Shown piece by piece: positions 1 to 64,000 of a stretch of DNA of 64,000 nucleotides. The stretch comes from Anaerolineales bacterium (lineage in GTDB: Bacteria; Chloroflexota; Anaerolineae; Anaerolineales; UBA4823): NCBI GenBank assembly GCA_003105035.1, contig PQAL01000001.1:1-64000 (forward strand), written 5' to 3'. A model generated the notes under the pieces. That model searched no databases and was not told the DNA's origin. It saw only the letters and a program-made list of their open reading frames with translations. The position numbers and the translations under genes are program-made. The first letter of the stretch is position 1; each line of letters starts with the position of its first letter.

Positions 1-189
1 TGCGCCGGTCATCTTGACCTCGTCGGGAGCCTGGAACTTCAGCGCTTGGGCCTTGACTTCATCTGCGCCGGTCATTTTGACCTCATCGGGGGCTTGGAAC
101 TTGAGGGCCTGGGCCTTGACCTCATCTGCGCCGGTCATCTTGACCTCGTCGGGAGCCTGGAACTTGAGGGCCTGGGCTTTCACCTCGGC
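1..189. repeat. 63-bp direct tandem repeat, three copies visible
   Basis: Units start at 1, 64 and 127, each exactly 63 bp, with only a few substitutions between copies. The period is a multiple of three, so each unit encodes 21 residues in the minus-strand gene. The array probably continues beyond position 1. Low divergence implies recent expansion or gene conversion. Confidence 0.95.
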
Positions 190-306
190 TTCGGAACCCA
201 GGATAAGTTGATCCAACAGTGACTGCTCAGCATCGGTTAGTGTCACGCGCACGGCAGACAACTTGATAAGTAAGCTTCTTAAGTTCTCATTCAGATTCTC
301 GGTCAT
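1..306 (-). CDS. 21-residue tandem-repeat protein, C-terminus beyond window
   Basis: Reading the minus strand from an ATG at 306 gives an open frame of 102 codons that runs off the left edge. AAGGAGAG lies about six bases upstream of the ATG. The first ~40 residues (starting MTENLNENLRSLL) are non-repetitive and probably helical. They are followed by at least three near-identical 21-residue units rich in K, E, Q and A, each containing ALKFQAPDEVKMTGADEV. No Cys, signal peptide or membrane segment is visible. The gene lies 103 bp downstream of the CRP-type regulator on the same strand and has its own promoter. I do not recognise the family. A short helical leader followed by identical units could be a structural repeat protein or a repetitive peptide precursor, but the latter is speculation. 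The plus-strand reading of the same repeat is a shadow. Confidence 0.75.
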   Translation of the reverse strand, partial: MTENLNENLRSLLIKLSAVRVTLTDAEQSLLDQLILGSEAEVKAQALKFQAPDEVKMTGADEVKAQALKFQAPDEVKMTGADEVKAQALKFQAPDEVKMTGA

Positions 307-352
307 CTCGGTCTCTCCTTTACTGTTTTTCAACAACGACTGCTCGAATATT

Positions 353-382
353 ATTATACACATGATAACAAATGTCCATCAA
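353..382 (-). promoter_or_regulatory. Sigma-70-type promoter for the repeat-protein gene
   Basis: On the minus strand a -35 element TTGATG (377-382) is followed after 18 bases by a perfect -10 TATAAT (353-358), preceded by TGTG. It sits in the gap between the CRP-type regulator gene and the repeat gene, so the latter can be transcribed independently of the signalling operon. Confidence 0.6.
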
Positions 383-409
383 CTTGTCTGTCTGCTAAAT
401 GACACTGGA

Positions 410-1120
410 TCATTCCCAATGATCTACAGCCTGGCTCTGGGCAAGCAGATTCAGTTCATCCAGGTTGAGCAACACGATATGGCCACGGCCGGTGAGCAGC
501 CATCCGCTGCGCCGCCAGCGACCCAGTATGGTCGCCACGGTCTGGCGAGTGAGCCCCACACGGGTGGCCAGCTCATCCTGTGAAAGGGTCAGATAACCCT
601 TATCCCTCGACTGTCCATCCAATAGCAACAGCTGAGCAGCTAAGCGCTGCTGGGCATCAAAGAAAGCCAGCGCCTCTTCTCGCTTGCTGCTATTCTGCAG
701 CCTGCGAGCTGTGACTTCAAGGAGTCTTCCTGCCAGCAATGGCTCCTGTGTCAATGCGTGGATAAACACCGCACCCGGTATGAGAAGCACCTCACTATCA
801 ACAATTGCCTCCGCACTGGCTGAGCGCGCTTCACCGGTCAGAACCCCCAGCTCACCGAAGCATTCCCCAACTTCTATCTCATTAATAACCAGCTCGCGCC
901 CATCGGGGTTTTCAAGCCGGATGGCAATTACTCCTCTCCACACCACATATACAGCGTCTGCAAAATCATGCTGGAAGAAAATAAAACTACCTTTAGCCAC
1001 GGGTTGTAATCTGCTACCCTTGGCAATTGCTACCAGGCTGGAGGGGTTAATTCCCTCGAACAAGGGTAGGGAGCTCAGGAACTGGAGTATGGAAGCAGTC
1101 GCCGTTAGGCGGTTATCCAT
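410..1120 (-). CDS. CRP/FNR-family transcriptional regulator
   Basis: This 236-residue protein has a cyclic-nucleotide-binding fold at residues ~15-130 and a Crp-type winged helix at ~178-210 (LSQDELATRVGLTRQTVATI). In the phosphate-binding cassette the Glu (E90 in FGELG) and Arg (R99 in EARSA) that bind ribose and phosphate in cAMP-responsive members are both present, so cyclic-nucleotide binding is plausible. There is no N-terminal Cys cluster of the FNR iron-sulfur type. The ATG at 1118-1120 overlaps the stop of the upstream phosphatase gene by one base (TGATG), implying translational coupling. It is the last gene of the operon and the probable transcriptional output of the cyclase encoded two genes upstream (inference). 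Confidence 0.9.
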   Translation of the reverse strand: MDNRLTATASILQFLSSLPLFEGINPSSLVAIAKGSRLQPVAKGSFIFFQHDFADAVYVVWRGVIAIRLENPDGRELVINEIEVGECFGELGVLTGEARSASAEAIVDSEVLLIPGAVFIHALTQEPLLAGRLLEVTARRLQNSSKREEALAFFDAQQRLAAQLLLLDGQSRDKGYLTLSQDELATRVGLTRQTVATILGRWRRSGWLLTGRGHIVLLNLDELNLLAQSQAVDHWE

Positions 1121-2379
1121 CAGTGACCCCCTGGCGAACGCTTGATGACGACAATCGTAAAGTCATCGGATTGGGGTTGCTCACCAACAAATTCCTGGAC
1201 CTCTTTCCAGATCATGGAGCAAATCTGGGCTGCGGGTAGATGACCGATGGTAAGCAATGCATTGCGTAAACGCTCGACACCATACTGGCTATCTGAGCCA
1301 TCCAACGCCTCGCTTAATCCATCACTATACATAACAATTAATCCACCTGTGGGGATGACTACGGTCTGCGCATCCAGCTCAATACTTTCGTCAATACCAA
1401 GCGGCATGCCCGGGCTGGAAACTGCTTCAACCAGCTGCATGTGACTATCTAGCACGATGGGGTAAGGATGGCCGGCGCGGCAGTAATCAAAACTCCCAGA
1501 AATGTCCAGGATGCCATAAAGCAGTGTCACAAACATGCCCGAGTGGCTCATTTCGATCAGGTGGTGATTGACCAGTTGCAGGCATGCTTCAGGGGATGGA
1601 TTGCGGGGAGCTTCGATATGCACCAGGCTATTGGTTAAGTTAATGAACAAGGCTGCGGGGATGCCCTTGTCACAGGCATCGCCGATCACAAGGCCGAAGC
1701 GGTGTCTGTTAATGGGTATAAAGTCGTAATAATCACCACCAACTGCCCGGGCAGGAATGGTCAGAGCTGCGATATCAAAACCTTCCAGCAGGGGCAGGCT
1801 ATCGGGGAGGATGCTTTCCTGGATCTGGCGGGCAATGGCTAGCTCTCGTTCCAAACGCTCCTTGATCAGCAGCTGTTCCTGAGCAGCTTTTAAATCCTGG
1901 TAGGCAGTCGTAAGCTGCTGGTTTTTTTCGCGCAAGTCGAGGATGGTAGTATTTTCCGTATCTTCCAGTCGCAGGCTCATCTGGCGTACCATATCATATG
2001 CCAGGCTAGGGTAGCGGTGCAGTAGGCGGTTAAAATCCTGGCGGGTCATTTCAAGAGTCAGGGCGACGGTGTGCGCCCGAACACTGGCAGTGTGTGATCC
2101 TTGCGGATCAAACAGGCTCATCTCACCAAATAAGGTTCCCTCAGGCCGGATGGCTAACTGCCGCTCATCCGATGTGCCCAGGGCTTTGATCACTTCTGCT
2201 TCGCCCTCCAATAAAATATAAAAGTGCTCGTCTGATTCACCTTCTCGAATGAGAAGCTCCCCAGGATCAAACTCACACGGTTGAAGTGTATCAGCCAGAT
2301 GCATCAGCTCAGAATCCGGCAGACCTGCGAATAAGGGGATTCTGGCAATTAAGGCAACCTGTTCTGAGCGGTTTAGCAT
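1120..2379 (-). CDS. CNB domain-SpoIIE/PP2C-type serine phosphatase
   Basis: The 419-residue protein has a CNB fold (residues ~12-130), a coiled-coil linker (~140-195) and a SpoIIE/RsbU-type PP2C phosphatase domain (~200-415). Metal-binding motifs are visible: GGDYYD at 214-219, GDACDKG at 233-239, YSDGLSEA and a C-terminal SDDFT. Such enzymes usually dephosphorylate anti-sigma-factor antagonists, but no STAS or RsbW-like gene is in this window. In the CNB cassette the Glu is present (FGEMS, 84-88) but the usual Arg is absent (GSHTAS at 94-99), so this domain may be degenerate or bind another ligand. One base separates its start from the stop of the receiver-cyclase gene. Confidence 0.92.
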   Translation of the reverse strand: MLNRSEQVALIARIPLFAGLPDSELMHLADTLQPCEFDPGELLIREGESDEHFYILLEGEAEVIKALGTSDERQLAIRPEGTLFGEMSLFDPQGSHTASVRAHTVALTLEMTRQDFNRLLHRYPSLAYDMVRQMSLRLEDTENTTILDLREKNQQLTTAYQDLKAAQEQLLIKERLERELAIARQIQESILPDSLPLLEGFDIAALTIPARAVGGDYYDFIPINRHRFGLVIGDACDKGIPAALFINLTNSLVHIEAPRNPSPEACLQLVNHHLIEMSHSGMFVTLLYGILDISGSFDYCRAGHPYPIVLDSHMQLVEAVSSPGMPLGIDESIELDAQTVVIPTGGLIVMYSDGLSEALDGSDSQYGVERLRNALLTIGHLPAAQICSMIWKEVQEFVGEQPQSDDFTIVVIKRSPGGH

Positions 2380-2380
2380 A

Positions 2381-3421
2381 TCATCCTACCGGGATTGAAT
2401 AGATCCTGACTGCGTGATTCTTGCCCTTGATATCTACCGTTCCCAGGTCATCCACCTTGATCGACTCATGCAATGATTGACGTGTGATCTCGTCGATCAA
2501 GATCGGCACCTGCGCGACCTTGGTATATGCCTCAAGACGGGCTGCCAGGTTAACCGTATCGCCCACGCAGGTATACGTGGCCCGGTGTTGAGTGCCGGTA
2601 TAGCCTGCGATCACCTGCCCCGTAGCAATGCCTATCCCGATTTTTATGGTTGGCTTACTGGCCGCGTCTCGATCAATATTTAACAGGGTGATCATATCGA
2701 TCATTTCCAATGCAGCCCGAACAGCCTGCTCAGCGTGGTTTGGCAGCGGCATCGGTGCCCCAAAAATAGCCATCAGGCCATCCCCCACCATCTGGTTGAC
2801 GACGCCTCCCTGACCACTGATGGCTTCGAACATCAAGGTGTAATAAGTGTTGAGCAGCTCGATGGTATCGGCAGGGGATTGAGATTCAGCCAGGGCGGTA
2901 AAACCCCGAATATCAGAGAACATGGTGGTGGCTTCAATGAAGCGGCCACCCAGGGCAAACCCTGATTCCTCTAAATCCTGCGCAACTTCGGCAGTGGCAA
3001 AGCGCTTGATGAGCTCTCTCTGCTGGTCACGCAAGTGTTTCTTCTCCAGGCATGCCCCGATACGTGCCCTTAACAAAACTGGATTAACTGGCTTAATCAG
3101 GTAATCTTCGGCGCCCATCTCGATGCAGCGCACAACGCTATCCAATTCTTCCAGGGCTGAAGTGACAATTACGGGGATGTCGCGCAATTCCAGGTCACTG
3201 GCTAACCTCTCAAGCACCTGGTAACCATCCATCTCGGGCATCTGGATATCAAGCAGCATCAGGTCAAATTTACTTTGGTGCAGCAGGTCCAACGCCTGGC
3301 GACCATTTTCAGCGAAGGCTACCTGGTGGCCTTGCTGTTCCAGGCCACGCCCGAGGAGCAGGCGGTTGACCTTGTTGTCATCTACCACCAGCAAGCGCCC
3401 GGATGTTACATTACGGCTCAT
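2381..3421 (-). CDS. Response regulator with class III adenylate/guanylate cyclase output
   Basis: This 346-residue protein has an N-terminal receiver domain (~8-125) with acidic pair D14/D15, phospho-acceptor D58 (LMLLDIQMPEMDG) and K110, then a short helical linker and a class III nucleotide cyclase domain (~160-340). The two metal-binding aspartates are D170 (MFSDIRGFT) and D214 (VGDGLMAIFG). The second half contains the CVGDTVNLAARLE segment typical of bacterial adenylate cyclases. Phosphorylation of the receiver should control cAMP (or cGMP) synthesis. The start overlaps the end of the Hpt gene by 11 bases. Adjacent Hpt and CNB genes make it the likely junction between phosphorelay and second messenger (inference). 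Confidence 0.94.
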   Translation of the reverse strand: MSRNVTSGRLLVVDDNKVNRLLLGRGLEQQGHQVAFAENGRQALDLLHQSKFDLMLLDIQMPEMDGYQVLERLASDLELRDIPVIVTSALEELDSVVRCIEMGAEDYLIKPVNPVLLRARIGACLEKKHLRDQQRELIKRFATAEVAQDLEESGFALGGRFIEATTMFSDIRGFTALAESQSPADTIELLNTYYTLMFEAISGQGGVVNQMVGDGLMAIFGAPMPLPNHAEQAVRAALEMIDMITLLNIDRDAASKPTIKIGIGIATGQVIAGYTGTQHRATYTCVGDTVNLAARLEAYTKVAQVPILIDEITRQSLHESIKVDDLGTVDIKGKNHAVRIYSIPVG

Positions 3422-3764
3422 CCCTAAGCTCCTCCAAACACCGCTTTACCTGAACAAAGTCCGCAGCCAGCTGCTCCACTTTTGGCGCGGCACCGGTAAG
3501 GTCATTCGCTTTGCCCATCATCTCAAGCTCACGGGCCTGTTGTGAAAAAGCCAGGGCACCCAGGCTGGCACTGCTGGATTTAATGGAATGCGCATGCCGA
3601 CCGAATGAGGTAGTTTCGCCCTGCGTAAGTGCCTGACCAAGCTGTTCTATTAGCGCTGCAGTTTCGATATTGTAGGTGTCAATGAGCTCAATGATAAAAT
3701 CTGCACCCATCAAGTCTTTGAGCTGGTTATAGGTGGGCATATCAATTATAGCTTGTTCTTGCAT
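3411..3764 (-). CDS. Stand-alone Hpt phosphotransfer protein
   Basis: The 117-residue protein consists of one histidine phosphotransfer domain. The phospho-accepting histidine is H59 in HSIKSSSASLGA, matching the family pattern H-x-x-K-[GS]-S-[SA]. It would carry phosphate from the C-terminal receivers of the giant hybrid kinase encoded 18 bases upstream to the receiver of the cyclase encoded next, whose gene it overlaps by 11 bases. No other domain is present. Confidence 0.92.
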   Translation of the reverse strand: MQEQAIIDMPTYNQLKDLMGADFIIELIDTYNIETAALIEQLGQALTQGETTSFGRHAHSIKSSSASLGALAFSQQARELEMMGKANDLTGAAPKVEQLAADFVQVKRCLEELRDEP

Positions 3765-3782
3765 AATCTCTCCTCAAATATT

Positions 3783-6700
3783 TCATTCGGCAGACAGTGG
3801 TTTAGCCAGATTGAGGGCATGCACCAGCTCGTCCACTCGAATGGGTTTACTTAAATAATCATTCATGCCAGCCTCAAGGCACATTTCTCGGTCACCCTGC
3901 ATGGCATTCGCTGTCATGGCAATGATGCGCGGCCGTTTTATTGCTGGGACGTTTGCGCATAGGTGCCGTGTAGCTTCTAAACCATCCATTTCAGGCATCT
4001 GCACATCCATCAGGATCACATCGTAAGGTTGGCGTTTGACTGCCTGCAAGACTTCCAACCCATTGGCCGCTACATCAGCACGGTAGCCCATTTGGGATAG
4101 CAGGCGCAGCGCCAGTTTCTGGTTGACTACGTTATCTTCAGCCAGGAGGATCCGCAAGGGATGCCGTGAAGCCATCTCTGGATCGAGTGCCAGGCGTTCG
4201 GCAGCAGGTTTCGCCACTTCTCCGGCTTTTCCAGCAAAGAGCGTGATTAGCATATCAAACAAGGCTGATTGACGGATAGGCTTTAATAAAATGGCAGCAA
4301 ATTCGGTCGCCTCGCGTGCTTCCTCACGACCTCCCAGCGAAGTTGACAAAACCAGTGGCATGCGGATTGAGCCTGGGAGGCTGGTCTCCAGCTTGCGAAT
4401 CTCTGAAGCCAGTTCGAGGCCACTCATTTCAGGCATCTGCATATCCAGGATGGCCAGGTCGAATTTCTCTCTCTTGCGTAACAAGCCTAAGGCTTCAGCG
4501 GGCGTTTCACATACCAGGGGCAACATTCCCCAGGTCTGGGTTTGCAGCTGCAAGATGCGCCGATTGGTGGCATTGTCGTCCACCACCAGCAGCCGCCGGC
4601 CGCGTAGTTGTGGATGCTCACCTTCCATATGCGGGCGGCCTTTCCAATCCGGTGCTGGTTTAGCAAAAATAATGAAATGAAAGGTTGAGCCTTTCCCATG
4701 AATACCTACACTCTCCACCCACATTTTTCCATTCATCAGCTCCACGATGCGGTTGCTGAGCGCCAAACCCAGGCCAGTGCCTCCGTAGCGCCGGCTGGTG
4801 GATGCGTCTGCCTGGGTGAAGGCTTTGAACAGCATGCCTATCCGTTCGGGTAGGATGCCGATGCCAGTGTCACGCACTGAAAAGTGCAAGCTGTTGGGTT
4901 GCTCACCCTTGCCCACGGTCAGCACAATCTCCCCCTGTTCGGTGAACTTTACCGAATTTCCCAAAAGATTGATCAGCACCTGGCGTAAGCGGGTGACATC
5001 GCCAATTATCGCCTGAGGCACACCTGGATCTATCTGATATGCCAACTCAAGGCCTTTCTCAGACGCCTTGACCTTAATTAAATCCAGGGAAGCCTCGATA
5101 CACTCACGCAAGTCAAAAGGCACCTCTTCCAAAGACATCTTGCCAGCTTCGATCTTTGAAAAGTCAAGGATATCGTTAATAATGGTCAGTAGCGAGTCAC
5201 CACTGGAGCGGATGGTCTCAGCAAACTCGCGCTGTTCCGAATTAAGCGGCGTATCCATCAGTAAGCCACTCATCCCGATGATGGCGTTCATCGGGGTGCG
5301 AATTTCATGGCTCATCATGGCCAGGAAAGCGCTTTTGGCCTGGTTGGCCGCTTCAGCCTCCACTTTTGCTTGATGCAGCTCCTTCTCTGCTAGCTTTTGT
5401 TCAGTGACATCCCGGATAGTCTCGATGGCACCTACTACTTCTCCCCTGGTGGTGCGCAGGGCGGATGCGGTTGCATTCAAATATACCGGCTCACCAGTTA
5501 GATATGTCACTACTGTTTCATCCATCAATACACCGTCAATCTGGCGGATGTGGGCATAATCCCGTTTAATTTCCTCATCAGGTAAAAGCACCGTGTCAAT
5601 CAGCAGGGGCCGGCGCTCGCCATAAAAGGGCAGGGAGTATTCGTAATTCGCTTTTCCCAATATATCCGCTGCATTCACATGGGTCAGCACCTCGATTGCA
5701 AGGTTCCAGGCGATGACCCTGCCTTCCCGGTCTACCACAAATGTCGCATCGGGTAGGAAGTCAATAATATCCGCCATGCGTCGCTGAGAATCCTGGGCAG
5801 CTTCAAACAGGCGAGCGTTTTGGATCGCTACGACAGCCTGCTGGGCCAGGCCGATAGAAAAGTTCAATTCAGCCTGGTTAAACCGGGGAGCATCGGGCTC
5901 TCGCCACACGGCCAGTGCGCCAATGGCCCGCTCCTGGGTCAGCAATGGTGCAACAAGCAACTTTTCACCTTCCAGGATGTCTTCTGTGCCGGGAATATTT
6001 ACTGCCCGAGCATCTAAAGCAGTATCATCAACCCATTCTGCTACGCCACTATTGACAATACATCCGATGATCCCATCACCCAGCTGGACTTCATCGGCTA
6101 GCACCTCGCTGGCAATATCACCCTCTGCCGCAATAGCCTTCAACGTCTTGCCATCCGGTTGGAGCAGGTAGACGGCGCTATTCCCGGCAGCTAACAGCTC
6201 ACGGGCCTGGCTGGCGATGCGCTCTAAGACGGTTTGCAATTCGAGGGTGGCAGAGATCTCACGGCTCACCTCTGCCAGGGCTGCCATCTCAGTTGCTCTC
6301 CGTTCAGTTTCAGTATACAAGCGGGCGCTCTCAATGGCGATGGCAGCCTGGCGAGCCAGGCTAACCAGGAAGTCCAGTTCAAGCTGGGTGAAGGTGCCCT
6401 GGTCGCGATCACGATAGACCGACATCACTCCCATAACCTTACCACGCGAGATCAGCGGGGCGACCATGAAGACTTCAGGCTCTTCATCGTATGATGGTGT
6501 ACCTGGAATATTGATGGTGCGTGGGTCATGTTCGGGATCGTTAAGGATCTCAGCCACACCGGTTTGGGCAATGTTCCCAGTAATTCCCTGGCCAAGTGGT
6601 ACGACCATATCCAAGGTTTCCTTGGCATATTTGCCCTGGGAGACGATCGGTTTCAAGGTGTGTCCATCAGGCTGGATGAGGTACAGGGCAATGTCGCGCA

Positions 6701-9700
6701 CCTGCATCAGCTCGCGCGTCTTGGCTGCCAGGCGCTCCAGCACCGGCTCCATCTCATGCGTGGAGGCAATGTCAGAGCCGATTTCAGCCAGGGCAGCCAT
6801 CTCAACCGCATGATGCTGAGTTTCCTGGTACAAGCGGGCGTTCTCAAGCGCTACACCCATACTGAGGGCCAGGGTGCTGATTAAGCGCAAATCATTCTCG
6901 TTGAATGCACATTCACGGTCGATATCCTGCAGAGTGATCACACCGGTGACTTCCCCACCGGCGATGAGCGGCACTCCCAGGTAGCATTTGGGTAATTCAC
7001 CTGCCAGGACTGTCGAGCCAAATTCTCGTGCTCGTTCTTCCACATCTTGCGTGATCAACAACGGCTCACGCGTTCGCAGGATATGACCTGAAAATCCTCC
7101 CGGTATGTGGGGAGGTACATTCTGGCGAATCCCTTTTTCCACGGAATAACGCCAGTAGGCCATGTTCTCCTGCCGATCGTAGGTGATGATTCCCACCATC
7201 TGGGCATCGAAGACTTGCTGTAGCTCAGCCCCCACCAGCTCGTAAATGCCCTGCGGGTCAAGCTGGCCTGCTAAGGCTTGACCTATGCGGCTGATGATAG
7301 CCAGCTCACGATTACGCTGCTCCGTTTCTGCTAGCAGACGACGGGTCTCTTCGAAGAGGCGGGCATTTTCCAGGGCTACACCAAGGCTGGCTGCCATCGT
7401 AGATAACAATCGGACATCCGATAAAGTGAATAAGCCTGGGCGTTGGTCCTGAAGTGACAGCACACCAATCACACGATCTCCGCTCCAAATTGGCACACCC
7501 AGCCAGGATTGAGAACCCATATCCACCCGGTCATCAGTAAAAGCAACTGCACCATGAGCAATCTGATCATCTAACGTCTTCAAGACGAGCGGTTTGCCCG
7601 TTCGGATCACCTCTGAAGTGAGCCCTGGGCCAAGCTCGGCTGGTGGTTCGGCAAACCGAGAGCCTTCCCCATCAACCAAATAAGGGAACTGGATGAAGTT
7701 CGTTTGCTTATCGTACAAGGCGATAAACACTGAATAGTTGTGCTCCTTTCCAGGTTCCGGTGGAAAGCTACGCATGATTTCATCACCAAACAGGTCGATC
7801 ATCACCTGGAGATCCAGCTTCGATGCCAAGGCTACCTGAGTCTTATTTATGATCGCCAGCTCTGCGTTGCGCTGTTCGGTCTCCTTGAGCAAGCGCTGGG
7901 TCTCGGCGAATAAGCGGGCGTTTTCCAAGGCCACTCCCATGGATGAGGCCAGGGTAGAGAGCAGGCGTACATGGCTTTCGTTATAAACAAAGCGGGTATA
8001 GCTCTGAACATCAATCGCCCCGATTGCGTTTTCACCCACCACGATCGGCACCCCCAGGTAAGACTGGGGCATCAGCTCATCGCCCGGGCTGTTCGGACTC
8101 AATATGGCCTCATCACCGACGATTTCTTCGAAACTCCCCAGAATCATCGGCTGCTTCGAATCGATCACCTTTGAGGTTAACCCTGAGCCATACGGGAAAG
8201 AAGCGGACGTAACATACTTCCGGTCGTAGCTGTAAGGAATGTGGATCATATTGCTATCTGTGTCATACAGGTAGATGTTCACCACTTCCGAGTGGAGAGT
8301 ATCGCGCACCTGATCTCCAACGGTACGGATAATGGCCTCCACCTGCAGCTGGCTGGACATGGCCTGGCTGACGCTGTTGATGATGGAGAGCTCGTTTGCA
8401 CGCTGGCTGGTCTCCTCGAGCAATCGCTGGGTTTCGTTGAATAAGCGAGCATTTTCAAGAGCCACATTCATGCTGTTGACCAGGGTTTGCAGTAGACGTA
8501 CATCTGATTCGGTAAAGGCATGCTCACGCGTAAAGTCTGATAATCCGACCAGACCGCGTACCTGGTCACCGACGATCAAGGGTACGTAAACAACCGATTT
8601 CGGTGAATTCGTGCCGGGCACGAGGTAGCTACCGTATTTTTCAGCTTCTTGAGCCGTATTCTCATTGATGACCAGGATCTCTCGCGTCCGGGTTACATGG
8701 GCGGCGATTCCCGTATCGATGCGTTGTAAAGGCTGCTGTTCGATCCTCTCACCATTCTCGTATAGGTACGGGAATTGTTCAAGGTTGGTACGCGGATCAA
8801 AAATGCGGATTTCCAGGTTATCACTTTGGAAGATATCCCTGATCTTATCTCCTACCGAATCATAGATACCCTGGATATTCAACTCTGCTGCCAGGGCAGC
8901 CTGTACACTGTTAATGATGGCCAACTCAGCATTACGCTGCTCCGTTTCTTTAAGCAGCCGCTGGGTCTCGTTAAACAACCGGGCGTTCTCCAGTGCAACG
9001 CTCATGCTGTTTACCAAGGTGTGTAGCAGGCGGACATCTGAATCGCTGAAGGCATTCTCACGCTCAAAGTTAGACAGTGTGACCAGACCCCGCACCTGGT
9101 CACCCACGATCAAGGGCACATACACGGCTGACTTCTGTATCTGAGTGCCAGCAATGGTATAGCTGCCTAATTTCTCAGTGGTTTCTGCAAAATTCTCGTT
9201 AATTACCAGGATTTCGTGCGTGCGGGCGACGTGCGCACTTACCCCTGTATCAATTTGAGGCATGGGCTCTACCCAAACTCGCTCACCCTGTTCAAAGATG
9301 TATGGGAACTCCTCCATGGCGGTCCGTGCATTGAATACACGGATTTCCAGGTTCCCACTTTGGAAGATCTCACGGATCTTATCACCCACCGCATCGTAGA
9401 TGCCCTGGATGTTCAACTCGGCAGCCAGGGCAGCCTGAACGCTATTGATGATGGCCAGCTCGGCGTTACGCTGCTCAGTTTCCTTGAGCAAACGTTGCGT
9501 TTCATTAAATAACCGGGCGTTCTCCAGCGCTACGCTCATGCTATTCGCCAGTGTTTGCAGCAGGCGAACATCCGATTCGCTGAAGGCATTCTCGCGCTCA
9601 AAATTAGAAAGGTTGATCAGCCCGCGCACCTGGTCACCCACGATAAGGGGCACCATGACTGCCGATTTATCCAGCTCCGTCCCTGCAATAACATAGCTGC

Positions 9701-12700
9701 CGTATTTTTCTACCTCTTGCTGCATATTAGCGTTGATCACCAGGGTCTCGCCGGTGCTAAGAATATGGGCAGCAAAACCTTTGTCACTTAGTGGCTGCGG
9801 CTCAACCATCACTCTGCGGTTTTTTTCATACAGGTAAGGCAAGTATATTAATTTGGCTGCTGGGTCAAAAATGCGGATTTCTAGGTTATCGCTCTGAAAG
9901 ATCTCGCGAATCTTATCCCCCACCGCATCGTAGATGCCTTGGATATTCAGCTCTGCCGCCAGGGCAGCTTGCACGCTGTTGATGATGGCCAGTTCAGCAT
10001 TACGCTGCTCGGTTTCTTTTAGCAGGCGTTGGATCTCGTCAAATAAACGGGCATTTTCCAAAGCAGCGCCCAGGCTGGCAGCAATGGTAGTTAACAGGCG
10101 GATATCCGATTCGTCATAGGCATTTTCGCGCTGGTAGTTTTCGAGCTGAACAACACCTATCATCCGGTCACTGCTGATGATGGGAACCATTACACCAGAC
10201 TTGCTGATGTCAGTGCCTGGAAGCGATCCTCCGGTTAAGGCATCACCTTCTTCGACTGTATTCCAGACAACAGGCTGTCTCGTTTGGCTTATCTTCTCAA
10301 ATCCGCTTCCGGGAATCGGTGCGCTTGGAGGAATGGTCAGGCGCTGACCATTCTCATATGAATACATGTAATGGACAAGGTTGGTCTTTTCGTCGTACCA
10401 ACGGATACCCAGATCGGGCGTTTTAAAGACCTCCCGCAGCTTATCACCCACCAGGTCAACGATCGCCTGGAAATCCAGCTCAGCAGCCAATCCCTGCTGA
10501 ATGGAGTTGATGATCTGCAGCTCTGCCACCCGTTCCTGCTCAGCCTGGAATTGACGAGCGTTAGCAATGGCTACACCCATAGAGGATGCCAATGTGGAGA
10601 GTAGGCTGACATGGCTTTTTTGAAATGCATACTCCTTATAGCTCTGCACACTTACCACACCAATGACCTGATCGCCGATAATAATGGGCACACCAAGGTA
10701 AGAGAGAGTCTCACCACCGCCACCAGTAGCATCCTTTACCAGGATCCCACCGTATTGCTCTTCTTCTTCCAAGTTCGATAAAAGTAAGGGCTCACGCTTG
10801 TGGATCACGCCGGCGGTTAAGCCTTTTTCCAATGCGAAGGGCGGAGGGGGGACTGCGTAACCCTTGTCATAGTAATACGGCGTGCTGATCAGGTTCGTTT
10901 TTGGGTCGTAAAAGTGAATGGAGGTAACTTCGGCCTTAAAGGTATCGCGAACCTGATCGCCAACGATCTTGATGATCGCATCCATGTCCAGCTGCTTGGA
11001 CAACGCCTCGCCAACCTTGTTCAGGATAGCCAGCTCGGCATTACGCTGTTCGGTTTCCTTTAACAACCGCTGGGTTTCATCAAATAAACGAGCATTTTCG
11101 AGTGCAGTCCCAAGTGTGGCGGCGATGGTGGTCAGTAAACGTAACTCGGATTCACCGTAAGCATATTCGCGCTCGAAGTTCTCATCGTGGATAACCCCCA
11201 AAAATCTATCACTGCTGATAATGGGGACATCGACCACTGATTTACTTTGATCTGTACCTGGAACAATCGACGTACCCATGGCCAGCATCTCATTTACGGT
11301 GTTATACACCACGGGCTGGCGTAAAGTGGCTATTTGTACGAACGGACTGTTAGGCGTGGGAGAACTGGGGGGTATGGTCAGGCGGGCCCCATGTTCCTTT
11401 TCATACAGATAATGGACCAGATTTGTTCTTTCATCATACCAGCGGATGCCAATGTTTTCCGATTGTAATACCTCACTTAATTTATCACCCACCAGGTCGA
11501 CAATCGCCTGGAAATCCAACTCGGCCGCCAGGCCTTGCTGGATGGAGTTAATGATCTGCAGCTCATTAACGCGCTCTTGTTCAGCCTTGAACAGACGTTG
11601 GGTCTCATTGAATAGGCGGGCATTCTCCAGGGCAGTACCCAATGAAGCGGCAATTGTGGTCAGTAAACGCTGTTCTGATTCCTTGAAAGCATATTCATGC
11701 TCATAATCGCTAACAGTTATAAAACCGATCACCCGGTCACTGCTGATGATCGGTATGGCTATCGCCGATTTTTCATAATCGGTTCCTTCGATATGTGCAG
11801 TAATTCCCTCAAAGTCTGACGCAGTATTGGCGATCATTAAATTGCGAGTGCCACGAAGCTGTTCAAAAACACCACCTGGAACAGGTTCTCTGGTAGGGAG
11901 AAATAAACGCTTGCCATGCTCATAGCTGTAAAGGTAATGGATCAAATTGGCCTTCTCATCGTACCAGGCAATGCCAAGCTCATCCGTATGCAAGACTTCG
12001 CGCAGCTTATCGCCAACCAGGTCAACGATAGCCTGGAAATCCATCTCCTTGGCCAGCCCCTGTTGAATGGAGTTGATGATCTGCAACTCAGCTACACGCT
12101 CTTGCTCAGCCTTAACCAATCGCTGGGTCTCGTTGAACAGGCGCGCATTTTCGAGAGCAGTACCTAGAGAGGCCGCAATCGTGCTAAGCAGGCGGATTTC
12201 TGCATCACCAAAGGCATGCTCGCGTTCAAAATTTTCAACCGTAATATCGCCCAGGAAGCGGTCAGAGCCAATAATGGGGATAGACACAAAAGAGAGACTG
12301 TGATCCGTTCCTGGCAGGGTTAATGATTTTGCTAACTCTTCTGCTTCAATCACATAGGGTTGGCGCGTCTTCATTAGGGTTTCGTAAATCCCACCCTTAA
12401 GAGGCGTAGATGGCAAAGCAAAAATACGCTTACCGTGCTCGTATTGGTAGAGATAATTCGCCAGGTTAGCCTTCTTGTCATACCAGGAAATCCCCAGGTC
12501 ACCGATATTGAACACCTCGCGCAGCTTGTCGCCCACCAGGTCAACGATGGTCTGAAAGTCCAGCTCAGCTGCCAGCCCCTGTTGAATTGAGTTGATGATT
12601 TGCAACTCAGCGATTCGGTCCTGTTCTGCCTTCACCAGGCGTTGAGTCTCGTCGAACAGGCGGGCATTCTCAAGGGCAGTGCCTAAAGAAGCCGCGATCG

Positions 12701-15700
12701 TGGTTAGTAGACGGATCTCTCCTTCACCAAAAGCATTCTCGTGGTCAAAATCTTCGAGATGAATAGCGCCGAGAAATCTATCGCTGCTGATAATGGGGAT
12801 GTAAACCGCTGATAAGCTTCTGTCTGTCCCTGGTATAAGGGGATAGTCCTCCATTTCAGCCAGGCCCATCACATATGGCTGGCGGCTGGTCATCAAATGC
12901 TCGTAGATACCGCCTGAAATCGGAGGAGATGGCGGCGTATGTAAGCGTTGACCGTGTTCGTATATATAAATGTAGTGAACGAGATTTGCCTGTTCCTCCC
13001 ACCAGGTAATCCCCAAATCGCCTGTCTTAAATACTTCGCACAGCTTATCGCCAACCAGGTCAACGATGGCCTGGAAATCCATTTCCTTGGCCAACCCCTG
13101 TTGGATGGAGTTGATGATCTCCAGCTCAGCCACGCGGTCTTGCTCTGCTTTGACCAGTCGCTGGGTCTCGTCGAACAAGCGGGCGTTCTCCAATGCCACA
13201 CTCAAGCTATTTGCCACTGTTTCCAGGAGGTGCATATCCGCTTCACTAAATGCATCTTCGCGGTCCACATTCTGCAAGCTGATAGAACCTGAGATATTTC
13301 CATGCAGCTTGAATGGAACACTTAGTACACTTTGAGGCATTTCACCCGCAGGCACCACGAAATCGGGGTCGATCTCCCGAATCCCTTCTTCAACATTCTT
13401 ATTGGCTAAAAGAGGTTGGCCCTGATTTATGAAATGAGACCAGATACGAGGGATGGGCATGGGATCAAAAGAGAACCTTTCTCCTCGCTCAATGGTGTAA
13501 TGACGGTACATCAGGTTTTTCTCAAGGTCAAATGTAGCCAGTACCACTGTATTGGCGTCAAAGATCTCTTTGATTTTTTCACCAACCAGCTCATAAATTT
13601 CTTGAATATCTAATTTTGATGCCAACCCCGCCTGTACACTGTTGATCACTGCCAGCTCAGCGTTGCGCTGTTCCAGGTTCGAATTCGAAAGTTTCAGTTC
13701 CACAGTACGATCAGTCACCTTCCGCTCGAGGGTAGCAGACCAGTGCGCATTTTCCAATGCTACCGCGGCTTGATTGGTCAATACGCCCAGCAAACTCAAA
13801 TCTTCTGGGTCAAAGCGGCCAAAACATCCACGTAGATCACAATAAATCACACCTACCAGCTTACCCTGGCTGAGCAAAGGCGCAGAAAGAATGCTTCGCT
13901 GAGTAAGAAGGTCGGCTTCAGGGTTTATCAGGCGAATAAATCCCTGCCGGGTATGGACGACCTCTTTCAGATGCAGATCAATTTCAGCAATAAAAGCTAC
14001 TGGGTCAGGGGTGGCCAGAACTTTCCCTGCAATGCTTGGAAATGCCGGGCGCGGGAGGATCGTTTTTACTTCGCGGTAATTACCTTCGTCATCTAAAAGC
14101 ACCAGGGCGATCCGTTCAGCCCCGCTAAGTTCATCCACCGCTTCTAGAATCTCTTGAGGCAGCAGTGAAAGATCGCGTTGAGCATTGAGGTTAACTCCCA
14201 TTTTCAAGAGCCGTTTGAATACCTCATCTAACCGGCCGGGTTTCTGTACCTTAGAAGTAAAGACTGCCAGATCTTTTTCAATTATTGCATGCTCAGGCGC
14301 ATGTTTGAGCCATTCGAGGATGAGCAAACGCCGGAAAACATCACGGTGTAAGTAACCTCTTCGTAATCCTGCGTCCGTAAAGTTTTCTAACGCGAGTAAT
14401 AGCCCCTTCCAGCCTAATTGCAACGCAGACCAGGCTTGTTTAGAAATTTTCTTGCGCGGATTTTCAGCTTTGGTCAGAGGTAAATGGGCACGGTAACACC
14501 ACCAGGCAAGCTCGACTGGAGAAACATCGGTGACACCCTGGCTAATAATTTCATCCAGGATTCTCTCCGCTTGCCGGGCAAATTTTCCCGCTGATGAACG
14601 ATCGCTTTTTATTACATTTATTGCAGCTTTGTACGCAAGGTAGTTCGATCTTAAGGCAGGGCTTGGCTGAAATGGGACCTGTTCAGCAGCGCTTAATGCT
14701 TCATCTGCTTTTTCTGGACGTCCAGAAAATACATAGGTTGCCCCTAATAATAGGTTTATTATATACTCCATGAGAACATAATGAACCTGATGCGCGTTGT
14801 TGAGACCTTTCTGCAAATAATCAACCGACATATTAAAATCACCCAGCAGGCTATACGTGAGGCCGAGGTTTTGGTAATCAAAGATTAACATAGAAGTCTG
14901 GTTGGAAGCGAGACTGATTTGCATGGCACGAAGTGAAAGATCAATCGCCCTCTTATAAAGACCAACCTCATCCCACGACTGGCTGCTGTTCATAAAGACA
15001 ATAGCTTGATATGGCAGGTCGCCGGCATCGGTAAACGCTTCAAGTGCTTCTTCCCACAAGGATCGCCGAAGGGTTTGATCCGTTGTCGAAATTGCCAGTG
15101 CATTCAATGCAATACCTTCCCAGTCGCGATCGCCAGTACTCCTGGCAATTTCTAAGCCCATTTTTGTTTCAATATAAAGTTCCTCATATTTACCGGTGGC
15201 ACTCAGATATAATCCCGAAACAAAATAAGCTTTACACAATCTGAGTTTATCCTGCGAACGAATTAATTTCATGCCTTCATCCAGATAATTTTTCGCCGCA
15301 GCATACTCGCCCAGCTCTACCTGCATCATCGCTAGAGATAGTAATGCATCCGCTTTTAAGCCTGGCTGACCGCTCCGCATGGCAGCCACCAGGGTAGCTT
15401 GCCCTAGCTGCAGACCGCGTTGCAAATCTCCCAATTGGCGCAGTAAAGTGATCAGCTCTGCATAAGCGCTGACGAAGGTCGCATCATCTCCCCGCTTTTC
15501 AGCTGCTTCTGCCAGACCAGTCAGGCATTCGTCGGCCACCTTCGAGTGACCTAACATCTTGTGACAGTGGGCGAGGGATAAATTCATCTCAGCATTGGCA
15601 TCCCAGGGCACGTTTGCCTTCGCCAGTGCCTGGGTATATAAATCGATCGCCTTCTCATGGGTGGCGGCTTTGCGCGACCAATCTGCTGATTCCCGCAGGG

Positions 15701-15722
15701 ACTGCCAGGTAGGTTTCTTCAT
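3783..15722 (-). CDS. Giant hybrid histidine kinase: TPR, 16 GAF domains, PAS, HisKA, HATPase, two receivers
   Basis: One uninterrupted frame of 3979 residues (roughly 440 kDa) with no membrane segment. Order: TPR-like helical repeats (~1-450); a first GAF (~500-655) with a coiled coil; fifteen further GAF-type units of ~173-178 residues joined by near-identical ETQRLLKETEQRNAELAIIN-type linkers (~680-3300); a PAS domain (~3310-3430); HisKA with the SHEIRTP box at ~3470; HATPase_c with N box (LINLLGNSVKF), DTGIG and GGTGLGL boxes; a receiver with Asp in LAILDMQMPEMSG (~3759); and a second receiver with Asp in VILMDVQMPEMDG (~3905). All catalytic motifs look intact. It starts 24 bases after the stop of the MFS-CNB gene and is followed 18 bases later by Hpt. 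Ligands of the GAF domains cannot be read from the sequence. Confidence 0.95.
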   Translation of the reverse strand: MKKPTWQSLRESADWSRKAATHEKAIDLYTQALAKANVPWDANAEMNLSLAHCHKMLGHSKVADECLTGLAEAAEKRGDDATFVSAYAELITLLRQLGDLQRGLQLGQATLVAAMRSGQPGLKADALLSLAMMQVELGEYAAAKNYLDEGMKLIRSQDKLRLCKAYFVSGLYLSATGKYEELYIETKMGLEIARSTGDRDWEGIALNALAISTTDQTLRRSLWEEALEAFTDAGDLPYQAIVFMNSSQSWDEVGLYKRAIDLSLRAMQISLASNQTSMLIFDYQNLGLTYSLLGDFNMSVDYLQKGLNNAHQVHYVLMEYIINLLLGATYVFSGRPEKADEALSAAEQVPFQPSPALRSNYLAYKAAINVIKSDRSSAGKFARQAERILDEIISQGVTDVSPVELAWWCYRAHLPLTKAENPRKKISKQAWSALQLGWKGLLLALENFTDAGLRRGYLHRDVFRRLLILEWLKHAPEHAIIEKDLAVFTSKVQKPGRLDEVFKRLLKMGVNLNAQRDLSLLPQEILEAVDELSGAERIALVLLDDEGNYREVKTILPRPAFPSIAGKVLATPDPVAFIAEIDLHLKEVVHTRQGFIRLINPEADLLTQRSILSAPLLSQGKLVGVIYCDLRGCFGRFDPEDLSLLGVLTNQAAVALENAHWSATLERKVTDRTVELKLSNSNLEQRNAELAVINSVQAGLASKLDIQEIYELVGEKIKEIFDANTVVLATFDLEKNLMYRHYTIERGERFSFDPMPIPRIWSHFINQGQPLLANKNVEEGIREIDPDFVVPAGEMPQSVLSVPFKLHGNISGSISLQNVDREDAFSEADMHLLETVANSLSVALENARLFDETQRLVKAEQDRVAELEIINSIQQGLAKEMDFQAIVDLVGDKLCEVFKTGDLGITWWEEQANLVHYIYIYEHGQRLHTPPSPPISGGIYEHLMTSRQPYVMGLAEMEDYPLIPGTDRSLSAVYIPIISSDRFLGAIHLEDFDHENAFGEGEIRLLTTIAASLGTALENARLFDETQRLVKAEQDRIAELQIINSIQQGLAAELDFQTIVDLVGDKLREVFNIGDLGISWYDKKANLANYLYQYEHGKRIFALPSTPLKGGIYETLMKTRQPYVIEAEELAKSLTLPGTDHSLSFVSIPIIGSDRFLGDITVENFEREHAFGDAEIRLLSTIAASLGTALENARLFNETQRLVKAEQERVAELQIINSIQQGLAKEMDFQAIVDLVGDKLREVLHTDELGIAWYDEKANLIHYLYSYEHGKRLFLPTREPVPGGVFEQLRGTRNLMIANTASDFEGITAHIEGTDYEKSAIAIPIISSDRVIGFITVSDYEHEYAFKESEQRLLTTIAASLGTALENARLFNETQRLFKAEQERVNELQIINSIQQGLAAELDFQAIVDLVGDKLSEVLQSENIGIRWYDERTNLVHYLYEKEHGARLTIPPSSPTPNSPFVQIATLRQPVVYNTVNEMLAMGTSIVPGTDQSKSVVDVPIISSDRFLGVIHDENFEREYAYGESELRLLTTIAATLGTALENARLFDETQRLLKETEQRNAELAILNKVGEALSKQLDMDAIIKIVGDQVRDTFKAEVTSIHFYDPKTNLISTPYYYDKGYAVPPPPFALEKGLTAGVIHKREPLLLSNLEEEEQYGGILVKDATGGGGETLSYLGVPIIIGDQVIGVVSVQSYKEYAFQKSHVSLLSTLASSMGVAIANARQFQAEQERVAELQIINSIQQGLAAELDFQAIVDLVGDKLREVFKTPDLGIRWYDEKTNLVHYMYSYENGQRLTIPPSAPIPGSGFEKISQTRQPVVWNTVEEGDALTGGSLPGTDISKSGVMVPIISSDRMIGVVQLENYQRENAYDESDIRLLTTIAASLGAALENARLFDEIQRLLKETEQRNAELAIINSVQAALAAELNIQGIYDAVGDKIREIFQSDNLEIRIFDPAAKLIYLPYLYEKNRRVMVEPQPLSDKGFAAHILSTGETLVINANMQQEVEKYGSYVIAGTELDKSAVMVPLIVGDQVRGLINLSNFERENAFSESDVRLLQTLANSMSVALENARLFNETQRLLKETEQRNAELAIINSVQAALAAELNIQGIYDAVGDKIREIFQSGNLEIRVFNARTAMEEFPYIFEQGERVWVEPMPQIDTGVSAHVARTHEILVINENFAETTEKLGSYTIAGTQIQKSAVYVPLIVGDQVRGLVTLSNFERENAFSDSDVRLLHTLVNSMSVALENARLFNETQRLLKETEQRNAELAIINSVQAALAAELNIQGIYDSVGDKIRDIFQSDNLEIRIFDPRTNLEQFPYLYENGERIEQQPLQRIDTGIAAHVTRTREILVINENTAQEAEKYGSYLVPGTNSPKSVVYVPLIVGDQVRGLVGLSDFTREHAFTESDVRLLQTLVNSMNVALENARLFNETQRLLEETSQRANELSIINSVSQAMSSQLQVEAIIRTVGDQVRDTLHSEVVNIYLYDTDSNMIHIPYSYDRKYVTSASFPYGSGLTSKVIDSKQPMILGSFEEIVGDEAILSPNSPGDELMPQSYLGVPIVVGENAIGAIDVQSYTRFVYNESHVRLLSTLASSMGVALENARLFAETQRLLKETEQRNAELAIINKTQVALASKLDLQVMIDLFGDEIMRSFPPEPGKEHNYSVFIALYDKQTNFIQFPYLVDGEGSRFAEPPAELGPGLTSEVIRTGKPLVLKTLDDQIAHGAVAFTDDRVDMGSQSWLGVPIWSGDRVIGVLSLQDQRPGLFTLSDVRLLSTMAASLGVALENARLFEETRRLLAETEQRNRELAIISRIGQALAGQLDPQGIYELVGAELQQVFDAQMVGIITYDRQENMAYWRYSVEKGIRQNVPPHIPGGFSGHILRTREPLLITQDVEERAREFGSTVLAGELPKCYLGVPLIAGGEVTGVITLQDIDRECAFNENDLRLISTLALSMGVALENARLYQETQHHAVEMAALAEIGSDIASTHEMEPVLERLAAKTRELMQVRDIALYLIQPDGHTLKPIVSQGKYAKETLDMVVPLGQGITGNIAQTGVAEILNDPEHDPRTINIPGTPSYDEEPEVFMVAPLISRGKVMGVMSVYRDRDQGTFTQLELDFLVSLARQAAIAIESARLYTETERRATEMAALAEVSREISATLELQTVLERIASQARELLAAGNSAVYLLQPDGKTLKAIAAEGDIASEVLADEVQLGDGIIGCIVNSGVAEWVDDTALDARAVNIPGTEDILEGEKLLVAPLLTQERAIGALAVWREPDAPRFNQAELNFSIGLAQQAVVAIQNARLFEAAQDSQRRMADIIDFLPDATFVVDREGRVIAWNLAIEVLTHVNAADILGKANYEYSLPFYGERRPLLIDTVLLPDEEIKRDYAHIRQIDGVLMDETVVTYLTGEPVYLNATASALRTTRGEVVGAIETIRDVTEQKLAEKELHQAKVEAEAANQAKSAFLAMMSHEIRTPMNAIIGMSGLLMDTPLNSEQREFAETIRSSGDSLLTIINDILDFSKIEAGKMSLEEVPFDLRECIEASLDLIKVKASEKGLELAYQIDPGVPQAIIGDVTRLRQVLINLLGNSVKFTEQGEIVLTVGKGEQPNSLHFSVRDTGIGILPERIGMLFKAFTQADASTSRRYGGTGLGLALSNRIVELMNGKMWVESVGIHGKGSTFHFIIFAKPAPDWKGRPHMEGEHPQLRGRRLLVVDDNATNRRILQLQTQTWGMLPLVCETPAEALGLLRKREKFDLAILDMQMPEMSGLELASEIRKLETSLPGSIRMPLVLSTSLGGREEAREATEFAAILLKPIRQSALFDMLITLFAGKAGEVAKPAAERLALDPEMASRHPLRILLAEDNVVNQKLALRLLSQMGYRADVAANGLEVLQAVKRQPYDVILMDVQMPEMDGLEATRHLCANVPAIKRPRIIAMTANAMQGDREMCLEAGMNDYLSKPIRVDELVHALNLAKPLSAE
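8400..9990 (-). repeat. Intragenic tandem repeat, 534-bp period (GAF units 9-11)
   Basis: The same linker segment (protein NSVQAALAAELNIQGIYD) recurs with anchors at 8869, 9403 and 9937, exactly 534 bp (178 codons) apart. The GAF units between share long identical stretches. This marks recent in-frame duplication within the giant kinase gene. Confidence 0.85.
11090..13120 (-). repeat. Intragenic tandem repeat, 519/525-bp period (GAF units 3-6)
   Basis: The linker encoding NSIQQGLA[AK]E[LM]DFQ recurs with anchors at 13099, 12580, 12061 and 11536: spacings 519, 519 and 525 bp. A further copy at 10495 is separated by one unit of a different subtype (GAF 7). These form a second, older-looking repeat family distinct from the 534-bp one. 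Confidence 0.85.
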
Positions 15723-15746
15723 AAACTCATTCCTTCAAACACTGGT

Positions 15747-17567
15747 TTAACTTGCTATGATTTCTGCCTGTTTTAGGTCTACCGGTTCCTGCTGTAGCTC
15801 ACGCGCGTCCTGAGGTGAGATGCCTACCGTACGCGGCAGCTCGTGGATGCTTGTGCGGGCGAGGCGTTCCGACATGCGGGAAAGCACCAACCGGCTGAAA
15901 TCCGCTTGAGCCATCATCACCCGCAATATTGAAGCTGGTACCTCCAAGCAGAGGGAGGTTTCTTCTACTACCACATCCGCAGTGCGCGCAGCCCCGGTGA
16001 GGGCCGCGATCTCACCAAAATAATCTCCGGGAGTCATACTGGATAGTGAGTGGTATTCACCGCTTTCACTTGCGATTCCAGCTACAGCCTTACCTTTCAA
16101 GACAAAATATGCCTGGTCACCCACCTCGCCAGCACTCATCATCCGGGTGCCAGCTTCTACTTCTAATACCGAACCCTGGGTGATGATTCGCTCGCGGTCT
16201 GCTCGTGATAATCCTCCCAGCGAGGGAATCAGGCCAACCAGCAAGTCGACATCTGAAGGCAGCACGGCCCGCCTTACCCCAAGTGGGGCAGCAGCCGGTG
16301 CACTGCGAAGTAGCTGTAGGGCCTTACGCCACTCGGCAGCTGGCTGACCAATACCTGGCAGCACCAGTGCCCAAATACCACAAGCCAAGGTGATAAACGC
16401 GCCAACGAGGTACAGCACACGTACATCGATGATATCAGCCAACCCCGAAGCAGCCATGCCGATCAGGAAGAAAGCGTTGGAGGAGACGAAGAAGGCACTG
16501 GCCACCCGCCCGCGCATCTCGGCTGCTGTGTTACGCTGGACCAACACTCGCCTGGCAATGGAATAGGGTGCATTCATAAAACCAGAGATCATCTGCACAG
16601 CAATCGCCAGTGCAACAGAGTGCAAAAATGAATAGACCAAAGCTGCCATCCCCATCCCAAACAACCCCACCACCATCCACTGGCCTTCACGCCAGCGACT
16701 AAAGTAGCCAACCATCAACAGGCTGGCGATAACAAACCCGACTGAGGTGAGTCCTTCCTGGATGCCATATTCAAAAGTGGTGGCACCTAATGCGCGTTCA
16801 GCGAATGGCAACAACAACGAATTAGCCAGGCCAAAACTCACCGCGATGGGGATGGCCAGCAGGAATATCGACCGCAAAGCAGGGTTTTTTGTCAGATAAG
16901 TGACGCCTGTCTTAAGGTTGGCAAACACCACTTTTACCGAAGTCTCATCCAAAATCTCCAGCTTGCGCACGCGTAAGAATAATATGCATCCTGCAGAGAT
17001 CAGAAAAGATATGGCATCAATATAAAAAGCAATGGCTATGTCATATCTTGCAATCAAACCTGCAGCAGCAAAACCTACTGCAGTGGAGCCGAAAGTACTA
17101 ATGGCCATGAGTGAATTGGCCGCGGCCAGCTCATCATCAGGCGCTACTTCGGGCAGCACACTCTCATATGCCGGGTCAAAGAACTGCCCAACCGTGCTTG
17201 TCAGGATCACGATCACATACAGCCAGACAATGCTGTAAGGTACCAGGAAGGGGATCAGGAAAACCAACACGGCCCTGAGCAGGTCAGCAATAATCATGAT
17301 CTTTCGCCGGTCATAGCGATCCACGAATACCCCGGCGATCAACCCGACCAGCAGGCTGGGAGCAGCCGTAGCCATCAACATCAGCCCTACGCTCAGGGCG
17401 GACCCATTGGTTTGCTGGTATACCAGGATTGAAGCTGCCAGCGAGGTAAGGGCACTGCCAATGGTGGACACCAGCTGCCCGGTCCACATCAGTGTAAAAT
17501 TTTTGTGACGAAAGACGATAAATGGCGATTTTGGCTTGCCGGTGAGCGATGCGGTATCCGTGCTCAT
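15747..17567 (-). CDS. MFS transporter fused to a cyclic-nucleotide-binding domain
   Basis: Residues ~15-420 form a 12-helix major-facilitator transporter of the MFS_3/enterobactin-exporter type, with a loop motif GVFVDRYDRRKIM after helix 2. Residues ~455-575 form a soluble CNB domain, followed by a short tail. The CNB cassette FGEIAALTGAARTADVV keeps both Glu and Arg expected for cAMP binding. The substrate is unknown. The fusion suggests transport is gated by the cyclic nucleotide made by the cyclase in the same operon (inference). The ATG overlaps the end of the peptidase gene by four bases (ATGA), and 24 bases separate its stop from the kinase start. Confidence 0.92.
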   Translation of the reverse strand: MSTDTASLTGKPKSPFIVFRHKNFTLMWTGQLVSTIGSALTSLAASILVYQQTNGSALSVGLMLMATAAPSLLVGLIAGVFVDRYDRRKIMIIADLLRAVLVFLIPFLVPYSIVWLYVIVILTSTVGQFFDPAYESVLPEVAPDDELAAANSLMAISTFGSTAVGFAAAGLIARYDIAIAFYIDAISFLISAGCILFLRVRKLEILDETSVKVVFANLKTGVTYLTKNPALRSIFLLAIPIAVSFGLANSLLLPFAERALGATTFEYGIQEGLTSVGFVIASLLMVGYFSRWREGQWMVVGLFGMGMAALVYSFLHSVALAIAVQMISGFMNAPYSIARRVLVQRNTAAEMRGRVASAFFVSSNAFFLIGMAASGLADIIDVRVLYLVGAFITLACGIWALVLPGIGQPAAEWRKALQLLRSAPAAAPLGVRRAVLPSDVDLLVGLIPSLGGLSRADRERIITQGSVLEVEAGTRMMSAGEVGDQAYFVLKGKAVAGIASESGEYHSLSSMTPGDYFGEIAALTGAARTADVVVEETSLCLEVPASILRVMMAQADFSRLVLSRMSERLARTSIHELPRTVGISPQDARELQQEPVDLKQAEIIAS

Positions 17568-19342
17568 TGGTCACCTCCAGTGATCATCTCAAGCTGCTCA
17601 AATTTATCCTGCAGGATATCAAAGCCCCCCTGCCAAAAAATGGGTGAAGTAATATCCATACCCGCTTCTTCAAGCATTTTTTGAGGCTCAGCGGAACCAC
17701 CGTATGATAACAACCTGATATAGCGTGGCACAAAATTCCCTGGATCAGCCAGGTACTGCTGGTATAACGCCAGTACCAGGAGTTGCCCAAAGCTATATGC
17801 ATACGGATAGAACGGAGAATTGAAAATGTGCGGGATGGTGAGCCACTCCCAGGCGAACTCATCGGAAAGCTCGAGTGCATCGCCGAACTGTTCTTGCAGA
17901 TTTTTCAAGTATAAGCCTGCCAATTCATCGCTGGTACAGCCGGCCAATATCCTTTGATGCGCCTGCCTCTCAAAAATGGATATATACGCCTGGCGCTCGA
18001 CCGTTGCATACGCATCGTCCAGGAAGGTCAGTAACAGGTCGCGCTTGATAATTGGATCAGGTTCCCCTTGCAGCAATCGGTCGGTCACCAGCATCTCGGC
18101 AAATACAGAAGCAGTTTCTGCCAGTGGCAGCGGGGCATGAAAGTTAAATACCGAGTGGTGACTGGCCAGGATGGAGTGTACCGAGTGACCAAGCTCGTGG
18201 GCAAGGGTGGTGACGTCACGGATGCAATTATTATAATTGACCAAAACCCAGGGAATATACTTTGGCGACACGCCGTAGGAAAATGCGCCCGCGCGCTTTC
18301 CAGGTCGTACCTGTGAATCAAGGTGAGACTTCTCAAGCACTTGTGAGGCTGCTTGAGCTATTTGCGGCGAAAACTGGTTGAAACAATCCAGAACCAACGG
18401 TACAGCAGTGCCAAACTCAATTGTCTTTTCCGAGCTGGCGATAGGGGCATAGATGTCATAACGTCGCAGCTTGTCCATTTTCAGCAGTCTGGCTTTTAGA
18501 TTGAAGTAACGCTGAAAAAGCAAGGTGTTCTTCTGGCAGGCTTCCAGCAGGGCATCTACCACCGGGTCGGGGATATTATTACCAAAATTACGGACCGAGA
18601 TCGGGCTCGGGTAACCCCGCAACTCCACCGCTTCACTGCCCCAATCGCGGACCAGGCTGAAATAGATTTGGGAAATCACTGCCTTGCTGCCACCATACAC
18701 CCGATACAGCTCATTGTATGTGGCAGCCCTCACCTGGGGTGATGGATGGTGATAATACTGGCTCAACCCGTCTCGAGTTAACTGTTTTACTTCTCCATCC
18801 ACTTCCAAATTAAAAATGAAACCATTGGTGAGGATTTCGTAAATCTTTGTCAGCGCTTCTCCACCATTAGCATCCTTGAGATTGATGATCTTTTCTTCTG
18901 GCTCAGTTAACGTGTAAGGTTTAAAACGGCGTATGGAGATCAGGTGATAAGATAATTCACCCGCTGCTGCGATAAATTTATCGGCCACCTCGTTTGATAA
19001 GCTTTTAAACCACAAGCTGAAGAACAAGGTGCGATTTTGTACCCCGGTAAGCACTTGCTCAATGCGATCACGCAGGCTTAAGGCCGTCGGGTTTTGAGTA
19101 TCTTCTGCGAAACCCAGGTACGCATAACCGCCCACCTGACCGGTGAGCTCTCTTAATAGTTCAGTTTTATGCAGCAAGGTGAGGAATTCCGAGGCAGCTA
19201 AATCGTTGGAGAGGCGATCGCGATACAATTCAACTTCTCTGACACAGGATTCGATTTGGTCGAGAAGTCCATCCAGCTGCTCAGGGCCTTCGGGTAGCAA
19301 TTCCTGTAAACTCCATCGAGACGTTTTATGTGTTCTTGTCAT
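17564..19342 (-). CDS. pepF: Oligoendopeptidase F family (M3) metallopeptidase
   Basis: This 592-residue cytoplasmic zinc peptidase carries the M3 motif HELGH at residues 382-386 (TTLAHELGHSVHS), with the downstream glutamate in LAETASVFAEML as probable third ligand. Length and overall pattern fit oligoendopeptidase F, which cleaves peptides of moderate length. It is the first gene of the minus-strand signalling operon and overlaps the MFS-CNB gene by four bases. Whether it functions in the same circuit or is only co-transcribed cannot be judged. Upstream is a 290-bp divergent gap shared with the Mth938-type gene. Confidence 0.92.
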   Translation of the reverse strand: MTRTHKTSRWSLQELLPEGPEQLDGLLDQIESCVREVELYRDRLSNDLAASEFLTLLHKTELLRELTGQVGGYAYLGFAEDTQNPTALSLRDRIEQVLTGVQNRTLFFSLWFKSLSNEVADKFIAAAGELSYHLISIRRFKPYTLTEPEEKIINLKDANGGEALTKIYEILTNGFIFNLEVDGEVKQLTRDGLSQYYHHPSPQVRAATYNELYRVYGGSKAVISQIYFSLVRDWGSEAVELRGYPSPISVRNFGNNIPDPVVDALLEACQKNTLLFQRYFNLKARLLKMDKLRRYDIYAPIASSEKTIEFGTAVPLVLDCFNQFSPQIAQAASQVLEKSHLDSQVRPGKRAGAFSYGVSPKYIPWVLVNYNNCIRDVTTLAHELGHSVHSILASHHSVFNFHAPLPLAETASVFAEMLVTDRLLQGEPDPIIKRDLLLTFLDDAYATVERQAYISIFERQAHQRILAGCTSDELAGLYLKNLQEQFGDALELSDEFAWEWLTIPHIFNSPFYPYAYSFGQLLVLALYQQYLADPGNFVPRYIRLLSYGGSAEPQKMLEEAGMDITSPIFWQGGFDILQDKFEQLEMITGGDQ

Positions 19343-19535
19343 TTGTCTATCCGAATCAGGATTTTTCCCAATGATGAATCTCTCATTGGAAATCTGTGAT
19401 TTGAAACATGTGCCAGGAACAATCGTTCGTACCTATGCCTCCTGCTTTTTAATACAGGTCCAGAAGCGACATACCGATTTTCTTCACAAACCACCTGACG
19501 CTATTCAGTTTTTCGATGAATATATTCTTTAGCCC

Positions 19536-19565
19536 TTGACCCAAGTTTATTTTACTAGGAATTAT
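19536..19565 (+). promoter_or_regulatory. Possible promoter for the Mth938-type gene
   Basis: TTGACC at 19536-19541 is followed after 18 bases by AATTAT at 19560-19565, about 70 bases upstream of the ATG at 19635. The -10 match is only four of six, so this is tentative. The rest of the 19343-19634 divergent gap shows nothing else I can name. Confidence 0.3.
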
Positions 19566-19634
19566 GGCAAGTGCCCATACGAGAGGAAAAACTACGCCTG
19601 ATTTCTGAATAATTTATATGATATATTGGTACCT

Positions 19635-19997
19635 ATGAAACCCAAAATCAACAAGACCAGTTTTGGATCAATCACCGTAAATGGAGAGAAGCTTGAGAAT
19701 GACATTCTAATCCGTCTGGATGGAAGCGTAGTAAAACGAAGGAAGAAACTCTCCAAAGAAGTTTTCGGCACCTCACACACGCTTTCACTGGCCGAAGCAG
19801 AATTCATTTATGAAAAAGGCGCTGAAAAAATTGTCATCGGCTCGGGTCAATCGGGTATGTTGAAGCTGTCGGAGGAGGCGGAAGATTATTTCTCCAAGAG
19901 AAAATGTAAGGTGAAGCTTATCCCCACACCTGAGGCGATCACAAGTTGGAACAAAGCCAAGGGTAAGACCATCGGGTTGTTCCACGTCACTTGCTAA
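19635..19997 (+). CDS. Mth938-domain (DUF498) protein
   Basis: The 120-residue protein (counted from the ATG at 19635; a TTG three codons earlier is possible) matches the Mth938/AAMDC fold. The pattern includes FGSITVNG near the N-terminus, the central GAEKIVIGSGQSG segment and a C-terminal VKLIPTPEAITSWNKAKG. These are small cytoplasmic alpha/beta proteins of unclear biochemical role. No clear ribosome-binding site is visible. The gene is divergent from pepF and stands alone before a lipoprotein gene. Confidence 0.85.
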   Translation: MKPKINKTSFGSITVNGEKLENDILIRLDGSVVKRRKKLSKEVFGTSHTLSLAEAEFIYEKGAEKIVIGSGQSGMLKLSEEAEDYFSKRKCKVKLIPTPEAITSWNKAKGKTIGLFHVTC

Positions 19998-20056
19998 CGT
20001 CAATCACGTAAAAAAGCATTTTAACCCACCTCAATCACCCTGTTTTTGGAGGGCTT

Positions 20057-20851
20057 GTGCAACGCCGCTTATTCTTCACGAGTTTTTTCTTACTGACAGC
20101 TTTACTGGTTACCGCATGTAGTTCTGTGGCTTCATCACCAACCGCAACTGCGTCTAGTACACTCACCCAAACACCAACTTATACCTTAATCCCCACACAT
20201 ACATACACTCCATCGCCAACAAACACGTCGACCCCCACAGTGACACCCACCAAGACTCTGACCCCAACCCGGACGTTCACCCCCACCCAGACCCTCACCC
20301 CTACGATCACACCTTCGCCAACTTATTCGCTGCCAACCCTGACGGTGAAGATGCAGGCAAACTGCCGTTACGGGCCTGGAACAGCCTATCTCTACGCCTG
20401 GGGTATGTACACAGGCGATACTGCTACAGTGTGGGGCCGAAATGATTCGGGCACCTGGTTATGGATTCAACCGGACAATATTAAATACCAATGTTGGATT
20501 TCCACCTCAGTTGTCGAGGTCAAAGGGGATGTTTTCTCAGTTTATATGGCGCCTGTTCGCTTGCCCGAATCTGTCCTGTATGGCCCACCTACCGGCGTTT
20601 CCGCAGTGCGCAATGGCGATAGCGTGACCGTTTCGTGGCAACCGGTCAACATGACGGAGGACGACGATCGCGGCTATATGATTGAGGCTAATCTCTGCCA
20701 GAATGGCAACCTGGTGTGGATGGCTGTGGCAACCATGGAGCCAACTTATACATTCACAGATGAAACAACCTGTTCGCAGGCTTCCAATGGATTGCTATAC
20801 ACCGTGGAAAAACATGGTTATACCGACCCGGTGCCGATCCCGTGGCCTTAG
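20057..20851 (+). CDS. Lipoprotein with Thr/Pro-rich linker, SH3b-like and FN3-like domains
   Basis: The protein begins at GTG (20057) with GGAGGG a few bases upstream. A signal peptide ends in the lipobox LVTAC, so Cys ~22 should be lipidated. Residues ~25-90 are a low-complexity linker of TPT/TPS repeats typical of Chloroflexota surface proteins. Residues ~92-160 (QANCRYGPGTAYLYAWGMY, GTWLWIQ) resemble a bacterial SH3 domain. The C-terminal ~80 residues (GVSAVRNGDSVTVSWQPV) resemble fibronectin type III. It is probably anchored outside the membrane and binds cell-wall or another surface ligand. There is no enzymatic motif. The following ~270 bp to the cytochrome gene hold nothing I can identify. 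Confidence 0.8.
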   Translation: MQRRLFFTSFFLLTALLVTACSSVASSPTATASSTLTQTPTYTLIPTHTYTPSPTNTSTPTVTPTKTLTPTRTFTPTQTLTPTITPSPTYSLPTLTVKMQANCRYGPGTAYLYAWGMYTGDTATVWGRNDSGTWLWIQPDNIKYQCWISTSVVEVKGDVFSVYMAPVRLPESVLYGPPTGVSAVRNGDSVTVSWQPVNMTEDDDRGYMIEANLCQNGNLVWMAVATMEPTYTFTDETTCSQASNGLLYTVEKHGYTDPVPIPWP

Positions 20852-21123
20852 TCACCCCAGGACCTTTTAATGGCCATCCATAAAGTCCTAATTGCATTAA
20901 CAGCTCGAATTGATTATTATATCCAACCAGACTTAATCATAGACGGATTGTGTAGCAATTAGCTCCGCAAATAGAACCTTGACCCACCAAGATATCTGAA
21001 AAAACTCGATCAGAAATCTCCCCGCAACATTAATCTTGCTTTAATATTTACAGGATATTATTGGTCTATCGCCATGTTATAAAATTAGTTAGAATTGAAT
21101 ACCGCCATACGGGGAGGGGTGCT

Positions 21124-22440
21124 ATGGGCAGTTTCCTGGCTACAAACCGATCGAAAATTACCAGGCATGCTGGACTAATCGTGCTCTGTCTGATTACCAT
21201 TGTTTTACTCTCAGCCAGCATGGCATCCTTGAGCTTGGCTGGCGCCTCAGATACTGGTTCTGACCAGGTGACACTGGCTACGACGATATATTTACCATTG
21301 GTCCAGAAACAGCATTCAATACCTCAAACCAGCTACATTATCCTGGGCTGGAATGACCTGGGTATGCATTGCTACAACCGGTATTTCCAGGATTTAGCTG
21401 TGCTTCCCCCGTACAATAACCTTTGGGCTCAAGTGATCCTGCGCGGAGATCCTCCCCAGATCGTCACCCAGGGCATCCGGGTTCAATACAGGTTCCCTGA
21501 CAACACGGTTTCTTCCACAAAATCTGACTTCTGGACCTATGCTGCCCAGCTGTTTGGGGTGAACCTGCCAGATAACGTCGGTTTGAAGGGCAAAGGTCTG
21601 GCAGATGTGATGGATCTGGATGCGGATCATTTTGTAGCTGAAGGTATCCCGCTGACAGAATTCAATGATAGTGATCTTAACAATCCCTCCCCGTACCAGC
21701 TGGCGGAGATTACAGCTTATGACATTGCCACCAGCGAAGCCCTGGCAACCCTGACGGTGGTGGCGCCAGTCTCTACGGAAATGCATTGCGACAACTGCCA
21801 TGCTACTGGCAAGGACCCGGGTGGTAACCAGCCACGTACCGAGCTTAATATCCTGGCTTATCATGACCACGAAGAAAACACCAACCTGCTCAACAGCCGG
21901 CCAGTGCTGTGCGCCCGCTGTCACAGCTCGAACGCATTGGGCATGTCAGGCGTGCCAGGTGTTCCCAGCTTATCCAACGCCATGCATGAGCAGCATTCTG
22001 AGGCCGTCCCAGATACCAGTGATGGATGCTACAACTGCCATCCCGGACCAACGACCAAGTGCCTGCGGGATGCCATGTCGCTCAACGTCCCCTCCCCCTT
22101 GGATCCAAATCGCAAGATGAACTGCATCGACTGCCATGGCGGGATGGCTAAGGTAGCCCAGAACTCAAATCCCTGGCTTAACGAGCCTCGCTGTGAAGGG
22201 TGCCACACTCCTACCGCTACCCAGCAATTCAACCAAGACCAAGCCTTATACCGCCAATCAAAGGGGCATGGTGGCATCTATTGTGAAGCCTGCCATGATA
22301 GCACGCATGCCATCGCCACCAGCCGTGAGCCGAATGATGCGATCAAGTTCGTGCAGCTCCAAGGGCACGCCGGAACGCTGAGTGAGTGCACTGTCTGCCA
22401 CCTGACCCAACCTGCTGGGCCAGGCCCGCATTCAAAATAA
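21124..22440 (+). CDS. Exported multiheme c-type cytochrome, seven CXXCH motifs
   Basis: I choose the ATG at 21124 (438 residues) because GGGGAGGGG precedes it; an upstream in-frame TTG at 21061 is less likely. A signal anchor (~20-45) is followed by IYLPLVQK, a segment common after signal peptides of Chloroflexota exported proteins. A ~150-residue domain without heme motifs contains GWNDLGMHCYNRY. The C-terminal half contains seven CXXCH motifs: CDNCH, CARCH, CYNCH, CIDCH, CEGCH, CEACH, CTVCH. Extracytoplasmic electron transfer is likely. The partner is unknown, with no cytochrome maturation gene or quinol oxidase in the window. The gene ends at a strong terminator and appears monocistronic. 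Confidence 0.9.
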   Translation: MGSFLATNRSKITRHAGLIVLCLITIVLLSASMASLSLAGASDTGSDQVTLATTIYLPLVQKQHSIPQTSYIILGWNDLGMHCYNRYFQDLAVLPPYNNLWAQVILRGDPPQIVTQGIRVQYRFPDNTVSSTKSDFWTYAAQLFGVNLPDNVGLKGKGLADVMDLDADHFVAEGIPLTEFNDSDLNNPSPYQLAEITAYDIATSEALATLTVVAPVSTEMHCDNCHATGKDPGGNQPRTELNILAYHDHEENTNLLNSRPVLCARCHSSNALGMSGVPGVPSLSNAMHEQHSEAVPDTSDGCYNCHPGPTTKCLRDAMSLNVPSPLDPNRKMNCIDCHGGMAKVAQNSNPWLNEPRCEGCHTPTATQQFNQDQALYRQSKGHGGIYCEACHDSTHAIATSREPNDAIKFVQLQGHAGTLSECTVCHLTQPAGPGPHSK

Positions 22441-22458
22441 AGTAACAGGTTATATCCA

Positions 22459-22497
22459 GCAGGCCAACTGGGAAATCCCCACTGGCCTGCATTTTTA
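22459..22497 (+). terminator. Rho-independent terminator after the cytochrome gene
   Basis: An eight-base perfect outer stem GCAGGCCA/TGGCCTGC with an inner GGG/CCC stem spans 22459-22490, followed by ATTTTTATCT. It lies 18 bases after the cytochrome stop codon. Confidence 0.85.
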
Positions 22498-22947
22498 TCT
22501 CATGGTAGAGCATCGCAACATGACAAACTGGACGGGGGTCAAACAAGGAAAAAGTGGATGACTTGGTGTTGAATTCGTACCTGTTCATTTCTTATATTCC
22601 AGCAATTCGAATGGATTTATATAAACAGACGGAATAAAGAAAGAGAATCAAGATGGACGTCGTCAATTAATTTAAAGTGACAGTTTTCCCATATTGAAAC
22701 CCAGAGAACTAAAACTTAGCTATATCTATTTCTTTATCAAAGCCTTCATCAAAGGACCTCGTTTATCTCAGCTTGTGGAATAAAACAATCCTCGATAGAC
22801 ATCATATGCACTAGAATTCTGCAAATATCTACTAGCAGATGGTATGCAATTGGTCGCTCCGAATCCCTCGAAGGTTAATATGTTTTAGGCAATATTTAAT
22901 CAAATCATAATATATTTATAGGATATTCACGAGTAATCCGATATAGA
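22498..22947. other. AT-rich intergenic stretch
   Basis: About 450 bp between the cytochrome terminator and the STAND gene. It is visibly more AT-rich than its surroundings, especially its last 60 bases. I see no convincing open frame, RNA gene or clear -35/-10 pair. It presumably contains the promoter of the downstream gene. Confidence 0.5.
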
Positions 22948-25695
22948 ATGGCGGCAATGATCATTCGTACTCCCGATTATCATTTACGGGTTTTTGTCAG
23001 CTCTACACTAAAAGAGCTGGCAGATGAACGTAAAGCGGTCCGCCAGTCAATCCTCAAACTACGCCTTTCTCCCGTTATGTTTGAATCGGGCGCACGCCCC
23101 CATCCAGCACAGGAGCTGTATCAGGCCTATCTGGCACAGAGCCAGATTTTTATTGGTATATATTGGCAGAGCTATGGCTGGGTAGCCCCGGATATGAATA
23201 TTTCGGGCTTGGAAGACGAATATAATCTCTCAGCTAAGCTACCCAGGTTAATCTACATAAAGACGCCGGCAGCAGAGCGCGAGCCCGCCCTTGGGTCCTT
23301 GCTTGATCGAATCCGGAACGATAATTCAAGCTCCTACACCTATTTTTCTTCACCTGCTGAACTCAAGGAACTTGTGCAGAACGACCTGGCATTAATGCTC
23401 ACCGAGCGATTTGAAGCCAGGCAATCGAAAGAAATATCCCCCCTCAAGAGTATAGTTCATCCGCCTACCAATTTACCTGTTCCACGCAACCCCCTCGCCG
23501 GGCGTGAGAAAGAGCTCACTTCAATTTGTGAATTGCTCAAGCAGGAAGATATCGCGCTAATCACGTTGACCGGTGCAGGTGGTACTGGAAAATCTCGCCT
23601 GGCGATACAAATCGGTTTGAACGTGCTTGACCATTTCACTGATGGCGTATACCTGGTCAGATTAGAACCTATTATCGATCCCGAATTAGTCATCTCCGCC
23701 ATTGCGGAGACATTTGGGATCAGGGATACACCTGAAAGTCAACCGATTGAAATGATGCTGGGTGAATACCTCCAAGACAAGAATATGCTTTTAATCCTGG
23801 ATAATTTCGAGCAAGTGGTAGATGCGGCACCCCACGTAGCCGAAATCCTCGAGAAATGCCCCAGGCTCAAATGTATCACAACCAGTCGATTGCCTCTACG
23901 CTTGCGAGCCGAGAGGGAGCTTCCTGTCCTGCCTTTAGAGATCCCAGTAGTAAGAGACCCTGGTGAAATCACCGATTTAAGTCAATATGCTGCAGCTGAG
24001 CTTTTCATTCAACGCGCACGGGCAGTGAACCCCGACTTCACCATGACGAAGGTAAATGCGCAAGCCGTGGCCGAAATCTGTTACCGCCTCGATGGACTGC
24101 CGCTTGCTATTGAGCTGGCTGCTGCTCGGATCAAGCTTCTCCCTCCCCAAGCCCTTCTTGCCCGGCTTGATCATCGCTTCGAGATATTAACCAGCGGGAC
24201 ACGCGATCTCCCTGAGCGCCATCGTACACTGCGCAACGCGATTGATTGGAGCTATCACCTGCTCGATGAGACAGAAAAGACCCTGTTCAGGAGGCTGGCT
24301 GTATTTTCCGATGGATGTTCATTTGAGGCAATTCAAAAGGTATGCGACATAAATAATGACCTGATCCCCCAATTAGACGATAGGTTATCTTCTCTGGTTG
24401 ACAATAACCTGGTGATTCAAATACAGGGATTAGATGATGAACCCCGCTTTGGAATGCTCAACACTATCCGTGCGTATGCAGCTGAGCAATTGGATGCCTG
24501 TGACGAATACCTGGTCATTCATGAGAAATTTGCTCAATACTTCCTTGAATTCGTAAAAGATGTTGAGCCTCGCATACGTTCCAAGGAAAGGGAGTGGTGG
24601 CAGGGCAAGATGCAACGTGAATTCGGGAATATCCGCAGTGCCCTGGACTGGATAAGTACGACCGGATATTGCATTGAAATCGGGCAGGAAATCGTCATCG
24701 AAGTGGGCCTGTTCTGGCACATCTGCGGTTATATAACCGAAGGCCAATATTGGTGCGACCGGATGTTAACCTTATGCGACGATTCAACGTCTGACAGAAT
24801 TCGTGCAGGCCTGCTGCTTTTTGGAGGACTGCTCAACCGAGCGCAAAGTGACCAGGCAACGGCCACAGCATCTGTTGACAAGAGCCTCGAATTGATATGC
24901 AAGCTCCATGATGAACCCTTGATGGGTATCGCCCTCATGGCAAGAGGCATCATTGCTTCAGCAATGCGCGATCTTTCTCGGGCCGCAGAATCATTTGAAG
25001 AAGCCGTGGAGATATTCAGGAGAATAAGCGATCTGTGGAACCTGGCAGTCTCTTTGTCCTGGTTGGGTGATATTGCCTTATTCCAGGATGACACTGCCCT
25101 TGCCCAACAATATCACAACGAAAGTATCAAGATTGCCAGACAGCAGGGCGATCCTTGGTGCCTCATGCCCGCGCTTATGTCATCTGCACAGGTTGAGATG
25201 ATGAACGGAGAGCTTGACTCCGCCTATCTAAAGCTGGTAGAGATCACACAGGTATTGCAAAAAACTGGCGACCGCTGGAGTTTATCATGGACACTGATTG
25301 ACCTGGGACATGTCGTCTACTTACAGGGCAACCTCCAACAAGCGGGTGGATATATTCTCGAAGCACTCCAGCTTGCCAAAACCTTTGGGAATCTGCGAGC
25401 GCTGGTCATCGGGTTGGTAAAAGCAGCTGCCCTCATCGCAAGGATGAGCCAGCCAGAAAATAAGATACAGCTGGCTTTAGCTGCCCGGATTTGCGGGACT
25501 TGCGCTACATACTCCAATCAACCTGGATTATTTGTCTGGATCAATACAAGGCAGCTTTATGAACAGGCAATAGCTGATACGAAATCTCTAATGGATGACA
25601 AGCTATGGATCAGCGGACACACAGAGGGTCAGAACATGCCGCTTGAAAATACGATAATGCTAACTCTGGAATCCCTCAGAGAAAGCATCCGCTAA
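22948..25695 (+). CDS. DUF4062-STAND (NB-ARC type) ATPase with TPR-like repeats
   Basis: The 915-residue protein has an N-terminal DUF4062 domain (~10-115: RVFVSSTLKELADERKAVRQ, IFIGIYWQSYGW), a STAND/NB-ARC NTPase with Walker A GAGGTGKS at 209-216 and Walker B LLILDNFEQV, an AfsR-like arm containing RLDGLPLAIELAAARIKLLP, and a C-terminal half of TPR-like helical repeats. DUF4062 has a TIR-like alpha/beta look and is often the N-terminal module of STAND proteins in regulation or defence. There is no C-terminal DNA-binding domain, so it is not a standard LuxR/AfsR activator. An alternative ATG lies at 22957. It stands alone, facing the minus-strand operon that ends at 25840. The role is undetermined. 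Confidence 0.85.
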   Translation: MAAMIIRTPDYHLRVFVSSTLKELADERKAVRQSILKLRLSPVMFESGARPHPAQELYQAYLAQSQIFIGIYWQSYGWVAPDMNISGLEDEYNLSAKLPRLIYIKTPAAEREPALGSLLDRIRNDNSSSYTYFSSPAELKELVQNDLALMLTERFEARQSKEISPLKSIVHPPTNLPVPRNPLAGREKELTSICELLKQEDIALITLTGAGGTGKSRLAIQIGLNVLDHFTDGVYLVRLEPIIDPELVISAIAETFGIRDTPESQPIEMMLGEYLQDKNMLLILDNFEQVVDAAPHVAEILEKCPRLKCITTSRLPLRLRAERELPVLPLEIPVVRDPGEITDLSQYAAAELFIQRARAVNPDFTMTKVNAQAVAEICYRLDGLPLAIELAAARIKLLPPQALLARLDHRFEILTSGTRDLPERHRTLRNAIDWSYHLLDETEKTLFRRLAVFSDGCSFEAIQKVCDINNDLIPQLDDRLSSLVDNNLVIQIQGLDDEPRFGMLNTIRAYAAEQLDACDEYLVIHEKFAQYFLEFVKDVEPRIRSKEREWWQGKMQREFGNIRSALDWISTTGYCIEIGQEIVIEVGLFWHICGYITEGQYWCDRMLTLCDDSTSDRIRAGLLLFGGLLNRAQSDQATATASVDKSLELICKLHDEPLMGIALMARGIIASAMRDLSRAAESFEEAVEIFRRISDLWNLAVSLSWLGDIALFQDDTALAQQYHNESIKIARQQGDPWCLMPALMSSAQVEMMNGELDSAYLKLVEITQVLQKTGDRWSLSWTLIDLGHVVYLQGNLQQAGGYILEALQLAKTFGNLRALVIGLVKAAALIARMSQPENKIQLALAARICGTCATYSNQPGLFVWINTRQLYEQAIADTKSLMDDKLWISGHTEGQNMPLENTIMLTLESLRESIR

Positions 25696-25839
25696 GTAGC
25701 TGTTGCAACGGATTTTAGCGGTTCTCTCTATCTAATAGGCGTGATGCTTTTTACCTGTGACCTGATAGATTCTTGTATGCGACCTTGAAGGTGGCAAAAT
25801 TAAACCTCCCTACCTGAGGTTGAGAAACTGCCGAAAAAG

Positions 25840-26316
25840 TTACCCGGGCTCTATCGATAAACGATCGATCAGTTCTAAGACCTCTTGATTCGATGGGATG
25901 TCAGACATGTCATGGCCGTAATGGGCATAGCGTGCCACCCCTGCTTTGTCTACGATCACCTGCGCAGGCATCCGGCCTAACTTAAAAAGGTTGACCTCTT
26001 GCCCGTAAAGCTTGAGCACACTTGCCTTTGGATCCGGTAAACCAATGAATGGCAGGTCATTCTCCTTCCAATAGGAAGCGAATGCCTTGGCGTCCTCCGG
26101 TCCAACTACGATCACCTGAATATTTCGACTGGTAAATTGCTGGTAGTCCTGACGCAACTGCGCCATGTGCTGCCTGCAGAATGGTCAGATGAAACCCCGG
26201 TTGAACACCAACAAGACGATAGATTTGTCCCGGTAATCTGATAACCGAATAGTCTCACCATTGAAACTCTTTAGTGAAAAATCAGGTGCAGGTGCATTGA
26301 TTGGTACTCTAGGCAT
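25840..26316 (-). CDS. Peroxiredoxin-like (AhpC/TSA) protein, candidate selenoprotein with in-frame TGA
   Basis: From the ATG at 26316, with AGGAG eight bases upstream, a thioredoxin-fold peroxiredoxin-like frame runs 158 codons to a TAA at 25840 and is interrupted only by TGA at 26185-26187 (codon 44). The context is FNRGFI-TGA-PFCRQH. In relatives this reads RGFWCPFC, so the TGA falls exactly on the catalytic Cys and leaves a UxxC motif with C47. Sequence on both sides is intact: APDFSLKSFNGETIRLSDYR upstream, VVGPEDAKAFASYWKENDLPF downstream. Sec is therefore the preferred reading, and a nonsense mutation is the alternative. Conventional gene calling would keep only the last 108 codons, from 26166. 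The start overlaps the hydrolase gene by eight bases. It would reduce peroxides in the light-stress cluster (inference). Confidence 0.75.
26158..26179 (-). promoter_or_regulatory. Possible bacterial SECIS hairpin after the TGA codon
   Basis: Starting five bases after the TGA, CTGC pairs with GCAG and an inner GC pairs with GC, with a two-base bulge and an eight-base loop (AGCACATG) that has G in its second position. Bacterial SECIS elements sit just 3' of the UGA with a G near the start of the apical loop. The spacer here (13 bases to the loop) is slightly short, so the assignment is tentative. Confidence 0.35.
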
Positions 26317-27292
26317 GAATATTCTCCTGAGTCAGATTAGAGATGAATTGAGATACTGCGTCCATAAATGCCTGGGGCTTTTCTTCGTGGGGGACATGCC
26401 CGGTGTTGCCGATGACATGCAGCGTTCCGTTCGGTAAAGCTTTGGCAAGTTTCACACTGTCGGCTGTCGGTACAATACGGTCATCGTCGCCAGTGACCAC
26501 TAAAACCGGCATGCTTATCTCATTGAGGCGCGCTGATAAATTGGAAGCCTGGCTGGCGAGGGTGAACTCCCACAACGCTTTATCCCAATTCTCCACTCTA
26601 AATGGCTTTTGATAGAACTGCTCCATTTCTGGAGTTATCTGGTCTGGATCATGCCAGGCCAGTTTGAGCAGATCACGACCACGGGTGAGAACCTGTCGGG
26701 TGAATAATGGTCCCATACGGCGCATCTGCGGGGTGGTTAACACAGGTCGCAGCCAGGCAGGCGTACCCATACCGTGGTAAATGGCCGGGTCGACCAGGAC
26801 CAGAGCCGAGACCCGCTCCGGATAAGCCAGGGCGGCCTGCATGGCTAACGTTCCACCCGCTGAATTACCCACCAGGATGGCCTGCCGAATCCCAAAATGA
26901 TCCAACAGGCTATGCAGCAGAGCAACCTGGGAGTCAAGGCTGTACGGGTTCTGCCCTTTCCAGACAAGCGGATGGGAAGATAATCCAAACCCCGGCCGAT
27001 CATAGGCAATCACCTTGCCCAGTTGGGATAGCGCAGGCGTGACGGCGTGCCATGAATAAAGGCTGGCTGCAAAACCATGCAGCAGCACGAACACCAGCTC
27101 GCCCTGCCCGGCTCTTTTGACGTGGATGTCTAATCCGTTGAGCTGGATAAACTCCGAGTCGTCATCCGCCAGGTCGCGTGGCTTGAAGGTGCCCTTCAGG
27201 GGAGGCACAGGGATGAGGAGAGGACCAACCAGCAGCAAGGTCAGGCCGCCTGCCAGGGCCAGGGCGCCAGGATGCTTGATCAGGCGTTTCAT
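26309..27292 (-). CDS. Alpha/beta hydrolase, membrane-anchored N-terminus
   Basis: This 327-residue protein has a hydrophobic N-terminal segment (~8-32) and an alpha/beta hydrolase domain. The oxyanion motif LHGFAAS is at ~71-77, the nucleophile S144 is in VGNSAGG, the acid is in VTGDDDRIVP and the His in GNTGHVPHEEKP. The substrate cannot be inferred; the family includes esterases, C-C hydrolases and haloperoxidase-like enzymes. Its start overlaps the TspO-like gene by four bases and its end overlaps the peroxiredoxin-like gene by eight, so it is inside the light-stress operon. Confidence 0.88.
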   Translation of the reverse strand: MKRLIKHPGALALAGGLTLLLVGPLLIPVPPLKGTFKPRDLADDDSEFIQLNGLDIHVKRAGQGELVFVLLHGFAASLYSWHAVTPALSQLGKVIAYDRPGFGLSSHPLVWKGQNPYSLDSQVALLHSLLDHFGIRQAILVGNSAGGTLAMQAALAYPERVSALVLVDPAIYHGMGTPAWLRPVLTTPQMRRMGPLFTRQVLTRGRDLLKLAWHDPDQITPEMEQFYQKPFRVENWDKALWEFTLASQASNLSARLNEISMPVLVVTGDDDRIVPTADSVKLAKALPNGTLHVIGNTGHVPHEEKPQAFMDAVSQFISNLTQENIHA

Positions 27293-28092
27293 GCTGTTCC
27301 AGTTGTCGGTAAGGTCGTTATGTCTTCCAATGGTCGCCTGGGAAGTAAATAGGCCACGAACAAAGTGACAGCCACCAATACGAAGGTGATCCAGGTTGGG
27401 ATAGCAACGGCCGAGATGTTTTCAAATTTAACGGCGATGCCTGCCAGAGCCCACAAAATAACCGCGGTATAGGCAACATCCCGGCGGGTGAAATTCATCA
27501 TACCTGCTATGATAAAGACTGCTGCCAGGACGATGCCCATCCAGACTACTGCACTGATCCCGAAACCATCCCATTTTAGATAATCCAGCAAGCTGGTGAC
27601 ATTGGCGACGGTTGCCACAGTGATCCATCCCAGGTAGATGCTGAAAGTGAGATGGGTAGTGTATCGTTCAGCAGGCGAGACCTTAACACGACCAATCCCC
27701 AACCGCAGGTAGGTGATAATCAAAGTGGCGAGCAGGAGCAGCATGGCAACCAGGGTCAGGGGGAATTTCTGATAGTGCCACAGGAAGATCCAGATGATAT
27801 TGGCAAGACCTCCCAATGAGATCCACCAACCTGTGCTGCGTAAGCGGGGATTTTGCCTCTGGGAGGGAAGAGCCTGGAATATCGCAAAGGCGATCAACCC
27901 AAGGTAGATCAACCCCCAGATGGAGAACACATAACCGGCAGGCACAAAATAGACATTAAAGCGATCAGAGATTGTACCGGTATTCTGGCCATTGATCGGG
28001 AGGATATTCGCCAGGGCATTTACCGTGATGGTAGCCACCACGGTAAGGACGACTGCAATCTGCCGAAAGATATCTTTTTTCATTTTATTCAC
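27289..28092 (-). CDS. TspO/MBR-related tryptophan-rich sensory membrane protein
   Basis: The 267-residue integral membrane protein has about seven predicted helices, rich in Trp. It has the NVYFVPAGYVFSIWGLIYLG signature of the enlarged tryptophan-rich sensory (TspO-like) proteins common in Chloroflexota and cyanobacteria. Classical TspO proteins bind porphyrins and modulate oxygen- and light-dependent gene expression. This larger version is only related to them. It overlaps its neighbours by eight bases (PPOX gene) and four bases (hydrolase gene). Placement with photolyase and heliorhodopsin genes fits a tetrapyrrole or light-stress role (inference). Confidence 0.82.
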   Translation of the reverse strand: MNKMKKDIFRQIAVVLTVVATITVNALANILPINGQNTGTISDRFNVYFVPAGYVFSIWGLIYLGLIAFAIFQALPSQRQNPRLRSTGWWISLGGLANIIWIFLWHYQKFPLTLVAMLLLLATLIITYLRLGIGRVKVSPAERYTTHLTFSIYLGWITVATVANVTSLLDYLKWDGFGISAVVWMGIVLAAVFIIAGMMNFTRRDVAYTAVILWALAGIAVKFENISAVAIPTWITFVLVAVTLFVAYLLPRRPLEDITTLPTTGTA

Positions 28093-28465
28093 TCACTTTC
28101 ATTTCTAGTATAGTGTATTTCTGGTCCGAAGAATTACCACGCAGGGAAAATAGCTTCTTCAGCAGGCCGTATTTCTTATCTAGCAACTGGTCAACTTTCA
28201 GGTCAAGCTCAGCGTCGCTCACTTCACGGGCAAATGCAGGTACCCACTCACCCAGCAAGGCACCGTCCATTTTACATGGGGCAATATTGACCTTAGCGCT
28301 ATTGCGAATTCGCTTCACTTTGCCGGAATCTGCGATCGTGCGGGCGTACAAGACATCACCCTCCTGGACGAACCAGACTGGGGTTCTGACACCCACACCA
28401 TTTTTCCGGAAGGTTTCCAGGTTTATGTATTTCTGTTTCTCAAATGGTTTATATGGATTGCTCAT
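28085..28465 (-). CDS. PPOX-class flavin/F420-dependent oxidoreductase
   Basis: I start the protein at the ATG at 28465 (126 residues, MSNPYKPFEKQKYINLETFRKNG) because GAGGAA precedes it. The longer frame to 28519 would lie deep inside the photolyase gene. The split-barrel pattern VRTPVWFVQEGDVLYARTIADSGKVKRIR and VNIAPC fits pyridoxamine-5-phosphate-oxidase-like proteins that bind FMN or F420. The substrate is unknown. It overlaps the photolyase end by 17 bases and the TspO-like start by 8. Confidence 0.85.
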   Translation of the reverse strand: MSNPYKPFEKQKYINLETFRKNGVGVRTPVWFVQEGDVLYARTIADSGKVKRIRNSAKVNIAPCKMDGALLGEWVPAFAREVSDAELDLKVDQLLDKKYGLLKKLFSLRGNSSDQKYTILEMKVSE

Positions 28466-29861
28466 ACTTTCCTCTTCGATATGCTTCCAGGGCTCGCTGC
28501 CTTGCCATTGCATGGTCAACGATTGGAGCTGGATAATCTTTTCCGATCACGCAACCTACCTGCGCTTGCAGGTTGGCTGGCATACCCTGGGGAGCATGGA
28601 TAAATTCATCGGGTACAGCCGATAGTTCTGGAACCCAGCGGCGAACATATGCACCACTTGGATCAAATTTCTTGGCCTGCAGCACAGGGTTGAAAACCCT
28701 GAAGTATGGCGCAGCATCGGTACCCGTCCCAGCCGTCCACTGCCAGCCACCGTTATTGGCAGCCGGGTCACCATCTACTAAATGCTCCATAAAATAAGCG
28801 GCACCTCTGCGCCAATCGATCAGCAAGTCTTTAACTAAGAAGGAAGCTGTGAGCATGCGCGCCCGGTTGTGCATCCATCCATGGGTATTGAGCTGCCGCA
28901 TGCCTGCATCGATGATGGGGTAGCCTGTGCGTCCTTGCGACCAGGCGAGAAAGCCGGCTTCATCTTCAAGCCAGGGGATACGGCCAAGCTCACGCCGAAA
29001 GGATGTTTGGAGCACATGGGGAAAATGATCCAATATGCCGGCATAAAACTCACGCCAGATCAATTCATTCAGCCAGGCTTCTGCTCCTTTCCGGCTTAGG
29101 GTATCTGGTGACACTTCCCAGGCTTTTCGAGCAGCCATTACCGCCTGCCGGGCTGAGAGCATTCCAAACCGCAGGTACGGTGAGAGCCCTGAAGTGGCGG
29201 TAAGATCCATGCGATCCCTCGTCTGGGAATAATGATAGATATCAGCGTCAACGAATGATCCAAGGCGATCTAATGCTTCCTTTTCACCAGCAATGAAATT
29301 TGGTTGGGTATGAGAAGGGGCAAAAGTTGGAATATCCAGGCTTTGCAGGGCAGGCATAGGAACCATAGCGTCAGGTGCAGGCAGTGGCTCGCCTGGCAGT
29401 GGCAGGCTCTTCCACTTGCGGCTGAAAGGCGTGAACACGGTGTATGGCGATCCATCTGGCTTCAGCAGTTCCTGCGGTGAATAAACCGTAACACCCGCAG
29501 TGAGAATTAAGGGCAGCTCACGTTGCACACGGCTATCACGTTGCCGGGCATAGGGTGAGACGTCCGCTTCAGCGAGGATTACCGAAGCGCCAGCCTCACG
29601 GAAAACACGCTGAAGCTCTTCGATGGGATTACCCTGCCTTACAATTAAAGCACTGCCTCGCTGGCGTAAGTCGGCATCCAGCAATCGCAATCCATCCAGG
29701 AGGAATGCAGTACGGGCATGGCTGGCATGTGCAGCGTTCAGCAAACGTGGATCAAGTATGAAAAGAGGGATAACGATATCTGCCTGCCGCAGGGAAGCCG
29801 ACAGGGCTTGATTATCACTCAGCCGCAGGTCACGCTGGATCCACCAGATTGCTACACTCAT
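28449..29861 (-). CDS. phr: Deoxyribodipyrimidine photolyase (cryptochrome/photolyase family)
   Basis: The 470-residue protein (ATG at 29861; a TTG sits one codon upstream) has an N-terminal antenna-binding Rossmann domain (IWWIQRDLRLSDNQAL) and a C-terminal FAD-binding helical domain with the class I signature NNGGWQWTAGTGTDAAPYFR and LNELIWREFYAGIL. It repairs UV-induced cyclobutane pyrimidine dimers using blue light. Its length is normal. It is followed by overlapping PPOX, TspO-like, hydrolase and peroxiredoxin-like genes and preceded by an MFS exporter and the CarH-type photoreceptor. Photolyases are common targets of CarH/LitR regulators, so control by the neighbouring repressor is likely (inference). 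Confidence 0.95.
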   Translation of the reverse strand: MSVAIWWIQRDLRLSDNQALSASLRQADIVIPLFILDPRLLNAAHASHARTAFLLDGLRLLDADLRQRGSALIVRQGNPIEELQRVFREAGASVILAEADVSPYARQRDSRVQRELPLILTAGVTVYSPQELLKPDGSPYTVFTPFSRKWKSLPLPGEPLPAPDAMVPMPALQSLDIPTFAPSHTQPNFIAGEKEALDRLGSFVDADIYHYSQTRDRMDLTATSGLSPYLRFGMLSARQAVMAARKAWEVSPDTLSRKGAEAWLNELIWREFYAGILDHFPHVLQTSFRRELGRIPWLEDEAGFLAWSQGRTGYPIIDAGMRQLNTHGWMHNRARMLTASFLVKDLLIDWRRGAAYFMEHLVDGDPAANNGGWQWTAGTGTDAAPYFRVFNPVLQAKKFDPSGAYVRRWVPELSAVPDEFIHAPQGMPANLQAQVGCVIGKDYPAPIVDHAMARQRALEAYRRGKYEQSI

Positions 29862-29929
29862 CAAGGAACCATCCCTTCAACAAAAAACAATTTTTTCAAG
29901 CACTTCGACAAGATGCCAGCTACTAAAGC

Positions 29930-31204
29930 TCATTCAACTGCATTCTGGCTAGCCTCCATTGTCGCTTGATGAGAAGGCCTCACGATACGCAAGTATGCTA
30001 ACACGATCGCCCAACCCATCAGCAGGGCGCTGAAAACACCAGGTGCCCATAATCCAAGGCTTTGCAGCAGGTAACTACCTGCAAGGGGAGCAATCACGCG
30101 GGTGAGCGATTCAATCGAGGTAGCAATTCCGAGCAAACCACCCACTTCCTGGCGGGTAACCGTTTTGGTGATCGCGCTCTGGATGACAGTGTTCAACACA
30201 CCACCGGCCAGTGCCAGGGGGATGATCACAATCACCAATCCAAACAACTGGCTGGTGAATGCCCAGACTAGTAAAGCACCAGTCATTACCCATAAACCGG
30301 TGATGATCAACCAATTCTCCCGGAAGCGCTTGGTCAGCTTGCCAATCAACCCTCCCTGGACGATCGCAGCCATTAACCCGACAAAAGCCAGCAGATAGCT
30401 CGTTGTTTGAACACTTAACCCCAAGCCCTGGGTGAACAGGGTGAAAACGGTTTGGAATGTGGCAAATCCCAGCGAAAAGAAGAAACGCAATTGCAATAGC
30501 GGACCCACCTTGGGGCGGTTGAGGGCTTGCTGCAAAGCTTTGAAGGTGAAAGGTGGACGCCTTTGAGCGGATTCAGCGATCCGCCGTTCGGGTGTAAGCG
30601 ATTCGGGCAACAATAGAAAGATCATCACCAGGTTGAGAAGCGATATCGCTCCAGCGACAAAAGCTGGCAGGCTATATCCATACTGACTTAATGACCCTCC
30701 AACAACTGGCCCAATAATAAACCCCAACCCAAAGGCTGCCCCGATCATCCCCAGCCCTTTTGCCCGGTTCTGCTCATCTGTGACGTCGGTGATATATGCC
30801 TGAGCGACGGTGATGTTCCCCCCGGTCAATCCATCCAGGATGCGGCTGAAAAACAAAATGCCAAGGATAATGATGTTGGCTGCAGCAGGATTGATCAATC
30901 CAGCCAGATAGTTTCCTAGCGGATCAGCCAGGCCCAATAAGAGGAAACCTATGAATGTCCCCGCCACACTCATCAGTAGAACTGGTCTACGTCCGATACG
31001 ATCCGATAACCTGCCAAGCAGTGGGGCTCCTAACAGCTGGGCAGCGGCATAAGAAGCCACCAACAAGCCTACTATAAAAGGTGTTGCTCCGTATGTCTCA
31101 GCGTAATATGGCAACAGTGGCAGGATAATACTGAAGCCTAATAAATCGATGAACACGATTAAAAATATCGTCAACAGCCGGCTACTCTTCAAGGGGAACC
31201 TCAA
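29930..31204 (-). CDS. MFS drug/H+ antiporter-like transporter (DHA1 type)
   Basis: The 424-residue protein has 12 predicted helices, the DHA1 motif GRLSDRIGRRPVLL after helix 2 and a helix-5 region (GFIIGPVVGG) resembling antiporter motif C. It resembles TetA-type exporters in general, but specificity cannot be read and no resistance should be assumed. The most likely start is a TTG at 31204 with no clear Shine-Dalgarno. It follows the CarH-type gene by 12 bases, so it is probably translated from the same transcript. An amphipathic or photo-toxic compound is a guess only. Confidence 0.88.
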   Translation of the reverse strand: MRFPLKSSRLLTIFLIVFIDLLGFSIILPLLPYYAETYGATPFIVGLLVASYAAAQLLGAPLLGRLSDRIGRRPVLLMSVAGTFIGFLLLGLADPLGNYLAGLINPAAANIIILGILFFSRILDGLTGGNITVAQAYITDVTDEQNRAKGLGMIGAAFGLGFIIGPVVGGSLSQYGYSLPAFVAGAISLLNLVMIFLLLPESLTPERRIAESAQRRPPFTFKALQQALNRPKVGPLLQLRFFFSLGFATFQTVFTLFTQGLGLSVQTTSYLLAFVGLMAAIVQGGLIGKLTKRFRENWLIITGLWVMTGALLVWAFTSQLFGLVIVIIPLALAGGVLNTVIQSAITKTVTRQEVGGLLGIATSIESLTRVIAPLAGSYLLQSLGLWAPGVFSALLMGWAIVLAYLRIVRPSHQATMEASQNAVE

Positions 31205-31216
31205 TAATCAGGAAAT

Positions 31217-32527
31217 TTATCTACTTGCTAGATCATCATGGCGCAGCTGACGCTCAAGCCACGCTAGGATCAAGGTCGCCTCACCAGGGAGGGCGCGTTG
31301 CAGTGATTGCTGGTAGGCAGTATATAGCTGCTGGAGCAGGGTTAGCGGAAAGCCATGATTAATTAATAAACCATTGAGCCAGTCAGACGTTTTATCCAGG
31401 AGATTGATATCTCCCAGGGTTAAGGCTGACTCGATCGCCTTGCTTAGATCCTCCACGGCAGCCTCTTGCAGAAACGGATCAAGCTGTCTGATACGCAAAT
31501 CGGTATTGACAATACTCACTATCTGGGCTTTTTTTTCTTTATATAGCTGCACAACACGGGAATATTCAGTCGATATTGGTTGGGCACTAAGTATCTGAGT
31601 GGATACTTTCAGCAAGCGATCGACTTGCTGTGGAACTTGCAAGATTTCGCTTCCAAGGTAATAGCCAGAGATACTGTGAGTTATCTCAGGCGTTGTGACA
31701 AATATACCGCCACCATATGCCAGTGGAACTCCCTGCTGAGCGAGTGACTCAGCTATTATTTGCAAGGAGGCAGCAGCATTGAGCGTTTGAGCCGCAGACA
31801 CAACCAGAGCTGGAGAAACAACTTGCATGGTGATATCCAGATCCTGGAGTGGTACGTTGGAGCCAAGGAAGACCACATCCCAGCCACTCCTGCGAAGCAG
31901 GTAGGTGACCAATAGCAGGCTGAAGTCATGGGCCTCAGCAGGTGGGCAGGCGGCGATAATCCGCCCTGGGCGTGAAGGTGGCACCACGCCAGCCAGCAAG
32001 CTATTCAATCGCCTGAGAGCAATCGCCGAGGCAAAATGCTCTTGTTGCACACTGAGTGAGCCGTTATACCAGAGCTGGCCCAGCTTTGCCAGCCCTTTTT
32101 GCAGCACCTCAACACAAATCGTCTCGGGTGCAGCCAGAGCAAACGCCTGGTCCAGGATGCGATTGGCAGCCAGGTCATCAAAAGCCAGGCAGGCAGCGAG
32201 CCATTTTTGCCAGAGCTCATCGAACACATCCTGCCCAGGACCAGGCAGTAACACTTGCCCATCACCCACTACTGGAGCAGCTTGTTCTGTAGCTGACTGG
32301 CTTTTCCATAGCTCCACAGCATGGCTGATACTAAGCCCCTCGTTTTGCCGTGCCACCAGCCACTTGAGCATTTCGATGTCCTGCCGGGAGTACAGACGCT
32401 GACCCCCGGCAGTTCGCTGTGGCTTGGGGAGACCATAACGAAATTCCCAGGCCCGTAAGGTAGCTGCGCTCAAACCGACTTCTTTCATCACTGCCTTAAG
32501 GTTGTAGATTGGTGTGCTGTCAGGCAT
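31217..32527 (-). CDS. MerR-family, B12-dependent photoreceptor repressor (CarH/LitR type) with C-terminal extension
   Basis: This 436-residue regulator has a MerR-type winged helix (~6-75: ATLRAWEFRYGLPKPQRTAGGQRLYSRQDI begins at 22), a four-helix B12-cap domain (~100-180) and a cobalamin-binding Rossmann domain (~187-305). The CarH signature W-x9-EH is intact (W153, E163, H164). H200 in PAEAHDFS sits at the lower axial cobalt ligand position. CarH proteins bind adenosylcobalamin in the dark, repress carotenoid and photolyase genes as tetramers, and release DNA on illumination. The last ~125 residues are an extra helical domain that typical ~300-residue CarH proteins lack. It lies directly downstream of the heliorhodopsin gene (58-bp gap), so it probably regulates its own operon. 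Confidence 0.9.
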   Translation of the reverse strand: MPDSTPIYNLKAVMKEVGLSAATLRAWEFRYGLPKPQRTAGGQRLYSRQDIEMLKWLVARQNEGLSISHAVELWKSQSATEQAAPVVGDGQVLLPGPGQDVFDELWQKWLAACLAFDDLAANRILDQAFALAAPETICVEVLQKGLAKLGQLWYNGSLSVQQEHFASAIALRRLNSLLAGVVPPSRPGRIIAACPPAEAHDFSLLLVTYLLRRSGWDVVFLGSNVPLQDLDITMQVVSPALVVSAAQTLNAAASLQIIAESLAQQGVPLAYGGGIFVTTPEITHSISGYYLGSEILQVPQQVDRLLKVSTQILSAQPISTEYSRVVQLYKEKKAQIVSIVNTDLRIRQLDPFLQEAAVEDLSKAIESALTLGDINLLDKTSDWLNGLLINHGFPLTLLQQLYTAYQQSLQRALPGEATLILAWLERQLRHDDLASR

Positions 32528-32585
32528 AGGAATTCATCTGCTCTACAGAGTTTGCTGCAGGTCAATTTCCCGAATGCTCGGCCGA

Positions 32586-33356
32586 CTAAACCGGTGCGAG
32601 GGTCCCGGCGAAGATAATCCATGCCAGAACAGTCTTGGCAGCCAGGCTCAGGACGATATACACACGTTCACCAAAGAGATAGTCCTTCCACGGACCGACT
32701 TTCTTATATTGCAGAACCATATTTACTGCAAAAATGTTGAAAAAGACAAACAGGGTCGGAATGATGGCGTAAACGAAAGCAGGCGGCTCTCCACCTTCAC
32801 CAGCCAGCGATCCGACAAAATAAAGCACAATCACAATCCAGGGGATGATCCCAGCGATTGAGCCATATATGAAGGAAGTCCAGTTGGTTTTCTGTGTGGT
32901 CTGGTTATGTAGCTCCATCATGATCCCAAACAGATTCATCATCGCATTGACGCCGAAAATGAGGATGATAGCGCCCAGGTCATAGATGCCAACCAGCATC
33001 CCGATCAGCACGATCATCAACGAAGAAGAAAGCGCATATTCATAGAACCTGACCGGGTTCATTCCTTTCATCAAGTTGGATTTATAGAGCTTCTTACCAA
33101 CGGTAGCCAGGAAAAAATGTGCCACAGCTGAAATAAGTAAGAAGGCTGCCACGGCGGGGCCAAAACGCAATTCAAAGGCAATTTTTGGATCAGGCACCAG
33201 AGCCATCTGGCTCACATCAAACTTGAGAAAATTGGTGTAGATGGGATAAGCAGTATCATTGCTTAGCACGATCATGAGGATGCCCTGCAGCAAGTGCAGA
33301 AAACCCATTCCAAGATTAAACCGGCGTAAACCATTGAATTTCTTTTCGATGTCCAT
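32586..33356 (-). CDS. Heliorhodopsin
   Basis: Starting at the ATG at 33356, which GAGGAG precedes, the 256-residue seven-helix protein shows the heliorhodopsin hallmarks: RRFNLGMGFLHLLQG in helix 1, FYEYALSSSLMIVLIGMLV in helix 3 with counterion candidate E106, NAMMNLFGIMMELHN in helix 4, and LSLAAKTVLAWIIFAGTL in helix 7 with retinal Schiff-base lysine K241. The reference heliorhodopsin 48C12 also uses K241, with E107 as counterion. These are inverted-topology, slow-photocycle retinal proteins rather than typical ion pumps, often found near photolyase genes. The longer frame to 33404 adds 16 residues without a better start signal. It is the first gene behind the promoter at 33447-33475 and is followed by the CarH-type regulator. 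No retinal-forming dioxygenase is in the window. Confidence 0.94.
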   Translation of the reverse strand: MDIEKKFNGLRRFNLGMGFLHLLQGILMIVLSNDTAYPIYTNFLKFDVSQMALVPDPKIAFELRFGPAVAAFLLISAVAHFFLATVGKKLYKSNLMKGMNPVRFYEYALSSSLMIVLIGMLVGIYDLGAIILIFGVNAMMNLFGIMMELHNQTTQKTNWTSFIYGSIAGIIPWIVIVLYFVGSLAGEGGEPPAFVYAIIPTLFVFFNIFAVNMVLQYKKVGPWKDYLFGERVYIVLSLAAKTVLAWIIFAGTLAPV

Positions 33357-33410
33357 TTTTATCTCCTCGAAATTAATTTTTGGTATCCAGCTTATCAATT
33401 GCAAATTTCT

Positions 33411-33528
33411 CTGTGCACTTGACAGCGGATATTGACTTATCTGCCAATAGTAACATATTGTATAGATATTGTCAAGGTATTGCGGATGATTAATTCAGAA
33501 TTACATATATTCTCTATGCAGTGCACAG
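33411..33528. repeat. 9-bp inverted repeat flanking the heliorhodopsin promoter
   Basis: CTGTGCACT at 33411-33419 and its exact complement AGTGCACAG at 33520-33528 lie on either side of the promoter. Each arm contains the palindrome GTGCAC. The arms are about 109 bp apart centre to centre. They could be two operator half-sites, or coincidence. Confidence 0.5.
33447..33475 (-). promoter_or_regulatory. Near-consensus sigma-70 promoter for the heliorhodopsin-carH operon
   Basis: On the minus strand TTGACA (33470-33475) and TACTAT (33447-33452) are separated by exactly 17 bases. The -35 is perfect and the -10 matches five of six. The ATG at 33356 lies about 85 bases downstream of the expected transcription start. 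The AT-rich spacer (TATACAATATGT) is where a MerR-family repressor such as CarH could bind. Confidence 0.75.
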
Positions 33529-33627
33529 GGAATCTGCTCAATTCCGAACAGCTAATAAAATCGCTTTGTTATGGGGAGAGCCCGCTAGCTGATTATGGCG
33601 TGCTGATCATCGATATTCGCCATACTT

Positions 33628-35130
33628 TCAATCCAGACCACCAAGCTCATCCAGGATGCGCCTGGCTACCAACCGGCCTGAGATCATCGCAGTTGGCATC
33701 CCCGTGCCCGGATGCGTGCTGGCACCGACAAAGTACAGGTTTCGGAAAGTAGAGTGCCTGTTCGCGGGGCGGAAGTATGCCAGCTGGGTGAGGTTGTGCG
33801 ATAAGCCGTGCGTGGAACCTTTCACCAGATTGTAACGCTTCCTCCAGGACAACGGCGTGAAGGTGGTCTCGCATTTAATGTGGGCTTCAAGGTCTGTGAT
33901 CCCTAGCCCAGCCAGGCGGTGAAAGACATGCTTGCGCGCCAGGTCGGTGCGGTTTTCCCAGTCTTGATCGTTGGTTTCATCTAAATGCCCGACAGGCACA
34001 ATGGCTATTAATGTGTCCTGCCCTGCAGGCGCCATTGAAGGGTCCAAGCGGCTTGGGGCGTGGATGTATAAGCTGGGATTATCTGGAATATCCAGATCAT
34101 CAATGATTGATTTAAAATTTTGGCGGTAATCATCCACAAGGAATAAGGTGTGGGGGCTCAGGGTGGGATAGACCTTATCCACACCCCAGAAGAAGCTGAT
34201 CACTGAGCAGGAATACTTTTTTTTCAAGATTCTCTCTGCCATGGCGCTCTTTGGCAGGAGATTATTGTAAATGTATGGAAGATCTGCATTGGCCAGGATA
34301 ACGTCCGGCCTGATATGCTGGTTGTGTTCCAGGTCAAGCCCGGAAGCGCGTCCGTTCTCTACTCGAATGCCTTCCACGGTGGTATCGAAGGCAAATTCCA
34401 CCCCGGCCTGGCGTGCCAGGGTAGTTAGGGCTTCCACGATGCTGTACATGCCCCCTCGGGGATACCACACACCATGCTCTTGCTCAGTGTATGGCATTAA
34501 TGAGAAAGTTGCCGGAGCGTCAAACGGGCTCAGACCCATGTAAACGTCCTGGAATGAAAAGGCTGCCTTTAATCTGGGGTTCTTGAAGTAAGCCGACATG
34601 TGGTCATAATGCTTCACCAAAGGCTTAACCTGATAAATGAGCGGCAAGTTGCTTAAACAGAAAAAATCAGAAAATCGGCGAAAATCGCGATCCACCAGCT
34701 TTCGCATGGCAAGCTCATAATGCCGTCGCCCTTCTGCGTGGTAGCGAACAAACTTCTTATAAGCGCCAGCCTCGATCGATTCAAGCTGTTTTTGAAGCGA
34801 GCCCATATCCGAGGTAAGGGCCAGCTGGCTGCCATCATCGAAAACAAGGTGATAGCTTGGGTCAACATGTTGCAAGTCCAACAATTCCTGCATGGGAGTG
34901 CCCAATGCAGAAAATTCTTGTTCATAAACCTGATGCATGACCATCAAGGTCGGGCCAGTATCAAAATGATGCCCCTCAAGCTCGATCCAATCGCAACGCC
35001 CACCTGGGTGAGGGTTCTTCTCGAACACAGTCACATGTAAGCCTTGTGACGCCAGGTGGATTGCCGCACAGATGCCCCCCACCCCCGCCCCAATGACAGC
35101 CACAGATTTGGATTTCATCATTCCTCGCAT
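33628..35130 (-). CDS. crtI: Phytoene desaturase (CrtI type)
   Basis: The 500-residue FAD-dependent desaturase has the N-terminal dinucleotide motif VIGAGVGGICAAIHLASQG with VTVFEKNPHPGGR, and the C-terminal carotenoid signature YFVGASTHPGTGMPTAMISG. CrtI enzymes introduce double bases into phytoene at the membrane, giving coloured carotenes such as lycopene; the exact number of steps cannot be read. The start is ambiguous: ATGs at 35130, 35121 and 35118. The last is nicely spaced from GAGGA and forms an ATGATG start around the crtB stop. It overlaps crtB, forming a two-gene carotenoid operon upstream of the heliorhodopsin promoter. Confidence 0.93.
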   Translation of the reverse strand: MRGMMKSKSVAVIGAGVGGICAAIHLASQGLHVTVFEKNPHPGGRCDWIELEGHHFDTGPTLMVMHQVYEQEFSALGTPMQELLDLQHVDPSYHLVFDDGSQLALTSDMGSLQKQLESIEAGAYKKFVRYHAEGRRHYELAMRKLVDRDFRRFSDFFCLSNLPLIYQVKPLVKHYDHMSAYFKNPRLKAAFSFQDVYMGLSPFDAPATFSLMPYTEQEHGVWYPRGGMYSIVEALTTLARQAGVEFAFDTTVEGIRVENGRASGLDLEHNQHIRPDVILANADLPYIYNNLLPKSAMAERILKKKYSCSVISFFWGVDKVYPTLSPHTLFLVDDYRQNFKSIIDDLDIPDNPSLYIHAPSRLDPSMAPAGQDTLIAIVPVGHLDETNDQDWENRTDLARKHVFHRLAGLGITDLEAHIKCETTFTPLSWRKRYNLVKGSTHGLSHNLTQLAYFRPANRHSTFRNLYFVGASTHPGTGMPTAMISGRLVARRILDELGGLD

Positions 35131-36083
35131 TGATCCGATAAAGTGAATATCTCCACCGGTTCAGTCGTTCTCCAACGTATGCGCAGCAAAGCTTTGATGA
35201 CATACACGGCTATCCATAGGAAGACTTTAAATTTCTTCCTTTCAGGATAATCAGCCTTAAGGCAATATTTGTTCCTCTCGATTGCCTTCAACATCCATTC
35301 AAAGCGGGCCAGGTAAGCAAACCCTGCCAGGCGGCAGCGCAAGCTTTTCACCGTACTCACATATGCTCTGCCTGTCTCAAAATACTCATGTGCCAGCCTG
35401 GCGCGCTCATAAATCCACCTTCGGACTGCGGGTTTATGTAAATCCTCCGGGGCAAGTGCCTCCGATGATAGGATTTCACGCGGGGCATTATAGTAACCCA
35501 GATCAATATCACACACCATATCACGCAGCATGTGCACCATGTGGGCGCCGACCACCGCATGGTACCGTGTTGGTCCCTGGGGTGGTGGCTGATCATGACC
35601 AAAGAAGTAGAACATATACTCCGTGACGGCCCGGGAAAGTGCCTGGGAATATTCTGCAAGCTCTGCCTGGGAGATCAGCCGCCCACGGCGGTCAACATCG
35701 AATGTCATCACCTGCATCATGTTATGTAGATAAATCGATAAACCACTTTCACTATCGGGATCACTATCCACGAGGTCCAGTAGCATCTGCTCTTCAAGGT
35801 TGGTTATAGCAGGAGGTTCACCTCGATAACAAGCATCCAGCAATGATTGCTGATGCACGACGAATGCGAGTTTATCTTGCTGAGTGCCGGTCTCCGAGTC
35901 AAGCCAGTCATCCACCCAGCGAAAGTAAGCGTAAGCACGGAAGGCCCGCTGCAAGCGATCTTTGTCTGCCAGCCAGCGCAGGGTGTAATAGGTCTGCTTG
36001 CTGGCAACTCTGGTGATCCTGGCAGCTAAATGCTGCTTTTCCCCTTCATCTGAAGAGCTATTAGGAAAGATGGAAATTAACAT
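35118..36083 (-). CDS. crtB: Phytoene/squalene synthase family (CrtB type)
   Basis: From the ATG at 36083 this is a 321-residue prenyl synthase; the frame extends to a TTG at 36128. The first aspartate-rich region is AYFRWVDDWLDSE and the second HMLRDMVCDIDLGYYNAPRE. The latter is slightly unusual compared with typical phytoene synthases, but the overall pattern (ASKQTYYTLRWLADKDRLQ, VGAHMVHMLRDM) fits head-to-head condensation of two geranylgeranyl diphosphates. Coupling to crtI through a 3' overlap supports phytoene rather than squalene synthesis. No geranylgeranyl diphosphate synthase or lycopene cyclase gene is nearby, so the pathway must be completed from elsewhere. Confidence 0.88.
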   Translation of the reverse strand: MLISIFPNSSSDEGEKQHLAARITRVASKQTYYTLRWLADKDRLQRAFRAYAYFRWVDDWLDSETGTQQDKLAFVVHQQSLLDACYRGEPPAITNLEEQMLLDLVDSDPDSESGLSIYLHNMMQVMTFDVDRRGRLISQAELAEYSQALSRAVTEYMFYFFGHDQPPPQGPTRYHAVVGAHMVHMLRDMVCDIDLGYYNAPREILSSEALAPEDLHKPAVRRWIYERARLAHEYFETGRAYVSTVKSLRCRLAGFAYLARFEWMLKAIERNKYCLKADYPERKKFKVFLWIAVYVIKALLRIRWRTTEPVEIFTLSDQCEE

Positions 36084-36255
36084 ATTTCTGGTAGCTTTCC
36101 TGAGTATGACGCATAAGTATACTCCCAATTATGGACGTTTGTTTATTGGGTCTGCTTATATAATCTCAGGGAAGAAATTAAAAAATAATGAAAACACCCA
36201 GCTATTATTTTGGAACGGCGCCACAAACAAAGTGTATCAGCAAGGCATGGGAGGG

Positions 36256-37398
36256 TCATGCAGAGAATGGAACCAACCCCCGGTAGAGGGATTGCAGGTA
36301 TTCCATTTCCAATTCGTAGTTATATTTTTGCACCACCACCTGGCGTGCTACTCGTCCCAAATCTGCTGCCAGCTCGGGTTGGTCGAGGAGATGGCAAATG
36401 GCCTCTGCCAGCGGTTTGCTTTTACCTACAGGTACCAGATAACCATCTTGTTTATTGGTAATGAGCTCTCGAACCGAAGCCAGGTCCGAACATACCACCG
36501 GCCGCCCACAGGCCATGGCCTCCAAGACTGAAATCGGAGTGCCATCCGAAGACGGCACGGAAACCACCACATCGCTCATGCAATATAGCGCAGCCAGTTC
36601 GGAGCGATCCTGGGTTTGTGGGAGCCAACGAACATGGCTATCCAAATCCATATTTTTTATCAGTTCATCAAGCTGGGACTTATATGAAAGATCTGTGTTG
36701 TAGCTTGAAAGGAGAAATATGGTATCTGGAAAGCACTTGAGAACCTGCGCCACAGCTTCAATAACGATATTGATGTTGTAGATAGGCCGGGGTGCCCGTG
36801 CACTGAGCACAAGATGCGCAGTGACAGGTAAACCCATCTTGTGTCGCCAGGCAGCGATTTCCATCGTGGTTGGAGGTACTGGATTGAAAATGTCTACTTC
36901 AACCCCAAATTGGACCGGCTTAATTGTAGATTTTTTAGCGCCAAGCTTGATGACCTGCTCCTGCATGGTTTGCGAATTCACCGTCACCAGGTCAGCGCGT
37001 TTCAAGGTGTAGTTAGCGAGGAATTTCGCTACTCGCGAGTGCTGCGGTTGAAGGAATACATCACTACCCCAGGGTGTGACCACCAGGGGATGAAAGTTAC
37101 TGGCAGCTCCCAGCCATCCAGCAGAATTGACCCGGTGGGCATGCAGGATATCCGGTTGCCATTGGCGTAAAAATCGCCTCAGCCAGACCGTCCAGATCGG
37201 GAAACGGATAATGGGGGCGTAGAATTTCTTTGAAAGGTCAATCAACGTCACTTCAGGCCAGGGCTGTTGGGCGGGTACATCAGCCAACAAGCAAATGGAA
37301 TGCCCCTGTTTAACGAACCAATTAACCCAACGATGTGTGTGAGGGCTATTGGGATTGGAAATATAGCACAGGCGTAGTTTTTCCTTCGTTGCCATCAT
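36256..37398 (-). CDS. Glycosyltransferase, GT4 family
   Basis: This 380-residue GT-B fold enzyme has a Rossmann-like N-terminal half (LRLCYISNPNSPHTHRWVNWFVKQGH) and a C-terminal GT4 nucleotide-sugar site: SSDGTPISVLEAMACGRPVVCSD, which carries the E-x7-E-type region. It probably adds a sugar from a nucleotide donor to a lipid-linked glycan on the cytoplasmic face. It is the last of a minus-strand glycan cluster (flippase and three transferases), and ~170 bp separate it from crtB. Donor and acceptor are unknown. Confidence 0.88.
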   Translation of the reverse strand: MMATKEKLRLCYISNPNSPHTHRWVNWFVKQGHSICLLADVPAQQPWPEVTLIDLSKKFYAPIIRFPIWTVWLRRFLRQWQPDILHAHRVNSAGWLGAASNFHPLVVTPWGSDVFLQPQHSRVAKFLANYTLKRADLVTVNSQTMQEQVIKLGAKKSTIKPVQFGVEVDIFNPVPPTTMEIAAWRHKMGLPVTAHLVLSARAPRPIYNINIVIEAVAQVLKCFPDTIFLLSSYNTDLSYKSQLDELIKNMDLDSHVRWLPQTQDRSELAALYCMSDVVVSVPSSDGTPISVLEAMACGRPVVCSDLASVRELITNKQDGYLVPVGKSKPLAEAICHLLDQPELAADLGRVARQVVVQKYNYELEMEYLQSLYRGLVPFSA

Positions 37399-37423
37399 TT
37401 ATCACCACAAGCAATCGGATCAC

Positions 37424-38671
37424 TCATGAGCTGATGTCGGTGAATAAATCGGCCAGCTGTCGAGTTAACTCTCGCCGTTCGAATGAGCTGATGAGGTCCA
37501 TATCAGAGTTGATGGTGAGCTCACCAGCTTCCCACAACTGGTATAACCTTGCCAGCGTATCGGCAATTTGATCAATATCGGTAGCCGCTACCAGCCAACC
37601 CGCGCGTGCATTTCGTATCAGGTCAGCACTCTCACCTGTATCGTCTAGGTACAATATCGGAATCCTGCTGGCTAAATACTCATATATCTTGGCGGGGATA
37701 AAGAGTTCCGCGCCAGGGCCGTAGTAGGGGATGAGCAAGAGTAAGTCGGAAGAACTCGCTTGCTCCATCGCAACACGATGGGGCAAGAAACCGAGAAGCT
37801 CAACCTGCCCGTCAAGCGAGTATCGTTCGATCAACCTACGAGAATACCGATCAATATTACCAATAAATCGCACCCTTACTTTATTTCGAGGTAATTTTCC
37901 ACTCTGGAATGTCTGATACAAGGCGCTGAGGAAATAACTTGCTGAGCGCGATTTTTGGTACAAGGACCCAAGGTGGACGAGGGTGAAGCTATCCCTCCTT
38001 ATCAAATCTGTCCTTTGTGCAGGTAGGTCAGCCTGGTCATAACCATTCGGGATGATCAGGAATTTTTCAGGGTTCAAAGAAGAGTACTTCTTCTGGTAAT
38101 GCTGTAACGACCTTTGTGTATTTAAAATCACCCGATCTGCTTCACTGAAAACACGGCGCTCAAGGTTTTCATTAATCCGGCGATGGATTGTGGTTGGGAA
38201 GGAGAGGAATGGATTTCCAACCCATGGATCACGAAAATCAGCCACCCAGGGCAGGCCAGTCTGATGGTGGAGCTTGCGGGCCACCAAATGGGAAGTGTAA
38301 GGGGACGAAGATGAGTAAATCACCGATATCGTATTCGGAACAATAACTTTTCTCCCCGCCGAGGTAGCAAAGGGGAACCAACCAATCTGCTCATCCACGA
38401 TCAGGAACCAGCGGGTGATGAAGTTCCTCAGGCGAAATGGCAGACGACTTGGCAGGTGTAGGATGAAGGTGCGGTTAATTGGCAGGTCCGTAGGAATTTC
38501 CTCGCCCAGGCTCGTGTCCTGCAAGGTAGATCCATGCTTCACGGTGAGGACATACGGCTGCCATCCATGATCAGGCAGATATCTTACGAATTTTAATGTA
38601 CGCTGGACACCTACTCCACCCATGGGAGGGAAAAAATAAGCAATCATCAACACACGAGGCGATGGTAACAT
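37424..38671 (-). CDS. Glycosyltransferase, GT4-like
   Basis: This 415-residue GT-B protein starts MLPSPRVLMIAYFFPPMGGVGVQR, a donor-family hallmark of EPS and O-antigen transferases. Its C-terminal half contains LLLIPYYGPGAELFIPAKIYEYLASRIPILYL, corresponding to the nucleotide-sugar-binding region, where IPAKIYEYLA replaces the classical GT4 acid motif. It lies 25 bases upstream of the next transferase gene on the same strand and is likely co-transcribed with it. Confidence 0.86.
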   Translation of the reverse strand: MLPSPRVLMIAYFFPPMGGVGVQRTLKFVRYLPDHGWQPYVLTVKHGSTLQDTSLGEEIPTDLPINRTFILHLPSRLPFRLRNFITRWFLIVDEQIGWFPFATSAGRKVIVPNTISVIYSSSSPYTSHLVARKLHHQTGLPWVADFRDPWVGNPFLSFPTTIHRRINENLERRVFSEADRVILNTQRSLQHYQKKYSSLNPEKFLIIPNGYDQADLPAQRTDLIRRDSFTLVHLGSLYQKSRSASYFLSALYQTFQSGKLPRNKVRVRFIGNIDRYSRRLIERYSLDGQVELLGFLPHRVAMEQASSSDLLLLIPYYGPGAELFIPAKIYEYLASRIPILYLDDTGESADLIRNARAGWLVAATDIDQIADTLARLYQLWEAGELTINSDMDLISSFERRELTRQLADLFTDISS

Positions 38672-38803
38672 AGTAATTTGTATTAACGAGTGTACCAGGA
38701 CTGCCTACAATAATGGGTTCGCTGCGAACCGGAAGTGTTTTCCTGAATCAAGCTGGGGGGAAGTGTACTGTTGTCCATAATCAATGCGCCGATGAAGAGC
38801 TTT

Positions 38804-39970
38804 TTAAACAGCCTGGCGTTCGAATGCATGGCGGTCATTATTCACCTGTTGATAGATTTGATCAAACCTTGTACTGACAACTTCTGGACTAAAGTGTGCA
38901 ACTGCATACTGTCGGATGTGAGCAGAATTATATGCGCTCAGATTATCCAACACAGAGCGCAATTTACTCACCAAATCATCGACATTACCAGATCGAAAAA
39001 GCAAGCCGACAGCCGGAGTAATTACCTCAGGAATGCCACCAATATCTGGTGCAACCACCGGTAGGCCACAGGCAAGTGCTTCCAAAATGACGGCCGGCTG
39101 GCTCTCAAAGGTGCTGCTGAGCAAGAATACGCTTGAGCGTCTAAGCATATCTGCCAGTTGTGACTTCGGCAGCCCACCATGGAAACGGACCCATTCCGAC
39201 AACCCTAGATCCTTTGTCAATGTCTCAAGATTCTGCCTTTCCGGTCCATCACCGGCAATGTTTAGCACAACTCTGATCCCTTGCTGGTGAAGGCGGGCAA
39301 TCCCCTGGATCGCCAGATGGACGGCTTTCTCCTCGCTCAAACGGGCGATGATCGTAATCTCACAATATGTACTGACCACTTGCTCTCCATCCGTCGCTGG
39401 ATAGAATATATCCATATCGACCACATTTTGTACTGGCACTATTGGTCGTGTGATCCCAAAACTTCTCATCTGCCGACCGAGGCTATCACACACTGGCAGG
39501 ATCACGTCAACCCGGTTCATAAAGTAGCGAATCAAGGGTATCTGGCTGGGTTTTAATCGGTTGCGTGCATACGCACTGCTGTGCTCGCTAAGCACCACAG
39601 GGATGTTCGCTAGACGACCAAGAACAACCGCTACATCGGCTGTGTTGTTGACATTTGCATGGATGATATCAGGGCGACTGGCATCCTGGGTGGATCGCTT
39701 AAAAACTTGCCACGCACCATTCAGCTGCCTGATCCAGGTGCTGCCGGGAATAATCAGGCGGCGATACGATAACTGATAGATCGTCAAATTTTGATTTTCG
39801 ATGCGTGATGTGATTTGGATCGAACTCGATGACGCGGAATCCACTCCATGGATATATAACACAGACACCTTGTGCAATTTTGCAATGGAACGGGCATGCT
39901 CCAAGATAAATATCCCATAGTAAGGTCTTTGCTCGGTGGGGAACCACTCGGTGACAAAAAAAACATGCAC
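38804..39970 (-). CDS. Glycosyltransferase, GT4 family
   Basis: This 388-residue GT-B enzyme starts at GTG (MHVFFVTEWFPTEQRPYYGIFI) and carries a complete GT4 donor site: SSTFESQPAVILEALACGLPVVAPDIGG. The GTG shares its first G with the TAG stop of the flippase gene (one-base overlap), so the two are translationally coupled. It probably extends a lipid-linked exopolysaccharide repeat unit before export. Confidence 0.9.
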   Translation of the reverse strand: MHVFFVTEWFPTEQRPYYGIFILEHARSIAKLHKVSVLYIHGVDSASSSSIQITSRIENQNLTIYQLSYRRLIIPGSTWIRQLNGAWQVFKRSTQDASRPDIIHANVNNTADVAVVLGRLANIPVVLSEHSSAYARNRLKPSQIPLIRYFMNRVDVILPVCDSLGRQMRSFGITRPIVPVQNVVDMDIFYPATDGEQVVSTYCEITIIARLSEEKAVHLAIQGIARLHQQGIRVVLNIAGDGPERQNLETLTKDLGLSEWVRFHGGLPKSQLADMLRRSSVFLLSSTFESQPAVILEALACGLPVVAPDIGGIPEVITPAVGLLFRSGNVDDLVSKLRSVLDNLSAYNSAHIRQYAVAHFSPEVVSTRFDQIYQQVNNDRHAFERQAV

Positions 39971-41316
39971 TAGATATTCCCTTTACGGTGCGAGACAGCT
40001 CCAAAGACCTGCCTGGCAATCGCTAGGCCACGGCTTACCAGATATTTAATATCCTCACGCCGAGGGATCAACAGGGCTCCTGGAAGTGTACCCGTTTCAT
40101 GTGAAAACCAGAACACTGCCAGGCTACCGCTGGTAATGTAAGCGATCGAGGAAGCGATTGCTGCGCCATTGATGCTAAAACGGGGAATGAGCAGCAGGTC
40201 CAGTGTGATGGTCACGAAAATGGTAATCCCCGCAGAATATGCCGAATATTGTGGCTTTCCCCGTCCACTCAGGTCAGCCGAGATGATCTTGGCGACTGTA
40301 ATACCTACGATGCCAGGCAGTAGTAAAAGGAAAGGCTGGACTGCTGGACGGTAAGCCTCACCATAGAAGCTGACCAGCAGCCAGCCGCCCACAAGGCCGA
40401 AAACAATGGCAGCCAGAACGACTACCAGCAAAGTCTGCCGGCAAGCTTGAGGCGTGATGCGGTTGGCGGTGTCTTTGTCCAGGCTGGAAACTTTCGGGAA
40501 TAAAGCCCCGCTGACCGCATTAGGGAGATACCAGAGCAGCTCGGCCATGGTGACACTTGTGGTGTATTGCCCAACAGCAGCTACTCCGCGGAAGAAATTA
40601 ACCAGGAAACTATCCAGGCGATAATTAAAGAAAGTTAGCAGGTTCCCAGCATAACTCCTGGCACCATAACTTAACGCCGGCTGAACCACGCCTCTCAGCT
40701 GGCTCAGTTTCAGGTTGAAATCACTCCTTAGCAGCCACAAGGCAAACAATAATGCCAAGACATTAGCGGACAGCCAGGCGATCACTGCCCCGGTGACCCC
40801 CGCCGAAAGTGCACTCGAGGTGATTTGAAACCCAAGGTTGCTTAGTACCCGCAAGATATCAACAGAGTTATAAGCGATCATGCGCTGCTGACCCAGGAGC
40901 AGGCTGGCCAGGAATGAAGCCACCAGGCTCAAGGGCAAGCCCAGCATAGCCCAGAGGATCAGCTGCGGGTCTGAACCTGCCAGGATGTTATTCACCAGGA
41001 AATATTTATATGCCAGGTAGAATAAAAATCCACCCAGAATGCTTAGTAATAGACCGCCAGCTATTGCCAGCGTAAACATCTGTCGGGTGGAGTACTTTTT
41101 AGAAGCAGTGAAGTAGGAAATCGCCCCGTTTAGACCCAGGTTGCAGATGATGATCACCAGACCACTGCTAAGTAAGGTGAGATTGTAAATCCCCTTAAAT
41201 TGTGGGCCGAGAGTGCGGGCAACAACCACACTGGTCGCAAAACGGCCAGCAAAACTGACGATAGAGGCAATAAAAAGCACCGACGTGCCTGCTATCAAGC
41301 CAGTTTGTTTATTCAT
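39970..41316 (-). CDS. Polysaccharide flippase (Wzx/MATE-like, MOP superfamily)
   Basis: The 448-residue integral membrane protein has about 12-14 helices. It has the Wzx-type start GTSVLFIASIVSFAGRFATSVVVARTLGPQFKGIYNL and the central NYRLDSFLVNFFRGVAAVGQYTTSVTMAELLW segment. It would move lipid-linked oligosaccharides across the cytoplasmic membrane. It is the first gene of the minus-strand glycan cluster and is divergent from the ferritin-like VIT1 gene. The ~185-bp divergent gap must hold promoters, but none is clear to me. Confidence 0.9.
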   Translation of the reverse strand: MNKQTGLIAGTSVLFIASIVSFAGRFATSVVVARTLGPQFKGIYNLTLLSSGLVIIICNLGLNGAISYFTASKKYSTRQMFTLAIAGGLLLSILGGFLFYLAYKYFLVNNILAGSDPQLILWAMLGLPLSLVASFLASLLLGQQRMIAYNSVDILRVLSNLGFQITSSALSAGVTGAVIAWLSANVLALLFALWLLRSDFNLKLSQLRGVVQPALSYGARSYAGNLLTFFNYRLDSFLVNFFRGVAAVGQYTTSVTMAELLWYLPNAVSGALFPKVSSLDKDTANRITPQACRQTLLVVVLAAIVFGLVGGWLLVSFYGEAYRPAVQPFLLLLPGIVGITVAKIISADLSGRGKPQYSAYSAGITIFVTITLDLLLIPRFSINGAAIASSIAYITSGSLAVFWFSHETGTLPGALLIPRREDIKYLVSRGLAIARQVFGAVSHRKGNI

Positions 41317-41501
41317 GAGGATTATTATAATCGAGTAAAAGTTTTCCTTTTCTCAGACCAAGCAGCCATGATCTGGGTTCGTTTCGGGTGGATAACTCAG
41401 CAAGAATCGTTAGCTGGTAAGGATCCGTAGATATCCGCGAAGGATTATGGTGGTAAGATAAATCATACCTTGGATAAAATCAGCTGAAAATGGAGAGTTC
41501 T

Positions 41502-42623
41502 ATGGATGAGAATGAGCATACCGCCGCTATAGCCAGCCTGAACGACGAGATCAACGGTGCTTATCTTTATGACAACCTGGCGCAGGTTGAGAAGGATAGC
41601 CGACTGGCAGAAGTTTATCATCGGATGGCAGACGTGGAGCGCAGGCATGCTACCGAATGGGTTGAACGCTTGAAAGCTGATGGGGTGTCAATCCCGGAAT
41701 TTAAACCGAGTTGGCGCAGTCGCACGCTTGCTTGGGCTGCCCGGCGTTTTGGTGTAGCTGCAGTCTTGCCGACCATTATGGGTAACGAACAAAAGGATAG
41801 CCGGAAATATGCCCACACTGCTAACAGTGCCGGCATGGCAGCTGATGAGGCATCTCATAATCGTCTATTGAACCATGTCGCCCGTTCCATGAAAGGTGGT
41901 ATGGAAGGTGGGAGCTTGGCCCAGCTGGAAGGCAGGCATCGCGCGGGAGGCGGAAATGCGTTGCGGGCAGCAGTGCTTGGAGCCAATGACGGCCTGGTTT
42001 CAAATCTCAGCCTGGTAATGGGTGTGGCTGGAGCGGCATTAAGTAACACGACCATCCTGGTGACAGGGATGGCTGGTCTGCTGGCAGGTGCGATCTCCAT
42101 GGCACTGGGTGAATGGCTTTCAGTGCAAAGCTCGCGCGAGCTGTATAAACACCAGATAGGGATCGAAAAAGCCGAGCTGATGGCCGCCCCGCAGGAAGAG
42201 GCGGAAGAGCTGGCTTTGATTTATGAAGCACGCGGCCTACCCAGGGAAGATGCTCAACGTATGGCCCAGCATATCATCAGTGACCCATCCTCCGCGCTGG
42301 AAACTCTTTCTCGCGAGGAGCTCAACGTGGATCCATCAGAGCTAGGTGGCTCTGCCTGGGAGGCTGCCCTGACTTCGTTTTTCCTGTTTTCGGTTGGCGC
42401 GATCATACCAGTGCTACCATATATCTTCCTGAATGGATACACAGCGGTGATAGTGAGCACGGTCTTGAGTGCCTTTGGCTTGTTTGCCATTGGGTCTGGT
42501 ATCACCCTGTTCACAGGGCGCAGCGTGCTGTACTCTGGCTTCCGGCAAGTGCTATTCGGGCTTGTGGCTGCCGGGATCACCTTCGGTCTGGGCAAGTTGA
42601 TCGGAGGTAACCTGGCTGGCTAA
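41502..42623 (+). CDS. Ferritin-like domain-VIT1/CCC1 iron-manganese transporter (MbfA-like)
   Basis: I start at the ATG at 41502 because GGAGAG lies just upstream; the frame begins four codons earlier. The 373-residue protein has an N-terminal rubrerythrin/erythrin-vacuolar domain (~5-110) with EINGAYLYDNLAQVEKDSR and MADVERRHATEW carrying E and ExxH metal ligands. A VIT1/CCC1 transporter follows (~150-373) with about five helices: AAVLGANDGLVSNLSLVMGV and AGAISMALGEWLSV. MbfA-type proteins sense or oxidise iron and export it, protecting from peroxide and iron stress. The gene appears monocistronic. Confidence 0.92.
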   Translation: MDENEHTAAIASLNDEINGAYLYDNLAQVEKDSRLAEVYHRMADVERRHATEWVERLKADGVSIPEFKPSWRSRTLAWAARRFGVAAVLPTIMGNEQKDSRKYAHTANSAGMAADEASHNRLLNHVARSMKGGMEGGSLAQLEGRHRAGGGNALRAAVLGANDGLVSNLSLVMGVAGAALSNTTILVTGMAGLLAGAISMALGEWLSVQSSRELYKHQIGIEKAELMAAPQEEAEELALIYEARGLPREDAQRMAQHIISDPSSALETLSREELNVDPSELGGSAWEAALTSFFLFSVGAIIPVLPYIFLNGYTAVIVSTVLSAFGLFAIGSGITLFTGRSVLYSGFRQVLFGLVAAGITFGLGKLIGGNLAG

Positions 42624-42650
42624 GCTATCTCTTCATAGGTCGTTCAGAGT

Positions 42651-42678
42651 AAAAAAAACCAAGGTTTCTAGGCTTGGT
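42651..42678 (-). terminator. Terminator at the end of the minus-strand sulfite-oxidase-like operon
   Basis: On the minus strand a six-base stem ACCAAG/CTTGGT is followed by eight T. The stop codon of the zinc-ribbon gene (42668-42670) lies in the loop. It may also act weakly for the plus-strand VIT1 gene. Confidence 0.65.
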
Positions 42679-42964
42679 CTTTGCGGGGGATGCATAGGTA
42701 GGATGCGCCGCGCACATCCAGGTAAATCTCACCGGGGGTGACAGCCAGGCGCATGATGATTCCCTGACAGTCCGGACAACGGATTACATATCCCGGGCTT
42801 TCTACGAATGCCAATAACCGGCCTACTGCACTGATGCTTCCACAGGCAGCACACTCAACCGGAGCAAGGGTCATTTCAACGCTAAATAAATCGTACAAAA
42901 TGCCGGCGATAGCGTTGCCATCCAACATGAGTGATTGGGTCTCATCCAATGTCTCAGTATTCAT
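42668..42964 (-). CDS. Small zinc-ribbon protein (DUF6510-like)
   Basis: The 98-residue protein has a four-cysteine zinc ribbon: CAAC at ~39-42 and CPDC at ~72-75. The LDGNAIAGILYDLFSVEMT start and the GEIYLDVRGASYLCIP end match the DUF6510 pattern as I recall it. The role is unknown. It follows the ferredoxin-reductase-like gene by 12 bases in a conserved-looking three-gene set with the sulfite-oxidase-like enzyme, suggesting an accessory or assembly role (inference). Confidence 0.78.
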   Translation of the reverse strand: MNTETLDETQSLMLDGNAIAGILYDLFSVEMTLAPVECAACGSISAVGRLLAFVESPGYVIRCPDCQGIIMRLAVTPGEIYLDVRGASYLCIPRKDQA

Positions 42965-42976
42965 CTCTCGCCTCGC

Positions 42977-43750
42977 TTATGATCCTCCGGTTGGGCCAAA
43001 ACGTTCCGTCCGGATTTGATCGGGAGCTATCCCAAGCCTGACCAGGCTATTTGCTACCCCTTCCACCAGAGCAGTGGGACCACAGATGTATGCTTTGAGT
43101 GCTACACCGAAGGGTTGGATGACCTCTTCCAGCATATTCTCATCGATTCGGCGATCGTATCCACCCCAGCCCGCTGGCTGTGCCCGCGTAAGGGTATGGA
43201 ACACTTCCACGCCTGAACGAGAATGGGCAAGAGGCGCCAATTCATCGCGGTAGATGATATCTTGATAAGTCTTAGAGCTATACAGCAACCGTATGGGCAC
43301 AAGGGAACCTACTGCCTGCCTGTGGCGAATCATTGCCAGCAAGGGGACAATACCTGAACCACCCGCTACCAGGAGCAGAGGTCCACCCATTCTTGCCTCC
43401 CAGACGAAATATCCTCCGATCGGACCGCGCAGCTCCACCTGGTCTCCAACAATCAGCACATCATGCAGATACGTCGATACTTCACCTTCCTCCAGGCGTT
43501 CAACGGTCAGATCGATCTCACCCCGCTGCTCAGGGCTCGAAGCGATTGAGTAACTACGCTGAGCTTGATACCCATCGGGAGCTGTTAAGCGGACATCATA
43601 ATGCTGGCCAGCGCGGTGAGGAATCCAGTTGGACACTGCCAGGGTGAAGGTTTTTACATTGGGTGTCTCCGGATGGACTTTGACTACGGTGGAAATTTGC
43701 CACTCCGAGACCCGGGTCAGCACCGGCTCATTAATCAGTCCTGTCTCCAT
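42977..43750 (-). CDS. Ferredoxin-reductase-like FAD/NAD(P)-binding oxidoreductase
   Basis: This 257-residue flavoprotein has an FAD-binding barrel (QAQRSYSIASSPEQ, the RxYS motif) and an NAD(P)-binding domain (LLLVAGGSGIVPLLAMIRH, AYICGPTALVEGVANSL). It ends in ERFGPTGGS and has no plant-type 2Fe-2S domain, so it must pass electrons to or from a separate partner. It overlaps the sulfite-oxidase-like gene by 20 bases and probably forms its redox partner (inference). Confidence 0.9.
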   Translation of the reverse strand: METGLINEPVLTRVSEWQISTVVKVHPETPNVKTFTLAVSNWIPHRAGQHYDVRLTAPDGYQAQRSYSIASSPEQRGEIDLTVERLEEGEVSTYLHDVLIVGDQVELRGPIGGYFVWEARMGGPLLLVAGGSGIVPLLAMIRHRQAVGSLVPIRLLYSSKTYQDIIYRDELAPLAHSRSGVEVFHTLTRAQPAGWGGYDRRIDENMLEEVIQPFGVALKAYICGPTALVEGVANSLVRLGIAPDQIRTERFGPTGGS

Positions 43751-44357
43751 AATATCGCTCCTCCTTCCATGGATCTCCGTGGTTGTTGTATCCTAATGTC
43801 TCCCAAAATCCAGGTTGATCCTTCTCAAAAAAAGTTAGCCCGCGTACCCATTTGGCACTCTTCCAGAAGTAAAGCGCTGGCACAACCAAACGTGCCGGGC
43901 CACCGTGTTCGGCTGGAAGCGGAGCATCTTGATAACGATAAGCAATAAATGCTTTCCCGCCAGTGAGCTCTAATAAGGGCATATTCGTAGAATATCCACC
44001 GTCACAAAACGCAAGCACATACTGCGCCTGTGGGTCGATGTCTACTGCCGCTATCAACGTATCCACGCTGACCCCCTCCCATAGGGTATCTAACTTGGTC
44101 CACTTGGTAACGCAATGGATATCTACCGTGTATTGCTGAGATGGTAATTTTATAAACTCATCCCACGACCAGCGAACAGGCATATTGACTAATCCATTGA
44201 TCTCAAAACTCCACTGATCGAGCCGGGTTCTGGGTGTTGGCCCTGCAGAGAGGATAGGGAAATCACTGGTCACATATTGTCCGGGTGGAACCCGATCAGG
44301 GGTGCCTCCCAGGCGATGTTTCCCCAAGAAACCACGCGATAAGAATTTCTCACTCAT
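43731..44357 (-). CDS. Sulfite-oxidase-like molybdopterin oxidoreductase (cytoplasmic)
   Basis: This 208-residue protein consists of the molybdopterin-binding domain of the sulfite oxidase family. The probable Mo-ligating cysteine is C82 in VDIHCVTKWTKLD, and the GGPARLVVPALYFWKSAKWV segment is typical. It lacks heme, dimerisation domain and Tat signal, unlike MsrP or SorA. Small versions like this are widespread next to ferredoxin-reductase-like genes, but their substrate is not established. It is first in a three-gene operon and divergent from a DoxX gene. Confidence 0.9.
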   Translation of the reverse strand: MSEKFLSRGFLGKHRLGGTPDRVPPGQYVTSDFPILSAGPTPRTRLDQWSFEINGLVNMPVRWSWDEFIKLPSQQYTVDIHCVTKWTKLDTLWEGVSVDTLIAAVDIDPQAQYVLAFCDGGYSTNMPLLELTGGKAFIAYRYQDAPLPAEHGGPARLVVPALYFWKSAKWVRGLTFFEKDQPGFWETLGYNNHGDPWKEERYYGDRTD

Positions 44358-44380
44358 TTCCCCTCCTTAATAACAAATAG

Positions 44381-44504
44381 GATATATCCGATATATTATA
44401 TCATATTCGAGGTATAATACTAACAATGAGCCCAGGATGGACCTTTGCCGATTTTCAATATCCGGTGATATCTATCCCAAAATTGCAGGTAGTGATATCC
44501 GGTG
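44381..44504. promoter_or_regulatory. Divergent regulatory region with palindromes and direct repeats
   Basis: Between the divergent sulfite-oxidase-like and DoxX genes lie the perfect palindrome GGATATATCC (44380-44389), the near-palindrome GATATATTATATC just after it, a TATAAT (44413-44418) and an 11-base direct repeat [GA]ATATCCGGTG at 44457-44467 and 44494-44504. This is dense, operator-like structure. No regulator gene is adjacent. Confidence 0.45.
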
Positions 44505-44578
44505 TTGATGGAAGTCGTCAGACAGCTTAGGACAGGTTCTTCCGAGACTCAAAATTGCTGATTAACACGGAGCATGAT

Positions 44579-45205
44579 ATGGAAAACACAAAAATGCAAG
44601 AAGTCACACCTCGAAAATACATTGTCACCGATCCTCCACTTGCAGTGGCATTATTTAGCAATGTGCGCTGGGCATGGATTTGGCTGATTATTCGCTTGTA
44701 TGTGGGATATCAATGGGTCGCGGCAGGCTATAACAAGATCATTAATCCAGCTTGGGTGGGTGCAAAAGCTGGTACGGCATTAACCGGCTTTCTCAACAAC
44801 GCGATCTCACTCACAACGGGTGCTCACCCAGCTGTCCAAGTCTGGTACGCTAACTTCCTTAAATTCGCTATTCTTCCCTATGCCCGAACTTGGAGTTACG
44901 TCGTATCCTTCGGAGAAGTACTGGTGGGGCTGGGCTTGATCATAGGTGTATTTACCGGCATCGCTGCATTTTTCGGTTTCTTCATGAACATGAACTACAT
45001 GTTAGCCGGATCGCTTTCCACCAATCCAATCCTGCTATTCCTGTCGATTTTCCTGATCCTGGCATGGAAGACTGCTGGTTGGTGGGGGCTCGATCGTTGG
45101 GTGTTGATCGACCTGGGCACTCCCTGGAGCCCGGGACTGGCTTTCCAGAGAAAAGGCGAAGCGACAGTCCCCTCCCCGACTACGGAGATGAAGGGTTCGC
45201 GCTAG
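44579..45205 (+). CDS. DoxX-family membrane protein (DoxD/TQO-like)
   Basis: I start at the ATG at 44579 because CGGAG precedes it; the frame starts eight codons earlier. The 208-residue protein has four to five helices with LIIRLYVGYQWVAAGYNKI and FGEVLVGLGLIIGVFTGIAAFFGFFMNMNYMLAGS, as in DoxX/DoxD proteins and the small subunit of thiosulfate:quinone oxidoreductase. A quinone-linked redox role fits its position opposite a sulfite-oxidase-like operon, but the activity is unproven. Confidence 0.87.
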   Translation: MENTKMQEVTPRKYIVTDPPLAVALFSNVRWAWIWLIIRLYVGYQWVAAGYNKIINPAWVGAKAGTALTGFLNNAISLTTGAHPAVQVWYANFLKFAILPYARTWSYVVSFGEVLVGLGLIIGVFTGIAAFFGFFMNMNYMLAGSLSTNPILLFLSIFLILAWKTAGWWGLDRWVLIDLGTPWSPGLAFQRKGEATVPSPTTEMKGSR

Positions 45206-45359
45206 CTGGGTATCGAGAATATATCACTAGGTACAGCACCTGCTGTGGTGAATAGGATCACATTTGCAGGAATCTCAATCCATCAAGGGTAATAATCTAC
45301 ACCTGACGTGATCAGAGTTAATGCACCTATGAAGTAATTCCTGGTCAACGATCTCTCTA

Positions 45360-45710
45360 TTATTGGGAAGAATTGGTATAGAGGGAGTCAGTCCTTGCCG
45401 CCATGATGAAATCGTTCAGGTGTAAGCCATGAATCTTGTGTGTCCACCAGCTGACGGTCACTTTACCCCATTCAGTGAGCAGTGCTGGATGGTGGTCTTC
45501 TTCGTTGGCTGCCTGAGCCACGCGGTTGGTGAAAGCAACCGCCTGGTTGAAATCCTTGAACAAGAACTCTTTTTCCAGACGTAACTCTCCACCCTTTTCA
45601 TAATTTCGCCACCCTTGAAGGGTGGCCAGGTACTGATCGACCTCACGATCATTCAATCGTGGTGTTGAAGCAGTCACTGGGCTGCAATGCAGATTAGATA
45701 GATCAGTCAT
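45360..45710 (-). CDS. phhB: 4a-hydroxytetrahydrobiopterin dehydratase (pterin carbinolamine dehydratase)
   Basis: The 116-residue protein carries the PCD motif EEDHHPALLTEWGKVTVSWWTHKIHGLH with the catalytic His pair. It dehydrates 4a-hydroxytetrahydropterin after aromatic amino acid hydroxylation. In bacteria without such hydroxylases it is often linked to molybdopterin metabolism, and a molybdopterin enzyme gene lies 1 kb away (inference only). It follows the DinB gene on the minus strand with a 24-base gap. Confidence 0.93.
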   Translation of the reverse strand: MTDLSNLHCSPVTASTPRLNDREVDQYLATLQGWRNYEKGGELRLEKEFLFKDFNQAVAFTNRVAQAANEEDHHPALLTEWGKVTVSWWTHKIHGLHLNDFIMAARTDSLYTNSSQ

Positions 45711-45734
45711 AAAATTCCCACCTCTTTGGAAATA

Positions 45735-46250
45735 CTACTCAGGTTTGTAAGGTGCCTGGCGGTCAATATTACCGACGAACTGCGGCAGATCGGTTTGCCC
45801 GAGCACCTGCCGGATCGCCAGGTTTTCACCCGTGTGATACCAGTAATGATAGATGGTCCGCTGGAGCAGATTGCCGTACACTCGCTGAAGGGGTTTCCCA
45901 TCCTTCCCAATTGCCTGTTCCTGGAGCTTTTCCGTGGTCAACGATTCCAGCCAGGGGTCTGCGGCCCGGGTGATCTTGCGCCAATAATTAAGCACCTCAC
46001 GCAAGGGTGGCGTGCTTGCAGGCGCACCATAGGCATATGCCGCTTGTACTTCCGGATAAGGCAGTAACCCCAGCCCATAGTATAGAAAATAACGCTGTTC
46101 TTGCCAAGCCAGATGCCCGATATTCCAGCTGATACAGTTCATCGGCAGGATGCGCTTGACCGCATCTTCTTCTGATAATCCTTTAAGCGCACGTTTAAAT
46201 TCATCGCGGGTGAATTTTAACTGCAAGACAAGCGGATGAATGGCTGACAT
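45735..46250 (-). CDS. DinB-superfamily protein
   Basis: The 171-residue four-helix-bundle protein has histidines in the DinB/YfiT metal-binding pattern: NIGHLAWQE near residue 45 and YHYWYHTGEN near 135. DinB-like proteins bind divalent metal and often act as thiol-dependent transferases; the actual reaction is unknown. It is first of a two-gene unit with the pterin dehydratase. The ~240-bp divergent gap upstream shows no clear site. Confidence 0.85.
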   Translation of the reverse strand: MSAIHPLVLQLKFTRDEFKRALKGLSEEDAVKRILPMNCISWNIGHLAWQEQRYFLYYGLGLLPYPEVQAAYAYGAPASTPPLREVLNYWRKITRAADPWLESLTTEKLQEQAIGKDGKPLQRVYGNLLQRTIYHYWYHTGENLAIRQVLGQTDLPQFVGNIDRQAPYKPE

Positions 46251-46488
46251 TTAATTCCTCCCGGTATACCTTCACTCCATCAAACCGGTTATATTATAAC
46301 TATTTTTGTCCAATTTAGTCCATGCATTTCTTTTGATTTATCAGGATAAAATTATCAAAACACGCTCAGGTTGCTCCCTTAAGGCCGATCCTTTCGGGCT
46401 GCATGGAAACTGGAAAGCATGTTAAACTAAATATACATCCGCAACACGATTATTTGGCAATTGTGCCGATAAGCACTCAGAAGGAGAT

Positions 46489-48510
46489 ATGTATTACTGG
46501 AGCCGTACCGGCAGTTTTGTTGAAATTCTGTCCTTCCTGATCATATGTGCCCTATGGGCCATGGGAGGGGTGCTGATTGCCAGCCACACCTTCCACCTCA
46601 AATCCAGGGAAAAACTGGTCAGTGGTCTGGCGACCGGTTTCCTGCTTTATATTATCCTGAGTAACCTGCTCGCCCATATCCTGCCACTTTCGGAAGCTTT
46701 CTGGACTGCCACCGCGATCGTGTTTCTGGTGGGAGTCGGTCTGGCTGTAGCTTCCAGAAAATCGCTGCAGAGCCAGTTAAAAATCCTGGAAAATTGGCCA
46801 CAGCTTCTGTTGCTTGGCCTGGTGGTTTTTATCTTCACCCTGATCCTGCGCGGCCTGGCAATCTTCGACGATTATTACCACCTGCCGATGATTTCCGTGA
46901 TGGCCACGGGAGACATTCCACCTCATTTTTATCTTGATCCAGCCCTGCACTTGCCTTACCATTATGGGTTGCAAGTCTTTGCCGCCGGCATGGTGAGGCT
47001 GGGAGGTTTCTTCCCCTGGAGCGCGTGGGATATCAGTCGGGCGATTGTTCTTGGGCTGGCAGTCATGCTGGCCTGGTTGTGGATAAGACGCCTCACCCGC
47101 CACCCGCTGCCGGCATACCTGGGAACCGTGCTGCTGGTCCTGGGGGGCGGGATGCGCTGGGTACTGCTCTTCTTCCCGAAGCCCATACTTGATCGCATGG
47201 GTGCCAACCTGCACATGGACATCTCCGGGTTGACTGCAGGGGGTAACCTGGTCACCGCCCTCACCAACCGCTGGCCCATGGATGGCGGTGGACCATTCCC
47301 ATTCCCGTATGCCTTCGCCAGCGGCATCCTGGAGCCCCTGAATATGCAGCTGGGTGCTACAGGTGCCATGTGGGAAATGACTATCCTGTTGTTGCTGTTA
47401 ATCTGGAAGCCTCGCAAGGCATCCGTGATCGGCATCGCCTCGATCAGCCTGATTCTTGCCAGCCTGGCTCTAAGCTCGGAGAATGTATATGCCCTGGTGG
47501 TTGCCGGCATGGTGATCATCCTGGCTATCTCCCTCATTCGCTCACGAAGACAACATCGACCAGTGTCTTTTAGCCTGATTACCTGGGGGATTCCGCTGGT
47601 AATCAGCGGTATCCTGGCGCTGTTCCAGGGAGGATATATCACCGGGGGATTTATGAGCATCGTCGCCCGGCTAACTGGAGGCAGCTACCCAATGGTGACG
47701 ACCGATTTCCAGGGTTTCAGCCTGCGCTGGCCTCCGGCAGTGCCCTCTGGCCATTTTGGACCGCTTTCGTTGCTTGACCCGGGCCAAATCGTGATCATGG
47801 TCGCCGAAGCCGGGCTAGCGCTCGTCCTGCTCCCGATAGCAATATTCTACTGGTTAAGGAAGCTACGGACAGCCAACCGGTTGCCTCAGGGGCTTGCGAT
47901 TGGCGCGGTGATTAGCCTGCTGTTTCCGGTGTTTTTCCGTTATGGCCTGGATTTTGATATCACCCGCCTGGTTGGGGCATCACTCTGGTTGGGATTTGCC
48001 CTGGCCTTCCCCGTCTTATGGCTCTGGCTGGTCAACGCCAAACAAGGATACCGCCTTGCCGCGGGGATTGGTTATGGGATAGCCATTCTGGCTGGTGTGG
48101 TGATGCTGGCAGTTGAATTTATCGCCATACCCGCCGTGCAAACAACCTATTACCTCCAGTACCAGGAGAGTGACTTTTCAAAGCCGTACTGGAATAAACT
48201 GGAAAAAGGCGGCCAAATCCTGGATTCGATCCCCGAAAGAGCTGTACTGCTGTTCGGCAGGGCCTCTTACGCGGCTGAGGACGTATATCAGCGCTCACCT
48301 ACCTGGAAAGCCTTGATCGCAGACCCCAACCCAACCAGTGTAGCCGCGGCCGGGTACTCTTATATTTATATGGATGACATTTGGTGGCAGGAAATTCCAC
48401 CACAAATTCAAGCTGCCTACAACCAGCCTTGTGTGAAATTGGTGGTGGAGATGAAACTGGCTGGAGGCCAGAACCGAAGGTTATTTGATATCAAAGACTG
48501 CAGACCCTGA
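46489..48510 (+). CDS. Large polytopic membrane protein, GT-C-like
   Basis: The 673-residue protein starts at an ATG with AAGGAG seven bases upstream. It has about 13 hydrophobic segments and a short soluble C-terminus. After the fourth segment lies FDDYYHLPMI, an acidic loop resembling the catalytic loop of GT-C glycosyltransferases that use polyprenyl-phosphate sugars, followed by LHLPYHYGLQVFAAG. I cannot assign a named family. Its neighbours (sugar-cupin, aminotransferase, polyprenol-phosphate glycosyltransferase) support a cell-surface glycan role. There is no overlap with the next gene (84-bp gap). Confidence 0.7.
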   Translation: MYYWSRTGSFVEILSFLIICALWAMGGVLIASHTFHLKSREKLVSGLATGFLLYIILSNLLAHILPLSEAFWTATAIVFLVGVGLAVASRKSLQSQLKILENWPQLLLLGLVVFIFTLILRGLAIFDDYYHLPMISVMATGDIPPHFYLDPALHLPYHYGLQVFAAGMVRLGGFFPWSAWDISRAIVLGLAVMLAWLWIRRLTRHPLPAYLGTVLLVLGGGMRWVLLFFPKPILDRMGANLHMDISGLTAGGNLVTALTNRWPMDGGGPFPFPYAFASGILEPLNMQLGATGAMWEMTILLLLLIWKPRKASVIGIASISLILASLALSSENVYALVVAGMVIILAISLIRSRRQHRPVSFSLITWGIPLVISGILALFQGGYITGGFMSIVARLTGGSYPMVTTDFQGFSLRWPPAVPSGHFGPLSLLDPGQIVIMVAEAGLALVLLPIAIFYWLRKLRTANRLPQGLAIGAVISLLFPVFFRYGLDFDITRLVGASLWLGFALAFPVLWLWLVNAKQGYRLAAGIGYGIAILAGVVMLAVEFIAIPAVQTTYYLQYQESDFSKPYWNKLEKGGQILDSIPERAVLLFGRASYAAEDVYQRSPTWKALIADPNPTSVAAAGYSYIYMDDIWWQEIPPQIQAAYNQPCVKLVVEMKLAGGQNRRLFDIKDCRP

Positions 48511-48594
48511 TGATGTTTTCCACATGGGTGTGGTATGATTTTAGGGTCATATTTCCACAACCTCAATTGACCTGGATAGTAATTGGGTGAACCA

Positions 48595-48996
48595 ATGAGC
48601 ATCGAGTTTATTAAAACTAAAGAAGATGTGCTGACCAGTATTATCATTCGCCGGGAATACACCCCCACAGAAACGACCTTTGTCACCAGCCCAGACCTGG
48701 CCCAGCAGCTTGGTTTCGTGGTTTACCCGGCAGGCGGGGTAATCAAGCGCCACATTCATAAAAATGTCGACCGGCAAAACATATCCAGCTCCGAAGCCTT
48801 GATCGTGCGTGAAGGTAAGTTAGAAATTGATATTTTCGATACAGAGAAGCACCTTTTGGTCACCCGCGAGCTATGCGCGGGTGATATGGTTTTGATGGTC
48901 TCTGGGGGTCACGGATTTCGCATCCTGGAAGCTGTGGTCTTATTGGAGATCAAGCTAGGTCCGTATGCTGGTCCAGCGGACAAGGAACTCTTTTAA
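48595..48996 (+). CDS. Cupin-fold protein
   Basis: From the ATG at 48595 the protein has 133 residues and one cupin barrel. KRHIHKNVDRQNISSSEALIV gives the first His motif and GDMVLMVSGGHGFRIL the second. It resembles WxcM/FdtA-like or cupin-fold sugar-processing proteins. The stop codon overlaps the start of the DegT aminotransferase gene by one base (TAATG), so it probably acts on or binds the same nucleotide-sugar intermediate (inference). Confidence 0.8.
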   Translation: MSIEFIKTKEDVLTSIIIRREYTPTETTFVTSPDLAQQLGFVVYPAGGVIKRHIHKNVDRQNISSSEALIVREGKLEIDIFDTEKHLLVTRELCAGDMVLMVSGGHGFRILEAVVLLEIKLGPYAGPADKELF

Positions 48997-50129
48997 TGAT
49001 CCCGGTCAATGAACCGCTGGTCGGTGAAAAAGAAATCGAATACGTACTGGATTGCCTACGAACAGGCTGGATCTCATCATCGGGGAAATATCTGGAAAGC
49101 TTTGAGCAGGCTTGGGCAGAATACTGCGGCATGCATTATGGGATCGCTGTCAGCAATGGCACCACTGCTCTGCAGGTAGCAGTGGCCTGTTTGGATCTGC
49201 AGCCAGACGACGAAGTAATCCTACCTACTTTCACGATCATCTCCTGTGCTCAAGCTGTTACATATAATGGTGGCATCCCGGTGCTTGTGGATAGTGAACC
49301 GCGCACCTGGTGCATGGACGTTTCCCAAATTGAAGCCAGGATCACTCCACGTACCCGGGCAATCATGCCGGTGCATATCTATGGGCATCCAGTGGATATG
49401 GACCCGCTCCTCACCCTGGCGAAGAAGCATGGATTGGTGGTCATCGAAGACGCAGCTGAAGCACATGGTGCTGAGTACCAATCTGGCAGGAACTCATCCA
49501 ATCCGACCTGGCAGCGTTGCGGTGGTTTAGGGGATATCAGCGTATTCAGCTTTTATGCTAATAAGTTGGTGACTACCGGCGAGGGTGGGATGGTGCTTAC
49601 CAACGATGCTGCCCTGGCGGATAAAGCACGCAGCCTGCGTAATCTGTGTTTCAAGCGCGAGCGCCGTTTTTACCATACTGAATTGGGATATAACTTCCGG
49701 TTGACCAACCTGCAAGCTGCCATTGGACTGGCGCAGATCGAACGTATGCCAGAGACAATTGCGAAGAAGCGCTGGATCGGCGAGAACTATACCCAAAGGC
49801 TCAGACACATCTCTGCCTTGCAGCTTCCTATCGAAGAGTCATGGGCCAGGCAGGTATACTGGATGTATGGCCTGGTCATCAACGAGGCGACGGGCCTGGA
49901 CGCAACCAAATGCGCTCGATTGCTTCAGCAAAAAGGTATCGAGACCCGCCCGTTCTTCCTGGGCATGCACGAGCAGCCGATATATCAGCAGATGGGTCTG
50001 TTTGGGGGAGAGAAATACCCGGTGGCTGAACGTATTGCTCGCCAGGGTGTATATTTGCCTTCCGGGCTCACCTTGACTGACGAACAGCTAGACAAGGTTT
50101 GTCAGGTGGTGGAGGAAATCCTGGTTTGA
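48996..50129 (+). CDS. DegT/DnrJ/EryC1/StrS-family sugar aminotransferase
   Basis: This 377-residue PLP enzyme carries the Schiff-base lysine K190 in SFYANKLVTTGEGGM, the VIEDAAEAHGAEY cofactor site and NFRLTNLQAAIGLAQ. These enzymes aminate keto-sugar nucleotides for surface polysaccharides, similar to perosamine synthase. Length is normal. It is coupled to the cupin gene upstream and to a GT2 gene downstream, forming a small aminosugar operon. Confidence 0.92.
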   Translation: MIPVNEPLVGEKEIEYVLDCLRTGWISSSGKYLESFEQAWAEYCGMHYGIAVSNGTTALQVAVACLDLQPDDEVILPTFTIISCAQAVTYNGGIPVLVDSEPRTWCMDVSQIEARITPRTRAIMPVHIYGHPVDMDPLLTLAKKHGLVVIEDAAEAHGAEYQSGRNSSNPTWQRCGGLGDISVFSFYANKLVTTGEGGMVLTNDAALADKARSLRNLCFKRERRFYHTELGYNFRLTNLQAAIGLAQIERMPETIAKKRWIGENYTQRLRHISALQLPIEESWARQVYWMYGLVINEATGLDATKCARLLQQKGIETRPFFLGMHEQPIYQQMGLFGGEKYPVAERIARQGVYLPSGLTLTDEQLDKVCQVVEEILV

Positions 50130-50890
50130 GTTCGCTTCCTGATGATCTCCAAAGTGCCAGCACATCTCAACTCGAAAGTAGACAACGAGGTTTGGTTTCC
50201 ATTATCCTGGCGACGTACAATGAGAGCGAGAATATCTGCGACATGATTGCAGCGATCCTTGCAGCAGTGCCAGATCCGGTGGAGATCATTGTGGTTGATG
50301 ATAATTCTCCTGACCAGACCTGGAAAATCGCGATTGAATTGAATGAGCCGCATGTGAAGGTAATCCGGCGGGTAAATACACGCGGGCTGGCATCGGCGAT
50401 TAACCGGGGGATCATCGAATCTCAGGGGGCATATATCGGCTGGATGGATGCCGACCTGTGCCACCCACCTGCCCTTCTCCCCACCATGCTCACCAGCCTG
50501 GAAAATTGCGACGTGGTGATTGGATCACGCTACGTGCCCGGTGGGAAGGACGATCGCGAGCCGAGCCGTGTCTTCACCAGCCGCTTCATCAACCGCATGG
50601 CGAGCTTCGTGCTGGACCATGGCATTCTAGATTACGACAGTGGTTTCATCCTCATGCATCGGACTGTGCTCGATTCTGTATCCCTTACCCCAACAGGCTA
50701 CGGGGCATATTTTATCGAGTTCATCTATGGCTGCTACCAAAAGGGCATGAAAGTGGTCGAGATCCCTTACACTTTTACAGAACGCACAAGGGGGACATCC
50801 AAGTCGAATAGCAATCTGCTTCAATTTGGTTTTGCCGGTCTGGGCTATGTGACCCGGATCATTCGCACCCGCTTCTCTCACCTCGACTAA
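50126..50890 (+). CDS. GT2 glycosyltransferase, polyprenol-phosphate mannosyltransferase-like
   Basis: The likely start is the TTG at 50126: GGAGG lies ~12 bases upstream and the TTG overlaps the TGA of the aminotransferase gene (TTGA). The frame itself reaches back to a TTG at 50099. The ~254-residue protein has a GT-A fold with SIILATYNESENI, VVDDNSPDQT, a DAD metal motif (WMDADLCHPP), IGSRYVPGG and the YFIEFIYGCYQKGMKVVEIPYTF segment of dolichyl-phosphate-mannose synthases. It has no C-terminal membrane domain. It would charge polyprenyl phosphate with a sugar for GT-C enzymes such as the large membrane proteins on either side. Confidence 0.9.
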   Translation: MSSLPDDLQSASTSQLESRQRGLVSIILATYNESENICDMIAAILAAVPDPVEIIVVDDNSPDQTWKIAIELNEPHVKVIRRVNTRGLASAINRGIIESQGAYIGWMDADLCHPPALLPTMLTSLENCDVVIGSRYVPGGKDDREPSRVFTSRFINRMASFVLDHGILDYDSGFILMHRTVLDSVSLTPTGYGAYFIEFIYGCYQKGMKVVEIPYTFTERTRGTSKSNSNLLQFGFAGLGYVTRIIRTRFSHLD

Positions 50891-50914
50891 TTGCCGCCCC
50901 CCATCCATTCTCTC

Positions 50915-52897
50915 CTATTTATCAATATTGGGGTCGTACGACCCACCCATATAGAGATTCACCACGCCATCGTATGACCCGAACAGATCCAGGCCATTTA
51001 GCCGGGTTCGGCCACTGCAAATGGTGCAGAAGATAGCACAAGGCTTAAAAGTTGGGTCAGCATACCGATCCAATACCTCAGAATAGTACAACGACTCGAT
51101 CCGAATCCCGCTCTGTGGAGCCTTGAGAAGCCACCAAATCGGGTATTCCACATCCCGGCTGTCAATACGCAGGCCCACATCCTTGCATCCCGATTCACGA
51201 ATATCGTGGGCTGCTTCCATCATGGGGTTGTTCCAATCTGGGGCGTTTATGAATAGCAGGTCGCGCGGCTCAGCAAAAAATATGCTGCTGCTTTTGGTCG
51301 TGCCCGTGGCAGGCAACGGGTGGATAGCGTAAGGCTCAGGCTCGTTTTTCAGGGCAATCAGCGGCCGTGTGGAATTAACAAACACGTAAGGCAAGGAAAT
51401 GACGAGAAGAAAAATAATAGCCAACGGCGCCAGCCATCGCTCTCCCAGGTGGAAAATCACCGCACCAAAAACCGGAGCCCAAACTAACAACAAGGGCAGC
51501 TGAAAGCGTACACCATAATCATCATAGTGGGCAGATAGGGCAAAAATAACAAAAGAAAGCAAGGCTGCCAGGCTGTACCAAAGCAAATCACGCTGCTTAA
51601 CCCGTCTGGTTGCGTAGAATATGGCCACGGCAACAATGGATAGGATGATCAGGAAAAGGTGGATGGGGCTGCCAGCCGAATCTTCGTTGTTCCAACGCCA
51701 ATCTAGCTTAAAACTCTCCACATTGGGATCGGAAGCCCGGAAGGTGCCCTGTACAAAGCTAACCATAGCCTGGTTGAAGCGCGGGCTGGGTGTGACCAGA
51801 TTTAGCAGGACATCCTTTACCAGATTAGAGGCCACCGATCCAATTCCAAACCGCGCTGAGCTCATATCTGCTACCCATGCACTGGGTCCGAGCGGTCCAC
51901 CATAGGTGATGAGATTACGCGACCAGTACCCGGCATTTAATACAATTACCACCAGCCCAATAATGGCAGCCCGTTTCAGGAATAGCAACGCTTTCCTCTG
52001 CCTTAACCAATGGACAATCAGCCAGATACCCCAGGCCACTGCATAAGGGTAAAAAGTGCCCTTAGACAACAGGCCAAGACCCAATGCAGCGGCAATGGAT
52101 AGCACCTCGGCCCAACTTGCGTCCGCCTGGCAAGCGTACAGGACGAAGACAGCCAGTATCACCAGCCACATGGCAGCGACGTAATCATTCTGGGTGCTGG
52201 TTGCTTCGAGCAGGCCGATCGGAAGGCTGATGGCAAATGCAGCCGCAGCTGCTTGGGCTTTCCTTCCCGCTCCGAACAGCCAGGCCCCCAAGGAGGCTGC
52301 CACGGCACAAGTTACCAGACTGATCCATTGGGGTAGATTGGCAAGCTGATCATTGCCCCAAAGCAAGCGCAGCTGCAAGATACTCGCTTCAGCCAGGATG
52401 GGATGAGTTAATTGAACCTCGAAACCTACCGGATAATGGGCCAGGCTGCGATCCTGTGCCCAGTGCATCACCCGGCTCATATGGTATAACAGCGAGTCCA
52501 TGTTGTTGGCGGGCGAGATAACCGCTACAACCAGGAGCAGTACAAAAATAAGGCTAAAGCCGAGCAGAACAACTATTGAAAACCGATCCAGGCTCCGAAA
52601 CCCTGCACCTAATCGCTGCCAACCCCGTTCCAGCCAGTGCATCCGCCATCCCAACCAGGCAGTCACCAACAGTGCAATCGCCCAGGTCCCTGCAACATAT
52701 GGCTGGGCCAGCGCATGGAATATTCCCAAGATTTCAGACTGTGCAGCAATGAATATCCCCAGCAACAATACAGACTGTAATAGCGCCAGGCGAACTCCCT
52801 TAAGCCTGGATGGGTTTTCACTCTGCGTACCCAGCAGGTCAAGGAATACCACGAACATCGTTAGTAACAAAAGGACAATAAACATGCCGGTCAGCAA
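50915..52897 (-). CDS. GT-C/GT39-like membrane glycosyltransferase
   Basis: The 660-residue protein has about 12-13 hydrophobic segments followed by a ~130-residue extracytoplasmic domain. The first large loop contains NNMDSLLYHMSRVMHWAQD and HYPVGFEVQLTHPILAEA, resembling the acidic catalytic loop of PMT/ArnT-type glycosyltransferases. The donor would be a polyprenyl-phosphate sugar, possibly made by the convergent GT2 enzyme 25 bp away. It is upstream-adjacent to gluconokinase on the same strand (27-bp gap). Confidence 0.8.
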   Translation of the reverse strand: MLTGMFIVLLLLTMFVVFLDLLGTQSENPSRLKGVRLALLQSVLLLGIFIAAQSEILGIFHALAQPYVAGTWAIALLVTAWLGWRMHWLERGWQRLGAGFRSLDRFSIVVLLGFSLIFVLLLVVAVISPANNMDSLLYHMSRVMHWAQDRSLAHYPVGFEVQLTHPILAEASILQLRLLWGNDQLANLPQWISLVTCAVAASLGAWLFGAGRKAQAAAAAFAISLPIGLLEATSTQNDYVAAMWLVILAVFVLYACQADASWAEVLSIAAALGLGLLSKGTFYPYAVAWGIWLIVHWLRQRKALLFLKRAAIIGLVVIVLNAGYWSRNLITYGGPLGPSAWVADMSSARFGIGSVASNLVKDVLLNLVTPSPRFNQAMVSFVQGTFRASDPNVESFKLDWRWNNEDSAGSPIHLFLIILSIVAVAIFYATRRVKQRDLLWYSLAALLSFVIFALSAHYDDYGVRFQLPLLLVWAPVFGAVIFHLGERWLAPLAIIFLLVISLPYVFVNSTRPLIALKNEPEPYAIHPLPATGTTKSSSIFFAEPRDLLFINAPDWNNPMMEAAHDIRESGCKDVGLRIDSRDVEYPIWWLLKAPQSGIRIESLYYSEVLDRYADPTFKPCAIFCTICSGRTRLNGLDLFGSYDGVVNLYMGGSYDPNIDK

Positions 52898-52924
52898 GGA
52901 TCGATGGCAGGATATGGGAGCATA

Positions 52925-53482
52925 CTATTGCTGGTCATGCATCGGTCGAGTGTGAAATAAGATCTGACTGATAATTTCATCCACTGGTAAAGAAATATCC
53001 ACCTCCAGGCAATTATCCGGTTCTTCCAGTGTCTCAAATTGGCTCTTCAGCATTTCGGCTTTCATATAATGCCCAGCTCGCGACGTCATCCGTGACAAGA
53101 TAAGATCATAATTGCCTTTTAGATAGATGACTTGAACACCAGGGTTGCCTTGGAGCAAGACCTGCCGGTAAGCTGCCTTGAGAGCAGAGCAAGCCAGAAT
53201 GCCATTTCGGTCTGCCCGCAGGCAAGAGGAAATCAAATCATGCAGGTTGACCAGCCAGGGAGCACGATCAGCATCATCCAGCGGATAGCCCGCCGCCATC
53301 TTGGCAATGTTCTCGGGGGGGTGGAAATTATCTCCATCATAAAACTCCCAGTCTAATTTTGCCGAAAGGGCTCTCCCAACCGTGGTTTTTCCGCAACCCG
53401 AAACGCCCATGATGATAAAAAATTTCGACTCCAACGCTGTTATTCCAAGGGATGCTGTGGGTTCATTTGAATCGCCAAGCAT
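52925..53482 (-). CDS. gntK: Gluconokinase
   Basis: The 185-residue P-loop kinase has Walker A GVSGCGKT at 26-33 and the gluconokinase patterns FYDGDNFHPPENIAKM, PLDDADRAPWL and CSALKAAYRQ. It phosphorylates D-gluconate to 6-phosphogluconate with ATP, feeding the pentose phosphate or Entner-Doudoroff route. Length is typical for the thermoresistant GntK family. No gluconate permease is nearby. A 34-bp gap separates it from the CPBP protease gene upstream. Confidence 0.95.
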   Translation of the reverse strand: MLGDSNEPTASLGITALESKFFIIMGVSGCGKTTVGRALSAKLDWEFYDGDNFHPPENIAKMAAGYPLDDADRAPWLVNLHDLISSCLRADRNGILACSALKAAYRQVLLQGNPGVQVIYLKGNYDLILSRMTSRAGHYMKAEMLKSQFETLEEPDNCLEVDISLPVDEIISQILFHTRPMHDQQ

Positions 53483-53516
53483 AGTTACATTTTATCTCTA
53501 ATTAGAGGTTACCAGA

Positions 53517-54431
53517 TTAACCACCCGGTGTGACTGAACCCAGGGCGATAAAGGTAAAAACAACCACATCCATGCAGAAATGGATGACCCATGCCCAGGT
53601 AAAACCTCGCGTTTCTAGCATGGATTTTCCCATCAGCCAACCGGGGATGAATGACATGATCACCCCAACGATGCCATAGGGTACACCATAATAATGGGCA
53701 ATGCCAAAATATACAGCCGTAATGAGCAGGGCCTGCACCGCGCCTACTGGGACTTCGAGTGTACTCAGCCAGGGCGCTCGATAGATCATCTCTTCGCCGA
53801 AAGCGTTAATCGCGGCAAACAGAAAAATGAATGGCAGCAGTGAATAAACATGCCTGAGAGAATTCGTGGATGGCAGGTTGCCAAAGATCAGGCTAAACGC
53901 GATCAAACCCAGGCTCATTGCCCCAGCAATGGCTGGCCCCAGGATGCGCCAGGAAGATGGCCGGGTCATGATGAGTGGGATGGGTGCAGCCCGGGCGTCA
54001 AGCCTGCCTTTGACCAGGAAAAAGCGCTCGAACTTACCTGTTAAAACGAGCATGATGATCGCCATCAACATACCTGTAACGAAGCGTGGGATGACTACCG
54101 AACCGACTTCAGAAGCGAATGGGTTGATGCCTGCCAGCCATGTGGAGAATGCAGGAGTCAGGAATAATTGCGGAACGACCGAGTCCACCACGTAAACAGC
54201 CAGCAGGGTTGCCGTGAACAGCCATAAAGGGCGGAATCGCTTCCATATCAAGCTGACCAGTAATGATACGGCTGCCAACCCAACTTTAGCCGGATACAGC
54301 CAGAATGGTTGACCGCCACTCAACTCCTTAAAAAGAATATCCGGAAGCAACGAGACCAACAGGATGATCACCCAAACAACCAAAGCAAACAACTTGCGGT
54401 CACTTTTCACCCCGGCTGTGTTTTCTACCAT
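53517..54431 (-). CDS. CPBP-family intramembrane metalloprotease
   Basis: The 304-residue protein has about eight helices. Abi/CAAX-protease motifs are visible: FGEEMIYRAPWL (EExxxR), FGIAHYYG (first His) and VIHFCMDVV (second His). These glutamate-type intramembrane proteases process prenylated proteins or peptides; bacterial roles vary and include bacteriocin immunity. The substrate is unknown. It is first in a possible minus-strand unit with gntK. Confidence 0.9.
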   Translation of the reverse strand: MVENTAGVKSDRKLFALVVWVIILLVSLLPDILFKELSGGQPFWLYPAKVGLAAVSLLVSLIWKRFRPLWLFTATLLAVYVVDSVVPQLFLTPAFSTWLAGINPFASEVGSVVIPRFVTGMLMAIIMLVLTGKFERFFLVKGRLDARAAPIPLIMTRPSSWRILGPAIAGAMSLGLIAFSLIFGNLPSTNSLRHVYSLLPFIFLFAAINAFGEEMIYRAPWLSTLEVPVGAVQALLITAVYFGIAHYYGVPYGIVGVIMSFIPGWLMGKSMLETRGFTWAWVIHFCMDVVVFTFIALGSVTPGG

Positions 54432-54607
54432 TTACACCTTCCAACAATATCAATCACTATCTTCACTTTGTAAGTCCTAGCTATTCGTAATTATTCCGGA
54501 TGTTACCTTGTGCAAGTAATTGGAGAAGTATTATAACAATACTGTTTACGCACACCGATCAACTTAAGTGCAATGAAGTGATTTACCTGCAAAAAAAACA
54601 CAAAGCA

Positions 54608-55012
54608 CTATTCGACCCACATATACGGATTCCAGGCTATTTCCCAGGAGTATCCATCAAGATCTTGAAAATAAGCATCGTAGCCACCCCAGAACGTTTC
54701 TTGTGGTTCTTTACTGATCACTGCACCAGCAATTCGCAGATGGTGAATGATCTCATCCACATCTTCCCGATTTTTTACATTATAGGCCAGTGTAAAGCCT
54801 GGAAAGCCTCTTCCATCATCAGGTACCCCAGCATCCTCCGCCAGTAAGCTCTTGGGGTATAGTGAGAGCAGCATGTGATTAAGGTTGAAGAACACAACCG
54901 CGTCATTTTCTATACCATTTTTCGAAGGGAAACCGATAATTTTGGAGTAAAACTCATATGACCTCTTCAGGTCATTTACTCCGAGTGTGATCATAGTAAT
55001 GCGTGGTTCCAT
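54608..55012 (-). CDS. VOC-superfamily (glyoxalase-like) protein
   Basis: I start at the ATG at 55012 because AGGAG lies six bases upstream; the frame extends to 55042. The 134-residue protein has the paired beta-alpha-beta-beta-beta modules of the VOC family: TMITLGVNDLKRSYEFYSKIIGF and GGYDAYFQDLDGYSWEIAWNP. The final Glu is a typical metal ligand. Substrate unknown. It is probably monocistronic; the gap before the CPBP gene is ~176 bp. Confidence 0.9.
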   Translation of the reverse strand: MEPRITMITLGVNDLKRSYEFYSKIIGFPSKNGIENDAVVFFNLNHMLLSLYPKSLLAEDAGVPDDGRGFPGFTLAYNVKNREDVDEIIHHLRIAGAVISKEPQETFWGGYDAYFQDLDGYSWEIAWNPYMWVE

Positions 55013-55042
55013 ATAGAATCTCCTGTTCTGATCGTATTTCAT

Positions 55043-55443
55043 GGGCGATGAAATAGAAAAACTTTATGATTGATGAGTATATAATAAACCATACGATCTT
55101 ACCTGTTGGTCTCACAATTTGGAATTGAACCTATCAACTGGTTATGCACACAAGACCAACGATACCTGGCTTATCCCGATTTTAGCTTTTAATACCCAAA
55201 CAATATTCAAAGTGGTATCATGCATCAAGAAAACAGTTCTTCAAGTTATCATTTTAAATATAAAGTGATCAAATTTAAATTTTTGCTCCTGGCTGCCCAG
55301 TTACCGGCAAGTTGGATGCTAGCACATCAATCTCGTTTTCTGAAATAATTCCCTTGTTCACTGGCTCCACTTACCCGGAGAACCAAACAACCAATTCGTA
55401 CTTTGCTCTACTTCTCTTTTAATCGCCTGAAGGAGATAATCCG
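55043..55443. other. AT-rich divergent intergenic region
   Basis: About 400 bp between the divergent VOC and HEXXH-protein genes. It is AT-rich, with runs such as ATCAAATTTAAATTTTTG near 55270. I see no open frame of note, no RNA gene and no -35/-10 pair that I would defend. Confidence 0.5.
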
Positions 55444-56613
55444 TTGAGCCCAAAACGTTCTCGATTATTTAAAACCTGCCTGGTCATCCCACTGGGTGCC
55501 GTTGGTTTGCTCGTGCTTATCACTGCCATCCTAGACCTGACCAATATCGGATTACCCCAACACTCATTAACGATTGACCATCTCAGTGAGCTCGAGAAAG
55601 CCCGCCTGGCTGAAGTGATCCATTTACGCAAGTCTCTTGGAGATGATGTCTGGCCGGGATGGTCACAGGCTGATATCCCGCTGATCGTTTATAACGAGCA
55701 ATATGTCTTCCTGGTGGGTTATCCTGACCCTCCAGCTGGATGGAAAAAAGTCCCTTCCATGGAACAACGCGGGGGCACTTGGGAGATCGTGCCTGCTGAC
55801 ACCTTCGAAGGCCAGCCTTATTATCGCACGGAATTAACTGACCGTGATAAAACCCCTCAAGGATTTACTGTCTTAGTTGGCGACCGCTGGGTGGCGACCT
55901 TCATGACGCGTGAATACGGCCAGGTAAATTTTTATCAGGACTTTCGCAAGAATTTTCCACCTGTGATTTCTGACCTGATTCCAGTACGCCTCGTTTGGGC
56001 ATTTTTAATGGGTAAGAGCGAATCTTACATCGCTGCTCTCGAGCATGAGAGCTTCCATTCTTTGGAAGGCATGCTTGCCTTGAATACATTCAACGCGTCC
56101 GAAGAGATGTACTCGGTAGAAGCTAATTACCCCTATGATGCAATGGATGATCCCTGGAAGCAGGAAATGAATGTGCTGGTTGATGCTGCACAAGCCGCAA
56201 CAGATGCTGAAGCTCGCGACCTGGCAAACCAGTTCTTGCAGTTACGTACCGAGCGACACAAAGGATTGACCACCGAAGAAATCAGGCTGGAACAGCTGCG
56301 AGAGTGGGAAGAAGGGTTGGCTAAATATGCTGAGCTGAAAATTATGCGGCAGGCGGATGCCAAACATGACTACCTACCAATAGAAAGTATGGCTCAGGAC
56401 AAGGACTTTAAATATTATAAAAATCAACAAAGATTTTGGACCCAGCAATTAGAGCAAGCCGCCAGCGTGGGGGGTTTATCAGGAGATACCCGCTTCTATT
56501 ACTCCGGGAATGCCATTGCAGTATTATTGGACCGCCTGATGCCTGGCTGGAAGCCGCGCGCTTTACCCGGTGGCGAATACCTCGATGATCTATTGCAAGT
56601 GGCAGTCGAATAG
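55444..56613 (+). CDS. Exported HEXXH-containing protein, unassigned zincin-like family
   Basis: The 389-residue protein begins at TTG with AAGGAG eight bases upstream. An N-terminal hydrophobic helix (~10-32) serves as signal anchor and the rest is soluble and extracytoplasmic. HESFH at residues 201-205 (ALEHESFHSLEGML) fits the zinc-binding HEXXH motif, and EEGLAKYAELK ~80 residues later could supply the third Glu ligand, as in gluzincins. I do not recognise a named peptidase family. It stands alone between a divergent VOC gene and a LuxR-type regulator. An inactive or regulatory role is possible. Confidence 0.75.
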   Translation: MSPKRSRLFKTCLVIPLGAVGLLVLITAILDLTNIGLPQHSLTIDHLSELEKARLAEVIHLRKSLGDDVWPGWSQADIPLIVYNEQYVFLVGYPDPPAGWKKVPSMEQRGGTWEIVPADTFEGQPYYRTELTDRDKTPQGFTVLVGDRWVATFMTREYGQVNFYQDFRKNFPPVISDLIPVRLVWAFLMGKSESYIAALEHESFHSLEGMLALNTFNASEEMYSVEANYPYDAMDDPWKQEMNVLVDAAQAATDAEARDLANQFLQLRTERHKGLTTEEIRLEQLREWEEGLAKYAELKIMRQADAKHDYLPIESMAQDKDFKYYKNQQRFWTQQLEQAASVGGLSGDTRFYYSGNAIAVLLDRLMPGWKPRALPGGEYLDDLLQVAVE

Positions 56614-56767
56614 AGAAAACCCTGCTGCGTGAGGCGAGTTGTTGCTTTCCACAATCGTTGCTAAGCTGTCCTTTCCCTGACTACCTTAAGAGATCGTCAA
56701 AATAGTCCGTATAAGAGTTGTCAGCATGGGCAAATTACGATAGGATATAGTAGCTCAGGCATTCACT

Positions 56768-59449
56768 ATGCAAATCCTATCGACTAAATTGTCTGTACCA
56801 CCAGTCAGGTCAAAATTCGTCCCCCGCGAGCGGCTGATCCAGAAGTTAAACGAGGGGCTGGGCTGCAAGCTTATCCTGATCTCAGCTCCAGCCGGCTATG
56901 GTAAATCAACCCTGCTGAGCGCCTGGCTGGATAATCTGGCGATACCCTCGGCTTGGATCGCACTCGACGACAACGATAATGATCTCTTGCGTTTTCTATC
57001 GTATTTTTCTGCTGCCTGCCAAAAAGCTGAATTGGGGGGAAATATCTCTATTGATGCACCCATCAACCTGGCATCCAAAGCAGATACGGAGGCATATCTT
57101 ACATCATTGATAAATCAACTCGACAGCATTGGAAAACCAATTTGTGTTGTCCTCGACGATTACCACATCATCCAGGATAAGCAGGTCCACCAGGCAGTCA
57201 GCTTTTTAATTGAACAGCGACCAGTTTCGCTGCACCTGGTCATTGCAACCCGTGCTGATCCTCCCCTCTCGCTTGCACGTCTGAGAGCCCGGTCGGATTT
57301 GCTCGAGATGCGTATGTCAGATCTTCGATTTAATACCGAAGAAGCCGCAGACTTTTTAATTCGAACGATGGGCATACAGGTTTCATCGGATGATGTGACC
57401 CGCATCACTCAGCGTACCGAGGGCTGGATTGCCGGACTGCAAATGGCTGCCCTGTCGATGCACGACATGACGGATACTTCTGGCTTCATTAATGCATTTA
57501 CAGGCAGTCACCACTATATCTTCGACTACCTGATGGGTGAAATCCTTGCCAAGCAAACGCCTGAGATGCACCGCTTTCTGCTTTACACATCCATCCTCGA
57601 ACATTTAACCGCGCCATTATGCGATTCCTTGATCGGGCGAAATGAACATGAAGGTATTTCTCGCCCGTCAGCGGTCATCCTGGATGAGCTGGATCACAGC
57701 AACATGTTTATCATTCCTTTGGATCATCAACAGCGCTGGTATCGTTATCACCCATTGTTTGCCGAATTGTTGTTCGGCTATTTACAGAAAAGCGAGCCTG
57801 AAAAAATTCCAATATTACGTACTCGAGCCAGTATATGGTTTGAAGAACAGGGAATGATCGCGGACGCGATCCATCATTCCTTTGCCATTGGAGATTGGGA
57901 ACGCAGCGTCAGGCTGATCAGCGCCAACATATTCGCTTTGCTCGAGCAAAATGAGCTGAGCAACGTGGCCAGGCAAATCGAGATACTATCCGGCGAAAAA
58001 AACGCGGCTCGCCCATGGTTGTTGGTGGGTCATGCCTGGTTGGACGCCTATACAGGCCAATTGAATCATGTCGAACCCATCCTGACAGAAGCAGAAGGCG
58101 AGATCGATAACTTAAAAAGTGAAGAGGAGTTCCAAACACTGGGAGGGCATATCGCTGCAATTCGAGCATATGCAAACTGGATTGGCGACAGGCGGGATAT
58201 CGCTGCCAGTGCCGCCCAGGTTGCGCTCGAGTGGTTGCCTCCTTCTGAAAGATTGATTCGTTGCCAGGCCGCCACCTTATTAGGCCTGACGCAACCTGAT
58301 TTTAAAGATCGAACCACGTCGCTGGCACTTGCACTCAAATATGCCAGGGAGTGCAATGTGTCACATGTAACCATTTTCGCGCATGGCTGTTGGGCCTGGC
58401 TACTGACTATGCAAGGGCGGTTGAGAGAAGCCTATGCTGCTTGTGAGGAAGCTATCCAACTGGCCCAATCCAGTCGATCTTATGGCTTCCTGCCGACGCT
58501 AAGCCATATCTACACAACCATGAGCGCTGTTCAGCTTGAGTGGAATGATCTGCAAGGTGCATTGAAATACGCTAAGGAAGCAGTAGACCTGGCCCGGCGC
58601 TGGGAGCAAGCTGATGCGCTTCATTTCGCTTTAGACAATTATGGATACGCGCTATTTGCATCTGGTGACAGGGAAGAAGCATTCAATATTCTCCATCAGG
58701 CACGCCAGGTTGCCCGGCGAACTTCCGCCTGGTTTGAACAAATTACCCTCGCACAGGAAATTGAATGGTATTTGTCCTTGAATGACCTTGAGTCAGCTCT
58801 GAATTGCTTGACTCGTGCTGAGATCGATTATGATGATCCTGCTCACTTCACGATTGGCAGCTATCAAACCGTTCTGCTTCCGTTTACTTTCATCCAGATC
58901 TATCTGGCCAAGAAGCAGTATTCAAAAGCTTTAAAATATTCTTCAGTTTTTATAGATGATATGGAAAAAAGAGGTATCGGGCACTATATCATCCGCCTGC
59001 TCCTCTGGCAAGCCGTCGCCTATGATAACCTGAAACAGAAAGATAATGCAATTGCTTCCTTAAAACGAGCCCTAACATTAGCCGCCCCTGAGGGTTATCT
59101 GCATCTATTTATCATTGAAAGTACTAATTTAGCTTCACTACTAAAACAAGCGCGCCAGGTTGGCGTAATGCCCACATATATTGACAAGATCGACACGGCA
59201 ATCGGGTATGCACATGGCGATCCATCTCACCAGACAGTATCAAATGCCTCACTCATAGAACCGCTTTCCAGCCGCGAAATGGAAGTGCTTAGACTTTTAG
59301 CTGAGGGATGCTCAGACAAGCAAATCGCCGAAACTTTAATCATCGCTCCTGAAACAGTACATAAACACCTGAAGAATATCTATGGCAAATTGAATGTCCA
59401 TAAGCGCATCGAGGCGGTCAGGCGCGCTCAAGAACTGGGCTTGTTGTAA
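56768..59449 (+). CDS. MalT-like LuxR-family ATP-dependent transcriptional regulator
   Basis: The 893-residue protein has an N-terminal STAND NTPase with Walker A APAGYGKS at 40-47 and Walker B VVLDDYHII, a winged-helix region containing RTEGWIAGLQMAALS, a long TPR-like central domain (~370-800) and a C-terminal LuxR helix-turn-helix (LSSREMEVLRLLAEGCSDKQIAETL to NIYGKLNVHKRIEAV). MalT-type activators bind ATP and an inducer, then oligomerise at promoters. The inducer is unknown. The ABC-exporter operon starting 125 bp downstream, on the same strand, is the obvious target candidate (inference). Confidence 0.93.
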   Translation: MQILSTKLSVPPVRSKFVPRERLIQKLNEGLGCKLILISAPAGYGKSTLLSAWLDNLAIPSAWIALDDNDNDLLRFLSYFSAACQKAELGGNISIDAPINLASKADTEAYLTSLINQLDSIGKPICVVLDDYHIIQDKQVHQAVSFLIEQRPVSLHLVIATRADPPLSLARLRARSDLLEMRMSDLRFNTEEAADFLIRTMGIQVSSDDVTRITQRTEGWIAGLQMAALSMHDMTDTSGFINAFTGSHHYIFDYLMGEILAKQTPEMHRFLLYTSILEHLTAPLCDSLIGRNEHEGISRPSAVILDELDHSNMFIIPLDHQQRWYRYHPLFAELLFGYLQKSEPEKIPILRTRASIWFEEQGMIADAIHHSFAIGDWERSVRLISANIFALLEQNELSNVARQIEILSGEKNAARPWLLVGHAWLDAYTGQLNHVEPILTEAEGEIDNLKSEEEFQTLGGHIAAIRAYANWIGDRRDIAASAAQVALEWLPPSERLIRCQAATLLGLTQPDFKDRTTSLALALKYARECNVSHVTIFAHGCWAWLLTMQGRLREAYAACEEAIQLAQSSRSYGFLPTLSHIYTTMSAVQLEWNDLQGALKYAKEAVDLARRWEQADALHFALDNYGYALFASGDREEAFNILHQARQVARRTSAWFEQITLAQEIEWYLSLNDLESALNCLTRAEIDYDDPAHFTIGSYQTVLLPFTFIQIYLAKKQYSKALKYSSVFIDDMEKRGIGHYIIRLLLWQAVAYDNLKQKDNAIASLKRALTLAAPEGYLHLFIIESTNLASLLKQARQVGVMPTYIDKIDTAIGYAHGDPSHQTVSNASLIEPLSSREMEVLRLLAEGCSDKQIAETLIIAPETVHKHLKNIYGKLNVHKRIEAVRRAQELGLL

Positions 59450-59476
59450 ACCTAATCTGAAGAATCACTCAAATTA

Positions 59477-59520
59477 ATACCCCATCGATACCCCATTCAG
59501 GGCCTGATTCCTCAGGCTTT
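59477..59520 (+). terminator. Repeat with hairpin after the LuxR gene (copy 1)
   Basis: The segment ATACCCCATCGATACCCCAT, then TCAGGGCCTGATTCCTCAGGC, contains a six-base stem GCCTGA/TCAGGC (59502-59517) with a TTCC loop, followed by TTTCTG. It lies 28 bases after the LuxR stop and is almost identical to the copy at 61884-61924. Confidence 0.6.
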
Positions 59521-59574
59521 CTGATGTATTGTACATATGGGTAATAACGTAAACGAAAAACTTGACATGAAAAT

Positions 59575-59925
59575 GTGGATAATACGATGGAAAGTCCTCA
59601 TATTCAGCGCAACGATGATCAGCTCTATCATATAAAACTTGATGGCATCCTTAACTCGCCCATCGTTGATTGGGAAGGTGACCTAAGCATCATCGACCAG
59701 CCGGAAAATAATACAGTAAAGGTCTGCCTGATCGTTCACTCAGCCATGATACGTGGGTTTCTTGATCAATTCCAAATCGTCAATCTGTCGGTATTTTCTG
59801 CTGAAGCGAGCTCAAGCCCAATACCACAGGCAAATGACCTGGGTGACCCCGCACAAAATGAATTGTTCTGGAATCTCTATCATTCTGGAATAGAAGACCA
59901 CGATAAGGTGATAATGGAGAAATGA
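59575..59925 (+). CDS. Small protein, paralogue of the product at 61983-62216
   Basis: The 116-residue protein has no signal or membrane segment. Residues ~18-80 (YHIKLDGILNSPIVDWEGDL, SAMIRGFLDQFQIVNLSVF) align with the 77-residue protein encoded at 61983. The shared pattern is YHI-x-GDL[ST]II-x-SA-x-RGFL[ED]Q-x-LN-x-V. Similar short GPV-DQAAL-type proteins commonly accompany ABC transporter or regulator genes in Chloroflexota; function is unknown. Its stop overlaps the ABC ATPase start by four bases (ATGA), so it is translationally coupled to the transporter. Confidence 0.75.
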   Translation: MDNTMESPHIQRNDDQLYHIKLDGILNSPIVDWEGDLSIIDQPENNTVKVCLIVHSAMIRGFLDQFQIVNLSVFSAEASSSPIPQANDLGDPAQNELFWNLYHSGIEDHDKVIMEK

Positions 59926-60860
59926 TTATGGAGAGCTCCGTGCCTACTGATACTAATTCAAAGCTGGCTATCGAAGTTAATGGACTGGTTAAATCGTACG
60001 GGAAAGTTCGTGCCTTGCGAGGCATTGATATAACTGTCCATTGTTGCGAAATATTCGGTTTCCTCGGCCCCAATGGGGCAGGGAAAACCACCGCAATCCG
60101 TTGTATGTTGGACATGATCCGTCCTGACAATGGAACAATCCACTTGATGGATATCGATGCACAGTTAAACCCTGTTGCAGTTCAGGCGTTTACTGGCTAT
60201 CTACCTGGCGAGATGCAATATTACGACAACTTTACCCCCGAACGACAGCTACGCTTCTTCAATGATATGCGGGGAGGCTGTGCAGAATGGGAATACGTGA
60301 AACAGCTTGCTGACCGCCTATCCCTCGATCTTAAGCAGCCCATCAAGAACCTTTCGAAGGGAAACAAACAAAAAGTGGGCATCATCCAGGCCATAATGCA
60401 TCGCCCAAAACTCTTGCTGTTGGACGAACCAACCAGCGGTCTGGACCCCTTGATGCAGCAGGAAGTTTTAGGACTATTACGGGAAGCCAATGCCAACGGG
60501 GCAACTGTTTTTTTTAGCTCACATATCATGAGCGAGGTGGAGAGCCTGGCGGAAAGGGTGGCAATCATCCGTTCGGGTGAAATCGCGGAAGTGACCAATA
60601 CCAGCAACCTGACCCACTCCAGCATCAACCGCATTACTATTCGTTTCAAGCAACCGGTTGATTTTACCGTTCTGATCGAGCTTCGGGGTATTGAATTCCT
60701 GTCGCAGGTTGATCAGACCAGCCTGACCCTTCAAGTTACCGGTGACATGGAACACCTGGTCCAAACGCTGGGTGGGATGCCAGTTTTAGATCTGGAAACC
60801 GAGAGGCCCAGCCTCGAAGAGGCCTTCCTGACGTATTACAAAAAAGACGCATTGAGCTGA
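59922..60860 (+). CDS. ABC transporter ATP-binding protein
   Basis: The 312-residue ATPase has Walker A GPNGAGKTT (49-57), a Q-loop region, the signature LSKGNKQKV (an LSKGN variant of LSGGQ, frequent in ABC-2 exporters), Walker B LLLLDEPTSGLDP and an H-loop FFSSHIMSEVE. A C-terminal ~80-residue extension follows. Paired with the permease encoded 13 bases downstream, it forms an ABC-2-type exporter of the kind used for drugs, lipids or peptides. Substrate unknown. An alternative ATG lies at 59928. Confidence 0.94.
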   Translation: MIMESSVPTDTNSKLAIEVNGLVKSYGKVRALRGIDITVHCCEIFGFLGPNGAGKTTAIRCMLDMIRPDNGTIHLMDIDAQLNPVAVQAFTGYLPGEMQYYDNFTPERQLRFFNDMRGGCAEWEYVKQLADRLSLDLKQPIKNLSKGNKQKVGIIQAIMHRPKLLLLDEPTSGLDPLMQQEVLGLLREANANGATVFFSSHIMSEVESLAERVAIIRSGEIAEVTNTSNLTHSSINRITIRFKQPVDFTVLIELRGIEFLSQVDQTSLTLQVTGDMEHLVQTLGGMPVLDLETERPSLEEAFLTYYKKDALS

Positions 60861-60873
60861 GGAGTGTGATACT

Positions 60874-61704
60874 ATGAAACGCCTGTGGACGACATTTCGC
60901 TACACCTTTACTGGTATGCGCTGGCAGATCATTGGTTGGGGCCTGGGTGTCGCACTGTATGGATTGATGATTATTCCGATGTATGAGTCGCTGGGAAAAA
61001 ATCCAGGGCAATTCCAACAAATGATTGCAAGTTACCCTCCAGAATTCCTGGCCTTTTTTGGCGCAGATATCAAAAGCCCGCTCACCCCGGCAGGATTCCT
61101 TGGAATGTATGCGTTCTCGATGCTTCCGGTGATCGTTGGTGTCTTCGCGGTCATTGCCGGGAGCGGATTGATCGTAAATGACGAGGAACGCGGTAGGTTA
61201 GATCTAATTATTGCCCACCCGGTTGGACGACAGCCCTTCTTTTGGGGCAGGCTCCTGGGCTTTTTGGGAGCAACCATCTCAATCCTTATCCTCAACTGGC
61301 TGGGTTTTAGTATAATGTTGGGTCGGTCAAGCCTGGGATTAACCTGGGGGCAAATGGCTCTACCCTTCCTAACTTTGTTCGTCCAATTACTCCTGTATGC
61401 CGCGCTGGGATTACTTTTAAGCATGCTCCTGCCTTCCCGTAACCTGGCAGCCATGCTTACCGCAATTGTCATGGTTCTCAGCTATCTTTTATCTTCGCTC
61501 TCATTCCTGGATGAGCGTATCGCCGCGATTTCCAAGGCACTTCCTTACCATTATTACCAGTCAGTTATGTCATTTGAGCAACTACACCTTACCCAGCTGG
61601 TTGTCTTGCTGGTCATTAGCCTCAGCATGAGTCTCTTTGCTTCGTTATTGTTCCACCGGCGAGACATCCGGTTAAGTGGTGAAGGTTCCTGGCGAAAAAA
61701 CTAG
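60874..61704 (+). CDS. ABC-2-type transporter permease
   Basis: The 276-residue membrane protein has six hydrophobic segments. The segment GSGLIVNDEERGRLDLIIAHPVGRQPFFWGRLLG is typical of ABC-2 permeases: a coupling helix followed by a helix. It has an ATG start with a moderate GGAG upstream. With the preceding ATPase it makes a half-size exporter pair, probably as a dimer of each. A strong terminator follows 40 bases after the stop. Confidence 0.92.
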   Translation: MKRLWTTFRYTFTGMRWQIIGWGLGVALYGLMIIPMYESLGKNPGQFQQMIASYPPEFLAFFGADIKSPLTPAGFLGMYAFSMLPVIVGVFAVIAGSGLIVNDEERGRLDLIIAHPVGRQPFFWGRLLGFLGATISILILNWLGFSIMLGRSSLGLTWGQMALPFLTLFVQLLLYAALGLLLSMLLPSRNLAAMLTAIVMVLSYLLSSLSFLDERIAAISKALPYHYYQSVMSFEQLHLTQLVVLLVISLSMSLFASLLFHRRDIRLSGEGSWRKN

Positions 61705-61745
61705 CTCACAAGCAACATGCACTGCCTATTTCGTAGAGAATAACG

Positions 61746-61778
61746 AGAGCTATCCAAAAAGAAAGGATAGCTCTTTTT
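61746..61778 (+). terminator. Rho-independent terminator of the ABC operon
   Basis: A perfect ten-base stem AGAGCTATCC/GGATAGCTCT (61746-61755 and 61765-61774) with a nine-base A-rich loop is followed by TTTT. It is a textbook intrinsic terminator 42 bases after the permease stop. Confidence 0.9.
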
Positions 61779-61883
61779 GGTTAATAAAATATCGAATATC
61801 GTCGAAGTTGTTATGAATCCCAGCTGGTGACCCTCGTAGGAAAATCGATTTACTTCAATGACACCCAAAAAGTCAGTGGAGAA

Positions 61884-61932
61884 ATACCCCATCAATACCC
61901 CATTAAGGGCCTGATTTTTCAGGCCCTTTATT
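61884..61932 (+). terminator. Repeat with strong hairpin upstream of the second small protein (copy 2)
   Basis: Copy 2 of the repeat at 59477 (ATACCCCATCAATACCCCAT and onward). Here the hairpin is longer: AAGGGCCTGA/TCAGGCCCTT (61905-61914 and 61919-61928), ten bases perfect with a TTTT loop, followed by TATTCTATT. Since a terminator already stands at 61746, this may be an attenuator-like element for the downstream gene. Confidence 0.6.
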
Positions 61933-61982
61933 CTATTATGTAATCGTGATTCGTCAGAGAAAACAGTCTGGGAAAAGGAGCC

Positions 61983-62216
61983 ATGATGGAGGTAAATCAA
62001 CCCAACCTTTCAGCATATCACATCCTGGTCAAAGAAACGCTCGAACAGGATTTCATCGATGGGTACGGAGATCTAACCATCATTTCTCAAAAAAATGGGG
62101 CAACTTCTTTGGTTGGTAAATTTTCTGACCAATCCGCCCTGCGTGGATTTTTAGAACAATTATGGAACCTCAATATCACTGTCATCACTGTCGAAAGGAT
62201 CGAAAATGAAAGCTAA
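61983..62216 (+). CDS. Small protein, paralogue of the product at 59575-59925
   Basis: The 77-residue protein (YHILVKETLEQDFIDGYGDL, SALRGFLEQLWNLNITVITV) is the short version of the 116-residue protein 2.4 kb upstream. AAAGGAG lies six bases before the ATG. It has a two-helix, three-strand look with no cysteines or membrane segment. Its end overlaps the lipoprotein gene by 11 bases, so the two are coupled. Function unknown. Confidence 0.75.
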   Translation: MMEVNQPNLSAYHILVKETLEQDFIDGYGDLTIISQKNGATSLVGKFSDQSALRGFLEQLWNLNITVITVERIENES

Positions 62217-63480
62217 GTATTTGTTATTTGCAATTTGCTTCCTGATCACCAGCTGCTCAATCTCCATCGATACATTTGATCCACAACCTACCAACTTACC
62301 AGCCGCTGAGTCCACCATAAGCACCCAGCCTAACCCTGCCTCAGCCTATTGTGAACAACAAGGGTACACACTTGAGATCCGCACTGCTACTGATGGTAGC
62401 CAATCAGGGGTATGCGTCTTCCCGGACGGCAGCGAATGCGATGAGTGGGCTTATTTCCGCGCAGAATGCCAGCCTGCAGCCAGCGAAAATCCTGCCGATA
62501 GTATAGATTCAGATGAGATAGGTTGGAAAATTTACCAGAATGAGAGCCTGGGATACAGTTTCCATTACCCTGCCGAGGCTCGGGTCACGGTCAATGATGA
62601 TCCACTGAAAGGTCTATTCATTTCTGGGCCTGGCATGGGTTCAGAAAGTTGGACCATCGCACACCCGACTGACCGCCAGGACTACCAGCTGCCCGAAGGT
62701 ACAGATCTGATGCAATGGCTGACTGACCACTACCTGACAGGTGAGAATCGGCAAGCAGATATACAAATTGCTGGGACAACCGCTATCCACTTTCGCCATG
62801 AGCGTAGCCCGCAATCATACGCCTTCGACCAGTATTATTTCGCCCACGCTGGCCAGCTGTACCAGATCAGCATTGGTCACTCTGGTGATACCGAGGATAT
62901 GGAGCTCAATAATCGCTTCCTGGCCAGCTTCCAGTTTACGCCAGAGCCTTCCATCGTATCGGAAATAACCCCAATCCCTACCGCGGTACCGATCCAGGTT
63001 GATTATTACCAGGGATTCTGGACATATACCTCCGATAAGTACGGATTTTCAATCATGCTCCCGGAGGATTGGGTGGTGGACGAAACCACCACATTTGACC
63101 CGCTGATGAATGATCACGAGCTCATACTACGCCCACGCCAAGACAAGCCGTTATCTCCCAGCATCCGCATGGCTTTTCGCTCCATCGGTGAAGATGCCCC
63201 GCTTTGGCCGACGGGGGTGGGCCAGGGTGAGTTCATTCCAGGCGGGACGCTTGAGGTAGCTGGCTCACCTGCCAGCCGTATCTACCTGGTTTGCCCGAGT
63301 GGCCAAATCCAGTCCATCTGGTATCAAGGTGCAGGGAATGAGCCGAATATTCAACGTGGAAATTTGGAATTTAGCTTTATCTACAGTTACAGTGGAATTA
63401 ATTGCGAGGGCGATTATAGCCTGACCGGTAAGATTCAGCTGGTTGGCGAATTGGTTATCGCATCTCTAAAAACCTGGTGA
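62206..63480 (+). CDS. Lipoprotein with DUF333-like domain
   Basis: The 424-residue protein has a signal peptide ending in the lipobox LITSC (Cys ~17). A DUF333-like domain (~45-90) follows, with NPASAYCEQQGYTLEIRTA and GVCVFPDGSECDEWAYFRAEC. Two copies of a PsbP/lipoprotein-like beta domain follow: one beginning WKIYQNESLGYSFHYP (~105), the other WTYTSDKYGFSIMLPEDW (~270). It is probably a surface-anchored lipoprotein of unknown role. It overlaps the small-protein gene by 11 bases and is followed 19 bases later by a membrane protein gene. Confidence 0.8.
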   Translation: MKAKYLLFAICFLITSCSISIDTFDPQPTNLPAAESTISTQPNPASAYCEQQGYTLEIRTATDGSQSGVCVFPDGSECDEWAYFRAECQPAASENPADSIDSDEIGWKIYQNESLGYSFHYPAEARVTVNDDPLKGLFISGPGMGSESWTIAHPTDRQDYQLPEGTDLMQWLTDHYLTGENRQADIQIAGTTAIHFRHERSPQSYAFDQYYFAHAGQLYQISIGHSGDTEDMELNNRFLASFQFTPEPSIVSEITPIPTAVPIQVDYYQGFWTYTSDKYGFSIMLPEDWVVDETTTFDPLMNDHELILRPRQDKPLSPSIRMAFRSIGEDAPLWPTGVGQGEFIPGGTLEVAGSPASRIYLVCPSGQIQSIWYQGAGNEPNIQRGNLEFSFIYSYSGINCEGDYSLTGKIQLVGELVIASLKTW

Positions 63481-63499
63481 ACGATAAAAAGGTGAAATC

Positions 63500-64000
63500 A
63501 TGAAAATCGAAATGGCTTCAAATCAAACATCCTTATCAACCATGCGGGCGAGAGAGCTCCCTACCACCCTTGTATACCGTGCAGGGTTGTTTATCGTTCT
63601 GCTGGCTTGCTCCATGGCGGTTTTCCTGTTCGGCACGAATTACGTTTCTTTGTTTCCCACAAATGGGAATACCACCTATGCAGCCAGCATCACGGGCATT
63701 TTCTTGATTGCCGCCCTGCTTTTTAAACGCAGCGATAGGTTCAATAAATATTGGCTAGTCACATACGCTTTCTTCATCGCTTCATCTATCAATCTAATCT
63801 CAGTCCTGTTTTCAGGTTACAACACTGATTTCGTGCGTCTTTTCGGATGGACGTCCGACGAAAACCGGATCATGGCACTGGCGAAAATTTACGAAACATT
63901 GCTGGTCATCGTCCCCATTATCGTACTGACCTTGATATCAGGCGCAGACCTGGGCTCAATATTTTTAAAAGTCGGCAACCAGAATTATAAGTGGGGATTT
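63500..64000 (+). CDS. Membrane protein, N-terminal part (possible CPBP protease), cut by window end
   Basis: An ATG at 63500, preceded by AAGGTGA, opens a frame of 167 codons that continues beyond the window. About four hydrophobic segments are visible (LVYRAGLFIVLLACSMAVFL, ITGIFLIAALLF, LVTYAFFIASSINLISVL, LLVIVPIIVLTLISG). The pattern ADLGSIFLKVGNQNYKWGF at the edge resembles the N-terminal half of Chloroflexota CPBP-type intramembrane proteases, but the catalytic motifs would lie beyond position 64000. It is probably co-transcribed with the lipoprotein gene 19 bases upstream. Confidence 0.65.
   Translation, partial: MKIEMASNQTSLSTMRARELPTTLVYRAGLFIVLLACSMAVFLFGTNYVSLFPTNGNTTYAASITGIFLIAALLFKRSDRFNKYWLVTYAFFIASSINLISVLFSGYNTDFVRLFGWTSDENRIMALAKIYETLLVIVPIIVLTLISGADLGSIFLKVGNQNYKWGF

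Follow-up and report, generated by a model that had tools for sequence, protein, structure and literature searches.

The window, a 64,000-nt stretch of an Anaerolineales bacterium contig (PQAL01000001.1), contains a minus-strand run of genes which, in order, encode an M3 peptidase, a major facilitator superfamily (MFS) transporter with a cyclic nucleotide (cNMP)-binding (CNB) domain, a hybrid kinase, an HPt protein, a REC-cyclase, a CNB-SpoIIE protein, and a CRP-type regulator (Table 1). The transporter gene lies where the first-pass annotation had placed it, and is one intact open reading frame on the minus strand (17567 to 15747); over the same interval the plus strand is interrupted by many stop codons.

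Table 1. Features of the transporter locus and its surroundings (window positions).
Feature	Position	Strand	Remarks
MFS-CNB transporter, 606 aa	15747..17567	-	MFS ~15-402, linker ~403-436, CNB ~437-572, conserved tail 573-606
CNB core (PF00027) of the transporter	15906..16163	-	Phosphate-binding cassette FGEIAALTGAARTA, Glu519 and Arg528; Pfam, orthologue alignment
Tail after the CNB (residues 573-606)	15747..15850	-	Asp/Glu576, Pro578, Arg579, and Leu591 conserved
M3 family oligoendopeptidase	17564..19342	-	4-nt overlap of its end with the transporter start; also adjacent in one relative, L167
Hybrid histidine kinase, 3979 aa	3783..15722	-	TPR, about 16 GAF, PAS, HisKA, HATPase, two REC; 24-nt gap from transporter stop
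HPt phosphotransfer protein, 117 aa	3411..3764	-	PF01627, E = 3.3e-13; 18-nt gap after kinase, overlaps cyclase gene by 11 nt
REC + class III cyclase	2381..3421	-	PF00211, E = 3.7e-29
CNB + SpoIIE (PP2C-type) phosphatase	1120..2379	-	Cassette Arg replaced by His
CRP-type regulator	410..1120	-	CNB + HTH_Crp_2
Tandem repeat, 63-bp unit	1..186		3 copies, 88% match
DUF4062 + NB-ARC + TPR protein (STAND-type)	22948..25695	+	

The product had been described as an MFS transporter with a C-terminal CNB domain, and Pfam bears this out: MFS_1 (residues 27-244, E = 9.5e-33), MFS_3 (residues 14-330, E = 4e-23), and cNMP_binding (residues 469-554, E = 3.3e-15, 56.3 bits against a cutoff of 27.5) all score above their cutoffs. 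A 12-helix fold, together with the MFS_1 and MFS_3 matches, places the N-terminal part in the major facilitator superfamily. Among family models, those that fit it best are TIGR00900, EntS, and Mef (macrolide exporters), each of them below its own cutoff; the best, TIGR00900 (H+ antiporter 2A0121), reaches 207.8 bits against a cutoff of 319.6, so the assignment to an exporter subfamily (DHA3-like) is tentative. The nearest folds are those of sialin, NorA, MdfA, and VMAT. Taken with the family models, these folds predict an exporter-like MFS part, and judged from sequence and models the transporter is most likely a proton-driven, DHA3-like MFS exporter.

Orthologues from independent MAGs, 49 to 74% identical, align over both domains (residues ~14-593). 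A frame artefact or assembly join as the origin of the fusion is ruled out, both domains being kept in 56 orthologues. A full-length AF2 model (ten orthologues) comprises an MFS helix bundle and a CNB fold, with a mean pLDDT of 77.6; it is weak over the linker (residues 409-427) and of low confidence from residue 573 onward. This conserved tail, with a motif resembling DLPR..DQ.LRELR, is disordered in the AF2 model and is possibly a docking or lid element.

The phosphate-binding cassette of the transporter CNB domain reads FGEIAALTGAARTADV. The ligand-binding Glu and Arg, noted as retained in the first-pass annotation, proved to be invariant, with Glu519 present in 56/56 orthologues, all Chloroflexota by their MAG titles, and Arg528 in 55/55, the latter counted in the proteins that reach it. 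Sequence relatives of the domain include PKG, PKA-RI, and Crp, as well as MloK1 from Mesorhizobium loti. The AF2 model of the isolated domain, with a core pLDDT of about 83 to 97 (mostly >90), shows a β-roll and C-terminal helices as in ligand-bound receptors, and its top Foldseek matches are cAMP-bound GlxR, MtbCRP, and PKA-RI; MloK1 was found here also. In the neighboring SpoIIE phosphatase the cassette Arg is replaced by His in every readable orthologue (window, L031, L159, L162), and this domain is probably, from its sequence, no classical cNMP receptor. Orthologues of the CRP-type regulator vary in this respect. The invariance of Glu and Arg in the transporter, set beside the loss of Arg in SpoIIE and the variability in CRP, thus points to strong and specific constraint on the transporter site.

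The suggestion that the transporter belongs to an operon with a cyclase holds: the gene for a REC + class III cyclase lies in the same gap-free minus-strand run, 12.3 kb downstream. The nearest genes give the impression of an operon without a cyclase, which is wrong. At this distance the term operon rests on spacing and synteny; a terminator and promoter scan gave results no better than shuffles. The CNB-SpoIIE and CRP-type regulator genes touch or overlap their neighbors, and the HPt protein is an addition to the first-pass account, from which it was absent. The resulting kinase-REC-HPt-REC-cyclase order is that of a phosphorelay, and we infer that these proteins may act as one. The roughly 16 GAF domains of the kinase are near-repeats; its counterparts by synteny in L031 and L084 are 2,314 to 2,358 residues long, with about 10 GAF domains in L084, and these differences in size and number imply an array of GAF domains that grows and shrinks. 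The STAND-type protein is encoded close to the operon, on the opposite strand. The 63-bp tandem repeat is situated at the contig end, and on the minus strand could encode a 21-residue peptide repeat.

The REC-cyclase keeps both metal-binding Asp residues (FSDIRGF, VGDG) and the transition-state Asn and Arg (VNLAARLE). At its purine site the adenine-side Thr is kept and the adenine Lys is replaced by Gln, a Gln shared by the related cyclases of L157, L158, and L159; since adenylyl cyclases have Lys at this position, the product is unsure, with cAMP likelier than cGMP. The nearest solved relative is 2w01, a cyanobacterial cyclase. This noncanonical purine site would suit a scheme in which the transporter CNB binds some nucleotide or small molecule other than cAMP or cGMP, while the cyclase feeds other CNB proteins of the locus, and some CNB domains do bind other ligands. 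We regard this as quite improbable: the transporter cassette is an exact and invariant match to those of cNMP binders, and because the SpoIIE CNB lacks the Arg, the transporter and the CRP-type regulator would be the sole competent receptors in the operon.

A match to the transporter at E ≤ 1e-60 was found in 18 of 400 sampled Chloroflexota genomes; to call the architecture uncommon, as had been done, is fair, although there is precedent for it, as MFS-CNBD fusions appear in the literature (PMC10710835). Further relatives came from individual families and from the taxonomic order of the window; a plasmid search returned plain MFS transporters only. Two unlike cyclase partners occur across the relatives, either the phosphorelay REC-cyclase or a large cyclase-AAA-TPR protein encoded directly downstream. 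Within the window's taxonomic order, the transporter, kinase, HPt, and REC-cyclase genes are kept in L157, L158, L159, and L162; L159 repeats the gene order of the window from the transporter through CRP, and the cyclase of L162 is interrupted by unresolved bases. L084/L156 has the relay layout as well, with a cyclase domain that has diverged. Immediately after the transporter gene, members of family f34 carry a gene for a protein of 1,000 to 1,700 residues that combines a zinc ribbon with AAA_16, TPR, and either one or two cyclase domains. The partner in a trio from family f93 is a cyclase-AAA protein, and the one that was scanned (L163, 1843-5679, plus strand), directly downstream of MFS-CNB, has TPR and a solute-binding SBP_bac_5 domain as well. 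In L161 and L126, too, a cyclase gene follows MFS-CNB at this position. No cyclase was seen in the DNA fetched for about 40% of loci, including most members of family f22, whose MFS-CNB genes lie beside cysteinyl-tRNA synthetase.

At 16 of 32 loci, a cyclase gene on the same strand lies no more than 3 kb downstream, against 0.185 expected from per-genome cyclase counts, a linkage about 85-fold over expectation; inspection raised the count to 17 by adding L109, whose stop-to-stop frame overlaps. When the whole of the flanking DNA fetched for the 32 loci is considered, a cyclase is seen at 20 and expected at 1.68. The 17 linked loci belong to five genera of f34, nine of them to a single genus, and because loci are related, p-values overstate their independence. 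Among MFS paralogues without a CNB, 0/28 had a cyclase within 1.5 kb; on the CNB side of this comparison the 9/9 comes from genomes chosen for having the linkage, and only the 0/28 control is informative. Chance adjacency owing to the many cyclases per genome is ruled out by the per-genome counts and the non-CNB controls. Mapped onto the transporter tree, the AAA-TPR-cyclase label requires three changes, so that this type of partner was acquired more than once, and the f93 trio is separated from f34 and sits next to a relay-type member. This pattern indicates that cyclase pairing arose more than once, with unlike cyclases, a history difficult to account for if the transporter makes no use of what they produce.

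The linkage bears on two other readings of the fusion. CNB domains can retain their fold without using cNMP, and the domain might be a structural or autoinhibitory module that has ceased to respond to cNMP. Plant SOS1 provides a precedent, being a transporter with a cytosolic CNB-like domain whose pocket is degenerate and blocked, with the conserved Arg lost, and which is regulated by phosphorylation (PMC10372031); the many CNB loci without a nearby cyclase would also fit. Unlike SOS1, the window family has invariant Glu and Arg across the 56 proteins, and such a module would leave the excess of neighboring cyclases unaccounted for, so that we judge this reading unlikely. A transporter that itself exports the cyclic nucleotide, or an analogue, with the CNB sensing or trapping the substrate so as to activate the pump at high cNMP and end the signal, would account for the tight linkage to different cyclase types and would suit an efflux-type MFS protein. 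The MFS part, however, resembles exporters of lipophilic drugs, siderophores, and macrolides, not known cNMP exporters, and this too seems an improbable explanation.

We consider it probable, from sequence and models together, that the protein is an H+-driven exporter whose activity switches when its own C-terminal CNB domain binds a cyclic nucleotide. Direct second-messenger gating had been suggested at the outset, and the invariant Glu and Arg, the far-over-chance linkage to two cyclase architectures, and a CNB model closest to cAMP-bound receptors all argue for it. The sequences themselves show the fused reading frame, intact and invariant ligand residues, the run of genes, and repeated linkage to two types of cyclase; from these we infer the identity of the ligand, its binding, and the gating with its direction. 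In the proposed scheme, the many-GAF hybrid kinase would sense a cytosolic signal, and phosphate would pass from the kinase REC domains through HPt to the REC-cyclase, in an order suggested by the domains. The cyclase would make cAMP or, less likely, cGMP; this product would bind the transporter CNB, and the hinge/lid helix and conserved linker could then carry the change in the CNB to the helix bundle and alter its conformational cycle. The CRP-type regulator would pass the same signal on to transcription. The broader proposal, of a cyclic nucleotide-gated MFS exporter clade repeatedly paired in evolution with unrelated cyclase inputs (REC-cyclase, cyclase-AAA-TPR) as a modular "cyclase plus cNMP-gated carrier" system, we hold to be slightly favored.

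The best-known bacterial cAMP effectors are transcription factors, channels, and enzymes. Two Mycobacterium tuberculosis proteins, Rv3239c and Rv3728, were reportedly described by McCue et al. in 2000 as MFS transporters that bear a domain for cNMP binding, and are said to be about 1,050 residues long with an extra hydrolase-like region. In a 2023 review (PMC10710835, citing surveys by Willson et al. 2019), bacterial MFS-CNBD fusions of the same architecture class, MFS plus C-terminal CNBD, are listed as uncharacterized and proposed to be regulatory; the review describes neither cyclase linkage nor an analysis of ligand residues for them. No paper on the function or cyclase linkage of MFS-CNB fusions was found in the literature searched. 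This kind of fusion is already known, and what the present comparison of sequences appears to add is unusually strong genomic support for the variant described here. The best functional analogue is the sperm Na+/H+ exchanger SLC9C1, a secondary-active transporter with a cytosolic CNB in which cAMP binding alters transport (PMC6052114, PMC10620091), which makes it a known case, in another fold, of a carrier under cNMP control. SLC9C1 is a eukaryotic cation exchanger with a CPA/NHE fold and a voltage-sensor domain, whereas the window protein is bacterial, has an MFS fold, and lacks a voltage sensor. M. loti MloK1 CNG is likewise a bacterial membrane protein with a C-terminal CNB, but is an ion channel and not a carrier. 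Gating of the window transporter, if true, would be a bacterial parallel to SLC9C1 on a wholly different transporter fold, and the invariant ligand site, neighboring cyclase, and many orthologues make direct cNMP gating of an MFS carrier testable with one protein.

One MFS-CNB protein, from a MAG titled as an actinobacterium (L040), nests inside the Chloroflexota clade of the transporter tree; this probably reflects a mislabelled or misbinned MAG, or transfer.
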